This document shows positions 1 through 64,000 of a stretch of DNA of 64,000 bases, in pieces. A program made the translations under genes and the position numbers. The DNA is from Rheinheimera hassiensis (GTDB lineage: Bacteria > Pseudomonadota > Gammaproteobacteria > Enterobacterales > Alteromonadaceae), in the NCBI RefSeq assembly GCF_022436675.1, contig NZ_JAKUJZ010000011.1, positions 62,001 to 126,000 of the forward strand, in the 5' to 3' direction. Position 1 is the first letter of the stretch; every line of letters begins with the position of its first letter. Under the pieces are notes generated by a model that saw nothing but the letters and a program-made list of their open reading frames with translations, was not told the origin of the DNA and made no database searches.

Positions 1-409
1 CTTCATCGTCTACAGTTTTTTTCAGTAGAGCCCGTGCCATGGGTGAGTCGATAGAAATGTAATCTTTGCGGCCGTATATTTCATCCGGCCCGACAATACG
101 AAAGCTCAGCTGCTCGTCCTGTTCGTTTTCAATCTCAACCCAGGCGCCAAAAAATACCTTGCCATCCTGCTGCGGCGAGTAATCTACCACGCGCAGCACT
201 TCCAGCCGTTTGCGTAAAAAACGAATGCGGCGATCAGTTTCACGCAGCAGTTTTTTATTGTACTGATAATCTGCGTTTTCACTGCGATCACCCAGGCTGG
301 CAGCCCAGGCTACTTTGGCTGTTACCTCGGGGCGTTTTTCCCGCCATAAATAGTTCAGCTCATGTTGTAAGGCTTCAAAGCCTTCACGGGTAATTAAGTC
401 GGTTCGCAT
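1..409 (-). CDS. greB: Transcription elongation factor GreB (3' end cut by window edge)
   Basis: GreB binds the RNA polymerase secondary channel and stimulates cleavage of backtracked transcripts. The 136 visible residues begin [14 protein letters not shown] and run through the N-terminal coiled coil with the conserved tip [14 protein letters not shown]. The catalytic acidic pair falls at D41 and E44, as in E. coli GreB. The C-terminal FKBP-like domain starts with [16 protein letters not shown] and is cut at the window edge after the conserved [13 protein letters not shown] stretch. The gene starts at the ATG on the complement of 407-409 and reads out of the window, divergent from the small lipoprotein gene. 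GreB rather than GreA is chosen because of the basic patch and the [15 protein letters not shown] signatures. Confidence 0.96.
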
Positions 410-666
410 TGTGTTGGTGTCGTTCGGTAAAAGCAGGCCGGGAATGGTAGCAGTTTTTATTGTATCTGGGCTATTTGCCGCCATAATTTTGACAGCTGCG
501 CTGTGGTACGAGCTTGGGTTTTTATTTTATTTTTTTTAAAAACATTGGCTTAAATTATAATTTAAAATATTTCTTCACTGTCATTTAGATGTAACAAAAA
601 TATGCTAGCTAGCGGGGGCGGCCTTGGCTATAGTTACTTCACTGGTGAAAAAAGAGGTAACAGCGC

Positions 667-873
667 ATGAAAATAAAATTATTAAGCGTGGCAGTATCAT
701 TGATGGTTATAGCCCTGGCAGGTTGCTCAACAGCGCCAGCCAAATACACTTATGTGATAGATCCGGATTTAGCAGAACAAGCAGACAATTTAACCCGCAC
801 CAGTGCTCATACAGGCCATGTAGTATGGGTTAACCCGCCGATGAAGCGGGTACCGGTGAGTGAGCAAAAATAA
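667..873 (+). CDS. Small predicted lipoprotein, function unknown
   Basis: This 68-residue protein starts MKIKLLSVAV and has a type II signal peptide with lipobox LAGC, so Cys20 would be the lipidated residue. The mature part is only about 48 residues and polar, with no domain that I recognise. AAAGAGGTAA just upstream of the ATG is a convincing ribosome binding site. A longer overlapping reading frame starting at 624 is in another frame and has no lipoprotein signal. The gene is followed by a good hairpin terminator at 900-930, so it is probably monocistronic and separate from ompR. What is seen is the lipoprotein signal; any envelope role is inference. Confidence 0.75.
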   Translation: MKIKLLSVAVSLMVIALAGCSTAPAKYTYVIDPDLAEQADNLTRTSAHTGHVVWVNPPMKRVPVSEQK

Positions 874-899
874 GCTGACAAACTTTGTAACATAAAGAA

Positions 900-930
900 C
901 CGCCAAGGTTTTTCGCCATGGCGGTTTTTT
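900..930 (+). terminator. Intrinsic terminator after the small lipoprotein gene
   Basis: CCGCCAAGG (900-908) pairs with CCATGGCGG (916-924) with one internal mismatch, and six T follow at 925-930. It separates the lipoprotein gene from ompR. Confidence 0.8.
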
Positions 931-966
931 CGTTTATAGTGAAGCAAATATTGTGGAGGCTTCACT

Positions 967-1692
967 ATGGCCAGTTCAGAAACCCCAAAAATTCTGGTAG
1001 TTGATGATGACATGCGTTTGCGTGCCTTGCTCGAACGTTATCTGGTTGAGCAGGGGTATATAGTGCGCAGCGTGGCAAATTACGAGCAGATGCAACGCCT
1101 GATGGAACGCGAAAACTTCCATTTGGTGGTGCTGGATCTCATGCTGCCGGGTGAAGATGGCTTGTCTATCTGCCGCCGGCTGCGCCAGCAGGAAAATGAA
1201 ATTCCGATCATTATGCTAACGGCAAAAGGCGATGAAGTAGATCGCATCATTGGCCTGGAAATGGGCGCTGATGACTACTTACCCAAGCCATTTAACCCGC
1301 GCGAGCTGTTGGCGCGTATCCGTGCAGTAATGCGGCGCAAAAGTAAAGAGCTGCCGGGTGCCCCTAGCCAGGCCGAGGGCATGGTGGAATTTGGCCCGTT
1401 TAAATTTAATCTGGCCACGCGTGAAATGCGCAAGGGCGAGCAGTTATTACCGCTAACCAGTGGCGAATATGCGGTACTTAAAGTACTGGTAAGCCATCCG
1501 CGGGAACCGTTATCGCGTGACAAGTTAATGAACCAGGCTCGGGGGCGTGATTACTCCGCTATGGAACGCAGCATCGATGTGCAGGTATCGCGCCTGCGCC
1601 GGATGCTGGAAGATGACGCCGCGAACCCGCGCTATATTCAAACGGTATGGGGCCTGGGGTATGTGTTTGTACCGGATGGCAGCGTCAGCTAG
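967..1692 (+). CDS. ompR: Osmolarity response regulator OmpR
   Basis: This 241-aa response regulator pairs with the EnvZ kinase and controls outer-membrane porin and stress genes in relatives. The receiver domain (about residues 7-120) shows the acidic cluster D13-D15, the phospho-acceptor D57 in VVLDLMLPGEDG, T85 and K107 in PKPF. The C-terminal winged-helix DNA-binding domain (about 138-236) carries LTSGEYAVLKVLVSHP and ends VWGLGYVFVPDG, as in E. coli OmpR, and the length matches. GGAGG lies about 6 bases before the ATG. The stop TAG is immediately followed by the envZ ATG, so the two genes are translationally coupled. Confidence 0.97.
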   Translation: MASSETPKILVVDDDMRLRALLERYLVEQGYIVRSVANYEQMQRLMERENFHLVVLDLMLPGEDGLSICRRLRQQENEIPIIMLTAKGDEVDRIIGLEMGADDYLPKPFNPRELLARIRAVMRRKSKELPGAPSQAEGMVEFGPFKFNLATREMRKGEQLLPLTSGEYAVLKVLVSHPREPLSRDKLMNQARGRDYSAMERSIDVQVSRLRRMLEDDAANPRYIQTVWGLGYVFVPDGSVS

Positions 1693-2997
1693 ATGCGTTG
1701 CTTCCCGCGCAGTGCCTTTGGCCAGACTGTTTTCCTGATAGGCCTGTTGCTGCTGATCAATCAGTTAGTGTCTTATCTTTCGGTGGCGTTTTATGTGATA
1801 AAACCCACCACGCAACAAATTAATCACCTGATTGCCAAGCAAATTAAAGTGGTTTTTATTGATGTCGGGCATCAGCAATCGGTTTTGTCTAATGAGCTGA
1901 CGGAGCGCTTTCGCGAAGCAACCGGTATTGAAGTGTATACCGAGCAGCAAGCATTGCAGCAGGGCCTGGCTGAGGCCAGTTACTACGGTTATTTCTCTGA
2001 TCTGATGTCGCGCGAACTGGGTGGCGCCGCTGAAGTACGGGTAGCACAGGGCGAAACCTATGCTTTTTGGGTGCGGCCACCACAGGCACCACATTACTGG
2101 GTAAAAGTACCGCTTACCGGGTTGGATGAAACCGACTTTTCACCGCTGACGTTTTATTTGCTGATGATTGGTGTGCTAAGCGTTGGTGGCGGTTGGCTGT
2201 TTGCCCGCCAGTTAAACCGGCCACTAAAAAGCCTGCAGCAGGCTGCATTACAGGTAGGCGGCGGCGAGTTCCCGCCACCTTTGCCAGAGCATAAAGGCTC
2301 TACCGAAATAATTGCCGTAACCAAAGCCTTTAATTATATGGCACGCGGCATTCGCCAGCTGGAGCAGGACAGGGCCTTACTGATGGCTGGCGTATCGCAC
2401 GATTTACGCACCCCGCTAACCCGTATCCGGCTGGCGTCAGAGATGATGCAAGAGCCGGACAATTGGATCCGCGAGGGCATTATCAACGATATTGAAGATA
2501 TGAACGCCATTATCGACCAGTTTATTGACTACCTGCGCCACCACAAAGAAGAACCCGGCCAGAAAGAAAACCTTAATACCCTGGTGCGGGAGCTGGTGCA
2601 GGCCGAGCATTTACAGCAGCGCCATATTGCCACCGTGCTGGCAGATAACCTACCGGAAGTGATGTTACGACGGATTGCCATAAAGCGGCTGTTGAATAAT
2701 TTACTGGAAAACGCCCTGCGTTACAGCGATGGCGATATTGAAATAACTACGGGCTACGAGCGCAACCGCAAACGTATTTACCTGCAAATTCGTGATCATG
2801 GCCCCGGCATACCGGAAAGCCAGATGAAAGCCATGTTTGAGCCCTTCACTCAGGGCGATGTAGCCCGTGGCAGCGGTGGTTCAGGCCTGGGACTGGCTAT
2901 TATCAAGAAAATAGTCGATATGCACCATGGCGATATTACGCTGCACAACCATGCTTATGGTGGCTTAGTGGTAACGGTGTATTTGCCGTTGCGCTAG
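1693..2997 (+). CDS. envZ: Osmosensor histidine kinase EnvZ
   Basis: This inner-membrane sensor kinase phosphorylates and dephosphorylates OmpR. It has 434 residues. A first membrane helix (about 12-35) and a second (about 150-170) frame a periplasmic sensor segment. A HAMP linker (about 171-225) leads to the H-box [16 protein letters not shown], with phospho-accepting H236. The ATP-binding domain follows with N-box [14 protein letters not shown]1 DHGPGIPE and G2 [11 protein letters not shown]. The ATG sits directly on the ompR stop with no gap. Length and all boxes agree with EnvZ. No T-rich terminator follows; only a hairpin at 3001-3033 with an AATTTTG/CAAAATT stem is seen. Confidence 0.96.
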
Positions 2998-3040
2998 TGC
3001 TTGGTTTGTAAATTTTGTTGCAAAATTAGCCAAAAACAAC

Positions 3041-3069
3041 TTGTCAATTTGTAATTATTTGTATATCTT
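3041..3069 (+). promoter_or_regulatory. Candidate sigma-70 promoter of the two-partner secretion operon
   Basis: TTGTCA at 3041-3046 and TATCTT at 3064-3069 are separated by 17 bases in very AT-rich DNA. A start near 3076 would place the whole GEMM-type element in the 5' leader of the tpsB transcript. An alternative -10 is TATATC at 3062-3067 with a 15-base spacer. This is pattern-based only. Confidence 0.45.
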
Positions 3070-3117
3070 GCAACCGTTCAGCTTGAGTTCACACTTGAAA
3101 TAAGTGTTCCTTCCCAG

Positions 3118-3232
3118 GCTAAGACAATTAAAAGGCAAACTGTACCGAAAGGGCAGGACGCAAAGCCGCTGGTCTAACAGTATTGTTTCAATACTAATGA
3201 TGGCAGAGGTTACATTAGCTTAGTCGCATCCT
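3118..3232 (+). promoter_or_regulatory. Probable cyclic-di-GMP-I (GEMM-I) riboswitch aptamer in the tpsB leader
   Basis: The leader contains the conserved blocks of the GEMM-I aptamer in order: GCAAAC at 3135-3140, a short P2 helix capped by a GAAA tetraloop at 3147-3150, the near-invariant GGACGCAAAGCC at 3156-3167, GGTCTAA at 3171-3177, a perfect 7-bp P3 hairpin (AGTATTG/CAATACT, 3179-3195) and the tetraloop-receptor side GGCAGAGGTTAC at 3202-3213. CTAAG at 3119-3123 can pair with CTTAG further 3' to close P1. In known members this RNA binds c-di-GMP and often precedes adhesin and motility genes. About 150 bases separate it from the tpsB start. That stretch holds a TGTACA/TGTACA hairpin (3238-3262) but no obvious T-run, so on/off polarity and mechanism cannot be read from the sequence. 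The exact ligand (c-di-GMP or cGAMP) was not assigned. Confidence 0.85.
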
Positions 3233-3379
3233 CCTGATGTACAGCAACGCTGCCCATGTACAGCAGTACTGATTTGCGCTTCCTGTGTAGTTTGTCTTTT
3301 ATGCAACCGGAAATTTATTTTTCAGTATCTGTGCGCGTTTAACGCTCAGGCAGATTAGTGCAGGGAAGACTTAACAGTA

Positions 3380-5101
3380 ATGTTGCTCCGAAAAATACCA
3401 TTAGGCGTATCTGAGATACTGCTGACGTCTTTGCTGGTTGTGTTGTGGTTTACTGCAAGTGCTTTGCATGCACAGGAACAATCACTATCTGATCACGAAA
3501 AGATGCTAAAGCAGGGGCTGGATCGTCTTGAGCATCAGATAGCGCCCTTGCGCGAGCGGCCTGACGTTCGCTTGCAGCAGCCTAAACAGGCCACAACAAA
3601 CTTCTCTGATATTGAAACTGCCGGCAATTGTTTTGATATCTCTGCTATTCACCTGCAGGGCGCCCAGATTATTTCTGCGGCCTTGATCGAAAAAGCAACC
3701 TTACCTTATCTGAATCAATGCCTTGGGCTTGAGCATATTAATGCGCTGCTTGGCGTAATATCTAATTTGTATCTTGAACAGGGCTATGTAACCAGCCGGG
3801 CCTATATAGCGCCGCAGGATTTGTCTGACGGCAGTTTAGATATTGTTGTTATGGAAGGTGTGATTGAAGGCATTAGCTCTGCCGACGGCAGCATCAGCCC
3901 TACACAGCTGAAATGGGCTTTCCCGGCATATGCTGAAACAGTGCTTAATATCCGCGATATTGAACAGGGCGTTGAGAACTTAAATGCACTGGGGCAAAAC
4001 AATGCCACTGTAGCGCTTAACCCGGGTGCTGAACAAGGCGGAACCCAGGTTGTAATAAGTAACCAGCTATCCAGGGCGTGGCGCGGCTCGCTGGGCATTA
4101 ATAATAGCGGTGTTGACAGCACCGGCGAGTATCAGCTGGATGGCAATCTGGTGTTTGATAACCTGTTGGGGGTAAACGACACTAGCTTTTTTTCCGCATC
4201 AACCAATATTGGTAAACATGAGTTACCGCATGCGTTATCCCGCAGTTATGCCATGTCCTGGTCAATGCCGGTGGCGTACTGGCAGTGGTCATTACAAAAT
4301 AGTTTTTATGAGTATGAACAAACGGTTATTGGTAATGTTGTTAATTTTTCGATTCATGGCTCGTCACTTAACAGCAGTGTTCAGCTTAACCACACACTAT
4401 ACCGCGGCCAAACCGGCAAATTGGATCTCTCAGCCAGTTTTATCCGCAAAGACAGTAAGAATTATATTGAAGATGTATTTTTAGAAACGTCGTCCCGCAC
4501 GCTTTATATCTGGGATCTGGCTGGCAGCTACCGGCACTTTTTACCTCAGGGCACCTTCAGTGTAAATGCTCATATTCATAAAAGTGTGCCTTGGTTTGGT
4601 GCCAAACAACAGTTAGTTGCAGCTGAGGACGATTTTCAGTTTACCAAGTATCAGCTGAACCTTGGTTATAACACCCAGTTTCATCTGGGCGCTATGCCGG
4701 TGCTCTATGCTGTGGCGGCTGATTTTCTTTATTCCCCTAAAGTGATCCTTGCATCGGAAGGCCTGACAGTAGGTGGCCGTTACTCGGTGCGGGGCTTATC
4801 GCAAAGTAGCTTGTTTGGTTACAAAGGCGGTTATATCCGCAACGACTTTAGCTTGCCCGCAGAAACCTCCTGGCCCTGGCTGGATCAGGTGCAGTATTAC
4901 GCCGGTGTTGATATTGGCTCATCCAATTTACCAGAGTATCCCGACAGAGGTTCTGAGTGGGTGGCGGGTTCTGTCGTCGGTATTAAATTGTACGACCGTA
5001 ATCTCAGCGTCAATATTTCTTATGCCAGAGCACTGCGGGTGCCTGATTTTTTGCAGCAAAAACAACAGGAAATCGATTTTTCTGTCCGGCTCAGTTTTTA
5101 A
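3380..5101 (+). CDS. Two-partner secretion outer-membrane transporter, TpsB/ShlB family
   Basis: TpsB proteins are 16-strand outer-membrane pores that recognise the TPS domain of their partner exoprotein and export it. This 573-aa protein has a signal peptide ending near residue 31 (ALHA-QEQ), an N-terminal helix/linker, and two POTRA domains (about 80-160 and 165-230). C84 and C114 in the first POTRA could form a disulfide. The beta-barrel follows, with the family's loop-6 motif VRG at 470-472 (GGRYSVRGLSQSSLFGYKGG) and a C-terminal strand ending in Phe (FSVRLSF), the usual outer-membrane targeting signal. A weak GGGAAG ribosome site precedes the ATG by about 11 bases. The gene ends 45 bp before the giant TpsA gene and shares its riboswitch leader. 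Family assignment is firm; the specific name (fhaC, hecB or cdiB) cannot be decided. Confidence 0.93.
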   Translation: MLLRKIPLGVSEILLTSLLVVLWFTASALHAQEQSLSDHEKMLKQGLDRLEHQIAPLRERPDVRLQQPKQATTNFSDIETAGNCFDISAIHLQGAQIISAALIEKATLPYLNQCLGLEHINALLGVISNLYLEQGYVTSRAYIAPQDLSDGSLDIVVMEGVIEGISSADGSISPTQLKWAFPAYAETVLNIRDIEQGVENLNALGQNNATVALNPGAEQGGTQVVISNQLSRAWRGSLGINNSGVDSTGEYQLDGNLVFDNLLGVNDTSFFSASTNIGKHELPHALSRSYAMSWSMPVAYWQWSLQNSFYEYEQTVIGNVVNFSIHGSSLNSSVQLNHTLYRGQTGKLDLSASFIRKDSKNYIEDVFLETSSRTLYIWDLAGSYRHFLPQGTFSVNAHIHKSVPWFGAKQQLVAAEDDFQFTKYQLNLGYNTQFHLGAMPVLYAVAADFLYSPKVILASEGLTVGGRYSVRGLSQSSLFGYKGGYIRNDFSLPAETSWPWLDQVQYYAGVDIGSSNLPEYPDRGSEWVAGSVVGIKLYDRNLSVNISYARALRVPDFLQQKQQEIDFSVRLSF

Positions 5102-5146
5102 ACAAAACGTTTTTAAATAAAAAGTTTTTAAGCTAAGGAAGCGAGC

Positions 5147-8100
5147 ATGTTAACCATGAAATGGCGTGTCATAGTTGCCAGAACCCTGATCCTGGTAATG
5201 GCGGGTAATCCGGTTATTTTTGCTGCGCATGGCATGGAGCGCACTGCTAACGAGCATCTCGACAGGCAGGTTACCGAGCAGCGCGAGATGGTTCGTATGC
5301 GGCAACAACTGGCTGCTGCACAGGTGAGAGCTGCACAAACCGCGGCGCAGGCAACCGCGCCGACAAGCACCGGTGTCAGCCTGGCCAATGGACAACAAGC
5401 CGGCATTAAAACATCGGCTAATGGGACAACAGTTGTTGATATTGCCGCCCCTAGCCAGCGCGGTGTGTCGCATAACCGGTTTAATCATTTTAATGTGCCG
5501 GCACAAGGCCTGATCCTTAATAACAGCAAAGATCCACTGATTTCTGTACTGGGCGGCTGGACTGACGGTAACCGTCGACTTACCGGCGGTACCGCCGGCC
5601 TTATTCTGGCCGAAGTAACCGGCGGCACTCGTTCCAGCTTACTGGGTTATACCGAGGTTTTGGGAGATGCAGCAGAGTTTGTGCTGGCAAACCCTAATGG
5701 CATTACCTGTAACGGTTGTGGTTTTATTAATACGCCACGTGTTGTGCTGGCTACCGGTATCCCTGATCTGTTAAACGGTGAATTGATAGGCATTAATATC
5801 TCCGGCGGTGATGTGCGTATCGAAGGCGCGGGCCTTAATGCGTCGAATGTCAGCAAGTTTGACATCCTCACCCGTGCCATTCAGCTCAATGCTGCACTAT
5901 ACGCCGACGAGCTGAATATTCGTACCGGCAGCAATTACTACGATTTTAGCACCGGTCAGGTGCAGGCAAATGCAGAACAGGCCGCTGGTAGCTCTGCTTA
6001 TCAGTTTGCGTTAGATGCTTCAGCGCTGGGCGCCATGTATGCCAACAGTATTAGCCTGATAGGTACCGAAAAAGGTTTAGGGGTGCGCAGTGACGGGCTG
6101 ATTAACAGTGTTGATAGTTTACAACTTAGCGCTGATGGCAAACTGCAGCTAAAAGATACTGTTGCCGGTGGTAACCTGGCACTACACTCACAGCAGGCCG
6201 ATATTGTTACCAGCGGCACTACCTATGGCCAAAATGTTAATATTGAACTGGCAGGTACACTGCATAACAGCGGTGTCATTGCCGCTGCAGACACGATGCA
6301 AGTGGTCGCTTCCGGCATGCAGCAAAGTGGCGATCTGATTGCCGGGGTTAATTTGCAGGGCGAGTGGCAGCAAAGCGCCACGCAGCAACTTACTGTTAGC
6401 GGTGAGCTGGTTAACCAGGGTCGCATTATCAGCCAGGGGCAGCAAACGCTGGCAGCAGCTCAGCTACAGAACGCGGCCGGTGCACTGTTACAAGGCGGCG
6501 TTGCAAATATCTCCACACAATCGCTGAATAACCAAGGCGTTATAAACAGCGCCAGCCTGACATTAGATGCTAACACGGCACAGAGTTCCGGCCATATTCA
6601 GGCGCAGCAACTTAATATCAATGCCCGGCAGTTTAACTTGCTCGATGGCGTGGTATATCAGTCTGGCACAGACGGTAGTTTTAACTTCAGCGGTGAAAAC
6701 CTGCTGCTAGCCAGTGGTTTACTGGCTGCTGACGGTGCTACAAAGGTTATTGCATCAGGTGAAATACGTAATAATACCAACTGGTTAAGTGCCGGTAATG
6801 CCGACATTAGCGCAACAGATATTATCAACAGCGGCACTTTACAACTGCTGGCCGGCTCTGATGTAACTGCAGATACATTAAATAACACCGGCAATATGTT
6901 GTTTGCCGGTGAACAGGCCGCTGCACTTAATATAAACAATACACTAAATAATCAGGCTGGTTTGCTGCAATTTAGTAGCGATGCCACGCTTTCAGGCGCA
7001 AATATTAACAACGATGCCGGGCAAATTTATCATCTGGGGCAGGGCAATATTTCTCTGCAGGCGGCAGGGCAGTTAACCAACCGCGGCGGCCAGATACTGA
7101 GTAACGGCAATATGGCGCTGGCAGCCCCGCAGGTAGAGAACCAGCAAGGTACGCTTAGCGCTGAGCAGCTTCAGCTTAGTGCAAGCAGTATTAATAGCCA
7201 GGCCGGCAATATACAGGCTACTGCGCTGGACGTAACGACACAGCAGCTGAATAACCAACAGGGCAGTATTGCTGCACTGGGCGAGTCTGGCCAGAGTTTG
7301 CAGTTAAAGATTACCGATACACTGGATAACAGCCAGGGCTTTATATTGGCCAAAGGCCAGCAGCTAAGCCTTAGCACTAAACAGCTTATTAATGATCAGG
7401 GCTCATTGCTGTTGTCTGGCGCTGATGGCTTAACCATCACTGCCAGCGGGCAGTTGCGTAATCAACAGGGCTTGATCCATAGCGGTGGCAGCCTGCGGGT
7501 AAATACCCCCTTGCTTAATAATGAGCAGGGCGAGATCAGCGCCACAGATATCAACGTGGCTGCTACAACGCTGAATAACCAGCAGGGTGTGATTGGCGCA
7601 CAACAGGTAACACTGGAAGGCGCTTATCTGAACAACAGCGCCGGTAATATTGGCGCATTCTCAGCCGCCGGTCACAACCTGACATTAAACTTTAGCCAGG
7701 CTATCGATAACAGCGCACAAGGTATTATTCAAAGTGCCGCTGACGTTGCAGTTATCACCAGCCGGCAGCTCAATAATACTGACGGTAATATTGTACTGGC
7801 AGGCAGCAAGGGCAGCCTGCAGGTACGTGCCACGACACTGCAAAACCAGCGGGGGCAAATTCAAACTAACGGCCAGTTGCTGTTAATTGCCGACAATGTG
7901 CAGAACCAAGCGGGGTATATCGCAGCGCTGGGCGATGTCAGTATTAACGCAACAAGTGTCAACAACAGCGCCGGTCAGATTTTGGCAGATAAGCTGCTAC
8001 TAAGCACAGAGCAGCTAACGAATACCGACGGCATCATTCTGGTGCAGAATGAGCTGAATTTACACAGCCCGTTGCTGGCCAATCTGCGTGGCATTATCTC

Positions 8101-11100
8101 AGCTCAGACACTTAATATAAGCGGCAATACGCTGGACAACACCCGCGGGCAACTGCTGGCAGCTGCAGAGCTGAATATCAACACCGGGCAGTTAACCAAC
8201 CTTGATGGTGTTATCAACAGCCAGCAGACGCTGCAGCTAAGTGCGACAGAGCTAAATAACCGCTCAGGTGTAATACAAGGCGTTAATTCGTTTAGTGCTC
8301 AGGTGCAGGGCAGTACCGATAACCACAGCGGCCAGTTACTGGCTGGTGATAACCTGCAATTACACACCGGCTTGCTTAATAACGCCCAGGGCACAGTAGC
8401 TGCTGGCGGGCAGCTGAATATACACACCACAGAGTTGCAAAATACCGCGGCTGGCGTAATCAGTGCCAGAGAGCTAAATATTACTGCGGCTACGCTGCTC
8501 AATGATACCCAGGCCAGAATAGAAGGGCAGCAACTTCAGTTAACAACCCAATCACTGACCAATGCCGGCACCTTGCTGGCAGCGGGCCAGCAGGGCGACT
8601 CTCTGGTTCTGAATACTGACGTGCTTAATAATCAGGGGCGTATCGAAAGCCATGGTGAAAACCTTAGCCTGACTAATTTGCAGCTTAATAACCAGCAAGG
8701 GCAAATTTACCATCTGGGTACTGGCGTGTTAAGTATTGAAGCACTGGATCAATTGCAAAATCAGGCCGGGCAGTTAATCACTGCTGGCAGGTTGGTGTTG
8801 CAATCAGACACGTTGCTCAATAATGCCGGTGTTATTGAGTCCGCTGACAGTATTAACCTGAATCACAGAGTTCTGAACAATGACGCTGGCAGTATTCTGG
8901 CTGCCGGAATACAAGGCAGCTCTATAGCCAGTGAAGAGTTATCAAACAACAGTGGCATTATTGCAGTAGACAGTGAACTGCTGAATATGACTGCGACAAC
9001 GTTAGCGAATGAAAGTGGCTATATCTTTGCAAATGGTGTTCTGACTGTTGACGCGAAGACGCTGGAAAACCAGCAAGGCGAAATGTTTGCCGGCCGTTTG
9101 GTATTGCGTGCCGATGAAGTCAATAATACCGGCGGCACTCTGCTGGCAAACCGTGAGTATGGGGAGTCGTTTGATATCAACATCAGCGGCACTTTGCATA
9201 ACGAGTCGGGGCAATTATTGGGGGCCGGGCAATCTGCACGCATCAGTACCAATACGCTAAACAATGATACTGGTGTTATCGCGCTTGCGGGAACAGATGT
9301 ACTTACCATTGTTGGTAATAATGTAAACAACAATACCGGGCAGATTTCTGCTGGTGGGCAGTTAGCGTTGCAGGCTCATGTACTGCAGTCAGCTGGGCAG
9401 ATTGGTGCTGCTGATATTAACCTTCAGGTTGACCAGCTCAATAACAGTGGCCAGTTGAGTGCAGAGCAGAGCATACAAATTGTAGCTCAACAAATAGATA
9501 ACAGTGGTCAGTTGGCTGCCCGGCAACTGACTATTTCTGCTGATAATGCAGTTAACAGCGGCACAATGCTGGCGTCCGCAGCAACGGGTGAAAGTATGCT
9601 GCTTAACCTGCAGCAGTTGCGAAACAGCGGTACGATAGTCACTAACGGCACAGCACTCAGGCTCAACCCAATCAAGTTTAATAACGACGGTGGTACATTG
9701 CTGCATACTGGTAGTGGCGTGTTATCCATCGAAACGCTGGATATACTGGACAATTTGGCCGGTGCCATAATCACGAACGGCGATCTTCAGCTTGTTGCAG
9801 AGCAACTGAATAATGATCAGGGTTTGCTGCAGATTGCGGGTACTGCCAGTATAGATGTTTCAGCATTGCATAATCTTAGTGGTGACATCCTGGCACTGGG
9901 AAGCGAGAAGTTAATGCTGACGGTTCAGCAATTACTGGATAATAGCGCAGGCCGGATTATTGGTGGCCAACTGGAAATTAACAGTGCCAATCTGCTTAAC
10001 CAGGCCGGGCAACTAGCCGCTGTCAATGGATCGGGTCAAGCGTTGGCCGTGCATATCAGCGATACACTGGATAATACTAGCGGGCAGATATTGAGTACCG
10101 GGCAGGCGGCACTGATTAGCAGTAATCGTCTGATTAATGCTAATGGTCAGATCCTGCAGGCTGGAGATGGCAGCCTACTGCTGCAGGCAAATGTTATCGA
10201 TAACAATACAGGTGGCCAGATCAGCAGTAGTGGCATGTTGCAGCTAAATGCCAGCCAAGTTACCAATACTGCTGAGATAGTATCTGTAGGTCATTTAGAT
10301 ATTCATACCGATCGCTTAACCAACAGTGGCCTGATACAGGCCGACAGTCTTAACGTTAGTGCACAAGAGCTGAGTAACCGTCATGGCCAATTACTGGCGT
10401 TGGGTAATAACGGTCTGGCGCTGGACGTTGCCAGTACGCTGGATAACCGCGCTGGCTATATTGCAGCTAACAGCCAGCAAATGGTTATCAACGCGGCAGA
10501 GATATTAAACCAGGGCGGCAATATACAAGCCCGCCACGCATTAACAATAGAAGCACAGCAACTAAACAACCAGCAAGGTCTTATCAATGCAGCGGATGCC
10601 ACCTTAACGCTGGGAGAGTTGGATAACACCACGCAGGGCCAACTGCTGGTGGCGGGACAATTAGATCTGGTCAGCCATGAAGTGAATAACGATGGGATAA
10701 TCAGTGCGACCACACTGACTGCAGATATAGCAAAGCTAACAAACCAGGCGGATGGTCAGTTAACGGCAGAAATACTGCAGCTGTCAGGGGGCGATCTGCA
10801 AAACAGCGGATTGATTTATGCCGATAACCTGCAACTACAGGCAGAGCAGTTGCATAACAGTGGGCTGTTGCAGGTGTTGCAGCAAGGCAATATCAATGTG
10901 GTAACCTTGCTTAACCAGCAAGGTTCGATGCTCAGTGGCGATATACTCGCTATTCAGAGCCAGCAACTGAGCAACTCCGGCGGCTTGTTGCAGGGTGGGC
11001 AGATCCAGCTCGACAGTCGGCAACTGCTGAACGATGGTGGTCAAATTCTGGCTCTGGGTGAGCAGGGGCTGACAATGAATGTCAGTGAGCAACTGGATAA

Positions 11101-14100
11101 TCTGGATGGCATCATATATAGCGGCGGTGAACACTCGGTGGTGAACGCCACGATGTTGAACAATAGTGGGTTAATCAGCCATAGCGGCACAGGCAATCTG
11201 CAACTGCAGGGCGAAGCTTTACACAACAGCGGACAAATAGAAAGTGCTGGCCGTTTACAACTTACTACCACAACACTGAACAACACCGGTGAGCTTAGTG
11301 CAGATAACCTGTCAATCCAGGGCAGCAGTCTAAGTAATAGCGGTACAGTAAGTGCTAATGAGTTATTGGTGCAGGCAGATACCTTGCTTAATCAGGGCGA
11401 GCTAAGTGCGGCGCAGGTACAACTGCAATTGCAGCAACTGGACAACAGTGGCTTGGTACTGGCTAGCGGTGAGGGGCAGCAAAGCCTGCAACTGGCCGCG
11501 GAGCATGTGCGTAATCAGGGCATTATAGCCAGCCAGGGAACAGAACTGAATTTGCAATTATCAACACTGGATAACAGCAATGGCCAGCTGTTGCACTTTG
11601 GTGTTGGTGTACTGAGTATTGATACGTTGCAGGCGCTGACGAATCAGCAGGGCCAGATTTACAGTGCCGGTAATCTGGCACTACAGGCCGACAGTCTGGA
11701 TAACCGCAGCGGGGAGCTGCAGGCGCAAGCGATTAGCTTAAGCAGCACACACCTGGATAACCGTGGCGGCCAGGTGCTGGCTCTGGCTCAGCAGGGTAAC
11801 AGCCTGACCGTACAGGTAAACAATGTGCTCGATAACCGGGCCGGTACTTTATACAGTGCCGGGGGCGAAGCTACAGTAACCGCAGATAGCTTACTGAATG
11901 CAGCGGGCAGCGTGGTACAAGCCGGCAGCGGCCGTTTAACGCTGAGCACAGCTATGATAGCTAACGGTGCAGACGGTGTTATTGCCAGTAATGACGCGTT
12001 ATGGCTTGAAGCCGGGCAACTGGAATCAGCCGGCCAGCTAAGTGCGCAAGAATTACATATTCAGGCAGATACGCTGGTCAATAGCGGTGCTATTGAGGCG
12101 GCTAATCTGCAACTGGGGGCAACCAATACAAATAACAGCGGGCTGATTGCCGCACAGCAACAGCTGGTGCTGAACGGCACAGCTCTGACCAATAGCGGGA
12201 CTATTTTTAGTGAAGGCAACTTAACCCTTACCAGCGACCAGGTAACCAATGCCGGCACTGTGGCGCAATCTGGTATTGGTGTGTTGCATCTTGACGTGTT
12301 GGACAGCCTGAATAACCAGTCAGGCCAAATCATATCTGAAGGCGCGCTGTTGTTAGCTGCCAACAGTGTCAATAATAATCAGGGGCTTATCCAAACTGAG
12401 CAGGGGGCTAGCATAGGGGCCGCTAACCTGCTGAACCAGAACGGCAAAATACTGGGTATTGGTGCGCCTGAACTGGCTATTAATGTACAGCAAACGCTGG
12501 ACAATACCTCTGGTGTTATCGGTGCAACAGATATGGTGCTGTCTGCCGGCAATCTTATTAATAATGCAGGTTTAGTACAGGCTGAGCAGGCAAACATCCT
12601 TGTTACAGCATTGAACAATAACAATGGCCGTCTGTTCAGTGACCAACTGCAAATCCAGGCAGCTAATCTGAGTAATAATGCCGGCCTGATAGTGGCCAAC
12701 GACAGCCTGTTACTGCAGGTAGAGCAGGCACTGGATAACAGCCAGGGCGAGCTTGTCATCACTGACGGCAATGCCAGTATCACTGCAGGCACCCTCAATA
12801 ACGATGACGGTATTATCAGCCAGTTAGCCGGGCAGAGCCTGCAGCTTAACAGCAGTGTTATAACGAATAACGGTGGTACGCTACATAGCGCACAGCAGTT
12901 AAACATCAATGCGGCACAGCTTGACAACAGTGGCCTGGTGGATGCCGCTACGCTGATTGTAGTAACCGACAGCCTGACTAACAGTGGCACTATTCAGGCG
13001 GAAAATGCCCGGCTTAGCAGCACGCAACTGGTCAATGAGGGCCTGTTACTGGCCACCGGTACTGTGGGTGAATCTCTGCAGCTTGACGTTGCTAACGGCA
13101 TTGTCAACCGCGGCCATATTCAAAGCCATGGCCAAAACCTGATGCTGCGCGATGTACTGGATAATGATGGCGGCACGCTGGTCCATGCCGGTAGCGGCGA
13201 ATTGCAGCTGGCACAATTATCCAATCAACAGGGTACGGTGTATGCAGGCAATGCCCTAACCATCGCCGGTAAGGTGCTAAACCGGGAAGGTGTATTGCAG
13301 GCGCAGGGTGCGGTAAATATCAGCGGCGCTGAGCTGGACAATAACGGTGGCGTTATCCGTAACGGCGGTAATCTGCTGCTGGATATTACAGCACTGGATA
13401 ACCGTAACGGTGAGCTGAGCAGTCAGGGCGCTACCGCTGAACTGAAAGTGGCCGGTAGCATTCTTAATGCCGGAGGCATTATTGTCAGTACCGGGCAGCA
13501 ACTGGACGTGCAGGCAGCAGAATTACTGCAGGGCGATGGGGTTATCGCCGGTCACGGTCTCGTCAATATCGCTGCCGGGCAGCTTAGCCTTAGTGAAGGC
13601 GGGCAAATCAGTGCCGGGCAAGCGTTAGAGCTAAGTGCGGACACACTGAGCAATCTGGGTTTGTTAAGTGGCCAGAATGTGCTTGTGCAGGCAAGCGTAC
13701 TGGATAACCAAAGCGGGGTAATAGAAGCGGCAAACCGCCTGCAAGTGGCAGCCGGCTACATTAATAATACTGCAGGTACCTTGGTAAGCCAGGGCGAACT
13801 CAGCCTGGATTTACAAGGCCAGCAAGACGGTATTGCACTGAACAACAATAATGGCCAGATTATAGCGACTGGTGCTTTAACCCTGGTTACACCTTTTGCG
13901 GTGAATAATACCGCCGGGCAGTTGTTAAGCGAGCAACAACTGCAGGTACAGGCCGGCGTGCTGAACAATAGTAGTGGTGAGATACTGGCTGGCAGCGGCT
14001 TAACGGTTAATCTGGATACGGTGTTAGATAACAGTGGTGGTGTGCTGTATACCCGCCAGGGCGATATGACACTGATAGCCCAAAGCCTGCTCAACGATGC

Positions 14101-17100
14101 TGACGGCTTGATACTGCAGCACGGCACCGGGCAGATGCAACTGACGCTGAATGCGCTTAACAATAATGGTGAAATAGGGGCTGGAACAGTATTAGCCGTG
14201 ACGGCGCAGCAGTTAACCAACAGCGGTTTAATACAGGCCTCAACCGTTGAGTTGGCGGCAGAGCAACTGCGCAACAGCGGAAATTTGCTGGGTGATAACC
14301 TGTTTATCAGTGCTAACCAGCTTAATAACACCGACGGCACTATAGCGGCACTGGCCACCGACAGTATGCTGCAAATCAACGCAGCTGAGCTGAACAACCA
14401 GCGCGGCCTGATCCAAAGCCGTGGCAACGCTATGCAACTGAATACTGTGCTGAACAATCAGCAAGGCGATGTGGTGTTGCTGGGTAATGGCACACTAAAT
14501 ATCAGTGCACTGGCGAATAACCAGCAGGGGCGCATTCTCAGTGAGGGCGCGGTAGCATTAGCCGGTGTGGTGAATAACAACCAGGGCGTCGTGCAGGCGG
14601 CGACAGATCTGCAGCTTGCTGGTACTGACATCAGCAATATTGCCGGTGTGATGCATGCCGGTGGCGCGCTGAACATCAGTGGTAACAGCCTGATTAACCA
14701 AGGCGGTAAAATTTCTGCTGCCGGGCAAAGCTATCAGCTGGCTATCAGCGGTGCAATAGACAACAGCCTCGACGGCATACTGACCACTACCGGTAATATG
14801 CAGATAACGGCCGCCAGCTTAAGTAATACGTCCGGCCTGATTTACCAGCAGGGCGATGGCAGTTTGCTGTTGCAGGTAGATAACACGCTGAATAATAACG
14901 ACGGCACTATTGCTGCAACTGATTTGGCAATAACGGCAGACCGGCTGAACAACAATACCGGCCTGATACAAGGCGGAGCTGTGGATATCAGCACGGCGCT
15001 ATTGAACAATAACGCCGGCACGATTTACCAGCAAGGCAGTGCCGGTAAGCTGAATATTAGCAGTGGTAGTTTAACTAATGATGCCGGCCAAATCTCAGCG
15101 CTGGCTGATGCCAGTATCAGCGCAGGCCAACTTAGCAACAATGCCGGCCGCATAGAAAGCGGCAGCGCACTGCACCTTAGCGGTGGTGCTCTGAATAACG
15201 ATAGCGGCAACCTGGTTGCCAATAATATCACTATGCAACTGACAGGTGGCCTGAGCAATAATCAGGGCACTTTGTTTGCTGCAGATACGCTGACGATTAC
15301 CGCAGACAGTATTGATAATGCGCTGGGAACCTTAGCCGCTAATGCCGATATACAGCTGACAGTAGCTACCGGGCTTACCAACAACCAGGGCTTATTGCAA
15401 GCCGCAGGCAACCTTGTAGCCAGCGCACAGCAAATTGACAATAGCGCCGGAACCATACAGGCCACAGCGGCGCAGCTAAATGCCCAGCAGAGTATTAATA
15501 ACACAGCAGGGGTGATTAACGCCCAGACACTGGCATTAAGTACTGCCACGCTGGACAACAGTTACGGTGTTATTCTTGCCACCGACACCAACGACAACTC
15601 GTTGCAGCTAACTGATATTACTCAGTTAAATAACAGCAACGGTACCCTTGCCAGCCATGGCCGCAACTGGGATTTTACCCTGGCGGGCCTGAACAACGAC
15701 AACGGGAAGCTGTTACATCTGGGCTCAGGTACTTTTACCTTGTCTCAGGCGGGCAATTTAGCCAATACCGGTACCATAGCGTCAAATGCTAATCTGGTGA
15801 TAAATGCCGGTAATGTTAGCAATAGCGGTACTTTGCAGGCACAGCAACAGCTGCAGCTTAATTCTGCCCTGGCTAACCAGACCGGTGCCGTGCTGGTAGC
15901 CAACAATATTACGGTTAATGCTGCCGGCAATACTATTACCAACGCGGGTAGCATTTCTGCTGCGAACAACCTGCAGCTGGACGCCGTCAGCCTGAATAAC
16001 AGCCATTTACTCTATGCCGGCAATAATGCGCTGGTAAAGGCTGCCAACGTTAGCAACAGCGGTACCTGGTCGGCCAATAACCTGAATGTATCCGGCTTTA
16101 ACCTGTTGCAAAATAGCGGCCGCATTGAAAGCAATACTGCAAGTTATACCGGTAATACGCTGCAAAACCAGGGTAGCGGTGTGCTGATTAACGCTGCCAC
16201 TGCGGCCAACAGCTTGCAGCTTAATGTGGCACAGCTAACCAACAGCGGCACCCTGTATAACAATGCCCGTGATATGAGCTTTGGCGGCAACCTGAGCAAC
16301 AGTGGCAGCATTATTCATGCCGGCACGGGCAACTTACTGCTTGGCAATAACGGCACCATCAACAATGCCGGTGGCAGTATTGCCAGCGCAGGTTTGGCTA
16401 CCATTCAAAACAGTATTCTCGGTGCCGGCACCGTTTATGCTGAACAGGGTATGCTGATCAACGGCAGTGGTACCTTTACCAACAACAGCCAGCTGTATAC
16501 CAAAGGCAATATGCAGGTAAACAGTGCGCTGCATAACCAGGGCGGCAGCCTGCTAAGTGATGGCAATCTAACCATTAATACTGCAGGTAGCGTAACTAAC
16601 ACGGGCAGTCTGCAAGGGCAAAACCTTAGCCTGACAGCCGGGGCACTAAATAATAATGGCGGCACTATTACATCGACGGGCACTAATAATGCGCAAATCA
16701 GTGCGGCCAGCCTGAGCAATAACGGCGGTGTTATTCAGGCAACCAATAATAACTTCAGCCTTATTACCCGCAGTGGCGAGCTGAATAACAGCAATGGTCA
16801 AATCAAGCACGGTGGTAATGGTCTTCTGACACTGCAAAGCGCCAGCCATCTGAACCAACAATCCGGCCTGGTGCAAAGCGCTGGCCAGTTAGTGGTAACG
16901 GCACAGGGTAACCTGGATAACAGCTATGGCGTGTTATCTGCCAGCCAATATCAGCTTACCAGCAGTGGCACCCTTACCAATAATAACGGCCAGATTATTG
17001 CTACAAGCAGCGGCACCGGCAGTGGCTCAAGCAGTATTCAAAGCGGCACCTTGCTTAACCGCAACGGGCACATTGCTGCCAATGGCACTAACCTGACACT

Positions 17101-20100
17101 CAATACCGCCGCGCTGGATAACAACAATGGCAGTATCCTGCTGGCCGGCAGCGGTAATCTGGCCATTACTGCCAGCTCGGTAGCAAATGATGCGGCAAAT
17201 TCACGGATTATCAGTAATGGCGGTATCAGCCTCAATAGCGGCAGCGCGCTTAATAATGCCGGGGTTATTTCTGCTGCCAACCTGTTTACGTTAACCGGTA
17301 CTAACATTACCAATAGCGGCACGCTGGCCAGCCGTAGTGGTAAGGTGGATATTGACAGCAGCGGTACTTTGACCAACAGCGGTACTATAAGCGGTGCTAC
17401 AGCGGTAGAGCTGGATGTGCGTACGCTGAATAACGCCGGTGGTACAGTGCAATCTGACGGCACTGTTGCTATTGCAGTAAACAGCCTGTCTGCCGGCCAG
17501 ATTTATGGCCGCGATCTGCTGCTTAGCAGCACTAACAACATAACATTGCAAAATGGTGAGCAGCTAAGTGCTAGCCGTAACCTACAGTTAAACAGCAATG
17601 GCAATATCACAAACAGTGGCAATATTGTTGCTAGCGGTACATTAAATGTAGACGCTACAGATCTAACCAATAATGCCACTGGCGTGATCCGCTCTGGTGG
17701 TAATGCTGTGCTCGACCTTAACCGGCTAACCAATAGCGGTATTGTCAGCAGCAATGCGGTATTAACGCTAAATGCCGCGAATACCACCAACACCGGCACC
17801 ATAGCTGCGGGTAGCCATTTAGATATTAATGGCAATATCGACAACCGCAACCTGCTGTTCGCCGGTAGCCTGCTAACTATCGACGGTAATGTCAGTAATA
17901 CTGCCAATATTTATTCTAATCAGGATGCTTTTATTTCAGGTGCCACGGTAACCAATACCGGCGGCACTATCGCTGCTGCGCGGGATATGTCGATAAGTGG
18001 TAATATTTTAAATACCCATAGTGGAGAGCGGTCATTTATTGAGGGAGAAAAAATAACTACAAGAAAGGTTATTAAAAATGAAACTTATTATGGTATTCCA
18101 GGATTAACACCAGGTACGACAGAGAATATGACGGAGGTGGTTACAGAAGAGAGAACTGTAACGACTTTTGGCATTAATATCTCTGGCAAGTTAGGAGTTA
18201 TTGCAGCCGGAAATAACTTAGGTTTGAATGGAAATATTGTTAATGAATATAGCACCATTAGTGCAGGGCAAGATCTTGTAGTATCTGGAAATGATTTCAG
18301 CTCCGGGAGCATGCAAAATCAAAATGTTGTAGAAGTAAAACATATTCGGGTCTCGACTTTTGAGGTATGCATACTTGGTAGCTGTGAGCGAGATCCAAAT
18401 GCAGAATCTAAAGTAATAAAGGAAGAAACAGAAATTGAGTACACCGGAGGAGCTTTTGGTACTGTCGTTGCAGGTGGCGATATCAGTGGTAATTTATCCG
18501 GCAAGGTTGAGCAGAGCAACTTATCTCCGATATCTACCAGTGGCAGTAATGTAAACACCAACGCCAATGGCAGCAGCGGTAGCGCTTCGCGCGGTAATAA
18601 CGCCGGTGCCAGCAATAGCAGCACCGTTGCCGTTAACCGCAACAATGGCACTAGCCAGAATACCAGCGGTGCTAACCGCTCTGCCAATGGTGTAACTGCC
18701 GGTAATAGCGGTACTGTTGATGCCGAATGGCGTGACAGCAATGTTAACCATACCGGCGTACAGCCGGGTAGTCAGCCGGATAATGTAGGCATTGGTCAGG
18801 TAGTTGGCACTACCGCACGCCAGATTAATACGCTGGACGCTGCAGGGCAGACAGTAGCCAATAACACCGCACTGCAAAGCCAGCAACAGCAGGTAGGGCA
18901 AGTTGGTAGTGCAACCTTGCAATCTAAGCAACAGGCCGGCTCGGGCAGTGGTGTCAGCACGGGCGAAGCCTTGCCGGCGCAACAAGTACATAATACCGCT
19001 GTTGCCTTGTTACAACTGGACAAGTTGTCAGGTCAGAGCACTGAGCCTTTGTCTCATAGTGAGCAAGGACCTGAAGTGGCTCAGCAGCAAGGTAACAATT
19101 TTAACAGTACCGGCCCTGTTGCAGGCATACCACAAACTGCACAGCAACAAGCCGGTGTTACTGTCGTAGGTATTAACCAGACAGCTAAAGCTTCTGCAGA
19201 TAAAGCAACAGATCCTGCGCTGGGCACGGATATTGCTGATGGCGTCTGGCAAATTAACCCGCAAGATGGCGGTACCGCTGTTAGCGGCGACAATCGCCAG
19301 CTTAATGCCGGTGATCTGTTGCATGGCAATGATCTAAACGTGGGTTCGGCGCAGTTAGTGGCCACACAGGGTAATGTGCGTAACGTACAGGTAACCGATC
19401 CTGCACGCCAGCAGGCTGATGCTATGCAATCGGGTATTGCCGCGCAGGGTATTGGTTTTATGTCACCGGATATGGCTGCCAGCTTGCGGGTGTCACAAGG
19501 CACTGCACCACAGGGCCCAGGCCAGCAACAAGGTGGCGGCCTGGTCGGCAACGGTAATATCGCCGGCAATGGCGACTATAACCCTGATTTAATTATCAAA
19601 GGCCTGGTAGATAACCAGCAGGGCACGCTCGCGCAGCAGAAAAATAGTGCTCAGCAAAGCAGTGCACAGCAACAAAGCGCTACACAAACTGCCATACAAG
19701 GTAATAGCGCTACCGGGCAGCAGGCTGGCAAGAATGTGTTTATTACCGACGAGCAAATGCGCGTACTTACTGAAGATTTGGGCTTTGACGCTAACGCCAT
19801 TAATAAAGGCCAGCAAGCCCTGTATGCCGCTATCAGCCAGAACGATTTACTGGCCGACGGCGTAACCTTAAGTGCAGGCGGTACTATCGATATTACTGCC
19901 GATGCCGGTTTTAACATCGACAGCGGCATCGCTGCCGGCGAAGGGTTAATTCTGCGCAGCGAAGGCGGCCTTAATATGGGCAACTTTGGCTTTCTCGACA
20001 GTGAAAACCTGCTGGGCCTGCAACTGGGCGGCGATTTTACCAACAATATGAACCTGCAAAGCGACACGCTATGGCTGGATATCGGCGGTGACTTTACTAA

Positions 20101-23100
20101 CCTTGGCAGCTTAACCGGCAATGATGTATTAAGCATCAGCGCCGGTAACGATCTAATAAACCAAAACCTGCTAAGTGGCGGCCATGTGCTGCTAAATGCC
20201 GGTGGCGACATTATTAACCGCACCGAGTTTAGTCAGCATACTGTTAACTTTGACAACGGCAACAGCAGCACCTACACCTCGGTAGGTAAAGCACCGCAAA
20301 TTATTTCTAACGACAGCCTGAGCATGACAGCTGGTAATAATATTGACCTGCAAGGCAGTAAGTTCAGCGCTGCAGGCGATATCAGCCTCAATGCCGGTAA
20401 CGACGTACTGCTGGGCGCAGTAGAAAAGCTCAGCGGCCATGAAAAGTACTTTAAAGGCGGCCACGATATAGAGCTGCACCGCACTTATGATGTAGTCAGC
20501 TTTGACGCCGGTGGCAATTTAAGCGTGGTGGCGGGCAATAATTTGCAGTCGGAGGGGGCGCTGTTTGCCGCTGCTGGCGATGTTGAGCTGGCTGCCGGTA
20601 ATGAGATGAACTTGCTGGGTGTAGTGGAATATCACGAAGATCTTGATAAACGCACTAAGAAAAGCACCTTTAAAAAGACCGTTTATATCGATGAAACCTA
20701 CAGTGCCGAGCATCAGGGCTCGGTGATTGTTGCCGGTGGCAATGTCAGCCTGAATGCGCAGCAAGGCGATGATGGCCTGCAACTGCTTAATTCCGGCAAT
20801 GTGCTGCTGGAAGGCACTTACATTCAGGCTGGCGGCAATATGGTGGCCTACAGCGGCGGCGAGTTAAATATTGTCTCCGGTGAAGAATGGCAGGCTGAAA
20901 ACCATGTGAAGAAAAAAAGCATGTTTGGCGGTTTGTTCGGCTCTACCAGTATCAGCGAAACCGATGTGCAGTATCTGGGGCATGCTGAGCTAAATGCCGG
21001 TGGCGATATGGTGTTGTTAGCGCAAAACGATATTAACGTGCTGGCAGGGCGTATTAACGCCGACAATATCGTGGCACAAGCCGGTTTTGGTAATGAAGGC
21101 GCCAAAGCGGCAGATATCAATATTCTGGGCGATACCGAAACAACATCGCTGTACCAGGAAACCCGCCGTAACGGCCTGGCGCTGGGCTTTAGCGATAACT
21201 TTTTATCGGTCGCCAAAGAAACCGCTAACGAAAACCGCACTATTCAAACCGACTATGTTGGCAGCGTATTTACCGCGAAAGACAATATGGCACTGACCGC
21301 CAGCCGCGATGTCAATATCGTGGGGTCAGAGCTGCATGCCGGGGGTAATTTGCTGCTGGATGCCGGGCGGGATATTAATGTGCTAACCGGCCAGGGCAGT
21401 AACAGCAGCTACAGCCGCCAAACTGAAACCAAAACCGGTATCGCCATCAGTGCAGACAGCAATACCTTAAGCGTATTTGCCGGTGACGACACACAAAAAG
21501 ATGCCTTAACCAGTAACAGCACAACGCAAACCGGCAGTGTATTAACGGCAAATAATGTGCAGCTAAATGCCGGTAATGACCTGCTGATATCGGGCAGCGA
21601 TATTGCTGCGGTAAATGATATCCGCCTCAGTGCAGTAAAAGATATCAGCATCGTTACTGCGCAAGAGCTGTTTAATCAGCAAACCGAGCATAGCAGTATC
21701 CGCGACGGCTTAACGGTAAGCGCCAATTACAATATTGGCAATACCGTCGATGCCATCAGCAATTTAGGCCAGGGTGGTGACGCGGTCAGTGTTGCCAGTT
21801 CGGTAATGCAGGCGGCCGATACCCTGAATAACGCTGGCCCAAGTGCCGGTGCGCATTTAGGCCAAACCACCACAACCACCACGAATACCGTGCAACAAGG
21901 TATCGCCAAAGGCAGCAGCTTAACGGCCGGTGGCAATGTTACGGTTAACGCCGGTGGCGATGCCTTGTTTGAAGGTGTGCAGGTTAATGCGATAGGCAAC
22001 ATTAACGTTGATGCCGAAAATATCAGTGTTCTCGCCGCGCAAAACAGCAGTGGCAGCCAGCATAATACCGAATACCTGCAGGTAGGCTTAAACCTGAATG
22101 CCAGTACCAGTAATGTCAGTTTAACAGCCGGGTTCAGCCAGTCAGACAGCGAGCTGGACACGCAAAACACAGATGCAATGGGCAGTGGCCTGAATGCCGG
22201 TGGTAATGTTAACGTAAATGCCCGCAACGACTTAGCCATTATAGGCAGTGACATTAACGGCGATGACAGCGTAGCGCTGACAGCCGGTAACGACATTATC
22301 ATCAAGGCGGCCGAAAACCAATTTAGCAGCAACAGCGAAGACAGCCATTTAAGCGCGGGGGCCGGGGCTAACTTTGGCTCTAACGGCGTTGGCTTTACCG
22401 CCAATATGGCCATGGGCGAAGGCGAGCTGGACCGCGAAGGTACGAACCACAGCAACAGCCATATTACCGCAGGCAATAACCTGACGGTAAAAAGTGGCAA
22501 CGACACCACTATAGCCGGTGGCAACCTGGCAGCAACCGATGTAGATATGGATATCGGCGGTAATTTAACCGTGGCGTCTGTGCAAAACACCAGCCAGGTA
22601 GAAGGTGACCGTTGGGATGTCAGCGCCAATATCACGGTAGGTGCTGGTGCCAGCGGTGGTGCCAGTGTCGGCTACGGCGAAACCGAAGGCAGCAGTGCCT
22701 GGGTTAATGAGCAAAGCAGCATTATTGGCAGCGGCTCAGTCAATATCCGCACCGAAGGCCATACCCAGATAGACGGTGCCGTGATTGCCAATATCGATGA
22801 AAACGGTAACGACCTGGGCAACTTAACCCTGGATACCGGCAGCCTGGCCTATACCGACATAGCCGACCATGACAAAGAAAAGAGCTACTACCTGAATGTA
22901 GGTTTTACTATAGGGGATGACACCAGCACTAACCAGAAAGAGAGCAACACCAACTACAACGCCAGTGGTAACTACAGCAACCACGACAAAGAGCAAATTA
23001 ACCGCGCCACGGTAGGCGAAGGCAACATTATTGTGCGGGATAACCCACAACAAGACCTTGGCGACTTAAACCGCGACACCAGTATTGCGCAGGAGATTAC

Positions 23101-24646
23101 CAAAGACGACAGCAAGGATGTGAACCTGTATGCCAGCACCACAGCGCTGGAGAGTTTGGGTAATTTGGTAGAAAGCCCGGAAAAGCGTGATGAGCAGCTG
23201 AATAAGTGGCGGAATAATGTTGCCAGCATAGGCAGCCCGGAAGCTTACATGGGGTTACTGAATGCCAGTCTGGACGCCCTGGAGCAAACGCCGGGTGCCA
23301 TCAATGATGCGATAGCGGCAGTGAGCTACTTTATTGAAAACCTCGGGGGATTATCGCCGAAAGAGCTGATTGCGTTTGACGAAACAGTGAAAAACAATCC
23401 CGAACTGCTTCAGCGGCTGCAAAACAGCGACAGTGCTGCAGAGCGGGAACTTGCGGAAAAAATGCTGGCGGGAATAGCCCAGATAGAAGACGGCACGCTG
23501 GTAAACCAAGGGCAATTACCGGAAGACAATCACCAGATAGCTGATGCACCACCGATGCCGGAGAAGAGCGCAGAAACGCAACAACAAGAGTTTGAGGCGG
23601 CGCAGAACCGTCTGAATGATCAGTTTGCAGCCGGTCAGCAGTCATCAACTGATGCCTTCGAGAATGGCAATATTGCCGGATGGGTAGATTCTTGGGGGAG
23701 TGGAGGCAATGGCTTAATCGGCCTAAATGCAGATTATGAAAGCTACATGGGGCACCGGCAGAATGAAATTGATACTTTTAATCAATTTAAATCCGAATTG
23801 TCCGGCCCGGGGGCATTTGGATTTTATGGCGGCGCCAATCTCTTTGAAGGAATGATTAACTTCGGCGAGAGCTTGGCCGGTATGACCCGATATACCGGGA
23901 TTCAAGGGAGCGGTACGGCTGCAGATGCCTGGTCAGATTTAGGCACAGGTTTGCAAAACGCAGGTAGCTATGCCTACCATGACCCGTCAGGTTTCGCTTA
24001 TGCCGTTGCAGTTGATCCATTTGTAAATTCGTATGACCGTTACACGACCATCTACAATAATGATGGTCTTGGTGCTGCGCTGGGAACTGCAGCAACAGAT
24101 GGGCTACTGAATATGTTGGAGAGGCCATCCTTAGGTATTAATATACCTGCGGTTAAAGGGAAGGGAGGTTCTGGTAGTGATTCTAATTCTGGGAGTTCGT
24201 CGCCGAAAGGTCCAACAACTGAGTTAGAATCTAATATTGTGTATGGTAGTGTAAGTGAAGCCAATTTTGCTCAAACGAGTATCAGGTCTGACCGAACATT
24301 TAGTCCAGATGGTCAGAGAATTTATTCTGAGCTGGTGGGATACCCCATTAACACAGTTGATGACTTATCTTCCGCACTGAAGAAAGGAGATATTAGTCCA
24401 GCAGATGTGCCAGTTGATTTTGTAGACATGAATGGAACACGTCTCATTCTAAATACTAGAACTTCAACTGCTCTGCAGGATGCCGGTATTCCGAAAAGCC
24501 AGTGGTACGGAACCCAAAGGACTGGGCAAACAGCCTACATTGATGACTTTGGCAAACCAGTTACATACAATGATTTGGCGATTAATCAGCTAGATAACAA
24601 TAAGCTGCCGCCGACCGGTTCACCGACACTACCTTCGGGAGAATAA
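5147..24646 (+). CDS. Giant TpsA exoprotein, filamentous hemagglutinin-like, with polymorphic-toxin-like C-terminus
   Basis: At 6,499 residues this is by far the largest protein here. It has an extended signal region (residues 1-27, ending VIFAA) and a coiled linker. The TPS secretion domain (about 85-330) carries NPNGI at 182-186 followed by a CNGC pair at C188/C191. Some 4,000 residues of short repeats of the form LxNxxGxIxxxGxLxL follow, consistent with a right-handed beta-helix stalk. Residues about 4290-4445 are an AT-richer, non-repetitive arm with CILGSC. A Gln/Asn/Ser-rich linker (about 4450-4900) leads to a second hemagglutinin-repeat block (about 4900-5950), then a helical pre-toxin region. 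A GSGSDSNSGSSS spacer (about 6340) marks the start of the C-terminal domain of about 140 residues (SIRSDRTFSPDG to the end). No VENN motif is present, so it is not a classical enterobacterial CdiA. The last domain has DVPVDFVDMNGTRLILNTRTSTAL, reminiscent of a ParB/Srx-like nuclease fold (inference). AAGGAAG precedes the ATG. Confidence 0.9.
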   Translation: MLTMKWRVIVARTLILVMAGNPVIFAAHGMERTANEHLDRQVTEQREMVRMRQQLAAAQVRAAQTAAQATAPTSTGVSLANGQQAGIKTSANGTTVVDIAAPSQRGVSHNRFNHFNVPAQGLILNNSKDPLISVLGGWTDGNRRLTGGTAGLILAEVTGGTRSSLLGYTEVLGDAAEFVLANPNGITCNGCGFINTPRVVLATGIPDLLNGELIGINISGGDVRIEGAGLNASNVSKFDILTRAIQLNAALYADELNIRTGSNYYDFSTGQVQANAEQAAGSSAYQFALDASALGAMYANSISLIGTEKGLGVRSDGLINSVDSLQLSADGKLQLKDTVAGGNLALHSQQADIVTSGTTYGQNVNIELAGTLHNSGVIAAADTMQVVASGMQQSGDLIAGVNLQGEWQQSATQQLTVSGELVNQGRIISQGQQTLAAAQLQNAAGALLQGGVANISTQSLNNQGVINSASLTLDANTAQSSGHIQAQQLNINARQFNLLDGVVYQSGTDGSFNFSGENLLLASGLLAADGATKVIASGEIRNNTNWLSAGNADISATDIINSGTLQLLAGSDVTADTLNNTGNMLFAGEQAAALNINNTLNNQAGLLQFSSDATLSGANINNDAGQIYHLGQGNISLQAAGQLTNRGGQILSNGNMALAAPQVENQQGTLSAEQLQLSASSINSQAGNIQATALDVTTQQLNNQQGSIAALGESGQSLQLKITDTLDNSQGFILAKGQQLSLSTKQLINDQGSLLLSGADGLTITASGQLRNQQGLIHSGGSLRVNTPLLNNEQGEISATDINVAATTLNNQQGVIGAQQVTLEGAYLNNSAGNIGAFSAAGHNLTLNFSQAIDNSAQGIIQSAADVAVITSRQLNNTDGNIVLAGSKGSLQVRATTLQNQRGQIQTNGQLLLIADNVQNQAGYIAALGDVSINATSVNNSAGQILADKLLLSTEQLTNTDGIILVQNELNLHSPLLANLRGIISAQTLNISGNTLDNTRGQLLAAAELNINTGQLTNLDGVINSQQTLQLSATELNNRSGVIQGVNSFSAQVQGSTDNHSGQLLAGDNLQLHTGLLNNAQGTVAAGGQLNIHTTELQNTAAGVISARELNITAATLLNDTQARIEGQQLQLTTQSLTNAGTLLAAGQQGDSLVLNTDVLNNQGRIESHGENLSLTNLQLNNQQGQIYHLGTGVLSIEALDQLQNQAGQLITAGRLVLQSDTLLNNAGVIESADSINLNHRVLNNDAGSILAAGIQGSSIASEELSNNSGIIAVDSELLNMTATTLANESGYIFANGVLTVDAKTLENQQGEMFAGRLVLRADEVNNTGGTLLANREYGESFDINISGTLHNESGQLLGAGQSARISTNTLNNDTGVIALAGTDVLTIVGNNVNNNTGQISAGGQLALQAHVLQSAGQIGAADINLQVDQLNNSGQLSAEQSIQIVAQQIDNSGQLAARQLTISADNAVNSGTMLASAATGESMLLNLQQLRNSGTIVTNGTALRLNPIKFNNDGGTLLHTGSGVLSIETLDILDNLAGAIITNGDLQLVAEQLNNDQGLLQIAGTASIDVSALHNLSGDILALGSEKLMLTVQQLLDNSAGRIIGGQLEINSANLLNQAGQLAAVNGSGQALAVHISDTLDNTSGQILSTGQAALISSNRLINANGQILQAGDGSLLLQANVIDNNTGGQISSSGMLQLNASQVTNTAEIVSVGHLDIHTDRLTNSGLIQADSLNVSAQELSNRHGQLLALGNNGLALDVASTLDNRAGYIAANSQQMVINAAEILNQGGNIQARHALTIEAQQLNNQQGLINAADATLTLGELDNTTQGQLLVAGQLDLVSHEVNNDGIISATTLTADIAKLTNQADGQLTAEILQLSGGDLQNSGLIYADNLQLQAEQLHNSGLLQVLQQGNINVVTLLNQQGSMLSGDILAIQSQQLSNSGGLLQGGQIQLDSRQLLNDGGQILALGEQGLTMNVSEQLDNLDGIIYSGGEHSVVNATMLNNSGLISHSGTGNLQLQGEALHNSGQIESAGRLQLTTTTLNNTGELSADNLSIQGSSLSNSGTVSANELLVQADTLLNQGELSAAQVQLQLQQLDNSGLVLASGEGQQSLQLAAEHVRNQGIIASQGTELNLQLSTLDNSNGQLLHFGVGVLSIDTLQALTNQQGQIYSAGNLALQADSLDNRSGELQAQAISLSSTHLDNRGGQVLALAQQGNSLTVQVNNVLDNRAGTLYSAGGEATVTADSLLNAAGSVVQAGSGRLTLSTAMIANGADGVIASNDALWLEAGQLESAGQLSAQELHIQADTLVNSGAIEAANLQLGATNTNNSGLIAAQQQLVLNGTALTNSGTIFSEGNLTLTSDQVTNAGTVAQSGIGVLHLDVLDSLNNQSGQIISEGALLLAANSVNNNQGLIQTEQGASIGAANLLNQNGKILGIGAPELAINVQQTLDNTSGVIGATDMVLSAGNLINNAGLVQAEQANILVTALNNNNGRLFSDQLQIQAANLSNNAGLIVANDSLLLQVEQALDNSQGELVITDGNASITAGTLNNDDGIISQLAGQSLQLNSSVITNNGGTLHSAQQLNINAAQLDNSGLVDAATLIVVTDSLTNSGTIQAENARLSSTQLVNEGLLLATGTVGESLQLDVANGIVNRGHIQSHGQNLMLRDVLDNDGGTLVHAGSGELQLAQLSNQQGTVYAGNALTIAGKVLNREGVLQAQGAVNISGAELDNNGGVIRNGGNLLLDITALDNRNGELSSQGATAELKVAGSILNAGGIIVSTGQQLDVQAAELLQGDGVIAGHGLVNIAAGQLSLSEGGQISAGQALELSADTLSNLGLLSGQNVLVQASVLDNQSGVIEAANRLQVAAGYINNTAGTLVSQGELSLDLQGQQDGIALNNNNGQIIATGALTLVTPFAVNNTAGQLLSEQQLQVQAGVLNNSSGEILAGSGLTVNLDTVLDNSGGVLYTRQGDMTLIAQSLLNDADGLILQHGTGQMQLTLNALNNNGEIGAGTVLAVTAQQLTNSGLIQASTVELAAEQLRNSGNLLGDNLFISANQLNNTDGTIAALATDSMLQINAAELNNQRGLIQSRGNAMQLNTVLNNQQGDVVLLGNGTLNISALANNQQGRILSEGAVALAGVVNNNQGVVQAATDLQLAGTDISNIAGVMHAGGALNISGNSLINQGGKISAAGQSYQLAISGAIDNSLDGILTTTGNMQITAASLSNTSGLIYQQGDGSLLLQVDNTLNNNDGTIAATDLAITADRLNNNTGLIQGGAVDISTALLNNNAGTIYQQGSAGKLNISSGSLTNDAGQISALADASISAGQLSNNAGRIESGSALHLSGGALNNDSGNLVANNITMQLTGGLSNNQGTLFAADTLTITADSIDNALGTLAANADIQLTVATGLTNNQGLLQAAGNLVASAQQIDNSAGTIQATAAQLNAQQSINNTAGVINAQTLALSTATLDNSYGVILATDTNDNSLQLTDITQLNNSNGTLASHGRNWDFTLAGLNNDNGKLLHLGSGTFTLSQAGNLANTGTIASNANLVINAGNVSNSGTLQAQQQLQLNSALANQTGAVLVANNITVNAAGNTITNAGSISAANNLQLDAVSLNNSHLLYAGNNALVKAANVSNSGTWSANNLNVSGFNLLQNSGRIESNTASYTGNTLQNQGSGVLINAATAANSLQLNVAQLTNSGTLYNNARDMSFGGNLSNSGSIIHAGTGNLLLGNNGTINNAGGSIASAGLATIQNSILGAGTVYAEQGMLINGSGTFTNNSQLYTKGNMQVNSALHNQGGSLLSDGNLTINTAGSVTNTGSLQGQNLSLTAGALNNNGGTITSTGTNNAQISAASLSNNGGVIQATNNNFSLITRSGELNNSNGQIKHGGNGLLTLQSASHLNQQSGLVQSAGQLVVTAQGNLDNSYGVLSASQYQLTSSGTLTNNNGQIIATSSGTGSGSSSIQSGTLLNRNGHIAANGTNLTLNTAALDNNNGSILLAGSGNLAITASSVANDAANSRIISNGGISLNSGSALNNAGVISAANLFTLTGTNITNSGTLASRSGKVDIDSSGTLTNSGTISGATAVELDVRTLNNAGGTVQSDGTVAIAVNSLSAGQIYGRDLLLSSTNNITLQNGEQLSASRNLQLNSNGNITNSGNIVASGTLNVDATDLTNNATGVIRSGGNAVLDLNRLTNSGIVSSNAVLTLNAANTTNTGTIAAGSHLDINGNIDNRNLLFAGSLLTIDGNVSNTANIYSNQDAFISGATVTNTGGTIAAARDMSISGNILNTHSGERSFIEGEKITTRKVIKNETYYGIPGLTPGTTENMTEVVTEERTVTTFGINISGKLGVIAAGNNLGLNGNIVNEYSTISAGQDLVVSGNDFSSGSMQNQNVVEVKHIRVSTFEVCILGSCERDPNAESKVIKEETEIEYTGGAFGTVVAGGDISGNLSGKVEQSNLSPISTSGSNVNTNANGSSGSASRGNNAGASNSSTVAVNRNNGTSQNTSGANRSANGVTAGNSGTVDAEWRDSNVNHTGVQPGSQPDNVGIGQVVGTTARQINTLDAAGQTVANNTALQSQQQQVGQVGSATLQSKQQAGSGSGVSTGEALPAQQVHNTAVALLQLDKLSGQSTEPLSHSEQGPEVAQQQGNNFNSTGPVAGIPQTAQQQAGVTVVGINQTAKASADKATDPALGTDIADGVWQINPQDGGTAVSGDNRQLNAGDLLHGNDLNVGSAQLVATQGNVRNVQVTDPARQQADAMQSGIAAQGIGFMSPDMAASLRVSQGTAPQGPGQQQGGGLVGNGNIAGNGDYNPDLIIKGLVDNQQGTLAQQKNSAQQSSAQQQSATQTAIQGNSATGQQAGKNVFITDEQMRVLTEDLGFDANAINKGQQALYAAISQNDLLADGVTLSAGGTIDITADAGFNIDSGIAAGEGLILRSEGGLNMGNFGFLDSENLLGLQLGGDFTNNMNLQSDTLWLDIGGDFTNLGSLTGNDVLSISAGNDLINQNLLSGGHVLLNAGGDIINRTEFSQHTVNFDNGNSSTYTSVGKAPQIISNDSLSMTAGNNIDLQGSKFSAAGDISLNAGNDVLLGAVEKLSGHEKYFKGGHDIELHRTYDVVSFDAGGNLSVVAGNNLQSEGALFAAAGDVELAAGNEMNLLGVVEYHEDLDKRTKKSTFKKTVYIDETYSAEHQGSVIVAGGNVSLNAQQGDDGLQLLNSGNVLLEGTYIQAGGNMVAYSGGELNIVSGEEWQAENHVKKKSMFGGLFGSTSISETDVQYLGHAELNAGGDMVLLAQNDINVLAGRINADNIVAQAGFGNEGAKAADINILGDTETTSLYQETRRNGLALGFSDNFLSVAKETANENRTIQTDYVGSVFTAKDNMALTASRDVNIVGSELHAGGNLLLDAGRDINVLTGQGSNSSYSRQTETKTGIAISADSNTLSVFAGDDTQKDALTSNSTTQTGSVLTANNVQLNAGNDLLISGSDIAAVNDIRLSAVKDISIVTAQELFNQQTEHSSIRDGLTVSANYNIGNTVDAISNLGQGGDAVSVASSVMQAADTLNNAGPSAGAHLGQTTTTTTNTVQQGIAKGSSLTAGGNVTVNAGGDALFEGVQVNAIGNINVDAENISVLAAQNSSGSQHNTEYLQVGLNLNASTSNVSLTAGFSQSDSELDTQNTDAMGSGLNAGGNVNVNARNDLAIIGSDINGDDSVALTAGNDIIIKAAENQFSSNSEDSHLSAGAGANFGSNGVGFTANMAMGEGELDREGTNHSNSHITAGNNLTVKSGNDTTIAGGNLAATDVDMDIGGNLTVASVQNTSQVEGDRWDVSANITVGAGASGGASVGYGETEGSSAWVNEQSSIIGSGSVNIRTEGHTQIDGAVIANIDENGNDLGNLTLDTGSLAYTDIADHDKEKSYYLNVGFTIGDDTSTNQKESNTNYNASGNYSNHDKEQINRATVGEGNIIVRDNPQQDLGDLNRDTSIAQEITKDDSKDVNLYASTTALESLGNLVESPEKRDEQLNKWRNNVASIGSPEAYMGLLNASLDALEQTPGAINDAIAAVSYFIENLGGLSPKELIAFDETVKNNPELLQRLQNSDSAAERELAEKMLAGIAQIEDGTLVNQGQLPEDNHQIADAPPMPEKSAETQQQEFEAAQNRLNDQFAAGQQSSTDAFENGNIAGWVDSWGSGGNGLIGLNADYESYMGHRQNEIDTFNQFKSELSGPGAFGFYGGANLFEGMINFGESLAGMTRYTGIQGSGTAADAWSDLGTGLQNAGSYAYHDPSGFAYAVAVDPFVNSYDRYTTIYNNDGLGAALGTAATDGLLNMLERPSLGINIPAVKGKGGSGSDSNSGSSSPKGPTTELESNIVYGSVSEANFAQTSIRSDRTFSPDGQRIYSELVGYPINTVDDLSSALKKGDISPADVPVDFVDMNGTRLILNTRTSTALQDAGIPKSQWYGTQRTGQTAYIDDFGKPVTYNDLAINQLDNNKLPPTGSPTLPSGE

Positions 24647-24647
24647 A

Positions 24648-25037
24648 ATGCAGGGAATGGTTATTAATGATTTAAACCAAAGGATGCCAAGTCATGGAGA
24701 AAATAGTTTATTCATTTTCTTTAATGGTTCAGATCTTACTATTGAAGTTAAATTTGATGGTAAAGAAAGGAAAGAGGAGATCATATCTATTAAATTCAGA
24801 ACAGTATCTTTTTACGCGGTAGGATCACTCCCCGGAGCAGGGGGGGTTGCTGGTAGTTATGACGTCGATTTTCGCACTGGATGCGTAATAAAGGCAGAAA
24901 ACTCTGATTTATCTGCTAAGTGGTCTGCCCACTGGGCAAAGTCAGGACTAAAAAGATGCTGTGCTCACTTTGTTATGTTTTGGGGGGCAGAGAATAAAGT
25001 TGTTCATGTTGTTGCTGAATCTTCTGAACTTAGTTGA
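24648..25037 (+). CDS. Probable immunity protein for the TpsA C-terminal toxin domain
   Basis: This 129-aa protein matches no family that I recognise. Its ATG lies one base after the TpsA stop codon, and the GGGAG within the last TpsA codons serves as ribosome site, so the two genes are translationally coupled. That is the standard arrangement of a polymorphic toxin and its cognate immunity gene. It has no signal peptide or membrane helix, so it would be cytoplasmic, where toxin would be neutralised. Base composition is AT-rich (for example IEVKFDGKERKEEIISIKF with AAA/GAA codons), unlike the TpsA stalk and like the toxin domain. Its last 34 bp overlap the 3' end of the convergent kptA gene. 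An alternative start is the ATG two codons further in (MVINDLN). The immunity role is inferred from position only. Confidence 0.7.
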   Translation: MQGMVINDLNQRMPSHGENSLFIFFNGSDLTIEVKFDGKERKEEIISIKFRTVSFYAVGSLPGAGGVAGSYDVDFRTGCVIKAENSDLSAKWSAHWAKSGLKRCCAHFVMFWGAENKVVHVVAESSELS

Positions 25038-25558
25038 AGATCTTCTGGTTTAACCTCATTTGTAAGCCAGACTCCGTTTTTAGCTTGGAAAAATAGGTGG
25101 CCTTTCTGATTCATTGCAAGAGCCGGGATTGTCAGAACGATAGGCTTTCCGTGCCTTTGCCCGACTGAGATTGCTGTATTCCTGCTATGCGAAAGGTGAA
25201 CATATTGCCGGTTCTGTGGCTTCAGGCCCTGTTGCTTGATACTTTCTAAGAAGCGACTAGCGGTACCATGATATAAAGATTCCGGCGGTTGCTTTGGCTG
25301 AAGGCCGAGATTTACAACTACCGAGTGGCCCTGATTAGCCCGGATGGACTGTCCATCAGCTGACACAGTGAAACGATTTTTGTCGCTGGTGGCAACTACT
25401 TCAAAGAGCATTGCACGATTGAGAGGGATATTGGCATTTTCGATCAACTCTTCGATATTTGCCCATCCCTCAGGGTCGAGTTCTATACCTATAGAGTCAG
25501 GTTTGTGGCGTAAGATAAAACTAAGAAATTTGCTTATTGAGCTAGAAGAATCTGTCAT
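25004..25558 (-). CDS. kptA: RNA 2'-phosphotransferase (Tpt1/KptA family)
   Basis: KptA transfers an internal 2'-phosphate from RNA to NAD+, giving ADP-ribose 1'',2''-cyclic phosphate and nicotinamide; its bacterial substrate is not settled. From the ATG at 25558 the protein has 184 residues, the length of E. coli KptA. An upstream TTG (25573) would add five residues but is less likely. Family motifs are present: ISKFLSFILRHKP with the catalytic R17-H18 pair, GWANIEELI, RFTVSADGQSIRANQGHS, LYHGT, YVHLS, VGQRHGKPIVL and FFQAKNGVWLTNEVKPEDL. The gene is convergent with the immunity gene and overlaps it by 34 bp. Its position behind a toxin module may be chance or may reflect an RNA-repair role (speculation). 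Confidence 0.92.
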   Translation of the reverse strand: MTDSSSSISKFLSFILRHKPDSIGIELDPEGWANIEELIENANIPLNRAMLFEVVATSDKNRFTVSADGQSIRANQGHSVVVNLGLQPKQPPESLYHGTASRFLESIKQQGLKPQNRQYVHLSHSRNTAISVGQRHGKPIVLTIPALAMNQKGHLFFQAKNGVWLTNEVKPEDLQLSSEDSATT

Positions 25559-25681
25559 TGGTTGATATCTCAAGACTATAAAGTTTTTTGTGTAAGCGGC
25601 TGTATTATTAAATTAACTAGTAGACAGAGTCACCCATTAGTCTCTCGGAGTCAATGTCCCGTTCATATCGTTCACAGGCTT

Positions 25682-25707
25682 GGGTTGTATAAAAACAACC
25701 CGTTTTT
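25682..25707 (+). terminator. Intrinsic terminator-like hairpin with no obvious upstream gene on its strand
   Basis: GGGTTGT (25682-25688) pairs perfectly with ACAACCC (25695-25701), followed by GTTTTTG. No plus-strand gene lies between the immunity gene and this site, so it may mark the end of a lost gene or terminate read-through from the toxin/immunity operon. Confidence 0.55.
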
Positions 25708-25749
25708 GCTTGAAATTTAATCATCTCCTGAAAGAGGGGGGCGGAGACA

Positions 25750-25771
25750 GGAAAAAGGGGTCGGAGCTAAT
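25750..25771 (+). repeat. Left inverted repeat of the RAYT unit
   Basis: A 22-base sequence containing AAAAAGGGGTCGGAGCTAAT is the exact reverse complement of 26504-26525. The two copies bracket the RAYT gene and are likely its REP-type recognition sites. Confidence 0.8.
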
Positions 25772-25823
25772 AAAGTAAAACTGAACTACACTGGTTACAA
25801 ATAAGTAACATTGGTGGTTAGTT

Positions 25824-26508
25824 ATGGCCCGCAAACCTCGCTTTTACGCAAAAGGTATTCCTTGCCATGTGGTACAACGTGGCAATAACCGGCAAGCTTG
25901 TTTTTACTGCGACGATGATTTTGGTTTTTACATGCAAAGCCTGAATGAGGCTTTAAAGCGTTATCAGGTTGAATTACATGCGTTTGTGCTAATGACAAAT
26001 CACGTACATTTATTGATGACACCGCAAGATAGCGAAGGTATTTCCCGAGTAATGCAAAGTGTTGGGCGGGACTACGTGCGTAAACAGCCATTACCGGCGA
26101 ACAGGCACGTTGTGGGAAGGGCGGCATAAAGCCAGCCTGATAGATAGCGAACAATACTTGTTGCTGTGTTTGCGTTACATAGAGTTAAATCCGGTAAGGG
26201 CGTCAATGGTAACGCACCCGGGCGAGTATCACTGGTCGAGTTTTCAATATCATGGTTATGGCAAGACGATAAAGAGCCTGACACCGCATCCGTTATACCT
26301 TAACCTTGGTACAGAAGCTGAAACGCGCAGAGAAGCCTATAAAGCATTATTTAGTCACGATATTACTGATGAAGATATGCGGGAATTACGGCAATGTTTA
26401 AAGCATAACTACCCTCTGGGTGGCGAGCGTTTTCGGGCAGAGATAGAGCATATGCTTGGTGTGCGGTTAGGGCGGCAGGGACCAGGCAGACCGACAAAGG
26501 AATATTAG
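25824..26508 (+). pseudogene. REP-associated tyrosine transposase (RAYT, Y1/IS200-like), frameshifted
   Basis: RAYTs are single-copy HUH-type nucleases linked to REP sequences. The first frame (25824 onward) gives MARKPRFYAKGIPCHVVQRG, the HUH-like motif TNHVHLL, and the catalytic Tyr segment SVGRDYVR. The matching remainder (NSHYRRTGTLWEGRHKASL, IELNPVRASMV, HWSSFQYH) continues in another frame up to the TAG at 26506-26508. The frames join at about 26082: a single base separates CGT (26079-26081) from AAC (26083-26085), where two codons are usual, so about five bases appear to be lost. The product would be broken unless this is an assembly or read error. The stop codon lies inside the right inverted repeat. 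Confidence 0.85.
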
Positions 26509-26525
26509 CTCCGACCCCTTTTTCC
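26504..26525 (-). repeat. Right inverted repeat of the RAYT unit
   Basis: Exact 22-base reverse complement of 25750-25771, beginning ATTAGCTCCGACCCC. It contains the RAYT stop codon. Confidence 0.8.
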
Positions 26526-26549
26526 GACCCCTTTTTCCCACCCCTTTTT
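26511..26549 (+). repeat. Three tandem 13-bp units at the right end of the RAYT element
   Basis: CCGACCCCTTTTT occurs at 26511-26523 and 26524-26536, and CCCACCCCTTTTT at 26537-26549. The array extends the right inverted repeat only; the left end has a single unit, so it looks like local slippage or repeated RAYT action. Confidence 0.8.
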
Positions 26550-26569
26550 CCCCACTCTCCAGCAGTTCA

Positions 26570-26686
26570 ATGCCTGGTGAGCAAGGCAGTTTGAAATTTG
26601 TAAATCCGGTCACGGGAACGAGAGTTTTTGTTAATCCAGAGACTAAACAAGTTGTGGGTATTCAGCCGGGAGATTTTGGAGACTAA
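26570..26686 (+). pseudogene. Orphan C-terminal fragment of a TpsA-type toxin
   Basis: A short reading frame encodes about 38 residues from an in-frame ATG at 26570, including KFVNPVTGTRVFVNPETK and ending GIQPGDFGD, with TAA at 26684-26686. It has no ribosome binding site or signal of its own and begins abruptly beside the RAYT repeat array. It reads like the tail of a secreted polymorphic toxin. The next gene starts two bases later, just as the immunity gene does behind TpsA. It is AT-rich, as is the gene that follows. The toxin reading is inference from arrangement; the sequence shows only a promoterless C-terminal fragment. Confidence 0.55.
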
Positions 26687-26687
26687 T

Positions 26688-27116
26688 ATGGAAGATCCTG
26701 AAAATCTTGTTAATGAGTTTAGTTATTACATGGATGAAAGTGTTCCAGTGTATGGGATAGAATCAATAATGATGAATGACTCAGCGACAGTAAAGAATAT
26801 TGGGTATGGGACAAGCGTTTGGATTTCTGAGAGTGGAAGGATCTTGGAGGTTGAGAGCCTATATCCATCACGCGTGTTTAAAGAAAGTAATGCTCTTCTC
26901 ATTGAAAAAAGTGAAGCGCCTATATTTACCTTTCCAGTAGATAGAGTTAATGATTGCTCTGTCGATATTCTTAACTGTGAATCTATATTCTTAATTAAAT
27001 GGGGTGAAGGCAAGCTTTACCATTATGAATCTAATGGAGTTATTATTATTAATGACAATGTTGTTATGGGGGTCGGTGTTTTTGTGGTTGTCCCGTCCAA
27101 GTGTCCAAATAAGTGA
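26688..27116 (+). CDS. Probable orphan immunity protein
   Basis: This 142-aa cytoplasmic-looking protein starts MEDPENLVNEFSYYMDES and matches no family that I recognise. The ATG at 26688 is chosen because GGAGA lies about 9 bases upstream and it starts right after the toxin-fragment stop; an upstream extension to 26628 would overlap that fragment. The DNA is AT-rich and differs from the core genes around it. Adjacent to a toxin tail, it fits an orphan immunity gene kept after recombination replaced the toxin. The C-terminal residues (PSKCPNK) come from DNA that may belong to the neighbouring insertion remnant, so the native C-terminus may be altered. Confidence 0.55.
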   Translation: MEDPENLVNEFSYYMDESVPVYGIESIMMNDSATVKNIGYGTSVWISESGRILEVESLYPSRVFKESNALLIEKSEAPIFTFPVDRVNDCSVDILNCESIFLIKWGEGKLYHYESNGVIIINDNVVMGVGVFVVVPSKCPNK

Positions 27117-27321
27117 TCCCGCCATTAATCACTGCCATTTTGCTGAAATAACCAGCAAGGTGGCGGTGGTTTATCTTAGCGTTAGCCAGATTTTTTGTGG
27201 CTAACCATCTTAAACTTCCAATAACTGTTTATATTTTATGCAAAATGCCATATCAGGCGCAGCCAGAATGCTTGCTGTTCTGGACAGCAAAATTCCGCTT
27301 ATTGAGCTTACCTGCCAGTGA

Positions 27322-28219
27322 CTATTCTCTGGCGTAGTGGCCTTGTAATAAGCCATCCCATAACGCCATATATCGCCATCGTTTTGTAACCGGTGTCGGT
27401 TGGTTATACCAAACTTCATTTGGTGTTCTGCCGTGCAGATTTTGATGTGGCCGTACTGCGTTATACCACCACTGAAATTCTGCCAGACGCAGGGTTAGCT
27501 CCGTGCCGTTATCATTGGTTATCTGGCGCAGGTATTTTTTCAGCGTACCAAACAACCGCTCTATCCTGCCGTTCTGCCACGGGCAGCCTAAATCTGTGGT
27601 CTGGTGGTTTATTCCCAATAGCCTTAAACCCCAACGGAACAAGCGTGAGGTAAACACTGCTTCGTTATCAGTACGGATAATCTGCGGCTTGCCAAAGCAT
27701 TCAATGGCATCACAAATAGCCCGAAGTAAGGTAACAGAAGCCTTATTTCTGATATTTGTTAAGACAAGAGCTTTGCGGGAGTGGTGTTCGCAAATCCCCA
27801 AAATGGTGTGTATTTCGCCTTGCTTGTCTGCGATGCCGGTTAAATCTATGCCCCAATAACGGTAGGGCTTAACGGCGTAAGGTGGCTTTTGCTTTATCTT
27901 TCGCCGTTAGCATAATTGCCCGGCGATGCTGCTTTAAGGTATAGGCCACCCAGCTTTTACTCACTGATATGCGTTGCTGCGCAAAACGGCGGTTAAAAAT
28001 ATCGGTCAGGCTGCGACAGCCCAACTGCGGCATCAAAGCTTTCAACCGGATAATTTCAACCACTGCCCAGGCGGGTTTCTTACGGCTGCGTATTTTTATC
28101 ACTGGCTCAGGTTTTCTGTTGACGCGAAAGTGCGTGTTGTGCGGCATTTTGCGACTAAGCCAGATACTGCATAAGAGTAAAATAATCCCCACAACACCAG
28201 AGTAAATTAATAGCTTCAA
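27322..28219 (-). pseudogene. DDE (rve) transposase of an IS3/IS481-like element, frameshifted
   Basis: The 5' part (from 28219) encodes an unusual membrane-helix start MKLLIYSGVVGIILLLCS followed by a helix-turn-helix-like segment (VVEIIRLKALMPQLGCRSL). The 3' part encodes the catalytic core: YRYWGIDLTGIADKQG (first Asp), ICDAIECFGKPQIIRTDNEAVF (second Asp) and GCPWQNGRIERLFGTLK (Glu), ending near 27322. The two parts lie in different frames that meet near 27890, around a run reading AAAGATAAAGCAAAAGCC. The shift needed is +1, unlike the -1 programmed slip of IS3 elements, so decay is more likely than recoding. No clear terminal inverted repeats were found; 27117-27321 holds only presumed element end sequence. 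Confidence 0.75.
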
Positions 28220-28282
28220 AAGGGCTTTCTAAGGTTGTTAAGCAGGGTTCTGAGTATACATATCCATAATGATCGCCAGCCA

Positions 28283-28305
28283 GCCCGGACATCCCCTATC
28301 CGGGC
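28283..28305. repeat. GC-rich hairpin between transposase remnant and beta-helix gene
   Basis: GCCCGGA (28283-28289) pairs perfectly with TCCGGGC (28299-28305), with a 9-base loop. No T-run follows on either strand, so a terminator role is doubtful; an element end is possible. Confidence 0.4.
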
Positions 28306-28353
28306 CGCGCTCAGTCTACTGAGAAGATGAGTTTGTAGTGGGAATTATAGAAC

Positions 28354-29760
28354 TCAATTTATTAATCCGTTCCCATGTACGGTATTAGGCGTCTCATCTA
28401 CTTTGATTGAAACATAGTTCTGAAAATAGTTGTATTGCACTATGTTGTGGCGTGATAAATCTCGATTGTCGGCAGAGCTACCAAAAGCGTACCCGCTGTC
28501 ATCTTCACAATAGTTACGATTACCGTTTCTGGAGGCTAGCCATACAGCCCAAGTGTTAGCCGGGGATGAATTATTAAATGTATTGCCTTCGATCAGGTTA
28601 TGGTCAGGTGTTTGATGTCTGATTAAGCCTCTTTCGCCACAATTGCGATAGGTATGAACAGCTCCTTTAGCAATTCTGTTAAATACATTATTTTTTATAA
28701 CATTATGTGCCGAACCATCTACAGCAATAACCTCACGTAGGCGGGATGTTGTATCAAAGACATTATTTTCGATTGTATTAAAAGCCGTTTCTGCGTCCAG
28801 ATATATTACGGCATGCTCTGATGTTCCGATAAAGCGGGAGTTTCTGACTGATAAGTTTGTTGTACCTATGTGAACATACAGCTTAGTCTGAGCACCGCCA
28901 AATGTGACATTGTTGAACACTATATTCTTCGGAGCATAAAACTGTACTCTTTCTACATGCCAAAGCTGGCGCGAGCTTTCTATAACGTTGTTAAAGTAAT
29001 TTGGATTTGATGCCATGCCATTGACTATCACCTGTTTATTAATAGTGCAGTTTTTAATGGTCACATTTGACGGTGATGGATAGTCGTAAGTATTGGTGTA
29101 GGGGTTCAAAGTAGTGCTTGCTTCAATCGATATGCCATTCTCAAGTGTGGCTCCTCTACAGTCATACACTACGCCATTACCCTCCAATCCTCTTATATGT
29201 AGTCTTGGTATTATGCGGTCGGTGGGATTTAATGTAAGGTTGCAGTTCGTTATAACTCCTGAAGCACTTACTGAGTTTAGCAAAGAAGCTTTTTGGCTTG
29301 TAGTACAGTCAGCTGTTTCTGAATTTGCTGACAACGGCCGTGGTATAGCGTATCGGCCAGAGTTTTTAAGTAATCTATTAGGGCCGTGTTGAGAGATACC
29401 ATGAATATATACAAATTGACCAGTATATTTTGCTACATCAGACGCAGGTAGAGTAGCCAGATATCGGTGGCTGGTGTTACTGGTATGACATACTTCATTT
29501 ACAACTGCTTCATTCGCTCTGTTGGCGATGATTCCTTTGTACAGCTTACCCTTGCCAGCTTCGGCACCCAGGTATATATGCACGGACAAAGCTCTCTCGT
29601 CACCATCGTCACAAGCCCAGCCCCATATATCAACTGAACCGTCACTATTTAGTCTCGTACCATCAACGTAACCTTTCAGTCCATAAGCAATTGCCTTTGC
29701 TGGCAATAGGATCAATATCGCCAACAAAAAGATAAGAAAGTAATTTGTCTTTCCTGACAT
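28354..29760 (-). CDS. Secreted right-handed beta-helix protein
   Basis: This 468-aa protein has a clear signal peptide (residues 1-25, ending PAKAIA) and would be exported. Residues about 29-140 form a separate domain with GYVDGTRLNSDGSVDIWGWACD and FVYIHGISQHGPNRLL. The rest (about 170-460) has successive rungs such as NVTIKNCTINKQ, NNVTFGGAQTK, NLSVRNSRFIG, NTIENNVFDT and NVIKNNVFNR, typical of NosD/pectate-lyase-like parallel beta-helices. No catalytic residues can be assigned. Binding or cleaving a carbohydrate is a guess from the fold. GAGG lies 9 bases before the ATG. Base composition is clearly more AT-rich than neighbouring core genes, and it adjoins mobile-element remnants, so horizontal acquisition is likely. 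Confidence 0.8.
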   Translation of the reverse strand: MSGKTNYFLIFLLAILILLPAKAIAYGLKGYVDGTRLNSDGSVDIWGWACDDGDERALSVHIYLGAEAGKGKLYKGIIANRANEAVVNEVCHTSNTSHRYLATLPASDVAKYTGQFVYIHGISQHGPNRLLKNSGRYAIPRPLSANSETADCTTSQKASLLNSVSASGVITNCNLTLNPTDRIIPRLHIRGLEGNGVVYDCRGATLENGISIEASTTLNPYTNTYDYPSPSNVTIKNCTINKQVIVNGMASNPNYFNNVIESSRQLWHVERVQFYAPKNIVFNNVTFGGAQTKLYVHIGTTNLSVRNSRFIGTSEHAVIYLDAETAFNTIENNVFDTTSRLREVIAVDGSAHNVIKNNVFNRIAKGAVHTYRNCGERGLIRHQTPDHNLIEGNTFNNSSPANTWAVWLASRNGNRNYCEDDSGYAFGSSADNRDLSRHNIVQYNYFQNYVSIKVDETPNTVHGNGLIN

Positions 29761-29985
29761 TATGTTTTACCTCGGATAAGAAATTAAATGAAAGCGAAAT
29801 GTAACATAAAAGAATATTCCATTCTAGGGAGGGCAGATTGTTCACATGTAGGAAAAATACGGAAATAAACACTTGACCTTAAGTTAGCTTGAGGTAATAG
29901 CTTCTGGTGCTGTTTTACTGCTGCCAGCTTTTGGCTGGGGTTAAGCTAAACTGCTAGCGGCAATTTCAAGGTTATAGGGGGTAAA

Positions 29986-30912
29986 GTGCAAGCTATTATT
30001 CAGGTAAACAATTTAAGCAAAACCTATCCATCCGGTTTTCAGGCGTTGCAAAACATTCAATTGGATATTCGCCGTGGTGAAATCTTTGCCTTGCTGGGGC
30101 CGAACGGGGCTGGCAAAACGACCTTAATCAGTATTATCTGCGGCATTGTTAACCCGGGCGACGGCATTGTATTGGTAGACGGCCTGGATATAGTGCAGCA
30201 GTACCGCAAGGCCCGCCAGCGTATAGGCCTGGTGCCGCAGGAGTTGTCGGTCAGTATCTTTGAAACAGTATGGGATACCGTGTGTTTTAGCCGCGGTTTA
30301 TTTGGCAAACCGGCCGACCCGGCCTACCTGCAGCAATTGCTGCGTGATTTATCGTTGTGGGATAAAAAAGACAGCAAAATTATGACGCTGTCCGGTGGTA
30401 TGAAACGGCGGGTATTAATAGCCAAAGCGCTGGCACATCAGCCACAAATTTTGTTTCTGGATGAACCTACCGCCGGTGTCGATGTAGAGCTGCGCCGGGA
30501 TATGTGGCAGATGATCCGCCGGCTGCGAGATAGCGGCGTGACTATTATTCTTACCACCCATTATATTGAAGAAGCCGAAGATATGGCCGATCGCATTGGC
30601 GTGATCCGTGCCGGTAAATTGATCCTGGTAGATGACAAAACCAGCCTGATGCAAAAACTGGGTAAGAAGCAATTACTGTTGCAACTGACAACGGCATTAC
30701 CGCAAATCCCGGCTGCGCTGTCGGCCTATCAGTTGCAGTTATCTGCTGATAACAACCAACTGATATACACCTTTGATGCACAGCAGGAGCAAGCCACTAT
30801 CACCAGCTTGTTACGCCAGCTGAATACTCAGGGCATAGAGTTTAGTGATCTGCACACCAGAGAAAGCTCGCTGGAAGATATTTTTATCAGCCTGATGGGA
30901 GATGCCGCATGA
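29986..30912 (+). CDS. ABC-2 type exporter, ATP-binding subunit (YadG-like)
   Basis: The 308-aa subunit powers an ABC-2 exporter with the next gene. Walker A is [11 protein letters not shown] (about 37-47), the Q-loop is LVPQELS, the signature is LSGGMKRRV, Walker B is [12 protein letters not shown] and the H-loop is [10 protein letters not shown]. The C-terminal extension after about 220 resembles YadG/NodI-type subunits. The start is GTG at 29986, supported by the strong ribosome site TAGGGGG five bases or so upstream; no ATG fits. The stop overlaps the permease ATG by four bases (ATGA), showing coupling. The substrate cannot be read from sequence. Confidence 0.92.
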
Positions 30913-31670
30913 ACTTCTTCGCCATTAAAGCCATTTATCTGTTTGAGTTAGCCCGCACCCGGCGCACGCTGATGCAAAGTATTGCCTCACCGGTGTTATC
31001 TACCTCGTTGTATTTTATTGTGTTTGGCTCTGCTATCGGTTCACGTATGGTGGCCATTGACGGCATCAGTTATGGCGCCTTTATTGTGCCGGGCTTAATT
31101 ATGCTGACGGTGCTGACAGAGAGTACGTCGAACGCTTCTTTTGGTATTTATATGCCAAAATTCTCCGGCACCATATACGAGATTTTATCGGCACCGGTGT
31201 CAGCAGTAGAAATTATCCTTGGTTATGTTGGCGCGGCAGCCAGTAAGGCTATTTTATTGGGGTTAATTATCCTGTTTACAGCGCAGTTTTTTGTCGATTT
31301 CAGCATAATGCACCCGCTATGGATGCTGACATTTTTAGTGCTTACCGCCATTAGCTTTAGCCTGTTTGGTTTTATTATCGGCGTGCTGGCTAACAGCTTT
31401 GAACAACTGCAAATTGTGCCGCTGATGGTGATCACGCCGCTAACCTTTTTAGGTGGCAGCTTTTATTCCATCAGTATGCTGCCGCCGCTGTGGCAACAAA
31501 TAACGCTGTTTAACCCGGTGGTATATCTGATCAGTGGTTTTCGCTGGAGCTTTTACGGTGTGGCCGATGTGAATGTTGGCCTGAGCCTGGCGATGATCCT
31601 GCTGTTTATGGCCAGCTGTATTGCAGTAATCTGCTGGATTTTTCACACCGGCTATAAAGTTAAGGTGTAA
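30909..31670 (+). CDS. ABC-2 type exporter, permease subunit (YadH-like)
   Basis: This 253-aa inner-membrane protein has about six hydrophobic segments (near 24-44, 60-80, 105-130, 140-165, 170-195, 222-245). It has the ABC-2 permease signature around [26 protein letters not shown] and the [17 protein letters not shown] motif usual in the YadH/NodJ group. It overlaps the ATPase gene by four bases, so it is its transport partner. Its last 11 bases overlap the 3' end of the convergent hydrolase-like gene. Confidence 0.92.
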
Positions 31671-32535
31671 GCACGCTAGCAGCTGGCAGTGCGGCTGTCA
31701 GCTGTTCACTCAGCGCTTTAGCAATGGCTTGATCCTGCCAGTACAGATTATGCGACAACGGGTTCCAGCTGGCGGTTAACCAGCTGAAAAAGCCACCGCC
31801 GCTGGCGTTAATTTCAATATCAGTTACCAGTGCGGCATAGCCGTCTGATAACTCGGCCAGTGGCCAGCCCAGTACATCGTCTTTGTCGTAGTAGTTGTGC
31901 CAGATAAAAGCGCTGTTGGGCTTAGTGAAAGGAATTATTTGCTCCATAGCGTGGGCGGCAACAAAGATCGGAATATTGCAGCCTGTGGTAATCAGGCTAA
32001 CCAGATGGTCACCGCGTAAAAACGCGATATCCTCCTCAGTTAGCAGACTATCGCCGCTGATAGCCGCCTGATAGCGCTTAATGTTCCGCCAGATCCCGGC
32101 TGCCGGTTTTAGCCCGGCTTTGGCTTGTTGCGCATCCCACAAATAGCACGACAGCACATGGCAGCCTAATGAATGCGCCAGTAACACCAGTTTGCCGTCG
32201 GCGGTTAATTGCTGCTTTGCCAGATACAGTGCGCGGGCTATTTTCAGCTGGCTGTAATGATACAAACTATGTGGATGTTCTTTACGATGCTCCAGCGCCG
32301 CGGCGTCGGCAAAACCAAATAACATAAAGCGGCGCAATTTGCTCCAGCGCAGGCGTGAGCCTGTAGCCTGCCACACCCGCTGCTCGTTGTACTGCAGTAA
32401 GTCTTGATAATACACGGTGCCGTAATACAGCTGCGCTGTGGTAATAGTTTGCTGCAACCGGGCAAAGAGTTTGTCAGCATAATCTGGCTGGGTTTCGCCC
32501 ATACCATGAATTGTCACCAGCGCTACGCTCTTCAT
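31660..32535 (-). CDS. Alpha/beta-hydrolase-fold protein, function unknown
   Basis: The 291-aa cytoplasmic protein starts [20 protein letters not shown], a typical first strand with an oxyanion HGMG turn. It carries a nucleophile elbow [12 protein letters not shown] at about residues 118-129 (Ser in AHSLG), so a serine hydrolase fold is likely. The catalytic acid and His are less clear; [15 protein letters not shown] near 230 is a candidate. No signal peptide is present. It is convergent with the ABC permease and overlaps it by 11 bp. No substrate can be named. Confidence 0.7.
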
Positions 32536-32638
32536 TGCTCAGGCCTGCTGTTTAGTTGTACTACGGCGTACTATAACGCTAGGTTAATGGTTTGTAGATT
32601 ATTTTCTGGTTGCACAGGTGCAGCTTTAAAGTGCCTTA

Positions 32639-32654
32639 TGCGCGCTGTCGCACA
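32639..32654 (+). promoter_or_regulatory. Operator site 1 (TGCGC-N6-GCACA) before the triple-BON gene
   Basis: TGCGCGCTGTCGCACA. The centre lies 32 bp before the centre of the -10-like TATTGT at 32676-32681, and the site ends 79 bp before the start codon. It matches the window's repeated Crp/Fnr-type operator. Confidence 0.65.
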
Positions 32655-32733
32655 GAACGACATAAATAACAAGCCTATTGTATGGTACCGGATAGTGCAT
32701 TTCTGTGCTGTCTGAGCTGACAACGAGGTTTAT

Positions 32734-33576
32734 ATGAACAAGTTTCATGCAAAGTTGCTACTGGCAACCGCAATAACATTAGCGTTAGGCAGTGCGCAAG
32801 TTGTCGCCGATGACAAGATGGCAGCGAAAGCGAAAAGTGGGCCGGTAGTGGATGCCCGCCAGGAAGCTCAAATCTGGACTACCTATACACTAAGCCCTTA
32901 TTTACGGGCCAATGATTTAACCGTTACGGTGCTGGATGGCAAAGCTACGCTTAGCGGCAATGTCGAAGACGATGTACACAAAGATCTGGCCGGTGCTATT
33001 GCTGCCGGTGTTAGCGGTATTAGCGATGTTGACAACAAAATTACTGTAGATGCTGATTATAAAACGCCTGATCGCAGCAGCACCCGCGGTTACGGCGATG
33101 TAGTAGACGATGCCACTATTACCACTGCCGTAAAGTCAAAGTTGCTGTGGAGCAAGCATACCGAAGGTATGGACACCAAAGTGGTAACTAATGCAGGTAA
33201 AGTTGAGCTAAGCGGCACAGTAGCGACACAACAGGCAGAAAAGCTGGCAAAAAAGCTGGCAAAAAATACTGATGGCGTGCGCTCAGTAGACAATAAACTG
33301 CAGGTTAGCGACACAACAACTGATGGCAAAAGCTATAAAAAGGCCGATGCGGAAAAAGGCAGCGTGATCGCCGATAGCTGGATCACCACCAAGGTTAAAT
33401 CAACTTTTATGTACTCCAGCAATGTAGCCGGGTCTGATATTTCGGTTAATACCGAAAAAGGCGTGGTTACACTGGCTGGCAGAGTAGGCAGTGGTGCAGA
33501 GCAAGCTCTGGCAATTGAACTGGCGCAGAATATCCGCGGAGTAAAAAGTGTGGCATCACGCCAGCTTATTTTTTAA
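32734..33576 (+). CDS. Periplasmic protein with three BON domains (OsmY-like)
   Basis: BON domains bind phospholipid or other envelope surfaces, and OsmY-type proteins are osmotic or stationary-phase stress proteins. The 280-aa product has a signal peptide (1-25, cut near VVA-DDK). Three BON repeats lie at about 45-110, 122-190 and 213-280, each with the pattern of a short helix, a Val-rich strand and LSGxV or LAGRV (TLSGNVEDD, ELSGTVATQ, TLAGRVGSG). OsmY itself has two BON domains, so this is an enlarged version. It is preceded by an operator shared with six other promoters in the next 6 kb. Confidence 0.88.
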   Translation: MNKFHAKLLLATAITLALGSAQVVADDKMAAKAKSGPVVDARQEAQIWTTYTLSPYLRANDLTVTVLDGKATLSGNVEDDVHKDLAGAIAAGVSGISDVDNKITVDADYKTPDRSSTRGYGDVVDDATITTAVKSKLLWSKHTEGMDTKVVTNAGKVELSGTVATQQAEKLAKKLAKNTDGVRSVDNKLQVSDTTTDGKSYKKADAEKGSVIADSWITTKVKSTFMYSSNVAGSDISVNTEKGVVTLAGRVGSGAEQALAIELAQNIRGVKSVASRQLIF

Positions 33577-33661
33577 GCAGCCAACCTGGGCTTAGGTTAG
33601 GTTTACCGGCCCAAGCCAACAGTTGCTTAAACTGTGTTAACCGGAAAAGGTGGGCATTGAT

Positions 33662-34384
33662 ATGAACGAGCCGCAGTATGCAAACCCGCAAGTGTTGCGT
33701 AACACTATGCTGCAGCTTAACGTTGAAGCGTTAAGTGCCGAAATGGTACGGATGCGCTGCGAAGTGATATTGCAGCAAAATATCTGGTTGCGACAACAGC
33801 GGCATTTACAACAACATAATCAGTTGCTGCTGTTAACCCTGATGCAGGCGGTTAGCCAAAATGCCAGTACCCAAACCAAGCTGCAGCAAGTAAACCTGGA
33901 AAGCCAGTGTGATGCACTGACCAAAACACTTAACCGCAGCATTATGCTGGACCGTATAGACCATGCCATTAGCATGTCGAAACGGCAACGACGCCGCTTT
34001 GCGCTGTTATTTATTGATCTGGACCGGTTTAAACCGGTCAATGATCAGCATGGCCATGCTGCCGGTGATGCGGTACTGCTGCAAGTCAGTGCGCGTTTAA
34101 CCGCCGCTGTACGCGACAGTGATGCGGTAAGCCGGCACGGTGGTGATGAGTTCTTGTTGCTGCTTAACGACATTAAAGATAATCAGGCGGCTACCTTGTT
34201 TGCCAATAAACTGGTGCAGGTGTTGGCGCAGCCTTACCAGATAGCAGGAGCGAGTGTTTTATTATCCGCCAGTATAGGTATGGCGTTGTTCCCTGAGCAC
34301 GGCAACAGTGCTCATACCCTGATTAGCTGCGCAGACGCTGCTATGTACCGCGCCAAGCAGCAAGGTGGTAACCGGGTATGCTAA
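33662..34384 (+). CDS. Diguanylate cyclase (GGDEF protein)
   Basis: The protein would make c-di-GMP from two GTP. From the ATG at 33662 (ribosome site AAAAGGTGGG about 7 bases upstream; a GTG at 33650 would add four residues) it has 240 residues. A helical, Gln-rich N-terminus (about 1-80) may dimerise and contains no known sensor domain. The GGDEF domain follows from DALTKTLNRSIMLDRID. The active site is intact as GGDEF at 160-164. The product-inhibition I-site RxxD is present as RDSD at 151-154, exactly five residues upstream. No signal or membrane segment is seen. No copy of the shared operator was found before it. Confidence 0.9.
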   Translation: MNEPQYANPQVLRNTMLQLNVEALSAEMVRMRCEVILQQNIWLRQQRHLQQHNQLLLLTLMQAVSQNASTQTKLQQVNLESQCDALTKTLNRSIMLDRIDHAISMSKRQRRRFALLFIDLDRFKPVNDQHGHAAGDAVLLQVSARLTAAVRDSDAVSRHGGDEFLLLLNDIKDNQAATLFANKLVQVLAQPYQIAGASVLLSASIGMALFPEHGNSAHTLISCADAAMYRAKQQGGNRVC

Positions 34385-34409
34385 GGCCTGGCGAAATCTG
34401 TTGGCGCTA

Positions 34410-34425
34410 TGCGCGCCAGCGCACA
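34410..34425 (+). promoter_or_regulatory. Operator site 2 before the DUF4398/OmpA-type lipoprotein operon
   Basis: TGCGCGCCAGCGCACA. The centre lies 32 bp before the centre of the -10-like CATAGT at 34447-34452, and the site ends 75 bp before the start codon. It is very similar to site 1 across TATGCGCGC and CGCACAGA. Confidence 0.65.
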
Positions 34426-34500
34426 GACAGCGGTTGGTTTTAACGGCATAGTGAAACAGGGCTCACTTTCGCTGCAGCCCCGGTTTATCAGGAGCTATAG

Positions 34501-34932
34501 ATGAAAACACACATTGCCGACACTCTGGTTAGCGCAGAGCCTTTATCCAGAGCACGATCTGGCAAACGCTGGCTGTTACTGGCCAGCGCCGTTGTAGTAT
34601 TAAGCGGCTGTGCTTCAGCACCACTGCCACCCACGGCTGAAATGCAGGCAGCAGAACGCGCCATTGGCACGGCTGAGCAGGCGCAGGTTGTGCGTTACAC
34701 CACTGTCGAGCTTGATACTGCGCGTAAAGAGCTGGCAGCTGCACGCTTAGCCATAACTGAAGAAAATATGCCGCAAGCCAGACGGCTGGCGCTGCAAGCG
34801 CAGTTAAATGCCGAGCTGGCCCTGGCTCGCGCTGAGCTGGTTAAAGCGCAGGCAGTAAATAAAGATATGCAGCAAAGTATTGACGCCGTGCAGCAGGAAG
34901 CCCAGCGTAATATGTCAGGAGTAAAACTATGA
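34501..34932 (+). CDS. DUF4398-type lipoprotein
   Basis: This 143-aa protein has a signal anchor and lipobox LSGC (Cys about 37) followed by a long helical, Ala/Glu/Gln-rich stretch (AERAIGTAEQAQ, LDTARKELAAARLAI), the pattern of DUF4398 envelope proteins. The N-terminus before the hydrophobic core is long (about 23 residues). AGGAG precedes the ATG. The stop overlaps the next gene's start as ATGA, so the two lipoproteins are coupled and probably work together on the cell envelope. Transcription would start at the operator-controlled promoter near 34450. Confidence 0.82.
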   Translation: MKTHIADTLVSAEPLSRARSGKRWLLLASAVVVLSGCASAPLPPTAEMQAAERAIGTAEQAQVVRYTTVELDTARKELAAARLAITEENMPQARRLALQAQLNAELALARAELVKAQAVNKDMQQSIDAVQQEAQRNMSGVKL

Positions 34933-35855
34933 ATAGCGCGCTTTCTTCAGAAAAAATGTCTGTTAGCAAAACCTTGCTTAGCCTGAGCCTGGCGGCCGTG
35001 TTTGTTGCCGGTTGTGCCAGCGCACCGAAAAGCCCGGATGGTGCAGCTAATGTGCGCCAGCAGCTTATTCAACTGCAAGGCAACCAACAATTGGCGGTGT
35101 TAGCGCCACTGGCTATAAAAGAAGCAGAGCAAGCTGTTATTGCCGCTGAGCAACCGGAAAAAAATACCGCTTTAGCCGCCCACCGGGTGATTATGGCCGA
35201 ACGCAAAGTAAATATGGCCAGCACCCAGGCGCAAACCCGTTTGCTGGAGTTACAACGCGACAGTTTAAGCCAGAAACGTGACGAAGTACGGCTGACTGCC
35301 CGCACTCAGGAAGCCGCCAGCGCCCGCGCTGACGCCAGTGATGCACGCAGTGATGCTGAAATGGCCCGTTCGCAAGCCAGCAATGCTCAGGCCAGCGCCG
35401 CCATGGCACGCCAGCAAGCCGATGCCGCCGCAGCAACCGCTGCTGCCACTACAGCAGATCTGCGGGCCCAAATAGCTGAGCTTAATGCCCGGCCAACCGA
35501 CAGAGGCTTAGTAGTAACACTGGGCGATGTGTTGTTTGACACCGGCAGGGCTAACCTGAAAAGCGGCACCAGTAATCATCTGGATAAACTGGCGGAGTTT
35601 TTAAACGCCTATCCAACACGCACGGCACAAATTGAAGGCCATACCGACGACGTAGGCTCTGACGCTGCCAATATGCTGTTGTCGCAGCGGCGCGCCGATA
35701 CCGTTAAAGCATTTTTGGTCGCGCAGGGTATTGCTGCCAGCCGCCTGGATGCATCTGGCAAAGGCGAAACTACACCATTGGCCAGCAATGATTCAGCCGG
35801 TGGCAAGCAACAAAACCGCCGGGTAGAAGTAATTATCGCCAACATTGCAGAATAA
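34929..35855 (+). CDS. OmpA-family peptidoglycan-binding lipoprotein with DUF4398-like N-terminus
   Basis: The 308-aa product has a lipobox VAGC (Cys about 29), a DUF4398-like helical part (about 40-190, very Ala/Gln/Ser-rich), and a C-terminal OmpA domain (about 195-305). The OmpA domain shows VLFDTGRANLKSGTSNHLDKLAEFL, the peptidoglycan-contact motif IEGHTDDVGSDAANMLLSQRRADTV and NRRVEVIIAN. It would link the outer membrane to peptidoglycan. Its N-terminal half resembles the preceding small lipoprotein, suggesting duplication and fusion. The gene overlaps the upstream gene by four bases and is closed by a strong terminator at 35882-35907. Confidence 0.88.
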   Translation: MNSALSSEKMSVSKTLLSLSLAAVFVAGCASAPKSPDGAANVRQQLIQLQGNQQLAVLAPLAIKEAEQAVIAAEQPEKNTALAAHRVIMAERKVNMASTQAQTRLLELQRDSLSQKRDEVRLTARTQEAASARADASDARSDAEMARSQASNAQASAAMARQQADAAAATAAATTADLRAQIAELNARPTDRGLVVTLGDVLFDTGRANLKSGTSNHLDKLAEFLNAYPTRTAQIEGHTDDVGSDAANMLLSQRRADTVKAFLVAQGIAASRLDASGKGETTPLASNDSAGGKQQNRRVEVIIANIAE

Positions 35856-35881
35856 TACTGCCAGGCGTTAACCTGATAAAC

Positions 35882-35907
35882 ACACCCGCTCTGGCGGGTG
35901 TTTTTTT
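35882..35907 (+). terminator. Intrinsic terminator of the lipoprotein operon
   Basis: ACACCCGC (35882-35889) pairs perfectly with GCGGGTGT (35894-35901), loop TCTG, followed by a run of T to 35907. Confidence 0.9.
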
Positions 35908-35912
35908 GTATG

Positions 35913-36695
35913 CTAGGGTGTACCTTGTTCTGCTAATAAACGTTTTGCGGTGTCGGGTATTGGTTCGCCCAGCAAGCGACGGTAATTGTCTATTCCTACC
36001 TGATAGCATTCACAGGCCGCATGTTTTAACGCGGTGCGGTCTAATATACTTATCATGCCGCGGCTGTAACTAATATATTGTTTTTGCTGTAAAATGCCTG
36101 CCGCTACGGTAACGCCACTGCGCCGCACGCCTAACATATCCGCCAGAAACTGATGCGTCAGATGAAAATCATTACTATGCGCCCGGTCATGGCTCATTAA
36201 CAGCCAGCGCGCCAGGCGGTAATCCAGCTCATGAAAATGCGCGCAGGCCGCGCTTTGTGACAACTGCGCCATTAACACAAACAGATATTGCTGCAATATA
36301 TGCTGCAGTTGCGGGCAATCGTGCAGCAGTTGCTGCAGCGCGGCAATATCGATACGCCAGGCCGTGCCTTTGCCTTGCACCACAGCCTGCATCGGCGCGG
36401 TAGTTATGCCAAGTGCCAGCGTAACGCCCAGCATACCTTCGTTGCCAATTAAGCCCATTTCCAGCGGTTTATGCCCGGCCAGCTTGGTTACCAGCGAAAT
36501 AAAGCCACTTAGCGGGAAATACAAATAGCGGTAGCGCTGCTGCGGCTCGCACAATAGCGTGCCAAACTCCAGCTCTACCACATCACAATGTTGCAACAGC
36601 AATACACGTTCTTTTTCTGACAGCAAATTAACTAAATGATTAGTAATAAGCGGAACAGTTGAAACAGACATAGCGCTGGCCTCTAGCACTGGCAT
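35913..36695 (-). CDS. Crp/Fnr-family transcription regulator (paralog 2)
   Basis: The 260-aa protein (or 252 aa from the second ATG on the complement of 36669-36671) has an N-terminal cyclic-nucleotide-binding-like beta-barrel (about 25-140). The C-terminal helix-turn-helix reads LTHQFLADMLGVRRSGVTVAAG. No cysteine set of the Fnr type and no clear cAMP-contact RS motif is visible, so the effector is unknown. It is the paralog of the adjacent gene; the recognition helices (LGVRR-GVT-AAG-LQ) are almost the same, implying similar DNA targets. Operator site 3 lies 70 bp before its first ATG, suggesting auto- or cross-regulation. Confidence 0.88.
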   Translation of the reverse strand: MPVLEASAMSVSTVPLITNHLVNLLSEKERVLLLQHCDVVELEFGTLLCEPQQRYRYLYFPLSGFISLVTKLAGHKPLEMGLIGNEGMLGVTLALGITTAPMQAVVQGKGTAWRIDIAALQQLLHDCPQLQHILQQYLFVLMAQLSQSAACAHFHELDYRLARWLLMSHDRAHSNDFHLTHQFLADMLGVRRSGVTVAAGILQQKQYISYSRGMISILDRTALKHAACECYQVGIDNYRRLLGEPIPDTAKRLLAEQGTP

Positions 36696-36765
36696 TGCCG
36701 TAATGGCGCAAGACAGGTGCTGTGCAGCCTTGGCGTCTGAGTATAGCGGTTTTGGGTTGTGGCTC

Positions 36766-36781
36766 TGTGCGCTAAGCCACT
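36766..36781 (-). promoter_or_regulatory. Operator site 3 before Crp/Fnr paralog 2
   Basis: In the gene's direction the site reads AGTGGCTTAGCGCACA. The -10-like TATACT on the complement of 36740-36745 is centred 31 bp downstream. The outer half matches less well than the inner GCACA half. Confidence 0.6.
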
Positions 36782-36784
36782 AAG

Positions 36785-37540
36785 TTATGTATTGTTGCTG
36801 GGTAGGTATTGCAGCAGCCGGTCGGTTTCAGCTTTTACCACTTCGTAGCATTCGCAGCTTAGTTGTTCCAGTTTAGGCCGGTTGATAACCACGATATGAC
36901 CACGGCTGTAGTCAATAACGCCTTGTTTTTGCAAGCGGCCGGCCGCTTCGGTTACGCCTTCACGGCGCACGCCAAGCATATTGGCTATCAGCTCTTGTGT
37001 CATCACCAGGTGATTGTCTTTTAACCTGTCCAGCGACAGCAATAACCAACGGCATAATTGCTGATCAATACTATGGTGGCGGTTACATACCGCGGTTTGC
37101 GCCATTTGTGTCAGTAACGCCTGCGAGTAGCGCAACATTAACTGCAGCAGCTCGCCATGGCGGTTAAACTCGTCTTTCATCCGCTGGCCCAGTAACCGGT
37201 AAGCAAAACCGGCACTTTGCACTATGGCGCGGCTGGTGGTGCTTTCGCCGCCCATAAACAGCGCAACGCCAACAAGGCCCTCGTAACCGACTACTGAAAT
37301 TTCAGCCGAGGCGCCATTTTCCATGACATACAGCAAGGACACTATGCAATTAGTAGGAAAATACACATAGCGCATAACATCGCCAGACTCATACAACACC
37401 TTACCCAGCGGCATTTCAACCAACTCCAGATGCGGAAATAACCGCTGCTGCACATCAGCAGGCGCGGCATTAAGCAAAAGGTTTTGCGTTGGCTGGTTTT
37501 TAACGGTGGCACAGTGTTGCTGTGATGCCTGCAGGGGCAT
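36785..37540 (-). CDS. Crp/Fnr-family transcription regulator (paralog 1)
   Basis: The 251-aa product has a cyclic-nucleotide-binding-like domain (about 25-150; VEMPLGKVLYESGDVMRYVYFP, VVGYEGLVGVALFMGG). The C-terminal HTH is MTQELIANMLGVRREGVTEAAGRLQKQG, followed by IDYSRGHIVVINRPKLEQLSCECY. It belongs to the Crp/Fnr branch often found as tandem paralogs and has no obvious Fe-S cysteine pattern. It is transcribed toward paralog 2, with operator site 3 between them and operator site 4 before it. It is a strong candidate for the protein that binds the repeated TGTGC-N6-GCACA sites (inference). Confidence 0.9.
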   Translation of the reverse strand: MPLQASQQHCATVKNQPTQNLLLNAAPADVQQRLFPHLELVEMPLGKVLYESGDVMRYVYFPTNCIVSLLYVMENGASAEISVVGYEGLVGVALFMGGESTTSRAIVQSAGFAYRLLGQRMKDEFNRHGELLQLMLRYSQALLTQMAQTAVCNRHHSIDQQLCRWLLLSLDRLKDNHLVMTQELIANMLGVRREGVTEAAGRLQKQGVIDYSRGHIVVINRPKLEQLSCECYEVVKAETDRLLQYLPSNNT

Positions 37541-37599
37541 AACGATGTCCTTATGTTATCAGGAGTGGTTATCAGTATAGTTAAGCAAAATGTCAGCTT

Positions 37600-37615
37600 T
37601 GTGCGTCAGCGAACA
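37600..37615 (-). promoter_or_regulatory. Operator site 4 before Crp/Fnr paralog 1
   Basis: In the gene's direction the site reads TGTTCGCTGACGCACA. The -10-like TATACT on the complement of 37574-37579 is centred 31 bp downstream, and the site ends 59 bp before the start codon. Confidence 0.65.
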
Positions 37616-37632
37616 TAAAATAAAAAGCGGTA

Positions 37633-37944
37633 TTATTTAACCCGCATATCATTTTTTACTGCAGTGACGCCGGTAATTTCACGCGCTACCCGGATGGCGG
37701 TAGTAATATCTTCTGCAGAGCTGACAAAGCCACTTAGTTGTACTACGCCTTTAAACGTTTCGACATTAATTTCGCTGACTTTAAGTGAAGCAGTATTAAA
37801 AATAGCGGCTTTTACCTTAGTGGTGATTACGGTGTCGTCTACATATTCACCGGTGCCAGCCCGGGTAGCAGTGGCGCCGCAGCCTGCTAATGTCAGGCTG
37901 AATAAGCCTACTAACAAAATGGCGCAAATACTTTGCTTTTTCAT
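37633..37944 (-). CDS. BON-domain lipoprotein
   Basis: This 103-aa protein has a type II signal peptide with lipobox LAGC (Cys22) and one BON domain (about 36-103; DDTVITTKVKAAIF, VQLSGFVSSAEDITTAIRVA, GVTAVKNDMRVK). It would be anchored to a membrane facing the periplasm and resembles single-domain OsmY relatives. Its promoter carries the perfect palindromic operator (site 5), shared divergently with the PRC-barrel gene region. Confidence 0.88.
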   Translation of the reverse strand: MKKQSICAILLVGLFSLTLAGCGATATRAGTGEYVDDTVITTKVKAAIFNTASLKVSEINVETFKGVVQLSGFVSSAEDITTAIRVAREITGVTAVKNDMRVK

Positions 37945-38015
37945 GATGTATGTCCTGTTTTTTGGGGGAATGGGGTTTTTACCGCTGAACGTTACGCGTT
38001 AATAAGCCAAAACTC

Positions 38016-38031
38016 TGTGCGCTAGCGCACA
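38016..38031 (-). promoter_or_regulatory. Operator site 5, perfect 16-bp palindrome before the BON lipoprotein
   Basis: TGTGCGCTAGCGCACA is fully self-complementary, and flanking CTCTGT (38013-38018) and ACAGAG (38033-38038) extend the dyad. The TGTGC-N6-GCACA layout has Crp/Fnr half-site spacing. TAACGT on the complement of 37989-37994 is centred 32 bp downstream as a -10 for the BON gene. Confidence 0.8.
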
Positions 38032-38050
38032 AACAGAGCTGTATTTGTTT

Positions 38051-38066
38051 GGTGTTGTACCGCACA
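38051..38066 (+). promoter_or_regulatory. Operator site 6 before the PRC-barrel gene
   Basis: GGTGTTGTACCGCACA keeps the GCACA half next to the gene; the outer half is weak. TATGCT at 38088-38093 is centred 32 bp downstream as a -10, and the site ends 85 bp before the start codon. Confidence 0.55.
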
Positions 38067-38151
38067 GAGCTGACCTTGTTGTTGCGTTATGCTTTGCCCA
38101 ACATGCGGCAACACTCTCGTTTGGCTGCAGGTTTTCAGGCAGGAGCGACAT

Positions 38152-38571
38152 ATGAACTACGAAATGCGTGACACTTTTGGTATGTATAAAGGCACTTTGA
38201 ATGGGCCCGGCCCGCAACTGATGGGCGCCAATACCCTGGTAGGTAACGATGTTTACAACCACAAGGAAGAGAGCCTGGGCGACATTAAAGAAATTATGCT
38301 TGATGTTGGCAATGGCAAAGTCAGCTATGCCGTGCTGTCGTTTGGTGCCTTTTTAGGCATGGGCGAAAAGCTGTTTGCTGTGCCGTGGAGTGCGCTGACA
38401 CTGGATACAGAAAACAAACGCTTTGTCTTAAACATAGAAAAAGACCGCCTACGTGAAGCTCCGGGTTTTGACAAAAATAAATGGCCAAATATGGCAGATA
38501 AAGCCTGGGCAAAACATGTAGATACCTACTATGCCACAAAGCAGCCGGACAATTTTCCCGACTCAGTGTAA
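38152..38571 (+). CDS. PRC-barrel domain protein
   Basis: The start at 38152 is preferred because AGGAG lies 6 bases before it; an upstream in-frame start would add 21 residues lacking a ribosome site. The 139-aa protein has a PRC-barrel (about 24-100; LVGNDVYNHKEESLGDIKEIMLD, KVSYAVLSFGAFLGMGEKLFAVPWSAL) and a polar C-terminus. It has no signal peptide. Such proteins are common near BON and OmpA-type stress genes, and their molecular role is unknown. It is followed by a terminator at 38585-38608. Confidence 0.88.
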   Translation: MNYEMRDTFGMYKGTLNGPGPQLMGANTLVGNDVYNHKEESLGDIKEIMLDVGNGKVSYAVLSFGAFLGMGEKLFAVPWSALTLDTENKRFVLNIEKDRLREAPGFDKNKWPNMADKAWAKHVDTYYATKQPDNFPDSV

Positions 38572-38584
38572 TAACACTCACCAG

Positions 38585-38608
38585 GCCCGTTAATACAAAC
38601 GGGCTTTT
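38585..38608 (+). terminator. Intrinsic terminator of the PRC-barrel gene
   Basis: GCCCGTT (38585-38591) pairs with AACGGGC (38598-38604), then TTTT. Confidence 0.8.
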
Positions 38609-38617
38609 ATCTGGCTA

Positions 38618-38633
38618 TGTGGTGTAGCGCACA
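38618..38633 (+). promoter_or_regulatory. Operator site 7 with near-consensus -10 before the 48-aa membrane protein
   Basis: TGTGGTGTAGCGCACA is followed by a perfect TATAAT at 38656-38661, centred 33 bp downstream. A transcription start near 38668 would put the operator centre at about -42, the class II activator position. The site ends 61 bp before the start codon. Confidence 0.7.
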
Positions 38634-38694
38634 TACAGCATTAAAAGCCGCGCGATATAATAAAGCCCTTTTCATAATTTACAGGTAAGTTGCT

Positions 38695-38841
38695 ATGTTA
38701 GAAACAATTATTGTGCTGCTGGTTATTCTTTGGGCGTTGGGGCTGGTATCTTCTTATACCATGGGTGGTTTTATCCATATTTTGCTGGTTGTTGCCCTGG
38801 TTGTGGTAGCAATACGCTTGATCCGCGGCCGCAGGATCTGA
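38695..38841 (+). CDS. Small membrane protein of the lmo0937/DUF5670-like type, 48 aa
   Basis: This short gene encodes MLETIIVLLVILWALGLV and so on, ending IRLIRGRRI. Two hydrophobic segments (about 3-20 and 24-42) flank a SSYTMGGFIHILL turn, the hallmark of the tiny lmo0937-type membrane proteins that often sit in stress clusters. The ribosome site is AGGTAA about 8 bases before the ATG. It lies behind operator site 7 with a consensus TATAAT and 27 bp before the degenerate GGDEF gene, so the two are probably one transcript. The function of the family is unknown. Confidence 0.82.
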   Translation: MLETIIVLLVILWALGLVSSYTMGGFIHILLVVALVVVAIRLIRGRRI

Positions 38842-38868
38842 CATTTGCACAGCTGGGCAGGGGGCTTT

Positions 38869-39528
38869 ATGCAACATAAACTCAGTGTAGTAACGCAGAT
38901 TTACGGTGCCTTGCCCTCAACACAAAAAATATTGCTATCGCCAAGGCGCAGCTATGCCGAGTTGCAGCAAGCCCTGCAGCGGGCTGAAAGTATTACCGAG
39001 CGTACCTTGTGCGAACTGCTGGCGCTGCAACAAAGCCAGTTGTTGGGTACTAAGGCTGAAGCAACTGATAAACTGCAAATACAGCCACAGCTGAGTTACA
39101 TGATTAAGCAGGCTCAGCGCAATGGCAGCAGTTTTGCCGTGTTGTTTGTGCAACTGGATCATTATAAAAATATTTATGACGGCCACGGTGCTGTAGTGGC
39201 TAAACAGGTTAGCGAAGCAGCTCTGGCGCGTATGGTAGCGACACTGCGCGATTGTGACAGTATTAGCCAGCAGGCGGATGATCAATTTTTACTGCTGATA
39301 ACCGATGTGTCACGTATTTATGATGCCGTGCTGGTAGCAGAAAAGCTAAAACAGAAGTTGTCGATATTACACGGCGTATCTGTGCTGCCGCTTCCAATCA
39401 CTGTCAGCATTGGTATCAGCCGTTTTCCGCAAGATGGTAACGACGCCGGCTTACTGATAGAAAGAGCCGCCGCAGCGCTGCTGCATGCGCAAAACCGGGG
39501 CGGTAATCAGTTTTCGTTATTGCGTTAA
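38869..39528 (+). CDS. Degenerate GGDEF protein with retained I-site, possible c-di-GMP sensor
   Basis: The ATG at 38869 has AGGGGG about 5 bases upstream and gives 219 residues; an upstream TTG is possible but less likely. The fold of a GGDEF domain is visible from IQPQLSYMIKQAQRNGSSFAVLFVQLD onward. The catalytic loop reads ADDQF at 136-140 instead of GGDEF, so cyclase activity is very unlikely. The I-site RxxD survives as RDCD at 127-130 with the correct five-residue gap, which would allow c-di-GMP binding. The N-terminal 70 residues are helical. It is probably co-transcribed with the 48-aa membrane protein. The sensor role is inference. Confidence 0.78.
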   Translation: MQHKLSVVTQIYGALPSTQKILLSPRRSYAELQQALQRAESITERTLCELLALQQSQLLGTKAEATDKLQIQPQLSYMIKQAQRNGSSFAVLFVQLDHYKNIYDGHGAVVAKQVSEAALARMVATLRDCDSISQQADDQFLLLITDVSRIYDAVLVAEKLKQKLSILHGVSVLPLPITVSIGISRFPQDGNDAGLLIERAAAALLHAQNRGGNQFSLLR

Positions 39529-39564
39529 AGCAAACTAGCTGTAAAAATCTGATAAGTAAACTAA

Positions 39565-39582
39565 GGGGCCCGGCTGGGCCCC
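39565..39582. repeat. GC-rich hairpin between convergent genes
   Basis: GGGGCCC (39565-39571) pairs perfectly with GGGCCCC (39576-39582) between the ends of the GGDEF-like and S9 peptidase genes. It has no T-run, so it is at most a weak bidirectional terminator. Confidence 0.45.
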
Positions 39583-39592
39583 TGTGACGGTG

Positions 39593-41512
39593 TTACAGGT
39601 ATTGCTGCAGAAACTTCAGATAAGCCTGCTGGGCAGTAATGCGGTTGCTCTTTTTCAAAAAGCCGTGGCCTTCGTCCGGAAACAGCACATATTCTACCGG
39701 TACGTTGTTAGCACGAATGGCGGCGACCATTTCATCGCTTTCTACCTGCAGTACCCGTGGATCGTTGGCGCCTTGTACTACCAGCACCGGTTTTTTCACT
39801 TTATCACCGTGGAACAATGGTGAAATACGACGCAGGCGTTCGCCGTCTACCGCCGGATCGCCAAGCTCCGCATATAACGATTCACGAAATGCCTCCCACC
39901 AAGGCGGAATGCTTTCCAGCGTGCGTACCCAGTTGGTTACACCAAAAATATTGATGCCCAGCTTAAACTCGTCGGTAAAGGCCATAGCAGCCATAGTAAG
40001 GTAGCCGCCATAGCTGCCGCCCATCACGCCGATGCGATCAGCGGCAACCCAATCGAGGCTTTGCAGATACTTTTTGCCATAGACGATATCTTGTAAATCG
40101 TCTTCGCCGTGGCGTAAATCGTCCAGATGAAAGAAGGTTTTACCATAACCGGACGAGCCGCGGTTATTCACGGCTAACACGGCATAACCCTGGTTTACCA
40201 GATGCTGAATAACCGGGCTGTAGCCGGTACGTGACTGGCCGCCAGGGCCGCCGTGGATCCAAATCAGTGCCGGTACTTTTGCCGTGGCGCTGGCTTGCTT
40301 TGGTTGATACAGCAACGCCGGTATGGCTAAGTCATCAAAGCTGTTGTAGCGCACCACACTGCTTTGCACCAGTTTGGCTTCATCAATGCTGCTGTCCAGT
40401 GCCTGTGTTAAGCGCTGAGCCTGGCCATCACCCAGTTTCCAAACGTATAAATTAGACGGGCTGTTGTCGGCATTGAGGTAAAAACTCAGGTACTGGCTGT
40501 CGGCCGAAAAGGTTACGCCGCGTAAGTCGCCGGCTGGCAATGGCGGTAATTGCAGGCTTTGGCCGCTTTGTTGCTCAGTAATACTGATCAGGGTAGAGGC
40601 ATCGGCATTAATACCCTGTACCTGATATTTGCTGTCGTCACTGAAGTAAATAAAGCTGATATCCCAGTCAGCACGGCTATAGGGGCTGGTTTCGCCATTG
40701 GCCAGACTGTAACTGTAAGCTTCTACAAACTCGCTGTTGCCATCGGTGCCAAACAGCAGAGTGCTGCTATCCGGAGTAAAGCCATACACGTTATGAGAAA
40801 TATTACCGTCGTGCTCTGTTAGTAGCGTGGCGATAGGTTTTTTTGCCTGTAAGTCGATTAAAAACAGGTTGTTATCGGCGTTGTTGCGCTCTTTGCTTAA
40901 TGCCAGATAACGGCCGTTTTTACTAACAGCATCAATGCTGTAACCGTCGTTGTTTTCGTATATCAGTGTGCGGCTGTAGTCGGTAGCGTTGTAGTGATAT
41001 AAATCGAAAAACCGCGCGTCGCGCTCATTGCTGGTAATAAAAAAGCTGTCATCATCATGCCAGCCGGCAAAGGCAGCTTTTAGTTTGTCGCCGGGGGTAA
41101 GGTCACGCACTGTGCCATCAAGTTCGCGCAGATAAATATGGTTTAGCTCGTTACCGCCCTGATCAGCGGTATACAGCAGGCGATCGTCATTCGGAAACCA
41201 GCTAACGGGAAAGGCCGGGTCGCTAACCGACTGCGTTAACGGCTGCCAGTCTTTACCGTCCAGGCTAACCCGGTACAGGTTAAACACGCCGCTTTCGTCG
41301 GACGCGACCAGCAGGGCACTGGCATTATGGTTAATGTCGTTGCCCAGATAGGTTTTAGTGGCAAAAAATTGCTCTGCGCTGTATTGCGGTATCGCGGTAC
41401 TTACACTTGGTTCGGCAGTATTGCCGGTGGGGGCAGCAGGTGGTGGCGCTTTATCGCAGCCAGTTAATATAACCGAGCTTAACAGCAGGGCGAGGGTTAG
41501 ACGCGATAGCAT
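39593..41512 (-). CDS. S9-family (prolyl oligopeptidase-type) peptidase lipoprotein
   Basis: The 639-aa protein is a lipoprotein (lipobox LTGC, Cys19, then a Pro/Ala-rich linker). It has an N-terminal beta-propeller (about 45-370, with repeated DESGVFNLYRVSLDG- and NNLFLIDLQAK-type blades) and a C-terminal alpha/beta-hydrolase domain. The catalytic Ser lies in GVMGGSYGGYLTM near residue 500, Asp in QGANDPRV near 583 and His in DEGHGFLKK near 617. It would cleave peptides in the periplasm or at the outer membrane. The oxyanion segment IWIHGGPGGQ is intact. It is a dipeptidyl-peptidase/acylaminoacyl-peptidase-like member; exact specificity is unknown. Confidence 0.93.
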   Translation of the reverse strand: MLSRLTLALLLSSVILTGCDKAPPPAAPTGNTAEPSVSTAIPQYSAEQFFATKTYLGNDINHNASALLVASDESGVFNLYRVSLDGKDWQPLTQSVSDPAFPVSWFPNDDRLLYTADQGGNELNHIYLRELDGTVRDLTPGDKLKAAFAGWHDDDSFFITSNERDARFFDLYHYNATDYSRTLIYENNDGYSIDAVSKNGRYLALSKERNNADNNLFLIDLQAKKPIATLLTEHDGNISHNVYGFTPDSSTLLFGTDGNSEFVEAYSYSLANGETSPYSRADWDISFIYFSDDSKYQVQGINADASTLISITEQQSGQSLQLPPLPAGDLRGVTFSADSQYLSFYLNADNSPSNLYVWKLGDGQAQRLTQALDSSIDEAKLVQSSVVRYNSFDDLAIPALLYQPKQASATAKVPALIWIHGGPGGQSRTGYSPVIQHLVNQGYAVLAVNNRGSSGYGKTFFHLDDLRHGEDDLQDIVYGKKYLQSLDWVAADRIGVMGGSYGGYLTMAAMAFTDEFKLGINIFGVTNWVRTLESIPPWWEAFRESLYAELGDPAVDGERLRRISPLFHGDKVKKPVLVVQGANDPRVLQVESDEMVAAIRANNVPVEYVLFPDEGHGFLKKSNRITAQQAYLKFLQQYL

Positions 41513-41642
41513 GATAGTGTCCTTATATCAGTGTAAAACACAAAGTCGCGACTGCCTGCTCTGCGACGGCTTATAACGCCGGTGACCGGCAGATGTAACA
41601 AAATTGAGCTAACAAATTTGAGTTAACAAAACTTAGCTAAAG

Positions 41643-41891
41643 CTAGCGTAAAAACTTCTGCACATAAGAGCAGCTGGCCTGCAATTGATACTGCTGTGCT
41701 TTAGCCCACGCCAGGCCATGGCGCACCAACTTTTCTGCCAGGCCTTTGCCCCTGAACGCCGGCGGGACAAAGGTATGATGGAAATTAATATGACTGCCGG
41801 TTAACTGGTAGTCCAGCACGGCCTCAGCGCCATTGAGAGTCATAACAAAACGCTGCTGCTGTGGCTGATGTACAATAGTGGCCTCTGTCAT
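41643..41891 (-). CDS. Small GCN5-related N-acetyltransferase-like protein
   Basis: The 82-aa protein has the minimal GNAT fold of the YidJ/GCN5-related-2 type: AVLDYQLTGSHINFHHTFVPP and the acetyl-CoA loop FRGKGLAEKLVRHGLAWA, ending SCSYVQKFL. These are the usual landmarks of this small family, whose substrates are unknown. It overlaps the upstream small gene by four bases (ATGA), so they form an operon. Confidence 0.85.
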   Translation of the reverse strand: MTEATIVHQPQQQRFVMTLNGAEAVLDYQLTGSHINFHHTFVPPAFRGKGLAEKLVRHGLAWAKAQQYQLQASCSYVQKFLR

Positions 41892-42154
41892 GCGTCTTCT
41901 TCCAGCCAGGGTGTTTGTGGCAATTGTGCCAGATGGGCGGCATAACGTTCTAAATTAAAGCTTTGTTGATGTTCAATCACATCAATCATTTCAGGCGCTA
42001 AGGCGCAGGCGATCAGTTCAACAGCTTCATCGCGGCTGTGGCCGGTCATCCGCAGGCGCATTAAGGTTTCGGTAACTTGTTTCGGGTAATTGTCGGCCAG
42101 CTGGTTTTCTACCACTTCAAACAGCATGGCCTGATCGAGCAGTTCTTCGCTCAT
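41888..42154 (-). CDS. Conserved-looking small protein, function unknown
   Basis: From the ATG at 42154 (GAGG about 5 bases upstream; an ATG at 42181 would add nine residues) the protein has 88 residues, MSEELLDQAMLFEVVENQL at the start. It is acidic and helical, with LRMTGHSRDEAVELIACALAPEMIDVI in the middle. No signal or membrane segment is present and I do not recognise a family with certainty. It is translationally coupled to the GNAT-like gene. Confidence 0.7.
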   Translation of the reverse strand: MSEELLDQAMLFEVVENQLADNYPKQVTETLMRLRMTGHSRDEAVELIACALAPEMIDVIEHQQSFNLERYAAHLAQLPQTPWLEEDA

Positions 42155-42318
42155 AAATGCCTCAGTATTGCTTTTGTGCATTGCATTATAGTTGCGCCAG
42201 TATGGAATATCTGCAGGCGCTTGCCAATCAGCTACGGAAAAAAGCTTGCACCAGATAGTATTTAGCGGTGGCTTTGGCTAAGCTGGGACGCCCTGAATTT
42301 GGATAAAGAACACAATCT

Positions 42319-43560
42319 ATGCAACAGGAAAATTATGGCTGGCGCGGCCGTATGCAGGCGCTTGGCCCCGGTATTTTAATGGCTACGGCGGCTATTGGAG
42401 GCTCGCATCTGGTAGCGTCTACGCAATCGGGGGCTTTATTTGGCTGGCAGCTAGCCTGGCTGATTTTGCTGGTTAATGTGCTGAAGTATCCGTTTTTCCG
42501 TTTTGGTGTTGAATACACGCTAACTCGTAAAGAAAGTCTGCTGGTGGGGTATCAGCGTAAAGGGCGCGGTTATTTTTACAGTTTTATTGTGCTGAATATT
42601 ATTGCTGCCGTGGTCAACACCGCCGGAGTACTGCTGTTAACTGCCAGCCTGTTGCAATATGCGCTGCCGGGTAATTTATCGGTTACCTTATTGTGCTGGG
42701 GCATATTGGCAGCTTGTTTGCTGATTTTGCTGCTGGGCCATTACAAAGCACTGGATAATGTGTCAAAAATTATCATGGTACTGCTGACATTTACCACGCT
42801 GATTGCTGCGGTAATAGCCTGGCACAATGGCGCTCAGGCACCGCAGGGTTATGTTGGCCCTTCGCCCTGGACACTGGCCAGCCTGGGTTTTTTGGTGGCA
42901 CTGATGGGATGGATGCCGGCACCAATCGAAATATCGGCTATCAGCTCGCTGTGGTTAAAGGCCAAACAACGCCATACCCATATCACCCGCGCCCAGGGTT
43001 TGTTTGATTTTAATCTGGGCTATTGGCTTACTGCTGCTCTGGCGCTGGTATTTTTATCTTTAGGGGCATTGGTGCAATACGGCAGTGAGCAGCCGATAGC
43101 GTTGGCAGGCAGTGCTTTTGCTCAGCAACTGATGCATATGTATGCCAGCACTATTGGCGATTGGAGTGCGCCTTTAGTCGCGCTAATTGCGTTTTTATGT
43201 ATGTTTGGTACCACCATTACCGTGCTGGACGGTTACGCCCGTACTTTACATGCCTCTTTTGCCCAACTGGGCTGGATTAAACACCCGGCGGCGCTGAATT
43301 ACTGGCTGATAGTTCAGGCCGCCTGTGGCATGGCAATGATCCTGTTTTTTAAAGCCGCACTGGCGCCTATGTTAACTTTTGCCATGACACTGGCATTTTT
43401 AACCACGCCGGTATTTGCCTGGCTTAACTACAGCCTGATGCGCGGTGACGGTGCCATAGTGCTAAGCTGGCCGCTGCGGCTACTTAGCTGGGCCGGTTTA
43501 TTCTATCTGAGTGGTTTTTCATTGCTGTTTTTAGGCTGGTACAGTGGCTTACTGGGTTAA
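42319..43560 (+). CDS. Nramp-family-like transporter lacking the canonical metal motifs
   Basis: The 413-aa membrane protein has about 11 hydrophobic segments and the Nramp layout (GPGILMATAAIGG at the first helix, ALMGWMPAPIEISAISSLW at the sixth). Canonical Mn/Fe transporters carry DPGN in helix 1 and a MPH-type motif in helix 6. Here these positions read AIGGSH (residues 25-30) and MPAP (199-202). The substrate may therefore not be Mn2+ or Fe2+. The CPA2 antiporter follows after 17 bp, suggesting one transcript. The family is clear; the transported ion is unknown. Confidence 0.85.
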   Translation: MQQENYGWRGRMQALGPGILMATAAIGGSHLVASTQSGALFGWQLAWLILLVNVLKYPFFRFGVEYTLTRKESLLVGYQRKGRGYFYSFIVLNIIAAVVNTAGVLLLTASLLQYALPGNLSVTLLCWGILAACLLILLLGHYKALDNVSKIIMVLLTFTTLIAAVIAWHNGAQAPQGYVGPSPWTLASLGFLVALMGWMPAPIEISAISSLWLKAKQRHTHITRAQGLFDFNLGYWLTAALALVFLSLGALVQYGSEQPIALAGSAFAQQLMHMYASTIGDWSAPLVALIAFLCMFGTTITVLDGYARTLHASFAQLGWIKHPAALNYWLIVQAACGMAMILFFKAALAPMLTFAMTLAFLTTPVFAWLNYSLMRGDGAIVLSWPLRLLSWAGLFYLSGFSLLFLGWYSGLLG

Positions 43561-43577
43561 CTGAAGGGGCTGGCCTA

Positions 43578-44822
43578 ATGGGGTTTAGTACAGTGTGGTT
43601 GTTTCTGTTACAACTCCTGCTGATTATACTGGCGGCGCAGCTTATGGGGCGGTTGGCCCGTTTTATTGGTCAGCCCAAAGTAGTGGGTGAAATGATTGCC
43701 GGTGTGCTGCTGGGGCCGTCGCTATTCGGTTGGCTGGCGCCACAGTTGCAGCAAAGCATTTTTACCGCAGATACCCGCAGCTGGCTGTACTTTGGCGCCC
43801 AGCTTGGCGTGGGCTTGTATATGTTTCTGGTTGGGCTGGAATTTAACACCCGGTTGTTTAAACACCATGCTAAAAGTGCTGTTAGCGTATCGCTAGCCGG
43901 TATGTTGGCGCCTTTTGCCTGTGCAGCCTTGTTGTGTTTATGGCTTACCGATACGCCCGGGCTATTTGCGGCCGATATTTCTTATTTTAACGCGGCCCTA
44001 TTTATGGGCGCCGCCATTGCTATTACGGCCTTTCCGATGCTGGCGCGCATTATTTATGAGCGTGGTTTAGCCGGTACACCTCTGGGTACCATGGCGTTGG
44101 CAGCCGGAGCCATAGATGATGCAGCCGCCTGGCTGGTGCTGGCTTTTGTGCTTGCCAGCTTTGGCGGTGGCGCAGAGTTGCTGTTTAAAGCTCTGCTGGG
44201 TGGTGGTTTATATGCGTTTATCATGCTCACCCGAGTACGGCGCTGGCTGCAGCCGCTGGCTGATAATATCGCCCGCAATAACCATATGAGCTATGCCCAG
44301 TTTATCGGTATTATGCTGTTATTTTCCGTTTCAGCTTACAGCATGGACTGGGTCGGCCTGCATGCGGTATTCGGCGGCTTTTTACTGGGTATTGCCATGC
44401 CGCGCGGCGTAATCGTGGAGCAACTGCGTAAGCGGCTGGAAAAATTTACTATCTTGCTGTTGTTACCAATGTTTTTTACCTATTCCGGCCTGAATACGCA
44501 ACTGGACGTGCTGGGCTCATGGCAGGTGCTATCGGTAGCGCTGGTGGTGTTGGCTGTTTCTGTATTTGCCAAAGGTGTGGCTTGTTGGGCGGCAGCCCGG
44601 CTAAATGGAGCAGATAACCGTACGGCAATGGCGATAGGTGCATTAATGAATGCGCGCGGCCTGATGGAGCTGATTATTATTAATATCGCGCTAAGTTATG
44701 GCGTTATCCAGCCGGCGCTGTTTTCTATTATGGTGGTGATGGCGATAGTCACCACGCTGATGGCATCGCCGTTGTTTCAGTGGGTGTATGGCAGGCATCA
44801 GCCAAAAAACACAGCAGCCTGA
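43578..44822 (+). CDS. Monovalent cation:proton antiporter-2 (CPA2) family protein
   Basis: The 414-aa membrane protein has about 12 helices and the CPA2 signatures: IGQPKVVGEMIAGVLLGPSLFGW near the N-terminus and the paired acidic site D180-D181 in AAGAIDDAAAWLV, which binds the ion. It lacks a C-terminal RCK/TrkA-N domain, unlike KefB/KefC, so it would not be regulated by that route. GAAGGGG precedes the ATG. Its TGA stop (44820-44822) forms the loop of the terminator used by ilvH from the opposite strand. Na+ or K+ exchange for H+ is likely. Confidence 0.9.
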   Translation: MGFSTVWLFLLQLLLIILAAQLMGRLARFIGQPKVVGEMIAGVLLGPSLFGWLAPQLQQSIFTADTRSWLYFGAQLGVGLYMFLVGLEFNTRLFKHHAKSAVSVSLAGMLAPFACAALLCLWLTDTPGLFAADISYFNAALFMGAAIAITAFPMLARIIYERGLAGTPLGTMALAAGAIDDAAAWLVLAFVLASFGGGAELLFKALLGGGLYAFIMLTRVRRWLQPLADNIARNNHMSYAQFIGIMLLFSVSAYSMDWVGLHAVFGGFLLGIAMPRGVIVEQLRKRLEKFTILLLLPMFFTYSGLNTQLDVLGSWQVLSVALVVLAVSVFAKGVACWAAARLNGADNRTAMAIGALMNARGLMELIIINIALSYGVIQPALFSIMVVMAIVTTLMASPLFQWVYGRHQPKNTAA

Positions 44823-44831
44823 GGCTGCTGT
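44804..44831 (-). terminator. Terminator of ilvIH, overlapping the antiporter stop codon
   Basis: Read on the minus strand, ACAGCAGCC and GGCTGCTGT pair around a three-base loop and a TGTTTTTT tail follows (A-run at 44804-44809 on the plus strand). The loop is the TGA of the convergent antiporter gene. The hairpin may also end that transcript. Confidence 0.8.
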
Positions 44832-44858
44832 TGGTGGTTGGTAATAAAAAAAGCAGTA

Positions 44859-45350
44859 TTACAGCGCCAGCGTTTTTTCACCACGGGCAATGCCGGAGGC
44901 GCCGCTACGCACTACTTCCATTATCGGCGTAGTGCCAAGCGCCTGAATAAAGGCATCCAGTTTATCACTGGTGCCAACCAGCTGAATGGTGTAGGTAGCC
45001 GGGGTTACGTCGATAATCTGGCCGCGGAAAATATCGGCGCAGCGTTTTACCTCTTCGCGCTGATTACCACTGGCTTTTACTTTTACCAGCATCAGTTCGC
45101 GCTCAATGTGCGCCGCTTCGCTGATATCCGACACCTTTACCACTTCAATCAGCTTATGCAGTTGCTTACTGATTTGTTCTATCACCTGATCATTGCCATG
45201 TGTTACCAGAGTTAAGCGTGACAGGGTTGGATCTTCGGTGGCGGCTACATTTAGTGAGTCAATGTTATAGCCGCGCTGGGCAAACAGGCCAACTAAACGG
45301 GCTAAAGCGCCGGATTCGTTTTCCAGCAGAACAGAAATAATATGCCGCAT
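44859..45350 (-). CDS. ilvH: Acetolactate synthase III small (regulatory) subunit
   Basis: IlvH confers valine feedback control on acetolactate synthase, the first common step of branched-chain amino acid synthesis. The 163-aa product starts MRHIISVLLENESGALARLVGLFAQRGYNI as E. coli IlvH does. It contains the N-terminal ACT domain (about 4-78) and the C-terminal ACT-like domain (about 85-160; VTPATYTIQLVGTSDKLDAFI). It lies one base after the ilvI stop codon on the same strand, a classic coupled pair. Confidence 0.97.
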   Translation of the reverse strand: MRHIISVLLENESGALARLVGLFAQRGYNIDSLNVAATEDPTLSRLTLVTHGNDQVIEQISKQLHKLIEVVKVSDISEAAHIERELMLVKVKASGNQREEVKRCADIFRGQIIDVTPATYTIQLVGTSDKLDAFIQALGTTPIMEVVRSGASGIARGEKTLAL

Positions 45351-45351
45351 G

Positions 45352-47121
45352 TTAAGTCCTCTCTGTTTTGCTTAAAAACATATCGTTCATCGCGCCACCC
45401 GGCACCTGCATCGGGTAAACGTGCTCTTTCGGGTCGATATGAATATCCAGAAACACCAGGCGGTCTTTTAATGCAAAGGCACGTTCCAGTGCCGGTTGCA
45501 GCTCTTCCGGTGTGGTCACCCGAATGCCAACATGGCCATAAGCCTCCGCCAGTTTGACAAAGTCGGGCAGGGAATCCATATACGAGCTGGCGTAGCGCGA
45601 CTCGTAATTCATGTCCTGCCATTGTTTAACCATGCCCAAATAGCCGTTATTCAGGTTAATAATTTTTACGCCTAAACCGTATTGCTTACAGGTAGACAGC
45701 TCCTGAATATTCATCTGAATAGAACCCTCCCCGGTAACACACACCACATCGGCATCGGGGTAATTCAGCTTTACACCCATCGCCGCTGGCAAGCCAAAAC
45801 CCATGGTGCCAAGGCCGCCGGAGTTGATCCAGCGGTTAGGCTTATTAAACTTGTAATACTGTGCGGCAAACATCTGGTGCTGGCCTACGTCACTGCAAAC
45901 ATAGGCTTCGCCTTTAGTGATTTTACTAACCTGCTCAATCACATATTGCGGCTTTAGCAGGGGTGCTGTGGTGTCGTAGCGGCCACCGTGTACTGCGCGC
46001 CACTGGTCTATTTGCTGCCACCATTGTTGCAGTGCGGCGCTGTCTAACTTTTTCTTCTTCTGTTTTAACACTTCCAGCATTTCTGTCAGCACGGGTTGCA
46101 CCAGGCCGACGATAGGAATATGCGTATTAATGGTTTTACTGATGCTGGCCGGGTCGATATCGATATGAATAATGGTGGCGTCCGGGCAGAATTTTTTGGT
46201 GTTGTTCGTCACGCGATCATCAAAGCGGGCACCGACAGCCAGAATAACGTCAGCATGGTGCATAGTCTGATTGGCTTCATAACTGCCGTGCATACCCAGC
46301 ATACCAATAAACTGTTTATCATCGGCCGGGTAAGCGCCTAAGCCCATCAGAGTATTGGTTACCGGCAGGTTTAGCAATTTAGCCAGTTCGGTCAGCTCGT
46401 TTGACGCGCTACCCATAATCACACCACCACCGGCATATAAAATCGGCTTTTTCGCGCCCAGCAATGCCGTAACAGCTTTTTTAATCTGGCCGCTGTGGCC
46501 TTTGAGTTTGGGCTGATATGAGCGCAGGTTAATTTCTGCCGGGTAATGGTAGGCAAATTTCTGGTTTGGCATGGTCATATCTTTGGGGATATCCAGCACC
46601 ACCGGGCCCGGCCGGCCGGTTTGCGCGATATGAAAGGCCTTTTTAATTAAATAGGGAATATCTTCTGGCCGGCGCACTGACATATTGTGCTTACAAATTG
46701 GCCGCGAGATACCCAGCATGTCGGTTTCCTGAAACGCATCACCGCCAATTAAGTGGCTCATTACCTGGCCGGTAAGCACCACCATCGGAATAGAATCCAT
46801 ATAGGCAGTAGCAATACCAGTAACCGCATTGGTGGCGCCGGGGCCTGAGGTTACCAGCACAACACCGGCTTTGCCACTGGCACGGGCGTATGCATCGGCC
46901 ATATGGGTAGCGGCTTGTTCATGTCGTACCAAGACATGCTTAACTTTGTTTTGCTGAAACAGGGCATCGTAAATATGTAATACAGCGCCACCCGGATAAC
47001 CGTACAGGTATTCGACACCCTCATCGGCTAGGGCGCGTATTACCATGGCGGCGCCGGATAACATTTCTGTTGCTCTGGTGGAGTCGGCTGACTTATCGTC
47101 TGGCTGGGTCTGGCTGGTCAT
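45352..47121 (-). CDS. ilvI: Acetolactate synthase III large (catalytic) subunit
   Basis: This ThDP-dependent enzyme condenses two pyruvates to acetolactate, or pyruvate with 2-oxobutyrate. The 589-aa chain has the N-terminal ThDP-binding Pyr domain ([29 protein letters not shown] with the catalytic Glu), a central FAD/structural domain, and a C-terminal PP domain with the Mg/ThDP motif around [15 protein letters not shown] and [14 protein letters not shown]. It ends with [15 protein letters not shown]. The N-terminus is about 15 residues longer than E. coli IlvI (574 aa). No leader peptide of the attenuation type was found upstream. Confidence 0.96.
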
Positions 47122-47469
47122 TATGCTATCTCATAGTTTGCTGTGGCAAATACAACACACCACGGCTTTGCAAGCAAAGACGCGGGTGAATACTCCTAAA
47201 GCAACCAAAGGCCGCTTTAATTCTGTGTGCTACGTGGACTGGTTAAACAGGATAAGCTGTTAAACTCAAACTATGGCGCTATGGTTATTTGCTGCTGAGC
47301 AGTCATTTTTGTGCGCTGTATTAATTTACGTGATAGACGGCCGGATGTCGATGCTTTTTTCCGCCGTTTTAGCGGCGGGTGTCAGCACTTACAAGGCTTG
47401 CAAAGCCACGGCTGTGCCCACATAGTAAGACACAATTGAATTTTGATCTGCCAGCAAGGATTTTGTTTT
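47122..47469. other. Divergent intergenic region between ilvIH and cnoX
   Basis: This 348-bp region must carry the promoters of both genes. It contains a GC-rich hairpin (CCGCCG 47361-47366 with CGGCGG 47373-47378) preceded by six T on the plus strand, which is the wrong order for a terminator of either gene. A lone TGTGCGCTG half-site resembling the operators at 32-39 kb occurs near 47309 without its partner half. I see no leucine/valine-rich leader peptide and no confident promoter. Confidence 0.5.
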
Positions 47470-48327
47470 ATGCACCAGCCTATTATTGATGTTTCTATTG
47501 ATAACGCCCGTGAGGTACTGGATGCCTCGATGCAGAAACTGGTGCTATTCCAGTTCTGGTCGGCCCGCAGCGAGGGTTGCAAGCAGTTAAGCCCGGTGCT
47601 GGAACGCATAGTACAACAATATCCGCAGCAGTTACTGCTGGCCAGGGTAGATTGTGACAAAGAACAAGACCTGGCTATGCAGTTTGGTGTGCAATCGCTG
47701 CCAACCGTGATGATGATTAAACAAGGCCGGCCGGTTGATGGCTTTGCCGGAGTAGAAACCGAGCAGGCTATCCGCGATAAACTGGCCGCTTACTTACCTA
47801 AGCCGGAAGATGATTTACTGGCACAGGCTGAACAATTGTTGGCAACGCAGGACTACGCCGCTGCTTATCCGTTGTTAAAAGACGCGTTAACCCTGGCACC
47901 CGAGCGCACCGAAATTAAGCTGTGGCTGGCCGATGCCGCTGTTAGCCTGGGCCAGCTGCCGCAGGCAGAAGCGCTGCTAAGCGAGATAAAACTGGCCGAT
48001 CAGGATGCCTTGTATAAATCGGTGGTTGCCAAATTGGAGCTGGCCAAAGAAGCCGCAGACACGCCAGAAATTAAGGCGCTGGAAACTGCATTGGCGGCAG
48101 AACCCGACGCTGCACCAAATAAAAACGAACTGAAAGAAAAACTGGCTGTGCAATATCAGGCGGTACAACGCAGTGAAGAAGCGCTGGCGTTGCTGCTGAG
48201 TATTCTGCAACAGGACTTAAACTACGGCGGCAGCAAAAAGCTGTATCTGGATATTCTGGCTGCGCTGCCCAAAGGCGACAGTGTGGCAACGCTGTACCGG
48301 CGTAAATTATACAGCCTGCTCTACTGA
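47470..48327 (+). CDS. cnoX: Thioredoxin-fold co-chaperone CnoX (YbbN)
   Basis: CnoX holds oxidised, unfolding proteins and passes them to GroEL or DnaK. The start at 47470 is chosen because AAGGA lies about 9 bases before it; an upstream in-frame start would add nine residues. The 285-aa protein has an N-terminal thioredoxin domain (about 5-105) whose usual CxxC reads SEGC (FWSARSEGCKQL), like the SQHC of E. coli CnoX, so it is not a normal oxidoreductase. The C-terminal part (about 115-285) is a TPR array (LLAQAEQLLATQDYAAAYPLL, LGQLPQAEALL). Length agrees with E. coli (about 284 aa). Confidence 0.93.
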   Translation: MHQPIIDVSIDNAREVLDASMQKLVLFQFWSARSEGCKQLSPVLERIVQQYPQQLLLARVDCDKEQDLAMQFGVQSLPTVMMIKQGRPVDGFAGVETEQAIRDKLAAYLPKPEDDLLAQAEQLLATQDYAAAYPLLKDALTLAPERTEIKLWLADAAVSLGQLPQAEALLSEIKLADQDALYKSVVAKLELAKEAADTPEIKALETALAAEPDAAPNKNELKEKLAVQYQAVQRSEEALALLLSILQQDLNYGGSKKLYLDILAALPKGDSVATLYRRKLYSLLY

Positions 48328-48345
48328 TACTAAAGCAAGTCGCTG

Positions 48346-48732
48346 TTACTGATGAAAGTCAATCCAGATTTGTCTGATCTGGTTTGACAGCGTCATAGGG
48401 TCAAACGGCTTTGCTACCACATCAGCGGCTCCCAATGCTTTGTATGACGCCACTTCATTGCTTTGCACCTTGGCTGTCATAAATACTACCGGGACTTTGG
48501 TTAAATCGTACTGGTTTTGTAGTTGATGCAATGTAGTGGGACCATCCATGCCTGGCATCATCACATCCAGCAAGATCAGTTGCGGTGTTACTGATGGGTA
48601 ATCTGTTAATGCCTGCTTGCCACTGGCGCAGGTGTGCACGCTAAAGCCTCCGACGGCTTCCAGCGCAATTTTTGCTACCTGTTGAATAGACGGATCGTCC
48701 TCTACGTGCATAATGCTTTGTAATTCATTCAT
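48346..48732 (-). CDS. Single-domain response regulator (CheY-like)
   Basis: The 128-aa protein is only a receiver domain: acidic pocket E11-D12-D13, phospho-acceptor D56 in LILLDVMMPGMDG, T86 and K108 (AKPF). It has no output domain, so it would act by protein contact or in a phosphorelay. It follows the sensor kinase with an ATGA four-base overlap and is therefore its likely partner. It is not a chemotaxis CheY by context. Confidence 0.92.
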   Translation of the reverse strand: MNELQSIMHVEDDPSIQQVAKIALEAVGGFSVHTCASGKQALTDYPSVTPQLILLDVMMPGMDGPTTLHQLQNQYDLTKVPVVFMTAKVQSNEVASYKALGAADVVAKPFDPMTLSNQIRQIWIDFHQ

Positions 48733-50588
48733 AAATCTACCTCTGGTAGTTCTATAGTTTTTGCCAGTGGCAGTAACAAATAAAACTCACTGCCTTTATC
48801 TTGCTCGGACTTAAAGCCGATGTCACCCTGCATACGGCTCATCAGCTGTTTACTTATAGCCAGACCGAGCCCGGTACCGCCTTTGCTTTTAATATCCGAG
48901 CTGTCAGCCTGAGAAAACTTGCTGAAAATATGCGGTTTAAACTGCTCGTTAATACCGCAGCCGCTATCTATTACCCGGATCAATGCATTATTGTCCTGTT
49001 GCTGCACAATAATATTAACCACCGCCTGGGGTGGTGAAAATTTAGCTGCATTGGAGAGCAGGTTAGCCATAACCTGCTGCAGGCGCATGTTATCAACATT
49101 TACCCACATATCGGCCGATGTGGCTTCTAGTTGGTAGGAAACCTGATATTGCTGGGCATAGCTTTGGTTATCGTGTAACGAGGCCTCTATGATAGGCAAT
49201 AATGGTTGCGGCTGAATATCAAACAACATCTTGCCGGCGATCAGCTTATCCATATCCAGCAGATCATTAATCAGCAGCTGTAATTTTTTAACGTTGGCCT
49301 GTGCCAGCTGTGTCATTTGTGCCGCTTGCTGCGGCAGTGGGCCAAATACTTCGCCATGCAGTAGGCCGATGGCACCGCTAATCGCTGTCAATGGCGTGCG
49401 CAGTTCATGGCTTACGGTAGAGACAAACTCATCTTTGAGGCGCTCAATTTTTTTTCTTTCGCTAATGTCACTAATGAAACCGTACCACAGTACGCTGCCA
49501 TCTGCCTGGCGTTCAGGTACTGAGCTGCCGGTAACCCATATCACCGCGCCATCAGGGCGTTGTATCCGGTAATCCAGCTTCCACAGGCTAAGTTGCTGTG
49601 CTGAGGCGATAATACTGTCATAAACCAATTGGGCATCGTCCGGGTGGATCAGCGATAGTATCGGGCTGGCATCAAGCCTTACCTGCTCAGGTGTCAACTG
49701 GTAAATATCACGGATGCCCTCGCTGCAGTAAGGCAAACAGCTACTGCCATCTGGCGCTAACTGAAACTGAAATACCATGCCCGGTAGCTGGCTGGCAATT
49801 TTCTGTAACCGCCCGGCGGCTTCAATTTGTGCATCCAGATAGCGTCGGCGTTCAATGGTGCTGCCAATCCAGCGCGCCAGCAGGCTGACAAATTCGCACT
49901 CCAGTTGGCTAAAAGCCAGTTCTCGCGAACTGGCCGAAGAAAATCCCACTGTGCCAAACGGTTTTCCCTCTACCTGCACTACACTGCCAATATAGCTTTC
50001 CAGGGCAAAAGCTTTAAAGGCCGGGTGGCTGGCATAGGGGCCGGCACTCATTTGATTAGTGGCAAAAATGCCGCCTTCGGCCAGTGCCAGGCTGCAATAA
50101 GTATTACCCAGCTCAACATGACTATCGTCCTGCAATAAACCGGCTGGTGCGCTGTGTACCAGGATCTGATAATCCTGCTGCTCAATTTTACTGAGCACAG
50201 CGATGGGTAATTGCAGGTAATCTGCAGCAACCTGCAGCGCCTGGCGTAGCTGCTTGCGCCAGTCGGGGTTAAAGCTGGCGGCGATATTGTTTAAGGTGCT
50301 AAGTGCTTGCTGGTATTTCTGCGTTTGCTGTGCCGCCAGTTGCTGTTTTAAACTCTCTGACTGCTTTACTTCCTGCAGCAGACGTCTGATTAAGCGTTTA
50401 ACCTCAGAAAGCAGTATTAATAGCAGCAGTTCGCTGGCTAAAAATGCCAGTACCCAGCGTTGTAACACATCGTCAGTTGGATTAAGCCGGTATCCCCGCC
50501 ATGCCAGATAGCTAAATAGTATCAGCAATAACATGCTGCCCAGCCAACTGATAAAATTAGTGGTTCTGCTAACGCGTTGATTTATCAT
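48729..50588 (-). CDS. Membrane sensor histidine kinase with GAF and PAS domains
   Basis: The 619-aa kinase has two N-terminal membrane helices (about 12-30 and 43-61) and a coiled stretch. A GAF domain (about 105-250) and a PAS domain with PAC segment (about 260-380, ending WYGFISDISERKK) follow. The HisKA domain has phospho-accepting H394 in FVSTVSHELRTPLT. The HATPase domain has NLLSNAAKFSPP, DSGCGINE and GGTGLGLAISK. No receiver domain is fused; the adjacent small receiver gene overlaps it by four bases. The signal sensed is unknown. The gene is divergent from the methyltransferase gene. Confidence 0.93.
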   Translation of the reverse strand: MINQRVSRTTNFISWLGSMLLLILFSYLAWRGYRLNPTDDVLQRWVLAFLASELLLLILLSEVKRLIRRLLQEVKQSESLKQQLAAQQTQKYQQALSTLNNIAASFNPDWRKQLRQALQVAADYLQLPIAVLSKIEQQDYQILVHSAPAGLLQDDSHVELGNTYCSLALAEGGIFATNQMSAGPYASHPAFKAFALESYIGSVVQVEGKPFGTVGFSSASSRELAFSQLECEFVSLLARWIGSTIERRRYLDAQIEAAGRLQKIASQLPGMVFQFQLAPDGSSCLPYCSEGIRDIYQLTPEQVRLDASPILSLIHPDDAQLVYDSIIASAQQLSLWKLDYRIQRPDGAVIWVTGSSVPERQADGSVLWYGFISDISERKKIERLKDEFVSTVSHELRTPLTAISGAIGLLHGEVFGPLPQQAAQMTQLAQANVKKLQLLINDLLDMDKLIAGKMLFDIQPQPLLPIIEASLHDNQSYAQQYQVSYQLEATSADMWVNVDNMRLQQVMANLLSNAAKFSPPQAVVNIIVQQQDNNALIRVIDSGCGINEQFKPHIFSKFSQADSSDIKSKGGTGLGLAISKQLMSRMQGDIGFKSEQDKGSEFYLLLPLAKTIELPEVDL

Positions 50589-50663
50589 AGCGGCCTTAAT
50601 CTAAGCGGACTGCTTTACTATAAAGCACAAGCGCTGGCCTGGCAAAAAGGCGGATAGATATTT

Positions 50664-51845
50664 ATGAGCAACATATTAACGCAGCAATTTCAGCAGCTAA
50701 GCAACGTACTGCAGCAGTACCGGCAGTATTGGCAACTACTGCCGTTTACCTGCGACGCTGTGCCGTGGCCGGATAGTGAACTACAGCAGTTGTTAGCAGG
50801 TCTGGATGATGGCCTGCTAAGGCAGATTGACCAAAGTAGTACTTTGCAGAAACAGTATTTTTCGCCATTTTTCCCGGCGCTATTTACCTTACCAGCAGTG
50901 GCTGTTGCCGCTGATTCTGACCCCTTGCCGGCGTTACCATTCTGGCTGGAGAATGGCATTGGCGGGCGTAAACTGCAGCAAATTTATGCATTGTGTCAGC
51001 ATTGGCCACACAGTAAGTTACCGGTGCTGGAGTGGTGTGCTGGCAAAGGGCATCTGGGCCGGATACTGGCCCATCGTTTTGCTGTGCCGGTAACCAGTGT
51101 CGAATGGCAGCCACAGTTATGTGAAGATGGTGCGGCATTGGCAGAAAAGTATCAGCTGCCACAACAGTTTATTTGTGCTGATGTATTAAGCAGCCCGCTT
51201 GGCGCTGCCTTACAGCCACAGCAGCATATCGTAGCGCTGCATGCCTGTGGCCAGTTACATATTACTATGCTGCAACAAGCAGTGCAGGCAGGTTGCCAGC
51301 AGTTACAGCTAGTGCCGTGCTGTTACCATTTGATTGCGCAAACGCAGTATCAGCCGATGTCTGATCTTGCTTTGCAGCACAATTTATTGTTAAGCAAAGA
51401 CGATTTGAAGCTGGTGGTGCAGGGCCAGGTAACAGCAGGTGAGCGGGTTGAAAAACTCAGAGCAACTGAAGTGCTTTGGCGGCTGGCTTATGATGAATTG
51501 CGGGCCGACCTTACCGGACAGCAGCATTACCGGCCGCTGTCGTCGGTTGGTAAGCAGTGGTTTAGCGGCAGTTTTACCGCCTTTGCCTGCTGGGCGGCAG
51601 CGCAGCATCAGTTGCAGCTACCGGCCGTGATAGATGAAGACGTATATCTGCTAAGGGCACAGCACCGTGCAGCTACAGTTCAGCGCATTGAATTGATAAG
51701 ACACTTATTTCGCCGGCCGCTGGAGTTATGGCTGGCGCTGGATAAAGCACTATATTTGCAACAGCATGGTTATCAGATCAGCATCAGCGAATTTTGTAAT
51801 TATCAGGTAACACCACGTAACCTGCTGCTGACAGCAACCAGATAA
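50664..51845 (+). CDS. Class I SAM-dependent methyltransferase, Methyltransf_32/METTL25-like
   Basis: The 393-aa cytoplasmic protein has a SAM-binding motif I VLEWCAGKGHLGRILA (about 118-133), an acidic VEWQPQLCEDG motif II, HIVALHACGQLH and the active-site-like LVPCCYH. This combination (GKGHLG, HACG, PCCYH) is typical of the Methyltransf_32 family related to eukaryotic METTL25/RRNAD1 proteins. The C-terminal half is helical and specific to bacterial members. Substrate is unknown. The gene stands alone, convergent with the acyltransferase pair. Confidence 0.85.
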   Translation: MSNILTQQFQQLSNVLQQYRQYWQLLPFTCDAVPWPDSELQQLLAGLDDGLLRQIDQSSTLQKQYFSPFFPALFTLPAVAVAADSDPLPALPFWLENGIGGRKLQQIYALCQHWPHSKLPVLEWCAGKGHLGRILAHRFAVPVTSVEWQPQLCEDGAALAEKYQLPQQFICADVLSSPLGAALQPQQHIVALHACGQLHITMLQQAVQAGCQQLQLVPCCYHLIAQTQYQPMSDLALQHNLLLSKDDLKLVVQGQVTAGERVEKLRATEVLWRLAYDELRADLTGQQHYRPLSSVGKQWFSGSFTAFACWAAAQHQLQLPAVIDEDVYLLRAQHRAATVQRIELIRHLFRRPLELWLALDKALYLQQHGYQISISEFCNYQVTPRNLLLTATR

Positions 51846-51852
51846 GCCCCAG

Positions 51853-52782
51853 CTAGCAGGGCAGCTGGTCGGGTGCGGTGGCTAATACCTGAGCCTGATG
51901 ATATTGCTGTATAAGTTGGTCTTTATGCTGCCAGCGCTGGTTTAACCATAACTGAAAGCGTTCACGAAACTGTTCATCGTTAAAATAGTCGCCAATAACC
52001 TGCTGATCTACCTGCAGAACTTCTACCTGTACCACCACCCGTTTTAATTTACCCATCAGCATATCCATAGCAACATGCTGCGGGTTATCGGGGTAAAGCA
52101 GGGTAAAGTCTAATATAGCGTTAAATTGTTCGCCCATACTCGCCAGCGTGAAGGCAATACCTCCTGCCTTTGGTGGCAATAAATGCTGAAACGGGCTGTG
52201 CTTTAATGACTGTTTTTTTGTGGTAAAGCGGGTGCCTTCGACAAAGTTAATTATAGTGGTAGGGACTTTGCTGAATTTCTGGCAAGACAGCCGGGTTGTT
52301 TCAATGTCTTTGCCTTTTAATTCAGGCCTTCTCGCCAGTTGCGCTGCACTGTAGCGCTTCATAAATGGCATATCTAGCGCCCAGCAACCTGTACCTAGAA
52401 ATGGCAGCCATTTTAGTTCGTCTTTTAAGAAAAACTTCGGCTCTGGAATGCGGCTATGAGCGACAGTGCTGACAACCGGAATATCGAGCCAGCTTTTGTG
52501 GTTTGAAATTAGCAGGTACCAGCTTTTTTTATCCAGCGTTTGGGTACCGCTTACTTGCCAGTCGACATTATTAAACAGGTTAATCAAAGCGGTATTAACT
52601 GCTGTCCAGCCACGGTAACAGCCTTTGCCTGCCAATGCGGTAATACGATGCACAGCTTGAAACGGCAGCAGCAATTTAATGATGCCCAGTGGCGTAACCA
52701 AAATACCCCACAACGCCAGATTTAACGCAAACAAGCTAAAGCTGAAAGGCAACAGCAACCAGCCGGGTAAAAAACTTAGCAT
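51853..52782 (-). CDS. PlsC-type 1-acylglycerol-3-phosphate acyltransferase-like protein (YihG-like), copy 2
   Basis: The 309-aa membrane-associated acyltransferase has an N-terminal hydrophobic segment (about 5-35) and the HX4D catalytic motif NHKSWLDIPV near residue 95. It also shows the downstream PlsC motifs PFMKRYS and FVEGTRFT (the EGTR motif). YihG-like enzymes acylate lysophosphatidic acid with particular chains. It is a paralog of the adjacent upstream gene, with the same length and motif order. Its ATG shares one base with that gene's stop, so the two are translationally coupled. Confidence 0.9.
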   Translation of the reverse strand: MLSFLPGWLLLPFSFSLFALNLALWGILVTPLGIIKLLLPFQAVHRITALAGKGCYRGWTAVNTALINLFNNVDWQVSGTQTLDKKSWYLLISNHKSWLDIPVVSTVAHSRIPEPKFFLKDELKWLPFLGTGCWALDMPFMKRYSAAQLARRPELKGKDIETTRLSCQKFSKVPTTIINFVEGTRFTTKKQSLKHSPFQHLLPPKAGGIAFTLASMGEQFNAILDFTLLYPDNPQHVAMDMLMGKLKRVVVQVEVLQVDQQVIGDYFNDEQFRERFQLWLNQRWQHKDQLIQQYHQAQVLATAPDQLPC

Positions 52783-53675
52783 TACTGCTTCTCTCTCTGT
52801 TTCAGCGCGGTTAGCTGCTGATCTTTATGTTGCCATAACTGGTTGATCCACTGCTGAAACCGCTCGCGGTATTGGCTATCGTTGTAGTCGCCCAGCAGCT
52901 CCGGCGTTATAGGTATTACGCGGATTTGCACGGTAATATCACGCACTTTGCCGGAAATATAGTCCCAGAAACTCGGAATGCCCTTGGGGTAATGAATAGT
53001 GATGTCGAGAATTTTATGCAGTTGGTCACCCATAGCGCCCAGTACAAAAGCCATACCACCGGCTTTGGGTTTTAACAGGTTTTGGTACGGAGATTGTTGC
53101 TGACGATGTTTTTCCGGGGTGAAGCGGGTACCCTCAACAAAATTCATAATTGCTGCCGGTTTAAAGCGAAACTTATGGCAAGCCTTGCGCGTGGTTTCTA
53201 TGTCTTTGCCCTGTAAATGCGGATTTTTTTGCAAAAAGCTTTTGCTGTAACGCTTCATAAAAGGAAAATCCAGTGCCCACCAGCACATGCCTATAAATGG
53301 CACATAGATCAGTTCTTTTTTCAGGAAAAACTTAATAAACGGAATATTGCGGTTAAATACTTTTTGCAGCACCAGAATATCCGCCCAGGACTGGTGATTC
53401 GCCAGCACCAGATACCAGTCTTTAAGCGATAGAGTTTCCAGGCCTGATATTTGCCAGCGAATACGGGTAAACAGCCGGGTGGTGAAGTTGTTAACGCTGA
53501 TCCAGGCAACGGCACAGGCATCCAGCAGGTAAGTCATCCAGCTTTGCCAGCGCGTAATCGGCGGCAGCTTTAATATCGCCAGCAGCATAATGGGTATGCA
53601 CCAGAACAGCGTATTGACGATATAAAGCAACAGTGAGAGCATGCCCGTTAGAGGGCTGGGTAAAAAATGCAGCAT
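52782..53675 (-). CDS. PlsC-type acyltransferase (YihG-like), copy 1
   Basis: The 297-aa protein has an N-terminal membrane helix pair (about 8-35), HX4D motif NHQSWADILVL near 92, FMKRYSKSFL, and the EGTR motif in FVEGTRFTPEK. It shares its organisation and many blocks with the following gene (for example GKDIETTR, KAGG, GDY-RE-FQ-WIN-LWQHKDQ), evidence of tandem duplication. Two diverged copies may differ in acyl preference, which sequence alone cannot tell. Confidence 0.9.
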   Translation of the reverse strand: MLHFLPSPLTGMLSLLLYIVNTLFWCIPIMLLAILKLPPITRWQSWMTYLLDACAVAWISVNNFTTRLFTRIRWQISGLETLSLKDWYLVLANHQSWADILVLQKVFNRNIPFIKFFLKKELIYVPFIGMCWWALDFPFMKRYSKSFLQKNPHLQGKDIETTRKACHKFRFKPAAIMNFVEGTRFTPEKHRQQQSPYQNLLKPKAGGMAFVLGAMGDQLHKILDITIHYPKGIPSFWDYISGKVRDITVQIRVIPITPELLGDYNDSQYRERFQQWINQLWQHKDQQLTALKQREKQ

Positions 53676-53720
53676 AACAACACCTGGTATTTGTGGCCGG
53701 TCTGATTTTTTGCCGGCTAA

Positions 53721-53749
53721 AAATAATAACAGCAGGCGAGCCTGCTGTT
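53721..53749 (-). terminator. Intrinsic terminator of speA
   Basis: On the minus strand AACAGCAGG pairs with CCTGCTGTT around a four-base loop, followed by ATTATTTTTA. It lies about 30 bp after the speA stop codon. Confidence 0.8.
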
Positions 53750-53777
53750 AACATGTCCGATGAGTAGCTAGTTTACC

Positions 53778-55664
53778 TTAATCTTCAAAATAGGTGTAAC
53801 CATAAACACCGGCTTTCAGTTCATCCAGCATTTCGTCTTTCTTGCTGTCGGTAATCTCTAACTTTGCCAGCTGACGGGTGTAAGAAGCGATCAACTTATT
53901 CGCATCAAACTGCACATACCGCAATACATCGGCTACTGTATCGCCTTTAATTATGTTGGTTAGTTTATAGCTGCCATCATCGGTTAGTTCAACGTGCACT
54001 GAGTCAGTGTCGCCAAACAGGTTGTGTAAGTCGCCCAAAATTTCCTGATAGGCGCCTACCATAAACATACCCAACAGGTACTGCTCGTCTTCTTTATACA
54101 GTGGCAACGGCAGGCTTGGTTCAATGCCGTTACCATCGGCGTAGCTTTTCAGCTGGCCGTCAGAGTCACAGGTAATGTCCTGGATGATAGCGCGATGGTC
54201 CAGCGGCTCGTTCATCCGCTCCAGCGGCATTACCGGGAACAACTGGTCAATACCCCAGGCATCCGGCATGGACTGGAACAGCGAGAAGTTGACAAATAAC
54301 TTATCAGCCAGTTTTTCATTCAGCTCGTCGTGAATAGAGCGGTGTGAGCGCGCTGTCATATCCAGATTGGCTTTTACTTTGTTAATGGTGGCAAAGTAAA
54401 TTTGCTCCAGTAACGACCAGTCTTTCAGTGTCAGCAGGCCATGCACATACTGGGCATGGGCATCAGTAAAGTAATGCACTGCATCGTGGTAAGCTTCAAT
54501 CGCCGTGCGCGGTGTAACGTTTTGGTAGGCTTCCCACAGGCCAAGGATTACTGTTGGTGAGTCTTCACTTGGCTCTGGTAAATTTACCAGACCCGGTGCG
54601 CGCTCAATATCAATAGCATCGGTTACCAGTACAGCGTGGTGTGCTGTCATGGCCCGGCCGGATTCAGTAATAATATTCGGATGTGGCAGGTCGTACTCGT
54701 CACACACTTCTTTTAAGCCATTTACCACATTACGGGCATATTCGTACATGGTGTAGTTCATTGAACAGGCCGAGCGTGACTTAGAACCCTCGTAGTCCAC
54801 ACCCAAGCCGCCGCCGACATCGACAGTACTGATCGGTACGCCTAAAGTACGCAGTTCAGCATAATGGCGGGCGCATTCACGAATGGCGTTATGAATATCA
54901 CGAATATTGGCAATTTGTGAGCCGATATGAAAATGCACCAATTGCAGTAAGTCCAGCTTGCCTGCATCACGCAGTACATCAATCGCCTGCAGTACCTGAG
55001 TGGCAGTTAAGCCAAACTTACCCTTCTCGCCACCGGTGTTTTGCCACTTGCCTTTGCCCACCGAATTTAAACGAATGCGGATCCCAATGCGTGGCGCAGT
55101 ACCTAAATTATCAATTTCACGCAGCAGGGTTTTCAGCTCAGACAGTTTTTCTACCACCACATAAACCGTATGGCCCATCATCTGGCCAATAGTGGCTAAG
55201 CGCAAAAACTCGCTGTCTTTATAACCGTTACAGACAATTTGCAGTGGCTGATCGGTAACACCTAAAATAGCCATTAACTCCGGCTTACTGCCGGCTTCCA
55301 GGCCAACTTTGCCGCTGTCGTGGCTGATCAGGCGTTTTACCACCGAGAATTGCTGGTTTACTTTAATCGGGTAAACGGCGGTGTACTGGCCCTGATACTC
55401 TTTTTCTGCTTTGGCACGCTGGAAAGATTTAATCAGCGTGTCTACCCGGTGTTGCAGAATGTCAGTAAAGCGTACCAGCACAGGTAAGGTTAAGCCTTCC
55501 TCTTTAAAACGTGCCGTAAGCTCAGGAAAACTGATGCCTTTTTTACTGTGATCCTGATCCGGATAAGCCACCAGATCACCATCAGTATTAACATCAAAAT
55601 ACCCTTCACTCCATACCGCTACGTTATAGATAGAGCGTGCTTTTTCAGTACCCCAGTCGGCCAT
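53778..55664 (-). CDS. speA: Biosynthetic arginine decarboxylase
   Basis: SpeA is a PLP- and Mg-dependent enzyme that decarboxylates arginine to agmatine, the first step of putrescine synthesis by this route. The start at 55664 (AAAGGA about 7 bases before the ATG) gives 628 residues, close to the family's usual length; an upstream start would add 34 unlikely residues. The PLP lysine K101 lies in AVYPIKVNQQ. GSKPELMAIL, the HFHIGSQIANI strand, GGGLGVDYEGS and the C-terminal GAYQEILGDLHNLFGD are all present. It is divergent from speE, sharing a 135-bp promoter region. Confidence 0.96.
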   Translation of the reverse strand: MADWGTEKARSIYNVAVWSEGYFDVNTDGDLVAYPDQDHSKKGISFPELTARFKEEGLTLPVLVRFTDILQHRVDTLIKSFQRAKAEKEYQGQYTAVYPIKVNQQFSVVKRLISHDSGKVGLEAGSKPELMAILGVTDQPLQIVCNGYKDSEFLRLATIGQMMGHTVYVVVEKLSELKTLLREIDNLGTAPRIGIRIRLNSVGKGKWQNTGGEKGKFGLTATQVLQAIDVLRDAGKLDLLQLVHFHIGSQIANIRDIHNAIRECARHYAELRTLGVPISTVDVGGGLGVDYEGSKSRSACSMNYTMYEYARNVVNGLKEVCDEYDLPHPNIITESGRAMTAHHAVLVTDAIDIERAPGLVNLPEPSEDSPTVILGLWEAYQNVTPRTAIEAYHDAVHYFTDAHAQYVHGLLTLKDWSLLEQIYFATINKVKANLDMTARSHRSIHDELNEKLADKLFVNFSLFQSMPDAWGIDQLFPVMPLERMNEPLDHRAIIQDITCDSDGQLKSYADGNGIEPSLPLPLYKEDEQYLLGMFMVGAYQEILGDLHNLFGDTDSVHVELTDDGSYKLTNIIKGDTVADVLRYVQFDANKLIASYTRQLAKLEITDSKKDEMLDELKAGVYGYTYFED

Positions 55665-55799
55665 TGTCGTTCCTTTAAAATTAAGATGTGCATAGTTTAA
55701 AGCCAATGTGGTAAAGCTGCAGCAAAAAACATCGAAATATTTGTCCTTGGCGGCACAAGCAGGCAAAATATGCGGCTATTTTGTTTTGAGGATAACACT

Positions 55800-56654
55800 A
55801 TGTCTGGCGACAACAATTGGTTCACTGAAATTTTCGCCCCCAGCGGCAGCGCCTTTGGTTTGGCTATCACAAAGAAGCTGGATGAAGTCCAGTCGCCATT
55901 CCAGAAGATTGAAATGTTCGAGACGACGCATTTCGGTAACCTGATGGTGATTGACGGCGTTATTATGCTCAGCAGCCGCGATAATTTTCTCTACCACGAA
56001 ATGCTTAGCCACCCGGTGCTGTTTACCCATGCTAGTCCGAAAAACGTGGTGATTATTGGTGGTGGTGATTGTGGTACTTTGCGTGAAGTGTTAAAGCACC
56101 CCGGCGTGGAAAGCGTAACGCAAATTGATATCGATGAGCAGGTGACGCGAATGGCTGAAAAGTATTTTCCGGAACTGTGTGCCTCGAACAACGATCCGCG
56201 CGCTACCCTGAAGTTTGACGACGGCATTAAATATATGCGCGAAGCTGCGCCAGAGTCGATAGATGTCATTATTGTGGATTCAACCGATCCTATCGGGCCG
56301 GGCGAAGGGCTGTTTAACCGGGCATTTTATGACAGCTGCCGCAAAGCGCTGCGCCATGGCGGCATTTTAGTACAGCAGAGCGAATCGCCACTTATCCATA
56401 TGCCGTTACTTAAAGACATGCGTGATGCCATGCTGGACGCCGGTTTTGATGCACTGCAAACGCTGTTATTCCCACAAATGGTGTATCCGTCTGGCTGGTG
56501 GACATGCACTCTGGCGCGTAAAGGCGCAGCCTTTAATGGCTTTCGGGAAGCTGATGCGGCTCAGGCACCATTTAGCACAGATTATTACAATGCCGAAGTG
56601 CATAAAGCCGCATCAGCCTGGCCTAATTTTATGAAAAAAGCATTGCTGGGCTAA
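55800..56654 (+). CDS. speE: Spermidine synthase (polyamine aminopropyltransferase)
   Basis: SpeE transfers an aminopropyl group from decarboxylated SAM to putrescine. The ATG at 55800 has GAGGAT about 6 bases upstream and gives 284 residues; a start at 55770 is less likely. Signature segments are FGNLMVIDGVIMLSSRDNFLYHEM, the nucleotide-binding IIGGGDCGTLREVLKH (usual GGGDGG here has a Cys), QIDIDEQV, DDGIKYM and the catalytic VDSTDPIGPGEGLF. It ends with the usual YYNAEVHKAA. With speA it forms a divergent polyamine module. A terminator follows at 56718-56740. Confidence 0.95.
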   Translation: MSGDNNWFTEIFAPSGSAFGLAITKKLDEVQSPFQKIEMFETTHFGNLMVIDGVIMLSSRDNFLYHEMLSHPVLFTHASPKNVVIIGGGDCGTLREVLKHPGVESVTQIDIDEQVTRMAEKYFPELCASNNDPRATLKFDDGIKYMREAAPESIDVIIVDSTDPIGPGEGLFNRAFYDSCRKALRHGGILVQQSESPLIHMPLLKDMRDAMLDAGFDALQTLLFPQMVYPSGWWTCTLARKGAAFNGFREADAAQAPFSTDYYNAEVHKAASAWPNFMKKALLG

Positions 56655-56717
56655 TGCGAGACAGATATGACTGCAGTATCTGAAAGCGTATTAAAACAGT
56701 ATAAATACCAGGCTTAG

Positions 56718-56740
56718 CTTGCCTATTTGGCAAGGTTTTT
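56718..56740 (+). terminator. Intrinsic terminator of speE
   Basis: CTTGCC (56718-56723) pairs with GGCAAG (56729-56734), followed by GTTTTTG. Confidence 0.8.
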
Positions 56741-56771
56741 GTACATTTATTGCTCATGCATGGGGTGGTAA

Positions 56772-57221
56772 ATGATAAAATACGGTTGGTTATTATTGTT
56801 AGGTGCGTTTTCAGCACAAGCCGCTGTCTACAAGTGTGAGCAAAACGGTGTGGTAGAGTTTAGCCAATTTCCCTGCTCAGGTGATGCTGAAACCGTAGAT
56901 ATGCGCCCGCTCGGCAGCGCCATGATAGGCTCCCGCGGTGAGTATAAGCAGCAAGTGGATGCATTAAAACGCCAGAGCCGGTTTGTTGAGTTTCAGATTA
57001 GCAAGTTGGAGCAGGAAAAACAGCAAAAGTTGGATTTACTGAAATCTGATTTGTACAAGCTACGTCGAAGCTTCCCAAAGGCCGAAGAACTTGCCATCTT
57101 ACAGCAGCGTATTGAACGGATGGCCGAACAGTACGACGAAAAAATTCAGGCTGAACGCAGTAGTCTTGCTAGTCTGCAGTTAAAAGCCGGCAATCTGGAA
57201 CGACAATACGCACAAAACTAA
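56772..57221 (+). CDS. DUF4124-type secreted protein with coiled coil
   Basis: The 149-aa protein has a signal peptide (1-17, ending AQA) and a short DUF4124-like domain (about 18-45: VYKCEQNGVVEFSQFPCSG, with two Cys that probably form a disulfide). A long charged coiled coil follows (about 55-149). It would be periplasmic. Function of the family is unknown. It stands alone between two terminators. Confidence 0.85.
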   Translation: MIKYGWLLLLGAFSAQAAVYKCEQNGVVEFSQFPCSGDAETVDMRPLGSAMIGSRGEYKQQVDALKRQSRFVEFQISKLEQEKQQKLDLLKSDLYKLRRSFPKAEELAILQQRIERMAEQYDEKIQAERSSLASLQLKAGNLERQYAQN

Positions 57222-57238
57222 GCATGTCTCCTGCCAAC

Positions 57239-57267
57239 AAAAGAGCCCCGCACTGCGGGGCTCTTTT
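57239..57267 (+). terminator. Strong intrinsic terminator of the DUF4124 gene
   Basis: AAAAGAGCCCCGC (57239-57251) pairs perfectly with GCGGGGCTCTTTT (57255-57267), loop ACT; the distal T-run is part of the stem. Confidence 0.9.
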
Positions 57268-57407
57268 GTTTCTGGCCTGTAAGCAGGTAATCAGTTATTT
57301 ATCATTGTGATAATTTATTTTTCATCATGTTAATTTTTTGGCTTTGTGCTACACAGTTAAAGCTGCTTAAGCAGTTGATGACAATACAAATAACAAAAAG
57401 GATGCAT

Positions 57408-59987
57408 ATGAAAACGTCATTTAATTACTCACTTTGTGCGCTGGCGGTAAGCTCTCTGGGTTATAGCAGTGTTACTTTAGCTCAGCAGAGCGATGAGCAA
57501 ACTGCGGCGGTAGAGCGGATTGAAGTTACCGGTTCGCGTATTAAACGCAATGATTTGGAAGGGGCTGCACCAATCGACATTATTAACCGTGATGAGATTG
57601 CGAAGTCGGGCTTTTCTAATTTGCAGCAATTGTTAGAGCGTACTCCGGTTGCAGGTACAGGTACATTTTCTACCCGTGGTAATAACCAGGACTCAACAGC
57701 TAATGGGGGCGCGGCTATTAGTTTACGTGGTTTTGGTTCAGATGCCACGTTGGTATTAATTAATGGCCGTCGTGTTGCGGTAAGTGCTTTTGCTGAAAAC
57801 ATCGCTAACTCTTTCGTTGATATTAATTCTATTCCGGTAGCCGCGATTGAGCGGGTGGAGATTTTGAAAGACGGTGCTTCGGCAGTGTACGGTTCAGATG
57901 CTGTTGCTGGTGTCGTCAATATTATTCTGCGTAAAGATTTTGACGGCGCAGAGCTAAGCGTAAGCCATGGTGGAACTACCGGGCCATCGTATGATGAAAC
58001 TTCAGCCAGCATGGTATGGGGTACGCAAACGGATGATGCCAATGCGACATTAATCTTAGATTATTTTAAGAATACTGTTATTACCGGCGCCGAGATGGGG
58101 CGTTTTGGTACAGCAAATCAAAGTCCGTATGGTGGTGAGGATTTACGGTCATCACGCGGTTTCCCGGGTAATTTTATTGTTAATGGTGAAACCCGCATTG
58201 ATCCTGGTTGCCCGGCTGACCAAACGTTTGGCGAAACTTGCGTATATGATTATGGTCCTGTGGGTATGGTGGTCCCTGCTGCTGAGCGGGTTGGTGCTAT
58301 TTTTCAGGCTAGCCAGAGTTTTACCGATTCTGTACAGGGCTATGTCGAGTTGTCAGTACAGCATAACCGCTCGCAAGCCGCCGGTGCCGCGACGCCTTTA
58401 GATGGCGATGCCGGGCTAACAGTGCCGGGTACGCATCCTAACAACCCCTTTGGTGTTGATATAGCCATAAACCGCTTCCGCACTGTCGATGCCGGCGCCA
58501 GGGTGTGGGACATTGAGTCAGACTCTTTACGTTTAGTGGCGGGCCTGCGTGGTCAGCTCAAGGGCTGGGATTGGGATATCGCCGCGCAAAAAGGTCGCAG
58601 TGAATCTATGCAAACCGGCAGTAAGCAACAAGGCTGGGTACGTACCGATTTCCTGCAAGAGCAAATTAACCTCGGCAACTATAACCCCTTTGGCGGTACC
58701 TTTAATTCAGCTGAAGTGATTGATGCCATCACTACGTCACTGGTACGTCGTGGTGAATCACATATTACTGCATATGACGCCAGCATTAGTGGTGAGGCTT
58801 TTGCGCTGGGTAACCAAATGGTGTCAGTGGCAGCGGGTGTGGAATATCGCGAGGAAGATGCTTTTGACCAACCGGATGACCAATTTCAACGTGGTCTGAT
58901 TTTCGGCACTGAGTCGGTGTCTGCGCAGGCGCAACGTGATCAATATGCCGCTTATGTTGAGTTACTAATTCCAGTGGCTGATGAGCTGGAATTTACGCTG
59001 GCCGGACGTTACGACCATTACAGTGATTTTGGTTCTAGTACAAACCCACAGTTAACTATGAAATGGCGGCCATTGGATAACTTCACCATGCGGGCTTCCT
59101 TTGGTCAGGGCTTCCGTGCACCTTCTTTGGCACAAATTGGCCTTGGTCCGTCGCAGGAGTCGGTATTCTTCACCGATAGTTTTCGTTGTCCGATACCTGA
59201 TGCCGGTAATCCTGCCTGTGCGGCTACAGATTACACTATAGTTTTTGTTGGCACAGAAGGGTTACAGCCGGAAGAATCAGAAACCTATAATCTGGGTGCA
59301 GTATGGCAGATTACTGATGAGTTTGATGTAACCGTAGATATTTGGAGCATTACGCAAGACAACAAGATCGATAAAAACGACTACGAGAACGTGTATAACG
59401 CCGAGTGTGCGAATCAAAATAGCACGGTTTGTGTGCGTTTAGCGCCATTACCGGGGCAAGCGCTGGGTGAGCTGTCCAGGTTGTTTAACAGCTATGTTAA
59501 TATTAGCGCGCAGGAAGCTACGGGTATAGATCTGTCCACATCTTACCACTTGGTGCTGCAGGATATGGGGCAGATACGTTTCAGCCTGGATTGGTCTTAT
59601 ATCAGTAAGTTTGAAAAGAATGGTATTGATTACGCCGGTGAATATAATTATCCGCAACACCGTTGGTTAGCCGCTGCAGACTGGAGCCATGGTGATTGGG
59701 GTGTGGTGACCAGCCTTAGCTACACTGGCGAGTTTGAAGATTACGCGGCACCCGATTTAGTTGAGTCTACAACAACCCGCAGTATTGATGCGCAAATGCT
59801 GTTAGACGTGCAAGCCCGCTATAATGTGACTGATAAGTTGCAGTTAGCGCTGGGTGTTAACAATTTGCTGGATGAAGACCCACCATTTGCTATCGGTGAT
59901 GGTGATGCTGACTTATACGGTTACGCCTCTAAAGTGCATAATCCGCGTGGTCAGTATATTTATGGAAAAATAACGTACAGATTTTAG
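57408..59987 (+). CDS. TonB-dependent outer-membrane receptor
   Basis: From the ATG at 57408 (AAAAGGAT about 6 bases upstream) the protein has 859 residues; in-frame upstream starts would put 27 residues before the signal peptide. The signal peptide ends near residue 25 (TLA-QQS). RIEVTGSRIKRNDLEGAAPIDII is the usual start of the plug domain (about 37-170), which includes VLINGRRVA and IERVEILKDGASAVYGSDAVAGVVNI. The 22-strand barrel ends with a terminal Phe (KITYRF). It would import a bulky substrate using TonB energy. The subfamily is the one widespread in Alteromonadales and Xanthomonadales, whose substrates vary, so none is assigned. No transport neighbours give a hint. Confidence 0.95.
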   Translation: MKTSFNYSLCALAVSSLGYSSVTLAQQSDEQTAAVERIEVTGSRIKRNDLEGAAPIDIINRDEIAKSGFSNLQQLLERTPVAGTGTFSTRGNNQDSTANGGAAISLRGFGSDATLVLINGRRVAVSAFAENIANSFVDINSIPVAAIERVEILKDGASAVYGSDAVAGVVNIILRKDFDGAELSVSHGGTTGPSYDETSASMVWGTQTDDANATLILDYFKNTVITGAEMGRFGTANQSPYGGEDLRSSRGFPGNFIVNGETRIDPGCPADQTFGETCVYDYGPVGMVVPAAERVGAIFQASQSFTDSVQGYVELSVQHNRSQAAGAATPLDGDAGLTVPGTHPNNPFGVDIAINRFRTVDAGARVWDIESDSLRLVAGLRGQLKGWDWDIAAQKGRSESMQTGSKQQGWVRTDFLQEQINLGNYNPFGGTFNSAEVIDAITTSLVRRGESHITAYDASISGEAFALGNQMVSVAAGVEYREEDAFDQPDDQFQRGLIFGTESVSAQAQRDQYAAYVELLIPVADELEFTLAGRYDHYSDFGSSTNPQLTMKWRPLDNFTMRASFGQGFRAPSLAQIGLGPSQESVFFTDSFRCPIPDAGNPACAATDYTIVFVGTEGLQPEESETYNLGAVWQITDEFDVTVDIWSITQDNKIDKNDYENVYNAECANQNSTVCVRLAPLPGQALGELSRLFNSYVNISAQEATGIDLSTSYHLVLQDMGQIRFSLDWSYISKFEKNGIDYAGEYNYPQHRWLAAADWSHGDWGVVTSLSYTGEFEDYAAPDLVESTTTRSIDAQMLLDVQARYNVTDKLQLALGVNNLLDEDPPFAIGDGDADLYGYASKVHNPRGQYIYGKITYRF

Positions 59988-60000
59988 TTGTTGATAACGA

Positions 60001-60026
60001 GCAGCGCCTTCAGGCGCTGCATTTTT
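60001..60026 (+). terminator. Intrinsic terminator of the TonB-dependent receptor gene
   Basis: GCAGCGCC (60001-60008) pairs perfectly with GGCGCTGC (60013-60020), loop TTCA, followed by ATTTTTG. Confidence 0.9.
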
Positions 60027-60055
60027 GTGTAAATCAATGTTCAGTAAGACAGTCT

Positions 60056-60541
60056 TCAGGCAGATACATTACTATCGGTATGTTTCTCATACAGAGTATC
60101 AATAAGTTCATCTTCATAAGCGAAGCGTTCTTCCAGTGCTTGCCCCAACTCAGACAGCTCGCGATCAAAAGCTGCACTATGTTTTGTGCTCAGATGGTCA
60201 GCGTACAGGTCATTAAAATTCAGTGCCAGATCGGTTGATACCGCAATCTTCGGATACAGGCTGTCAGCCAGCTTACGGCTGTCCGTACCATTTACCGCAC
60301 ATTCGGAGACAATACGTTCATACACTTCAAAATGTCCGGCAGATAAATAATCCACCATTAACTGGCAAAACTCTTGCACTGCTGTTTGCGTAGGTAAAGT
60401 GGTGCGTTTGTTGTCAAAAGGCGGCAATGCGGCCAGTTTACAATAACTGACAATAAGCTGTTGGCGCTCGTCCAGCCAGTTGTCTATGGCGGTAAGCGAA
60501 CCACCCCATTTTTGTCGCGCGGTCTGCACACGGGTGTACAT
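60056..60541 (-). CDS. rsd: Regulator of sigma D (anti-sigma-70 factor Rsd)
   Basis: Rsd sequesters the housekeeping sigma factor in stationary phase. The start at 60541 is favoured because AAGGAG lies 7 bases before it, inside the first codons of a longer form from 60556. The 161-aa protein has the family landmarks: DNWLDERQQLIVSYCKLA, the VQEFCQLMVDYLSAGHFEVYERI helix nearly as in E. coli Rsd, and LGQALEERFAYEDELI. It sits divergent to nudC, and the rsd-nudC-hemE neighbourhood is the same as in enterobacteria. Confidence 0.94.
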   Translation of the reverse strand: MYTRVQTARQKWGGSLTAIDNWLDERQQLIVSYCKLAALPPFDNKRTTLPTQTAVQEFCQLMVDYLSAGHFEVYERIVSECAVNGTDSRKLADSLYPKIAVSTDLALNFNDLYADHLSTKHSAAFDRELSELGQALEERFAYEDELIDTLYEKHTDSNVSA

Positions 60542-60685
60542 TGCCTTCTCCTTCAATGCAGCGTTCTGCTGCAGTTAACTCTAATTAAATGAATTTCGCA
60601 CGAAAGATCAACCGTTTTTTTATTGGTCAGCCCAGTGAACGGCATTATGATAGCGCGAACTACAGAGTACAGCAGAGAACCGCTT

Positions 60686-61480
60686 ATGATCAAACACAGT
60701 ATCAGCTTAACGCCGAATCAGCATGGGCTTTGGTTTGTCGTGAACCGGGGCCGTATCTGGGTCAATGCTGCAAGGCAGATCCCGCAGGGCATGCTAAGTG
60801 CATTAACATTGTCGGCAGAGCCTGAACAGATATGCCGGCTGGGTGAGCTATCAGGGCAAGATGCCTATCTGCTGATTAACCATGACCATATTGCAGATGA
60901 AAATGAGTGGGTGTCGCCGCGAGACTTGCTAAGCGAAGATGAACAGATATTTCATCTGGCGGCCAGAGCGGTGCAGGTAGCATTATTTTTGCAAACCCAC
61001 CGCTTTTGTGGTCAGTGTGGCAGTGCCATGAGCCTGGTTAGTTGGGAGCTGGCAGCTTTGTGTAACAAGTGCGGCCACCGTTGCTACCCGCGCATAGCAC
61101 CTTGTGTACTGGTGGGTATTATCAAAGATAAACAAATCCTGCTGGCGCGCTCCAGCCGGCACCGAAAAGGCTTTTTTTCTATCCTGGCAGGTTTTGTTGA
61201 GTCCGCAGAAACACTAGAGCAGGCGGCAGCGCGTGAGGTAAAAGAGGAGGTCGGCGTCGATATTACTAATTTACGTTATGTTGGCAGCCAGCCGTGGCCG
61301 TTTCCGCATTCATTAATGGCCGGTTTTATTGCTGACTATGCCGGTGGAGATATCGTCTGTCAGCCACAAGAAATAGAAGAAGCATATTGGTTTGACCTGG
61401 CCTCCTTACCGGAGGTGCCGCCAATACAAACGCTTTCAGGACAAATTATTCATCAACTACAGCAAATTGCAGGCAAATAA
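60686..61480 (+). CDS. nudC: NAD(H) pyrophosphatase / RNA decapping hydrolase NudC
   Basis: NudC hydrolyses NADH to NMNH and AMP and removes NAD caps from RNA. The ATG at 60686 gives 264 residues (E. coli 257). A zinc ribbon has C108, C111, C126 and C129 (CGQCGS, CNKCG). The Nudix box runs about 169-191 (GFVESAETLEQAAAREVKEE) with the full GX5EX7REUXEEXGU pattern. The NADH-specific SQPWPFPHS lies at 201-209. An upstream in-frame start at 60623 is less likely because AGAGAA precedes the chosen ATG. Confidence 0.96.
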   Translation: MIKHSISLTPNQHGLWFVVNRGRIWVNAARQIPQGMLSALTLSAEPEQICRLGELSGQDAYLLINHDHIADENEWVSPRDLLSEDEQIFHLAARAVQVALFLQTHRFCGQCGSAMSLVSWELAALCNKCGHRCYPRIAPCVLVGIIKDKQILLARSSRHRKGFFSILAGFVESAETLEQAAAREVKEEVGVDITNLRYVGSQPWPFPHSLMAGFIADYAGGDIVCQPQEIEEAYWFDLASLPEVPPIQTLSGQIIHQLQQIAGK

Positions 61481-61550
61481 AAAATCTTCTGGAAAGGTTT
61501 TTAACAAGGCGGGCATTGGTCAGTAAGGGTTTGTGCCATGGATGGCAGAA

Positions 61551-61638
61551 AATAAAAAAGCCACATAAAGTGGCTTAACTAAATGGTTTGCATGGTCCCG
61601 TTTAAACGGGCTTCTTGCTTGTTATTCTTCACTAGCGC
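61551..61638 (-). ncRNA. Candidate small RNA between nudC and hemE
   Basis: On the minus strand, a promoter (61645-61673) would start a transcript near 61638. It runs about 87 bases through a CCCGTTTAAACGGG hairpin (61597-61610) and ends at a strong intrinsic terminator: AAGCCAC (complement of 61570-61576) pairs with GTGGCTT (complement of 61558-61564), followed by TTTTTT and TATTTT. No reading frame of note is present. Neither flanking gene is on this strand, so the terminator has no protein-coding client. No known RNA family was recognised. Confidence 0.5.
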
Positions 61639-61644
61639 AGCAAT

Positions 61645-61673
61645 GTTATAGCAGATCGATTTCTTGATGACAA
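61645..61673 (-). promoter_or_regulatory. Minus-strand sigma-70-like promoter of the candidate small RNA
   Basis: On the minus strand TTGTCA (complement of 61668-61673) and TATAAC (complement of 61645-61650) are spaced by exactly 17 bases, one or two mismatches from consensus in each box. Confidence 0.55.
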
Positions 61674-61777
61674 GCCTCTAGCATAAAAAACCTGAACACA
61701 GCATTTACAGCGAAAACATAGTCGCTGGGGCTGCAGAGTGTTAAAATAACGCCAATCCTGTGAATGGCGGACAATAT

Positions 61778-62857
61778 ATGCAATTAAAAAATGATCGATA
61801 CCTCAGAGCTTTATTAAAACAACCGGTAGACAGAACGCCGGTTTGGATGATGCGACAAGCAGGTCGTTATTTGCCTGAGTATCGTGCGACCAGAGCCCAG
61901 GCCGGTGATTTCATGTCACTGTGCAAAAACCCGGAGCTGGCGTGTGAAGTGACTTTGCAGCCGTTGCGCCGTTATGCGCTTGATGCCGCAATTCTGTTTA
62001 GTGATATTCTGACTATTCCTGATGCTATGGGTTTAGGCCTTTATTTTGGCGAAGGCGAGGGCCCTAAATTTCAGCGGCCAGTACGTGATTTTGTTGATAT
62101 TGCCAATCTGCCTATTCCGGATCCGGAGCAGGAACTGCGTTATGTGATGGATGCGGTGCGCACTATCCGCCGTGAGCTGAATGGCAGTGTGCCGCTAATT
62201 GGCTTTTCCGGTAGCCCGTGGACGCTGGCAACCTATATGGTTGAAGGCGGCAGTAGCAAAACCTTCGGTATGATCAAGAAAATGATGTTTTCCGAACCTG
62301 AAGCCTTGCACCTGTTGCTGGATAAGCTGGCGCAAAGCGTGGTGTTGTACCTGAATGCGCAAATAGCGGCAGGTGCCCAGTCTGTGATGATTTTTGATAC
62401 TTGGGGCGGAGTCTTAACACCGCGCGATTATCAGGAGTTTTCGTTGGGCTATATGCAGCAAATAGTCAACGGTTTAACCCGCGAAGCAGACGGCCGTAAA
62501 GTGCCGGTAACACTGTTTACCAAAAACGGTGGCCTGTGGCTGGAAACAATCGCTAATACTGGTTGTGATGCCTTGGGGCTGGATTGGACTATCAATATTG
62601 GTGATGCTAAAGCCCGTGTTGGCGATAAAGTTGCGCTGCAAGGTAATATGGACCCGTCAATTTTGTTAGGCTCACCAGAGCGCATCCGTCAGGAAGTACA
62701 GATGATACTGGACGGTTTTGGTCAGGGAACAGGCCATGTATTTAATCTTGGCCATGGCATTACACCTGATGTCGATCCTGAGCGCGTCAGCGTTTTTATT
62801 GATGCTGTGCACGCATTTAGCCGCAGTTATCATATGAATACTGATCTGACCGAATAA
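61778..62857 (+). CDS. hemE: Uroporphyrinogen decarboxylase
   Basis: HemE decarboxylates the four acetate groups of uroporphyrinogen III to give coproporphyrinogen III in heme synthesis. The ATG at 61778 gives 359 residues starting [23 protein letters not shown]; a GTG at 61760 would add six. The family signatures [61 protein letters not shown] and NLGHGI are all present. The 297-bp gap before it holds the candidate antisense-strand RNA. A GC-rich hairpin at 62867-62887 follows the stop. Confidence 0.97.
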
Positions 62858-62911
62858 GCCGGATAGCCCCCGGCATCACACCGGGGGAGAGCCTGAGCTG
62901 CCATGGCATGA

Positions 62912-64000
62912 TTAGTTTGTGCTTGTGGCGACAGTTTGGTAATCGGCAAGCAAATCTTCAAAGCTTTCAATGGTCCAGTTACGCCGCTTTGCTTCTTCCA
63001 GCGCTTGCTGGAGCATTGACTCGCCCCGGCTTTGCTGGCCAAGCTCAATAAAAGCAATCCCCAGAGTGGATAGCAGATTGGGGTTGTTAGCATCTACAGC
63101 GCGGCCTTGTTCTGCCAGCCTGATCGCCTTTTGTGGGTCCCGCAGTGTTGGATCATCTGACATCGCCAGCAGCGAAGCATATTCGGTTACTGCAGGCATG
63201 TATTCTTGCAGTGCCGCGCCTTCCAGATAACCGGCAGCTTTATGTGGATTATAATTAACATTATTGCTGTCCAGTAGCTCCTGAGCTAGCAAATAAGCGG
63301 CTTTGGGATTACCGCCATCAGCAGATATACCCAGCCAGTTTAACGCCTTACTGGGATCTTTATCACAGCCATTACCGGTAATTAAACATTGCGCCAGGCG
63401 ATACTGCGCGGGCTGATAACCATTGATAGCTGCCTGCAGATACCAGTTAACAGGTGAGGGATCGGTAATAATATTATTCTCTGCCAGTACAGCGTACAGG
63501 TACTGATATTTGGCCGATTCTGCTTTAGCTGCCGCCAGAACGGCATCAGTATACTCCTGACTATCGCGCTGGAATTTACGAGCTTGTGAACCTGCAGAGC
63601 TTGTTGTTCTGAAGGTATGCGATTGTAGTTCCATCCTCACAGGATCGCCGTATAAATCTTTTGGCGGCTCAAACTGCCAGCTTTTCACGGCATCCAGCAC
63701 GTACTCATTGATCCCATCGATAGGGAAGCTGGCAACGATATTGGCGTTTTCTACTGTGCCATCTTCAGTCACGTCATAGTGAGCAACTGCCCAGGCGGCG
63801 ACGCCTGCGCGCTCGAAATAGGATGGATATTTAGGTTCAGGCTGGCTTATTGCTTTTAATCTGCTGCTGGTGTTTACATAACGGTTGGCACTTGGATACA
63901 GGTTACCCAGTAGAGCTTGTTTACCATACTGGTTGTTCAGTGTGGTATACACTTCTTTTCCGGCCAAACGCGAAGGAAGTTTGGTGCGTAGTACCTTGTA
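62912..64000 (-). CDS. TonB_C-domain protein with Sel1/TPR-like repeats (5' end cut by window edge)
   Basis: The frame is open to the window edge with no stop or good start (a TTG at 63967 is only an internal candidate), so the true N-terminus lies outside; 362 codons are visible. A TonB C-terminal-like domain lies near the visible start (PEPKYPSYFERAGVAAWAV, YDVTEDGTVENANIVAS, AVKSWQFEPP). Next come Sel1/TPR-like helical repeats (NWYLQAAINGYQPAQYRLAQCL, ALNWLGISADGGNPKAAYLLAQ, AAGYLEGAALQEYMPAVTEYA). It may be a periplasmic envelope protein; a direct role in energising TonB receptors is not shown. It is convergent with hemE. Confidence 0.8.
   Translation of the reverse strand, partial: YKVLRTKLPSRLAGKEVYTTLNNQYGKQALLGNLYPSANRYVNTSSRLKAISQPEPKYPSYFERAGVAAWAVAHYDVTEDGTVENANIVASFPIDGINEYVLDAVKSWQFEPPKDLYGDPVRMELQSHTFRTTSSAGSQARKFQRDSQEYTDAVLAAAKAESAKYQYLYAVLAENNIITDPSPVNWYLQAAINGYQPAQYRLAQCLITGNGCDKDPSKALNWLGISADGGNPKAAYLLAQELLDSNNVNYNPHKAAGYLEGAALQEYMPAVTEYASLLAMSDDPTLRDPQKAIRLAEQGRAVDANNPNLLSTLGIAFIELGQQSRGESMLQQALEEAKRRNWTIESFEDLLADYQTVATSTN

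Follow-up and report, generated by a model that had tools for sequence, protein, structure and literature searches.

A probable self-contained regulon under a Crp/Fnr-type activator in a cluster of stress-type genes from Rheinheimera hassiensis

The CRP operator is TGTGA-N6-TCACA, and the FNR operator is TTGAT-N4-ATCAA. The cAMP phosphate pocket of CRP and GlxR contains a Glu and an Arg; in FNR and Anr, invariant N-terminal cysteines hold a [4Fe-4S] cluster. BON, PRC-barrel, CsbD, DUF4398, DUF3309, and DUF5670 proteins are encoded by scattered "stress" genes with no clear purpose. Fnr1 and Fnr3 of Herbaspirillum seropedicae are oxygen-sensing iron-sulfur Fnr proteins of respiration; their heterodimers are backed by two-hybrid data, and the fnr1 site is centered at -42 (PMC5934665). 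The lxa (low-oxygen-activated) locus of Burkholderia cenocepacia contains stress genes, including one for a BON protein; its suspected regulator is BCAM0049, a Crp/Fnr-type protein called an Anr/Fnr homologue in the available sections of the reports (PMC6127331, PMC9104464, PMC3759415). The Anr box is given there as TTGATCTCGATCAA (PMC9104464).

The window analysed here is a 64-kb stretch of the R. hassiensis genome, and all coordinates refer to it. It contains a gene cluster which, judging from sequence, has a probability of about 0.84 of forming a self-contained regulon under an activator of the Crp/Fnr superfamily, termed CrpA. The original prediction placed seven 16-base sites upstream of two BON genes, a DUF4398/OmpA operon, a PRC-barrel gene, a gene for a 48-aa peptide, and two Crp/Fnr genes. 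All seven were found at their positions by coordinate check, scoring with an externally trained matrix, and measurement of the -10 and -35 elements. Operator 1 (TGCGCGCTGTCGCACA, 32639..32654, + strand; -10 TATTGT, 32676-32681) lies in the promoter of an OsmY-like triple-BON protein, identified by domain search (32734..33576, +). A GGDEF gene (33662..34384, +), whose motif reads intact in the translation, starts 85 bp after the triple-BON gene, and the two are probably co-transcribed. Operator 2 (TGCGCGCCAGCGCACA, 34410..34425, +; -10 CATAGT, 34447-34452) serves an operon for a DUF4398 protein (34501..34932, +) and an OmpA-family protein (34929..35855, +), both with lipobox-like starts by eye; the latter also has DUF4398 similarity under the Pfam cut-off. 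Operator 3 (AGTGGCTTAGCGCACA, 36766..36781, -; -10 TATACT, 36740-36745), with a half-defective distal half, lies in the promoter of crpB, which encodes the 260-aa paralogous regulator CrpB (35913..36695, -). Operator 4 (TGTTCGCTGACGCACA, 37600..37615, -; -10 TATACT, 37574-37579), which has the distal CG, precedes crpA (251 aa; 36785..37540, -). A divergent pair is served by two operators. Operator 5, a perfect palindrome (TGTGCGCTAGCGCACA, 38016..38031, -; weak -10 TAACGT, 37989-37994), belongs to an OsmY-like single-BON protein with a lipobox-like start by eye (37633..37944, -); operator 6 (GGTGTTGTACCGCACA, 38051..38066, +; -10 TATGCT, 38088-38093) belongs to a PRC-barrel protein (38152..38571, +), whose start was set at ATG 38152 because an earlier start at 38089 would collide with the -10. 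Operator 7 (TGTGGTGTAGCGCACA, 38618..38633, +; -10 TATAAT, 38656-38661) precedes a 48-aa membrane peptide of the lmo0937/DUF5670 family (38695..38841, +) and the next gene (38869..39528, +), encoding a degenerate GGDEF protein in which ADDQF replaces GGDEF. An intact GGDEF motif was searched for in relatives of the latter, and none was found.

The inner GCACA, described as identical in all seven sites, is indeed constant in the promoter-proximal halves, and each of these reads CGCACA. The formula TGTGC-N6-GCACA was correct for the palindrome but not for the free N6, as the six central bases are constrained (consensus GNTANC). In the matrix, a conserved T and A lie two bases beyond the ends of the 16-mer, and the full operator is a 20-bp palindrome, TNTGTGCGNTANCGCACANA. 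TGTGC-N6-GCACA was the most frequent of 1024 gapped palindromes in the noncoding DNA of 92 CrpA-ortholog loci, with gene calls taken as the longest ORFs and crude enough to cause errors in the "noncoding" label and in the target assignments. The dyads are kept upstream of orthologous genes in other genomes.

CrpA and CrpB both contain PF00027 and PF13545 above the cut-off, as in members of the Crp/Fnr superfamily. The assignment of CrpA also draws on its orthologs, its co-occurrence with the sites, and a structure model (pLDDT 87.9) that resembles Crp/Fnr structures. Among the best 50 structure matches, the closest PDB entries are GlxR, MtbCRP, A. fischeri FNR, and NtcA, to which CrpA is 14-22% identical; the query-normalised TM-scores of these 50 are mostly 0.55-0.72. 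Like CRP and FNR of E. coli, which are class II activators, CrpA has this fold, the two-domain Pfam architecture, and a palindromic operator with TGT(G) half-sites whose centre would lie at about -41.5. However, its operator, TGTNCG-NTAN-CGNACA, differs from those of both CRP and FNR, and the FNR/Anr operator is not found here, where the sequence is TGTGCGNTANCGCACA. In a HMMER alignment with GlxR (4cyd), the Glu and Arg positions of the cAMP pocket are matched by a gap and a Ser on the CrpA side. The first 151 residues contain no invariant Cys among 66 CrpA sequences, unlike FNR; the invariant cysteines are C152, C163, C229, and C231. The C-terminus has an invariant CECY motif, and the last helix spans residues 231-245. 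The recognition helix reads RREGVT[ED], and its E is present in 92 of 92 readable copies (98 in total).

The lxa locus, as described in the available sections, is similar in its clustered stress genes, including BON, and in its suspected Crp/Fnr-type regulator; the Anr/Fnr-type regulator and Anr box are different. It was rejected as a described counterpart on account of these differences, and because the scanned unannotated locus had no convincing promoters. In that scan, which covered one of four CrpA-homologue loci of B. cenocepacia, four matrix matches (13.2-18.1 bits) were obtained, none with a -10 score of at least 4.0 at 31-33 bp. The CrpA system is spread over Gammaproteobacteria, including many Pseudomonas, and some other lineages. 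A literature search found no description of this regulon, although the phrase "Crp Fnr" may miss "Crp/Fnr", which weakens this negative; the activator is apparently widespread and undescribed.

The number of sites follows the presence of CrpA. Among 143 genomes drawn from the class, the 15 with CrpA had 40 sites (control 14) and the 128 without it also had 40 (control 41), or 2.67 versus 0.31 sites per genome; at least three sites were present in 7/15 and 0/128, respectively. In a family draw, 16 sites were found in 11 CrpA genomes (control 7) and 20 in 48 others (control 28). No near-perfect site was found in the CrpA genomes G075, G084, and G142 of the class draw or G037 of the family draw; the G037 locus has imperfect sites. 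Of the 29 genomes that have CrpA but lack a clear CrpB (best match at most 41% identity; L119 and L104 (44%) excluded), 23 have a promoter near crpA; the set was made of 14 loci preselected for having sites (14/14 by selection) and the 15 CrpB-less among 24 other named CrpA-only loci, of which 9/15 have promoters. Since the sites are kept in genomes with no clear CrpB, CrpA is likely to be their binder. An oriented promoter was absent in 9/92 CrpA loci, 7 of them from genomes with no clear CrpB, whereas all 38 CrpB-holding loci have one; thus CrpB may matter more than assumed. The proposal that both paralogs bind the sites is supported for CrpA, by co-occurrence and by sites with no clear CrpB, but not for CrpB, whose predicted base-contacting residues differ and whose own operator is half-defective.

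CrpB is 36% identical to CrpA. The predicted base-contacting positions are E and mostly E/D in CrpA, and S and mostly I/V in CrpB. The distal CG is present in 0/31 crpB-promoter sites (20 groups, mostly genera) versus 40/43 crpA-promoter sites, and is the majority in 23/25 crpA groups. These sites were chosen regardless of the distal half, after removal of rows by -10 score, distance above 140 bp, or proximal half (crpA 16/59, 7 with the distal CG; crpB 6/37, 1 with it; DUF5670 3/21, all 3 with it). With regard to a possible hybrid half-site system of the Fnr1/Fnr3 type, in which each paralog would have its own kind of half-site at co-regulated promoters, the distal half at crpB promoters is of another kind and is conserved. 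This conserved half-defective operator, which is new, suggests tuning or a heterodimer.

Tuning is the moderately probable reading: the asymmetric operators would be weaker CrpA sites that order activation, with crpA first and crpB and DUF5670 later, and CrpB would act elsewhere or as an antagonist. The asymmetry is polar, as the distal half is defective 76 times and the proximal half 12 times among 232 sites at all promoters (54 and 12 excluding crpB), and it is also found without CrpB. However, a pyrimidine at position 6, present in 20/22 oriented crpB sites, seems more specific than weakened binding would give by itself; shared descent may account for it. The same pyrimidine, the 0/31 versus 40/43 contrast, and the differing base-contacting positions would also fit a hybrid site, in which a CrpA-CrpB heterodimer places CrpA on the proximal CGCACA and CrpB on the distal NGTGNY. 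The precedent is Fnr1/Fnr3, with hybrid upstream and downstream half-sites at -42; there are likewise two paralogs in that system and one paralog's promoter is co-regulated, but the pair has two-hybrid support, whereas CrpA and CrpB are known here from sequence (PMC5934665). The hybrid site is nevertheless rather doubtful. A low-affinity CrpA site accounts for the identical pattern, and defects of the distal half are also seen at DUF5670 promoters in CrpB-less genomes. Away from the crpB promoters, loci with CrpB do not show the pyrimidine-type distal half more often (8/109) than 14 CrpB-less loci do (3/29), with CrpB groups set before the 15 further CrpB-less loci were found; a dependence of half-defective operators on CrpB was thus rejected there. 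CrpB without CrpA was sought in 295 genomes of the order, and CrpB (at least 50% identity) was found only in the window's own genome and in G457, both of which also carry a CrpA-like copy; two genomes are too small a number for a conclusion.

In an unlikely reading, CrpA and CrpB would form the two halves of a tunable switch: homodimers of CrpA would act first, at the symmetric operators, and so start the circuit, oriented CrpA-CrpB heterodimers on the hybrid crpB operator would sustain or cap it, and the signal would act at a Cys/His set and not at the nucleotide pocket. This set is conserved in both paralogs (C152, H156, C229, and C231 in CrpA; C151, H155, C228, and C230 in CrpB), and might form a metal or redox site lying between dimer helix and C-terminal extension.

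The distance from operator centre to -10 centre was predicted as 32, 32, 31, 31, 32, 32, and 33 bp for operators 1-7, and hexamers are present at each. The -35 elements are poor: with a spacing of 16-18 bp, 2, 4, 2, 2, 2, 2, and 3 of 6 positions agree with TTGACA. In the CrpA loci, a -10-like hexamer is about 15 times commoner at 32 bp from the operator centre than at other distances. Sites picked without a -10 had one at 32 bp in 36/114 cases, with 9 at 31, 7 at 33, and 0-6 per other offset; only this count is independent of the seeding of the matrix, for which sites with a -10 at 31-33 bp were used. Rescans, mostly of loci on which the matrix was trained, gave 96 hexamers at 32, 37 at 31, 14 at 33, and 2-15 per offset elsewhere (194 sites, both directions), and 58 at 32 bp versus a mean of 3.6 (121 sites; 28 genera, one locus each, chosen by hand and not blind to the counts). 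Many loci are related, so the counts are not independent. The sharp peak is consistent with the proposed class II position near -42; the palindromic operator would be centered at about -41.5, as placed from the -10, with a weak or absent -35. We infer the transcription starts, and also activation and not repression, although an operator at -41.5 could in principle repress. The constant -10 spacing and the missing -35 would also be expected if GCACA were not an operator but a -35 sequence for an alternative sigma factor. This is very improbable, as the motif is a long two-fold palindrome, intact on both sides in most crpA promoters, site number tracks CrpA, and the element stops 20-22 bp short of the -10 hexamer.

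In the favoured regulon, a CrpA dimer would bind directly to TNTGTGCGNTANCGCACANA, centered about 41.5 bp upstream of the start, substitute for the absent -35, and bring sigma-70-type RNA polymerase to the -10. CrpA would boost its own synthesis via operator 4 and that of CrpB via operator 3, giving CrpB a presumed role within the regulon. The five output units would be the triple-BON protein with the diguanylate cyclase, DUF4398/OmpA, the BON lipoprotein, the PRC-barrel protein, and DUF5670 with the degenerate GGDEF protein. The physiological meaning may be an envelope or general-stress response. The BON, PRC-barrel, CsbD, DUF4398, DUF3309, and DUF5670 genes thereby gain a common regulator, operator, and promoter layout; therefore, the response is predictable and testable in any such genome. 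The paralog pair and its conserved hybrid-looking operator also offer a natural model for how duplicated activators divide sites.

The repeated layout had been called hard to explain by chance. A ten-base consensus alone is too weak as proof, since the window contains 37 matches of 8/10 or better and two of the seven operators score just 8; the proof is comparative. A matrix covering the operator and the -10, built from loci in other genomes with this window excluded, ranked exactly these seven first in the 64 kb (15.5-29.7 bits; next score 7.9 bits), and its first 14 matches are the seven operators in both orientations. With this gap of over 7 bits and the promoters conserved across many genera, a chance assembly of degenerate sites picked by eye is negligible, despite the 37 near matches. 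At 14 bits, another 153 matches fell in "coding" DNA, where permuted matrices gave a mean of 5.2 and a maximum of 23; many of the 153 are probably promoters beneath spurious ORFs. The targets formed 135 clusters, of which 108 are single ORFs, many probably wrong gene calls; Pfam was run on 127 of 169 target representatives.

For a whole-genome search, the consensus with up to two mismatches was useless (2125 matches per strand). A pattern combining the half-site with the -10 had 29 matches versus 22 in the backward control, 5 of the 29 inside the cluster. The motif was not abundant elsewhere in the genome, with 29 matches versus 21 in the backward control and 7 of the 29 being these operators. 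Beyond the cluster, the genome shows little excess. Neither this count nor the conserved dyads refute the original prediction. A likely eighth site (G000:C69:272280-272299) lies upstream of a BON lipoprotein gene elsewhere in the genome, which is a likely regulon member and would be a further CrpA target.

All seven TGTGC-N6-GCACA-like 16-mers of the original prediction were found between 32639 and 38633 (at 32639, 34410, 36766, 37600, 38016, 38051, and 38618), and the predicted -10-like hexamers lie at the claimed distances of about 32 bp (TATTGT, CATAGT, TATACT, TATACT, TAACGT, TATGCT, and TATAAT, respectively). The seven sites share CGCACA on the promoter-proximal side. The -35 regions are poor, with a best TTGACA match of 2 to 4 of 6 positions at 16-18 bp spacing. 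The ten-base consensus alone would leave the regulon claim weak, because 37 places in the window score at least 8/10; with up to two mismatches it has 2125 matches per strand in the whole genome. For a matrix from other genomes, 92 loci were collected, each with an ortholog of the Crp/Fnr-type regulator CrpA (36785-37540, minus strand): 12 stretches from 10 family members and 80 from named genomes, among which Rheinheimera pacifica gives the best CrpA match, 92% identical across residues 1-243. The matrix was trained on 86 of the 92 loci, with six Rheinheimera and Arsukibacterium loci excluded. In the window scan, rows 1-14 were the seven sites in both orientations (15.5-29.7 bits), and the next-ranked row had 7.9 bits. 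The operator proves longer than had been described: one half reads TGT, preceded by T at -2 and followed by a variable base and CG; N-T-A-N comes next, then the mirror image.

Both motif and spacing are conserved across the loci. Among 1024 gapped palindromes, TGTGC-N6-GCACA was the commonest in the noncoding DNA of the 92 loci (62 perfect or one-mismatch copies); the runners-up, TGTAC (35) and TGTTC (33), represent the same motif in variant form. For 114 oriented sites, picked without regard to the -10, the hexamer was located at 32 bp in 36 cases, at 31 bp in 9, at 33 bp in 7, and at every other distance in 0-6; 29 permuted half-sites gave a mean of 27.6 sites (maximum 60). A symmetrised matrix, which describes the operator only yet was trained on these same loci using sites with a -10, identified 194 noncoding sites, with 96 hexamers at 32 bp, 37 at 31, 14 at 33, and 2-15 elsewhere when both directions were scored. 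Twenty permuted matrices gave a mean of 0.3 noncoding sites (maximum 2). With one locus per genus, picked by hand, 121 sites were found and all 28 genera had at least one; 58 hexamers were at 32 bp, versus a mean of 3.6 (maximum 10) at other distances. At least one oriented promoter was present in 83 of the 92 loci, and none in nine. As predicted, this is probably a Crp/Fnr class II regulon, a kind already known; judged by sequence alone, regulator and regulon are unusually well defined. No description of either was found in the literature searched, whose coverage leaves out most subscription journals.

The operator motif follows CrpA. Sites were counted with the pattern TGTGCGNTANCGCACA (up to one mismatch), and the backward pattern served as control. 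In the class draw, 15 of 143 genomes had CrpA (at least 56% identity over most of its length) and contained 40 sites (control 14); the 128 genomes without CrpA also contained 40 (control 41). At least three sites occurred in 7/15 CrpA genomes versus 0/128 others. In the family draw, the 11 of 59 genomes with CrpA (at least 60% identity) contained 16 sites (control 7), and the other 48 contained 20 (control 28). Against this link count the CrpA genomes without a site at up to one mismatch, namely G075, G084, and G142 (3/15, class) and G037 (1/11, family). One genome without a CrpA match (G058:C1) carries four identical copies of TGTGCTTTAGCGCACA, at 1838846, 2339869, 2687182, and 3842209, perhaps a repeat element or the site of another regulator.

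The paralog CrpB (35913-36695, minus strand) is not required, because CrpA genomes without a clear CrpB (best match at most 41% identity) still carry oriented promoters near crpA: at least one in 23 of 29 named genomes, and none in six. Among further such genomes, G011 and G016 have sites and G002 has none. All 38 loci with CrpB have promoters, so CrpB could still assist. The recognition helix of CrpA keeps R-E: of 98 copies 92 could be read there, and every one of these has the E, with E or D four residues later in 86. Of 38 CrpB copies 30 could be read; at the matching positions 29 show S and 28 show I or V. Since R and E of CRP contact the two G-C pairs of TGTG, CrpA is the better fit for the symmetric operator. 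Seven loci with CrpA and no clear CrpB (L125, L146, L155, L156, L157, L159, and L088; four are named Pseudomonas) have no detected promoter of this kind; in these, CrpA may serve a different function or recognise a different operator.

The crpB operator (36766..36781 in the window) is half defective. When sites were picked by proximal half and -10 only, the distal CG was present at 40/43 crpA promoters (majority in 23/25 groups, mostly genera, some single loci or genomes), 0/31 crpB promoters (20 groups), and 2/18 DUF5670 promoters (12 groups); among rows dropped by the filter it occurred in 7/16, 1/6, and 3/3, respectively. The oriented crpB operators of loci with CrpB have a pyrimidine at position 6 in 20/22, the distal CG in 0/22, and the proximal CG in 22/22, and the window site (AGTGGC) fits this distal half. 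Defects in general affect the distal half in 76 cases versus 12 for the proximal half. The simpler reading is a weak CrpA site that would delay crpB. A hybrid site for a CrpA-CrpB heterodimer is only a possibility, because the pyrimidine-type half outside crpB promoters is no commoner with CrpB (8/109) than without (3/29). It has a known parallel in H. seropedicae, where hybrid sites have been proposed as targets of Fnr3-Fnr1 heterodimers and the fnr1 site is at -42 (PMC5934665).

CrpA has neither the cAMP-pocket residues nor the cysteine pattern of FNR. Glu and Arg have roles in the cAMP pocket; aligned with GlxR, CrpA has a gap and Ser in their place. The FNR cluster has its own cysteine pattern, whereas the invariant CrpA cysteines 152, 163, 229, and 231 are elsewhere. 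Without exception, 66 CrpA sequences share C152, H155, H156, C163, and the C-terminal C229-E-C231-Y; CrpB keeps C151, H155, C228, and C230 (30 sequences), the counterparts of C152, H156, C229, and C231. The CrpA model (pLDDT 87.9) places the invariant Cys/His residues where the long helix 129-155 ends, in the helix after it, and where the last helix (231-245) begins. That they form a metal or thiol site is a guess; this place is not known as a Crp/Fnr sensor site.

Across the window's own genome, 29 places match the 20-bp pattern when up to three mismatches are allowed, against 21 for the backward control, and the 29 include the seven sites of the window; there is therefore little excess outside the cluster, and the regulon is compact, as had been proposed. 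Eight of the 22 other places were examined, and one fits: G000:C69:272280-272299 (L260; 21.6 bits, CATGAT at 32 bp), a likely eighth operator before a 115-aa BON lipoprotein, so that the regulon probably has one member in trans. A weaker candidate, G000:C22:489265-489284 (15.0 bits, CAAAGT at 32 bp), precedes a 396-aa frame and is inside an open frame. The window targets comprise a triple-BON protein and the intact GGDEF protein after it, DUF4398 with OmpA, a BON lipoprotein, a PRC-barrel protein, and DUF5670 (lmo0937 family), after which comes a GGDEF protein in which ADDQF replaces GGDEF (38869-39528). The last had been called a relic, yet it hardly resembles a decaying pseudogene. Its 10 relatives are 57-94% identical and no intact GGDEF was found in any of them, so selection may have kept it for a non-catalytic function, perhaps the binding of c-di-GMP; the motif is intact in 37/44 relatives of the window's intact GGDEF protein. 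In other loci, CrpA/CrpB account for 81 of 342 predicted target ORFs (57 loci); GGDEF, BON, PRC-barrel, DUF5670, and DUF4398 also recur, and CsbD, DUF3309, and DUF883 are less frequent. Single ORFs make up 108/135 target clusters.

Four CrpA loci from metagenome bins (L133, L148, L128, and L136) are labelled Klebsiella, Desulfovibrionaceae, and Phycisphaerales, and these labels may be wrong. Mobile DNA seems to carry the regulon: on the conjugative Pseudomonas aeruginosa plasmid pKLC102 (L251, ~8108-14380), six matrix matches lie near a CrpA homologue (79.7% identity), and three of the six are followed by a -10-like hexamer at 32 bp and then by an annotated hypothetical gene.
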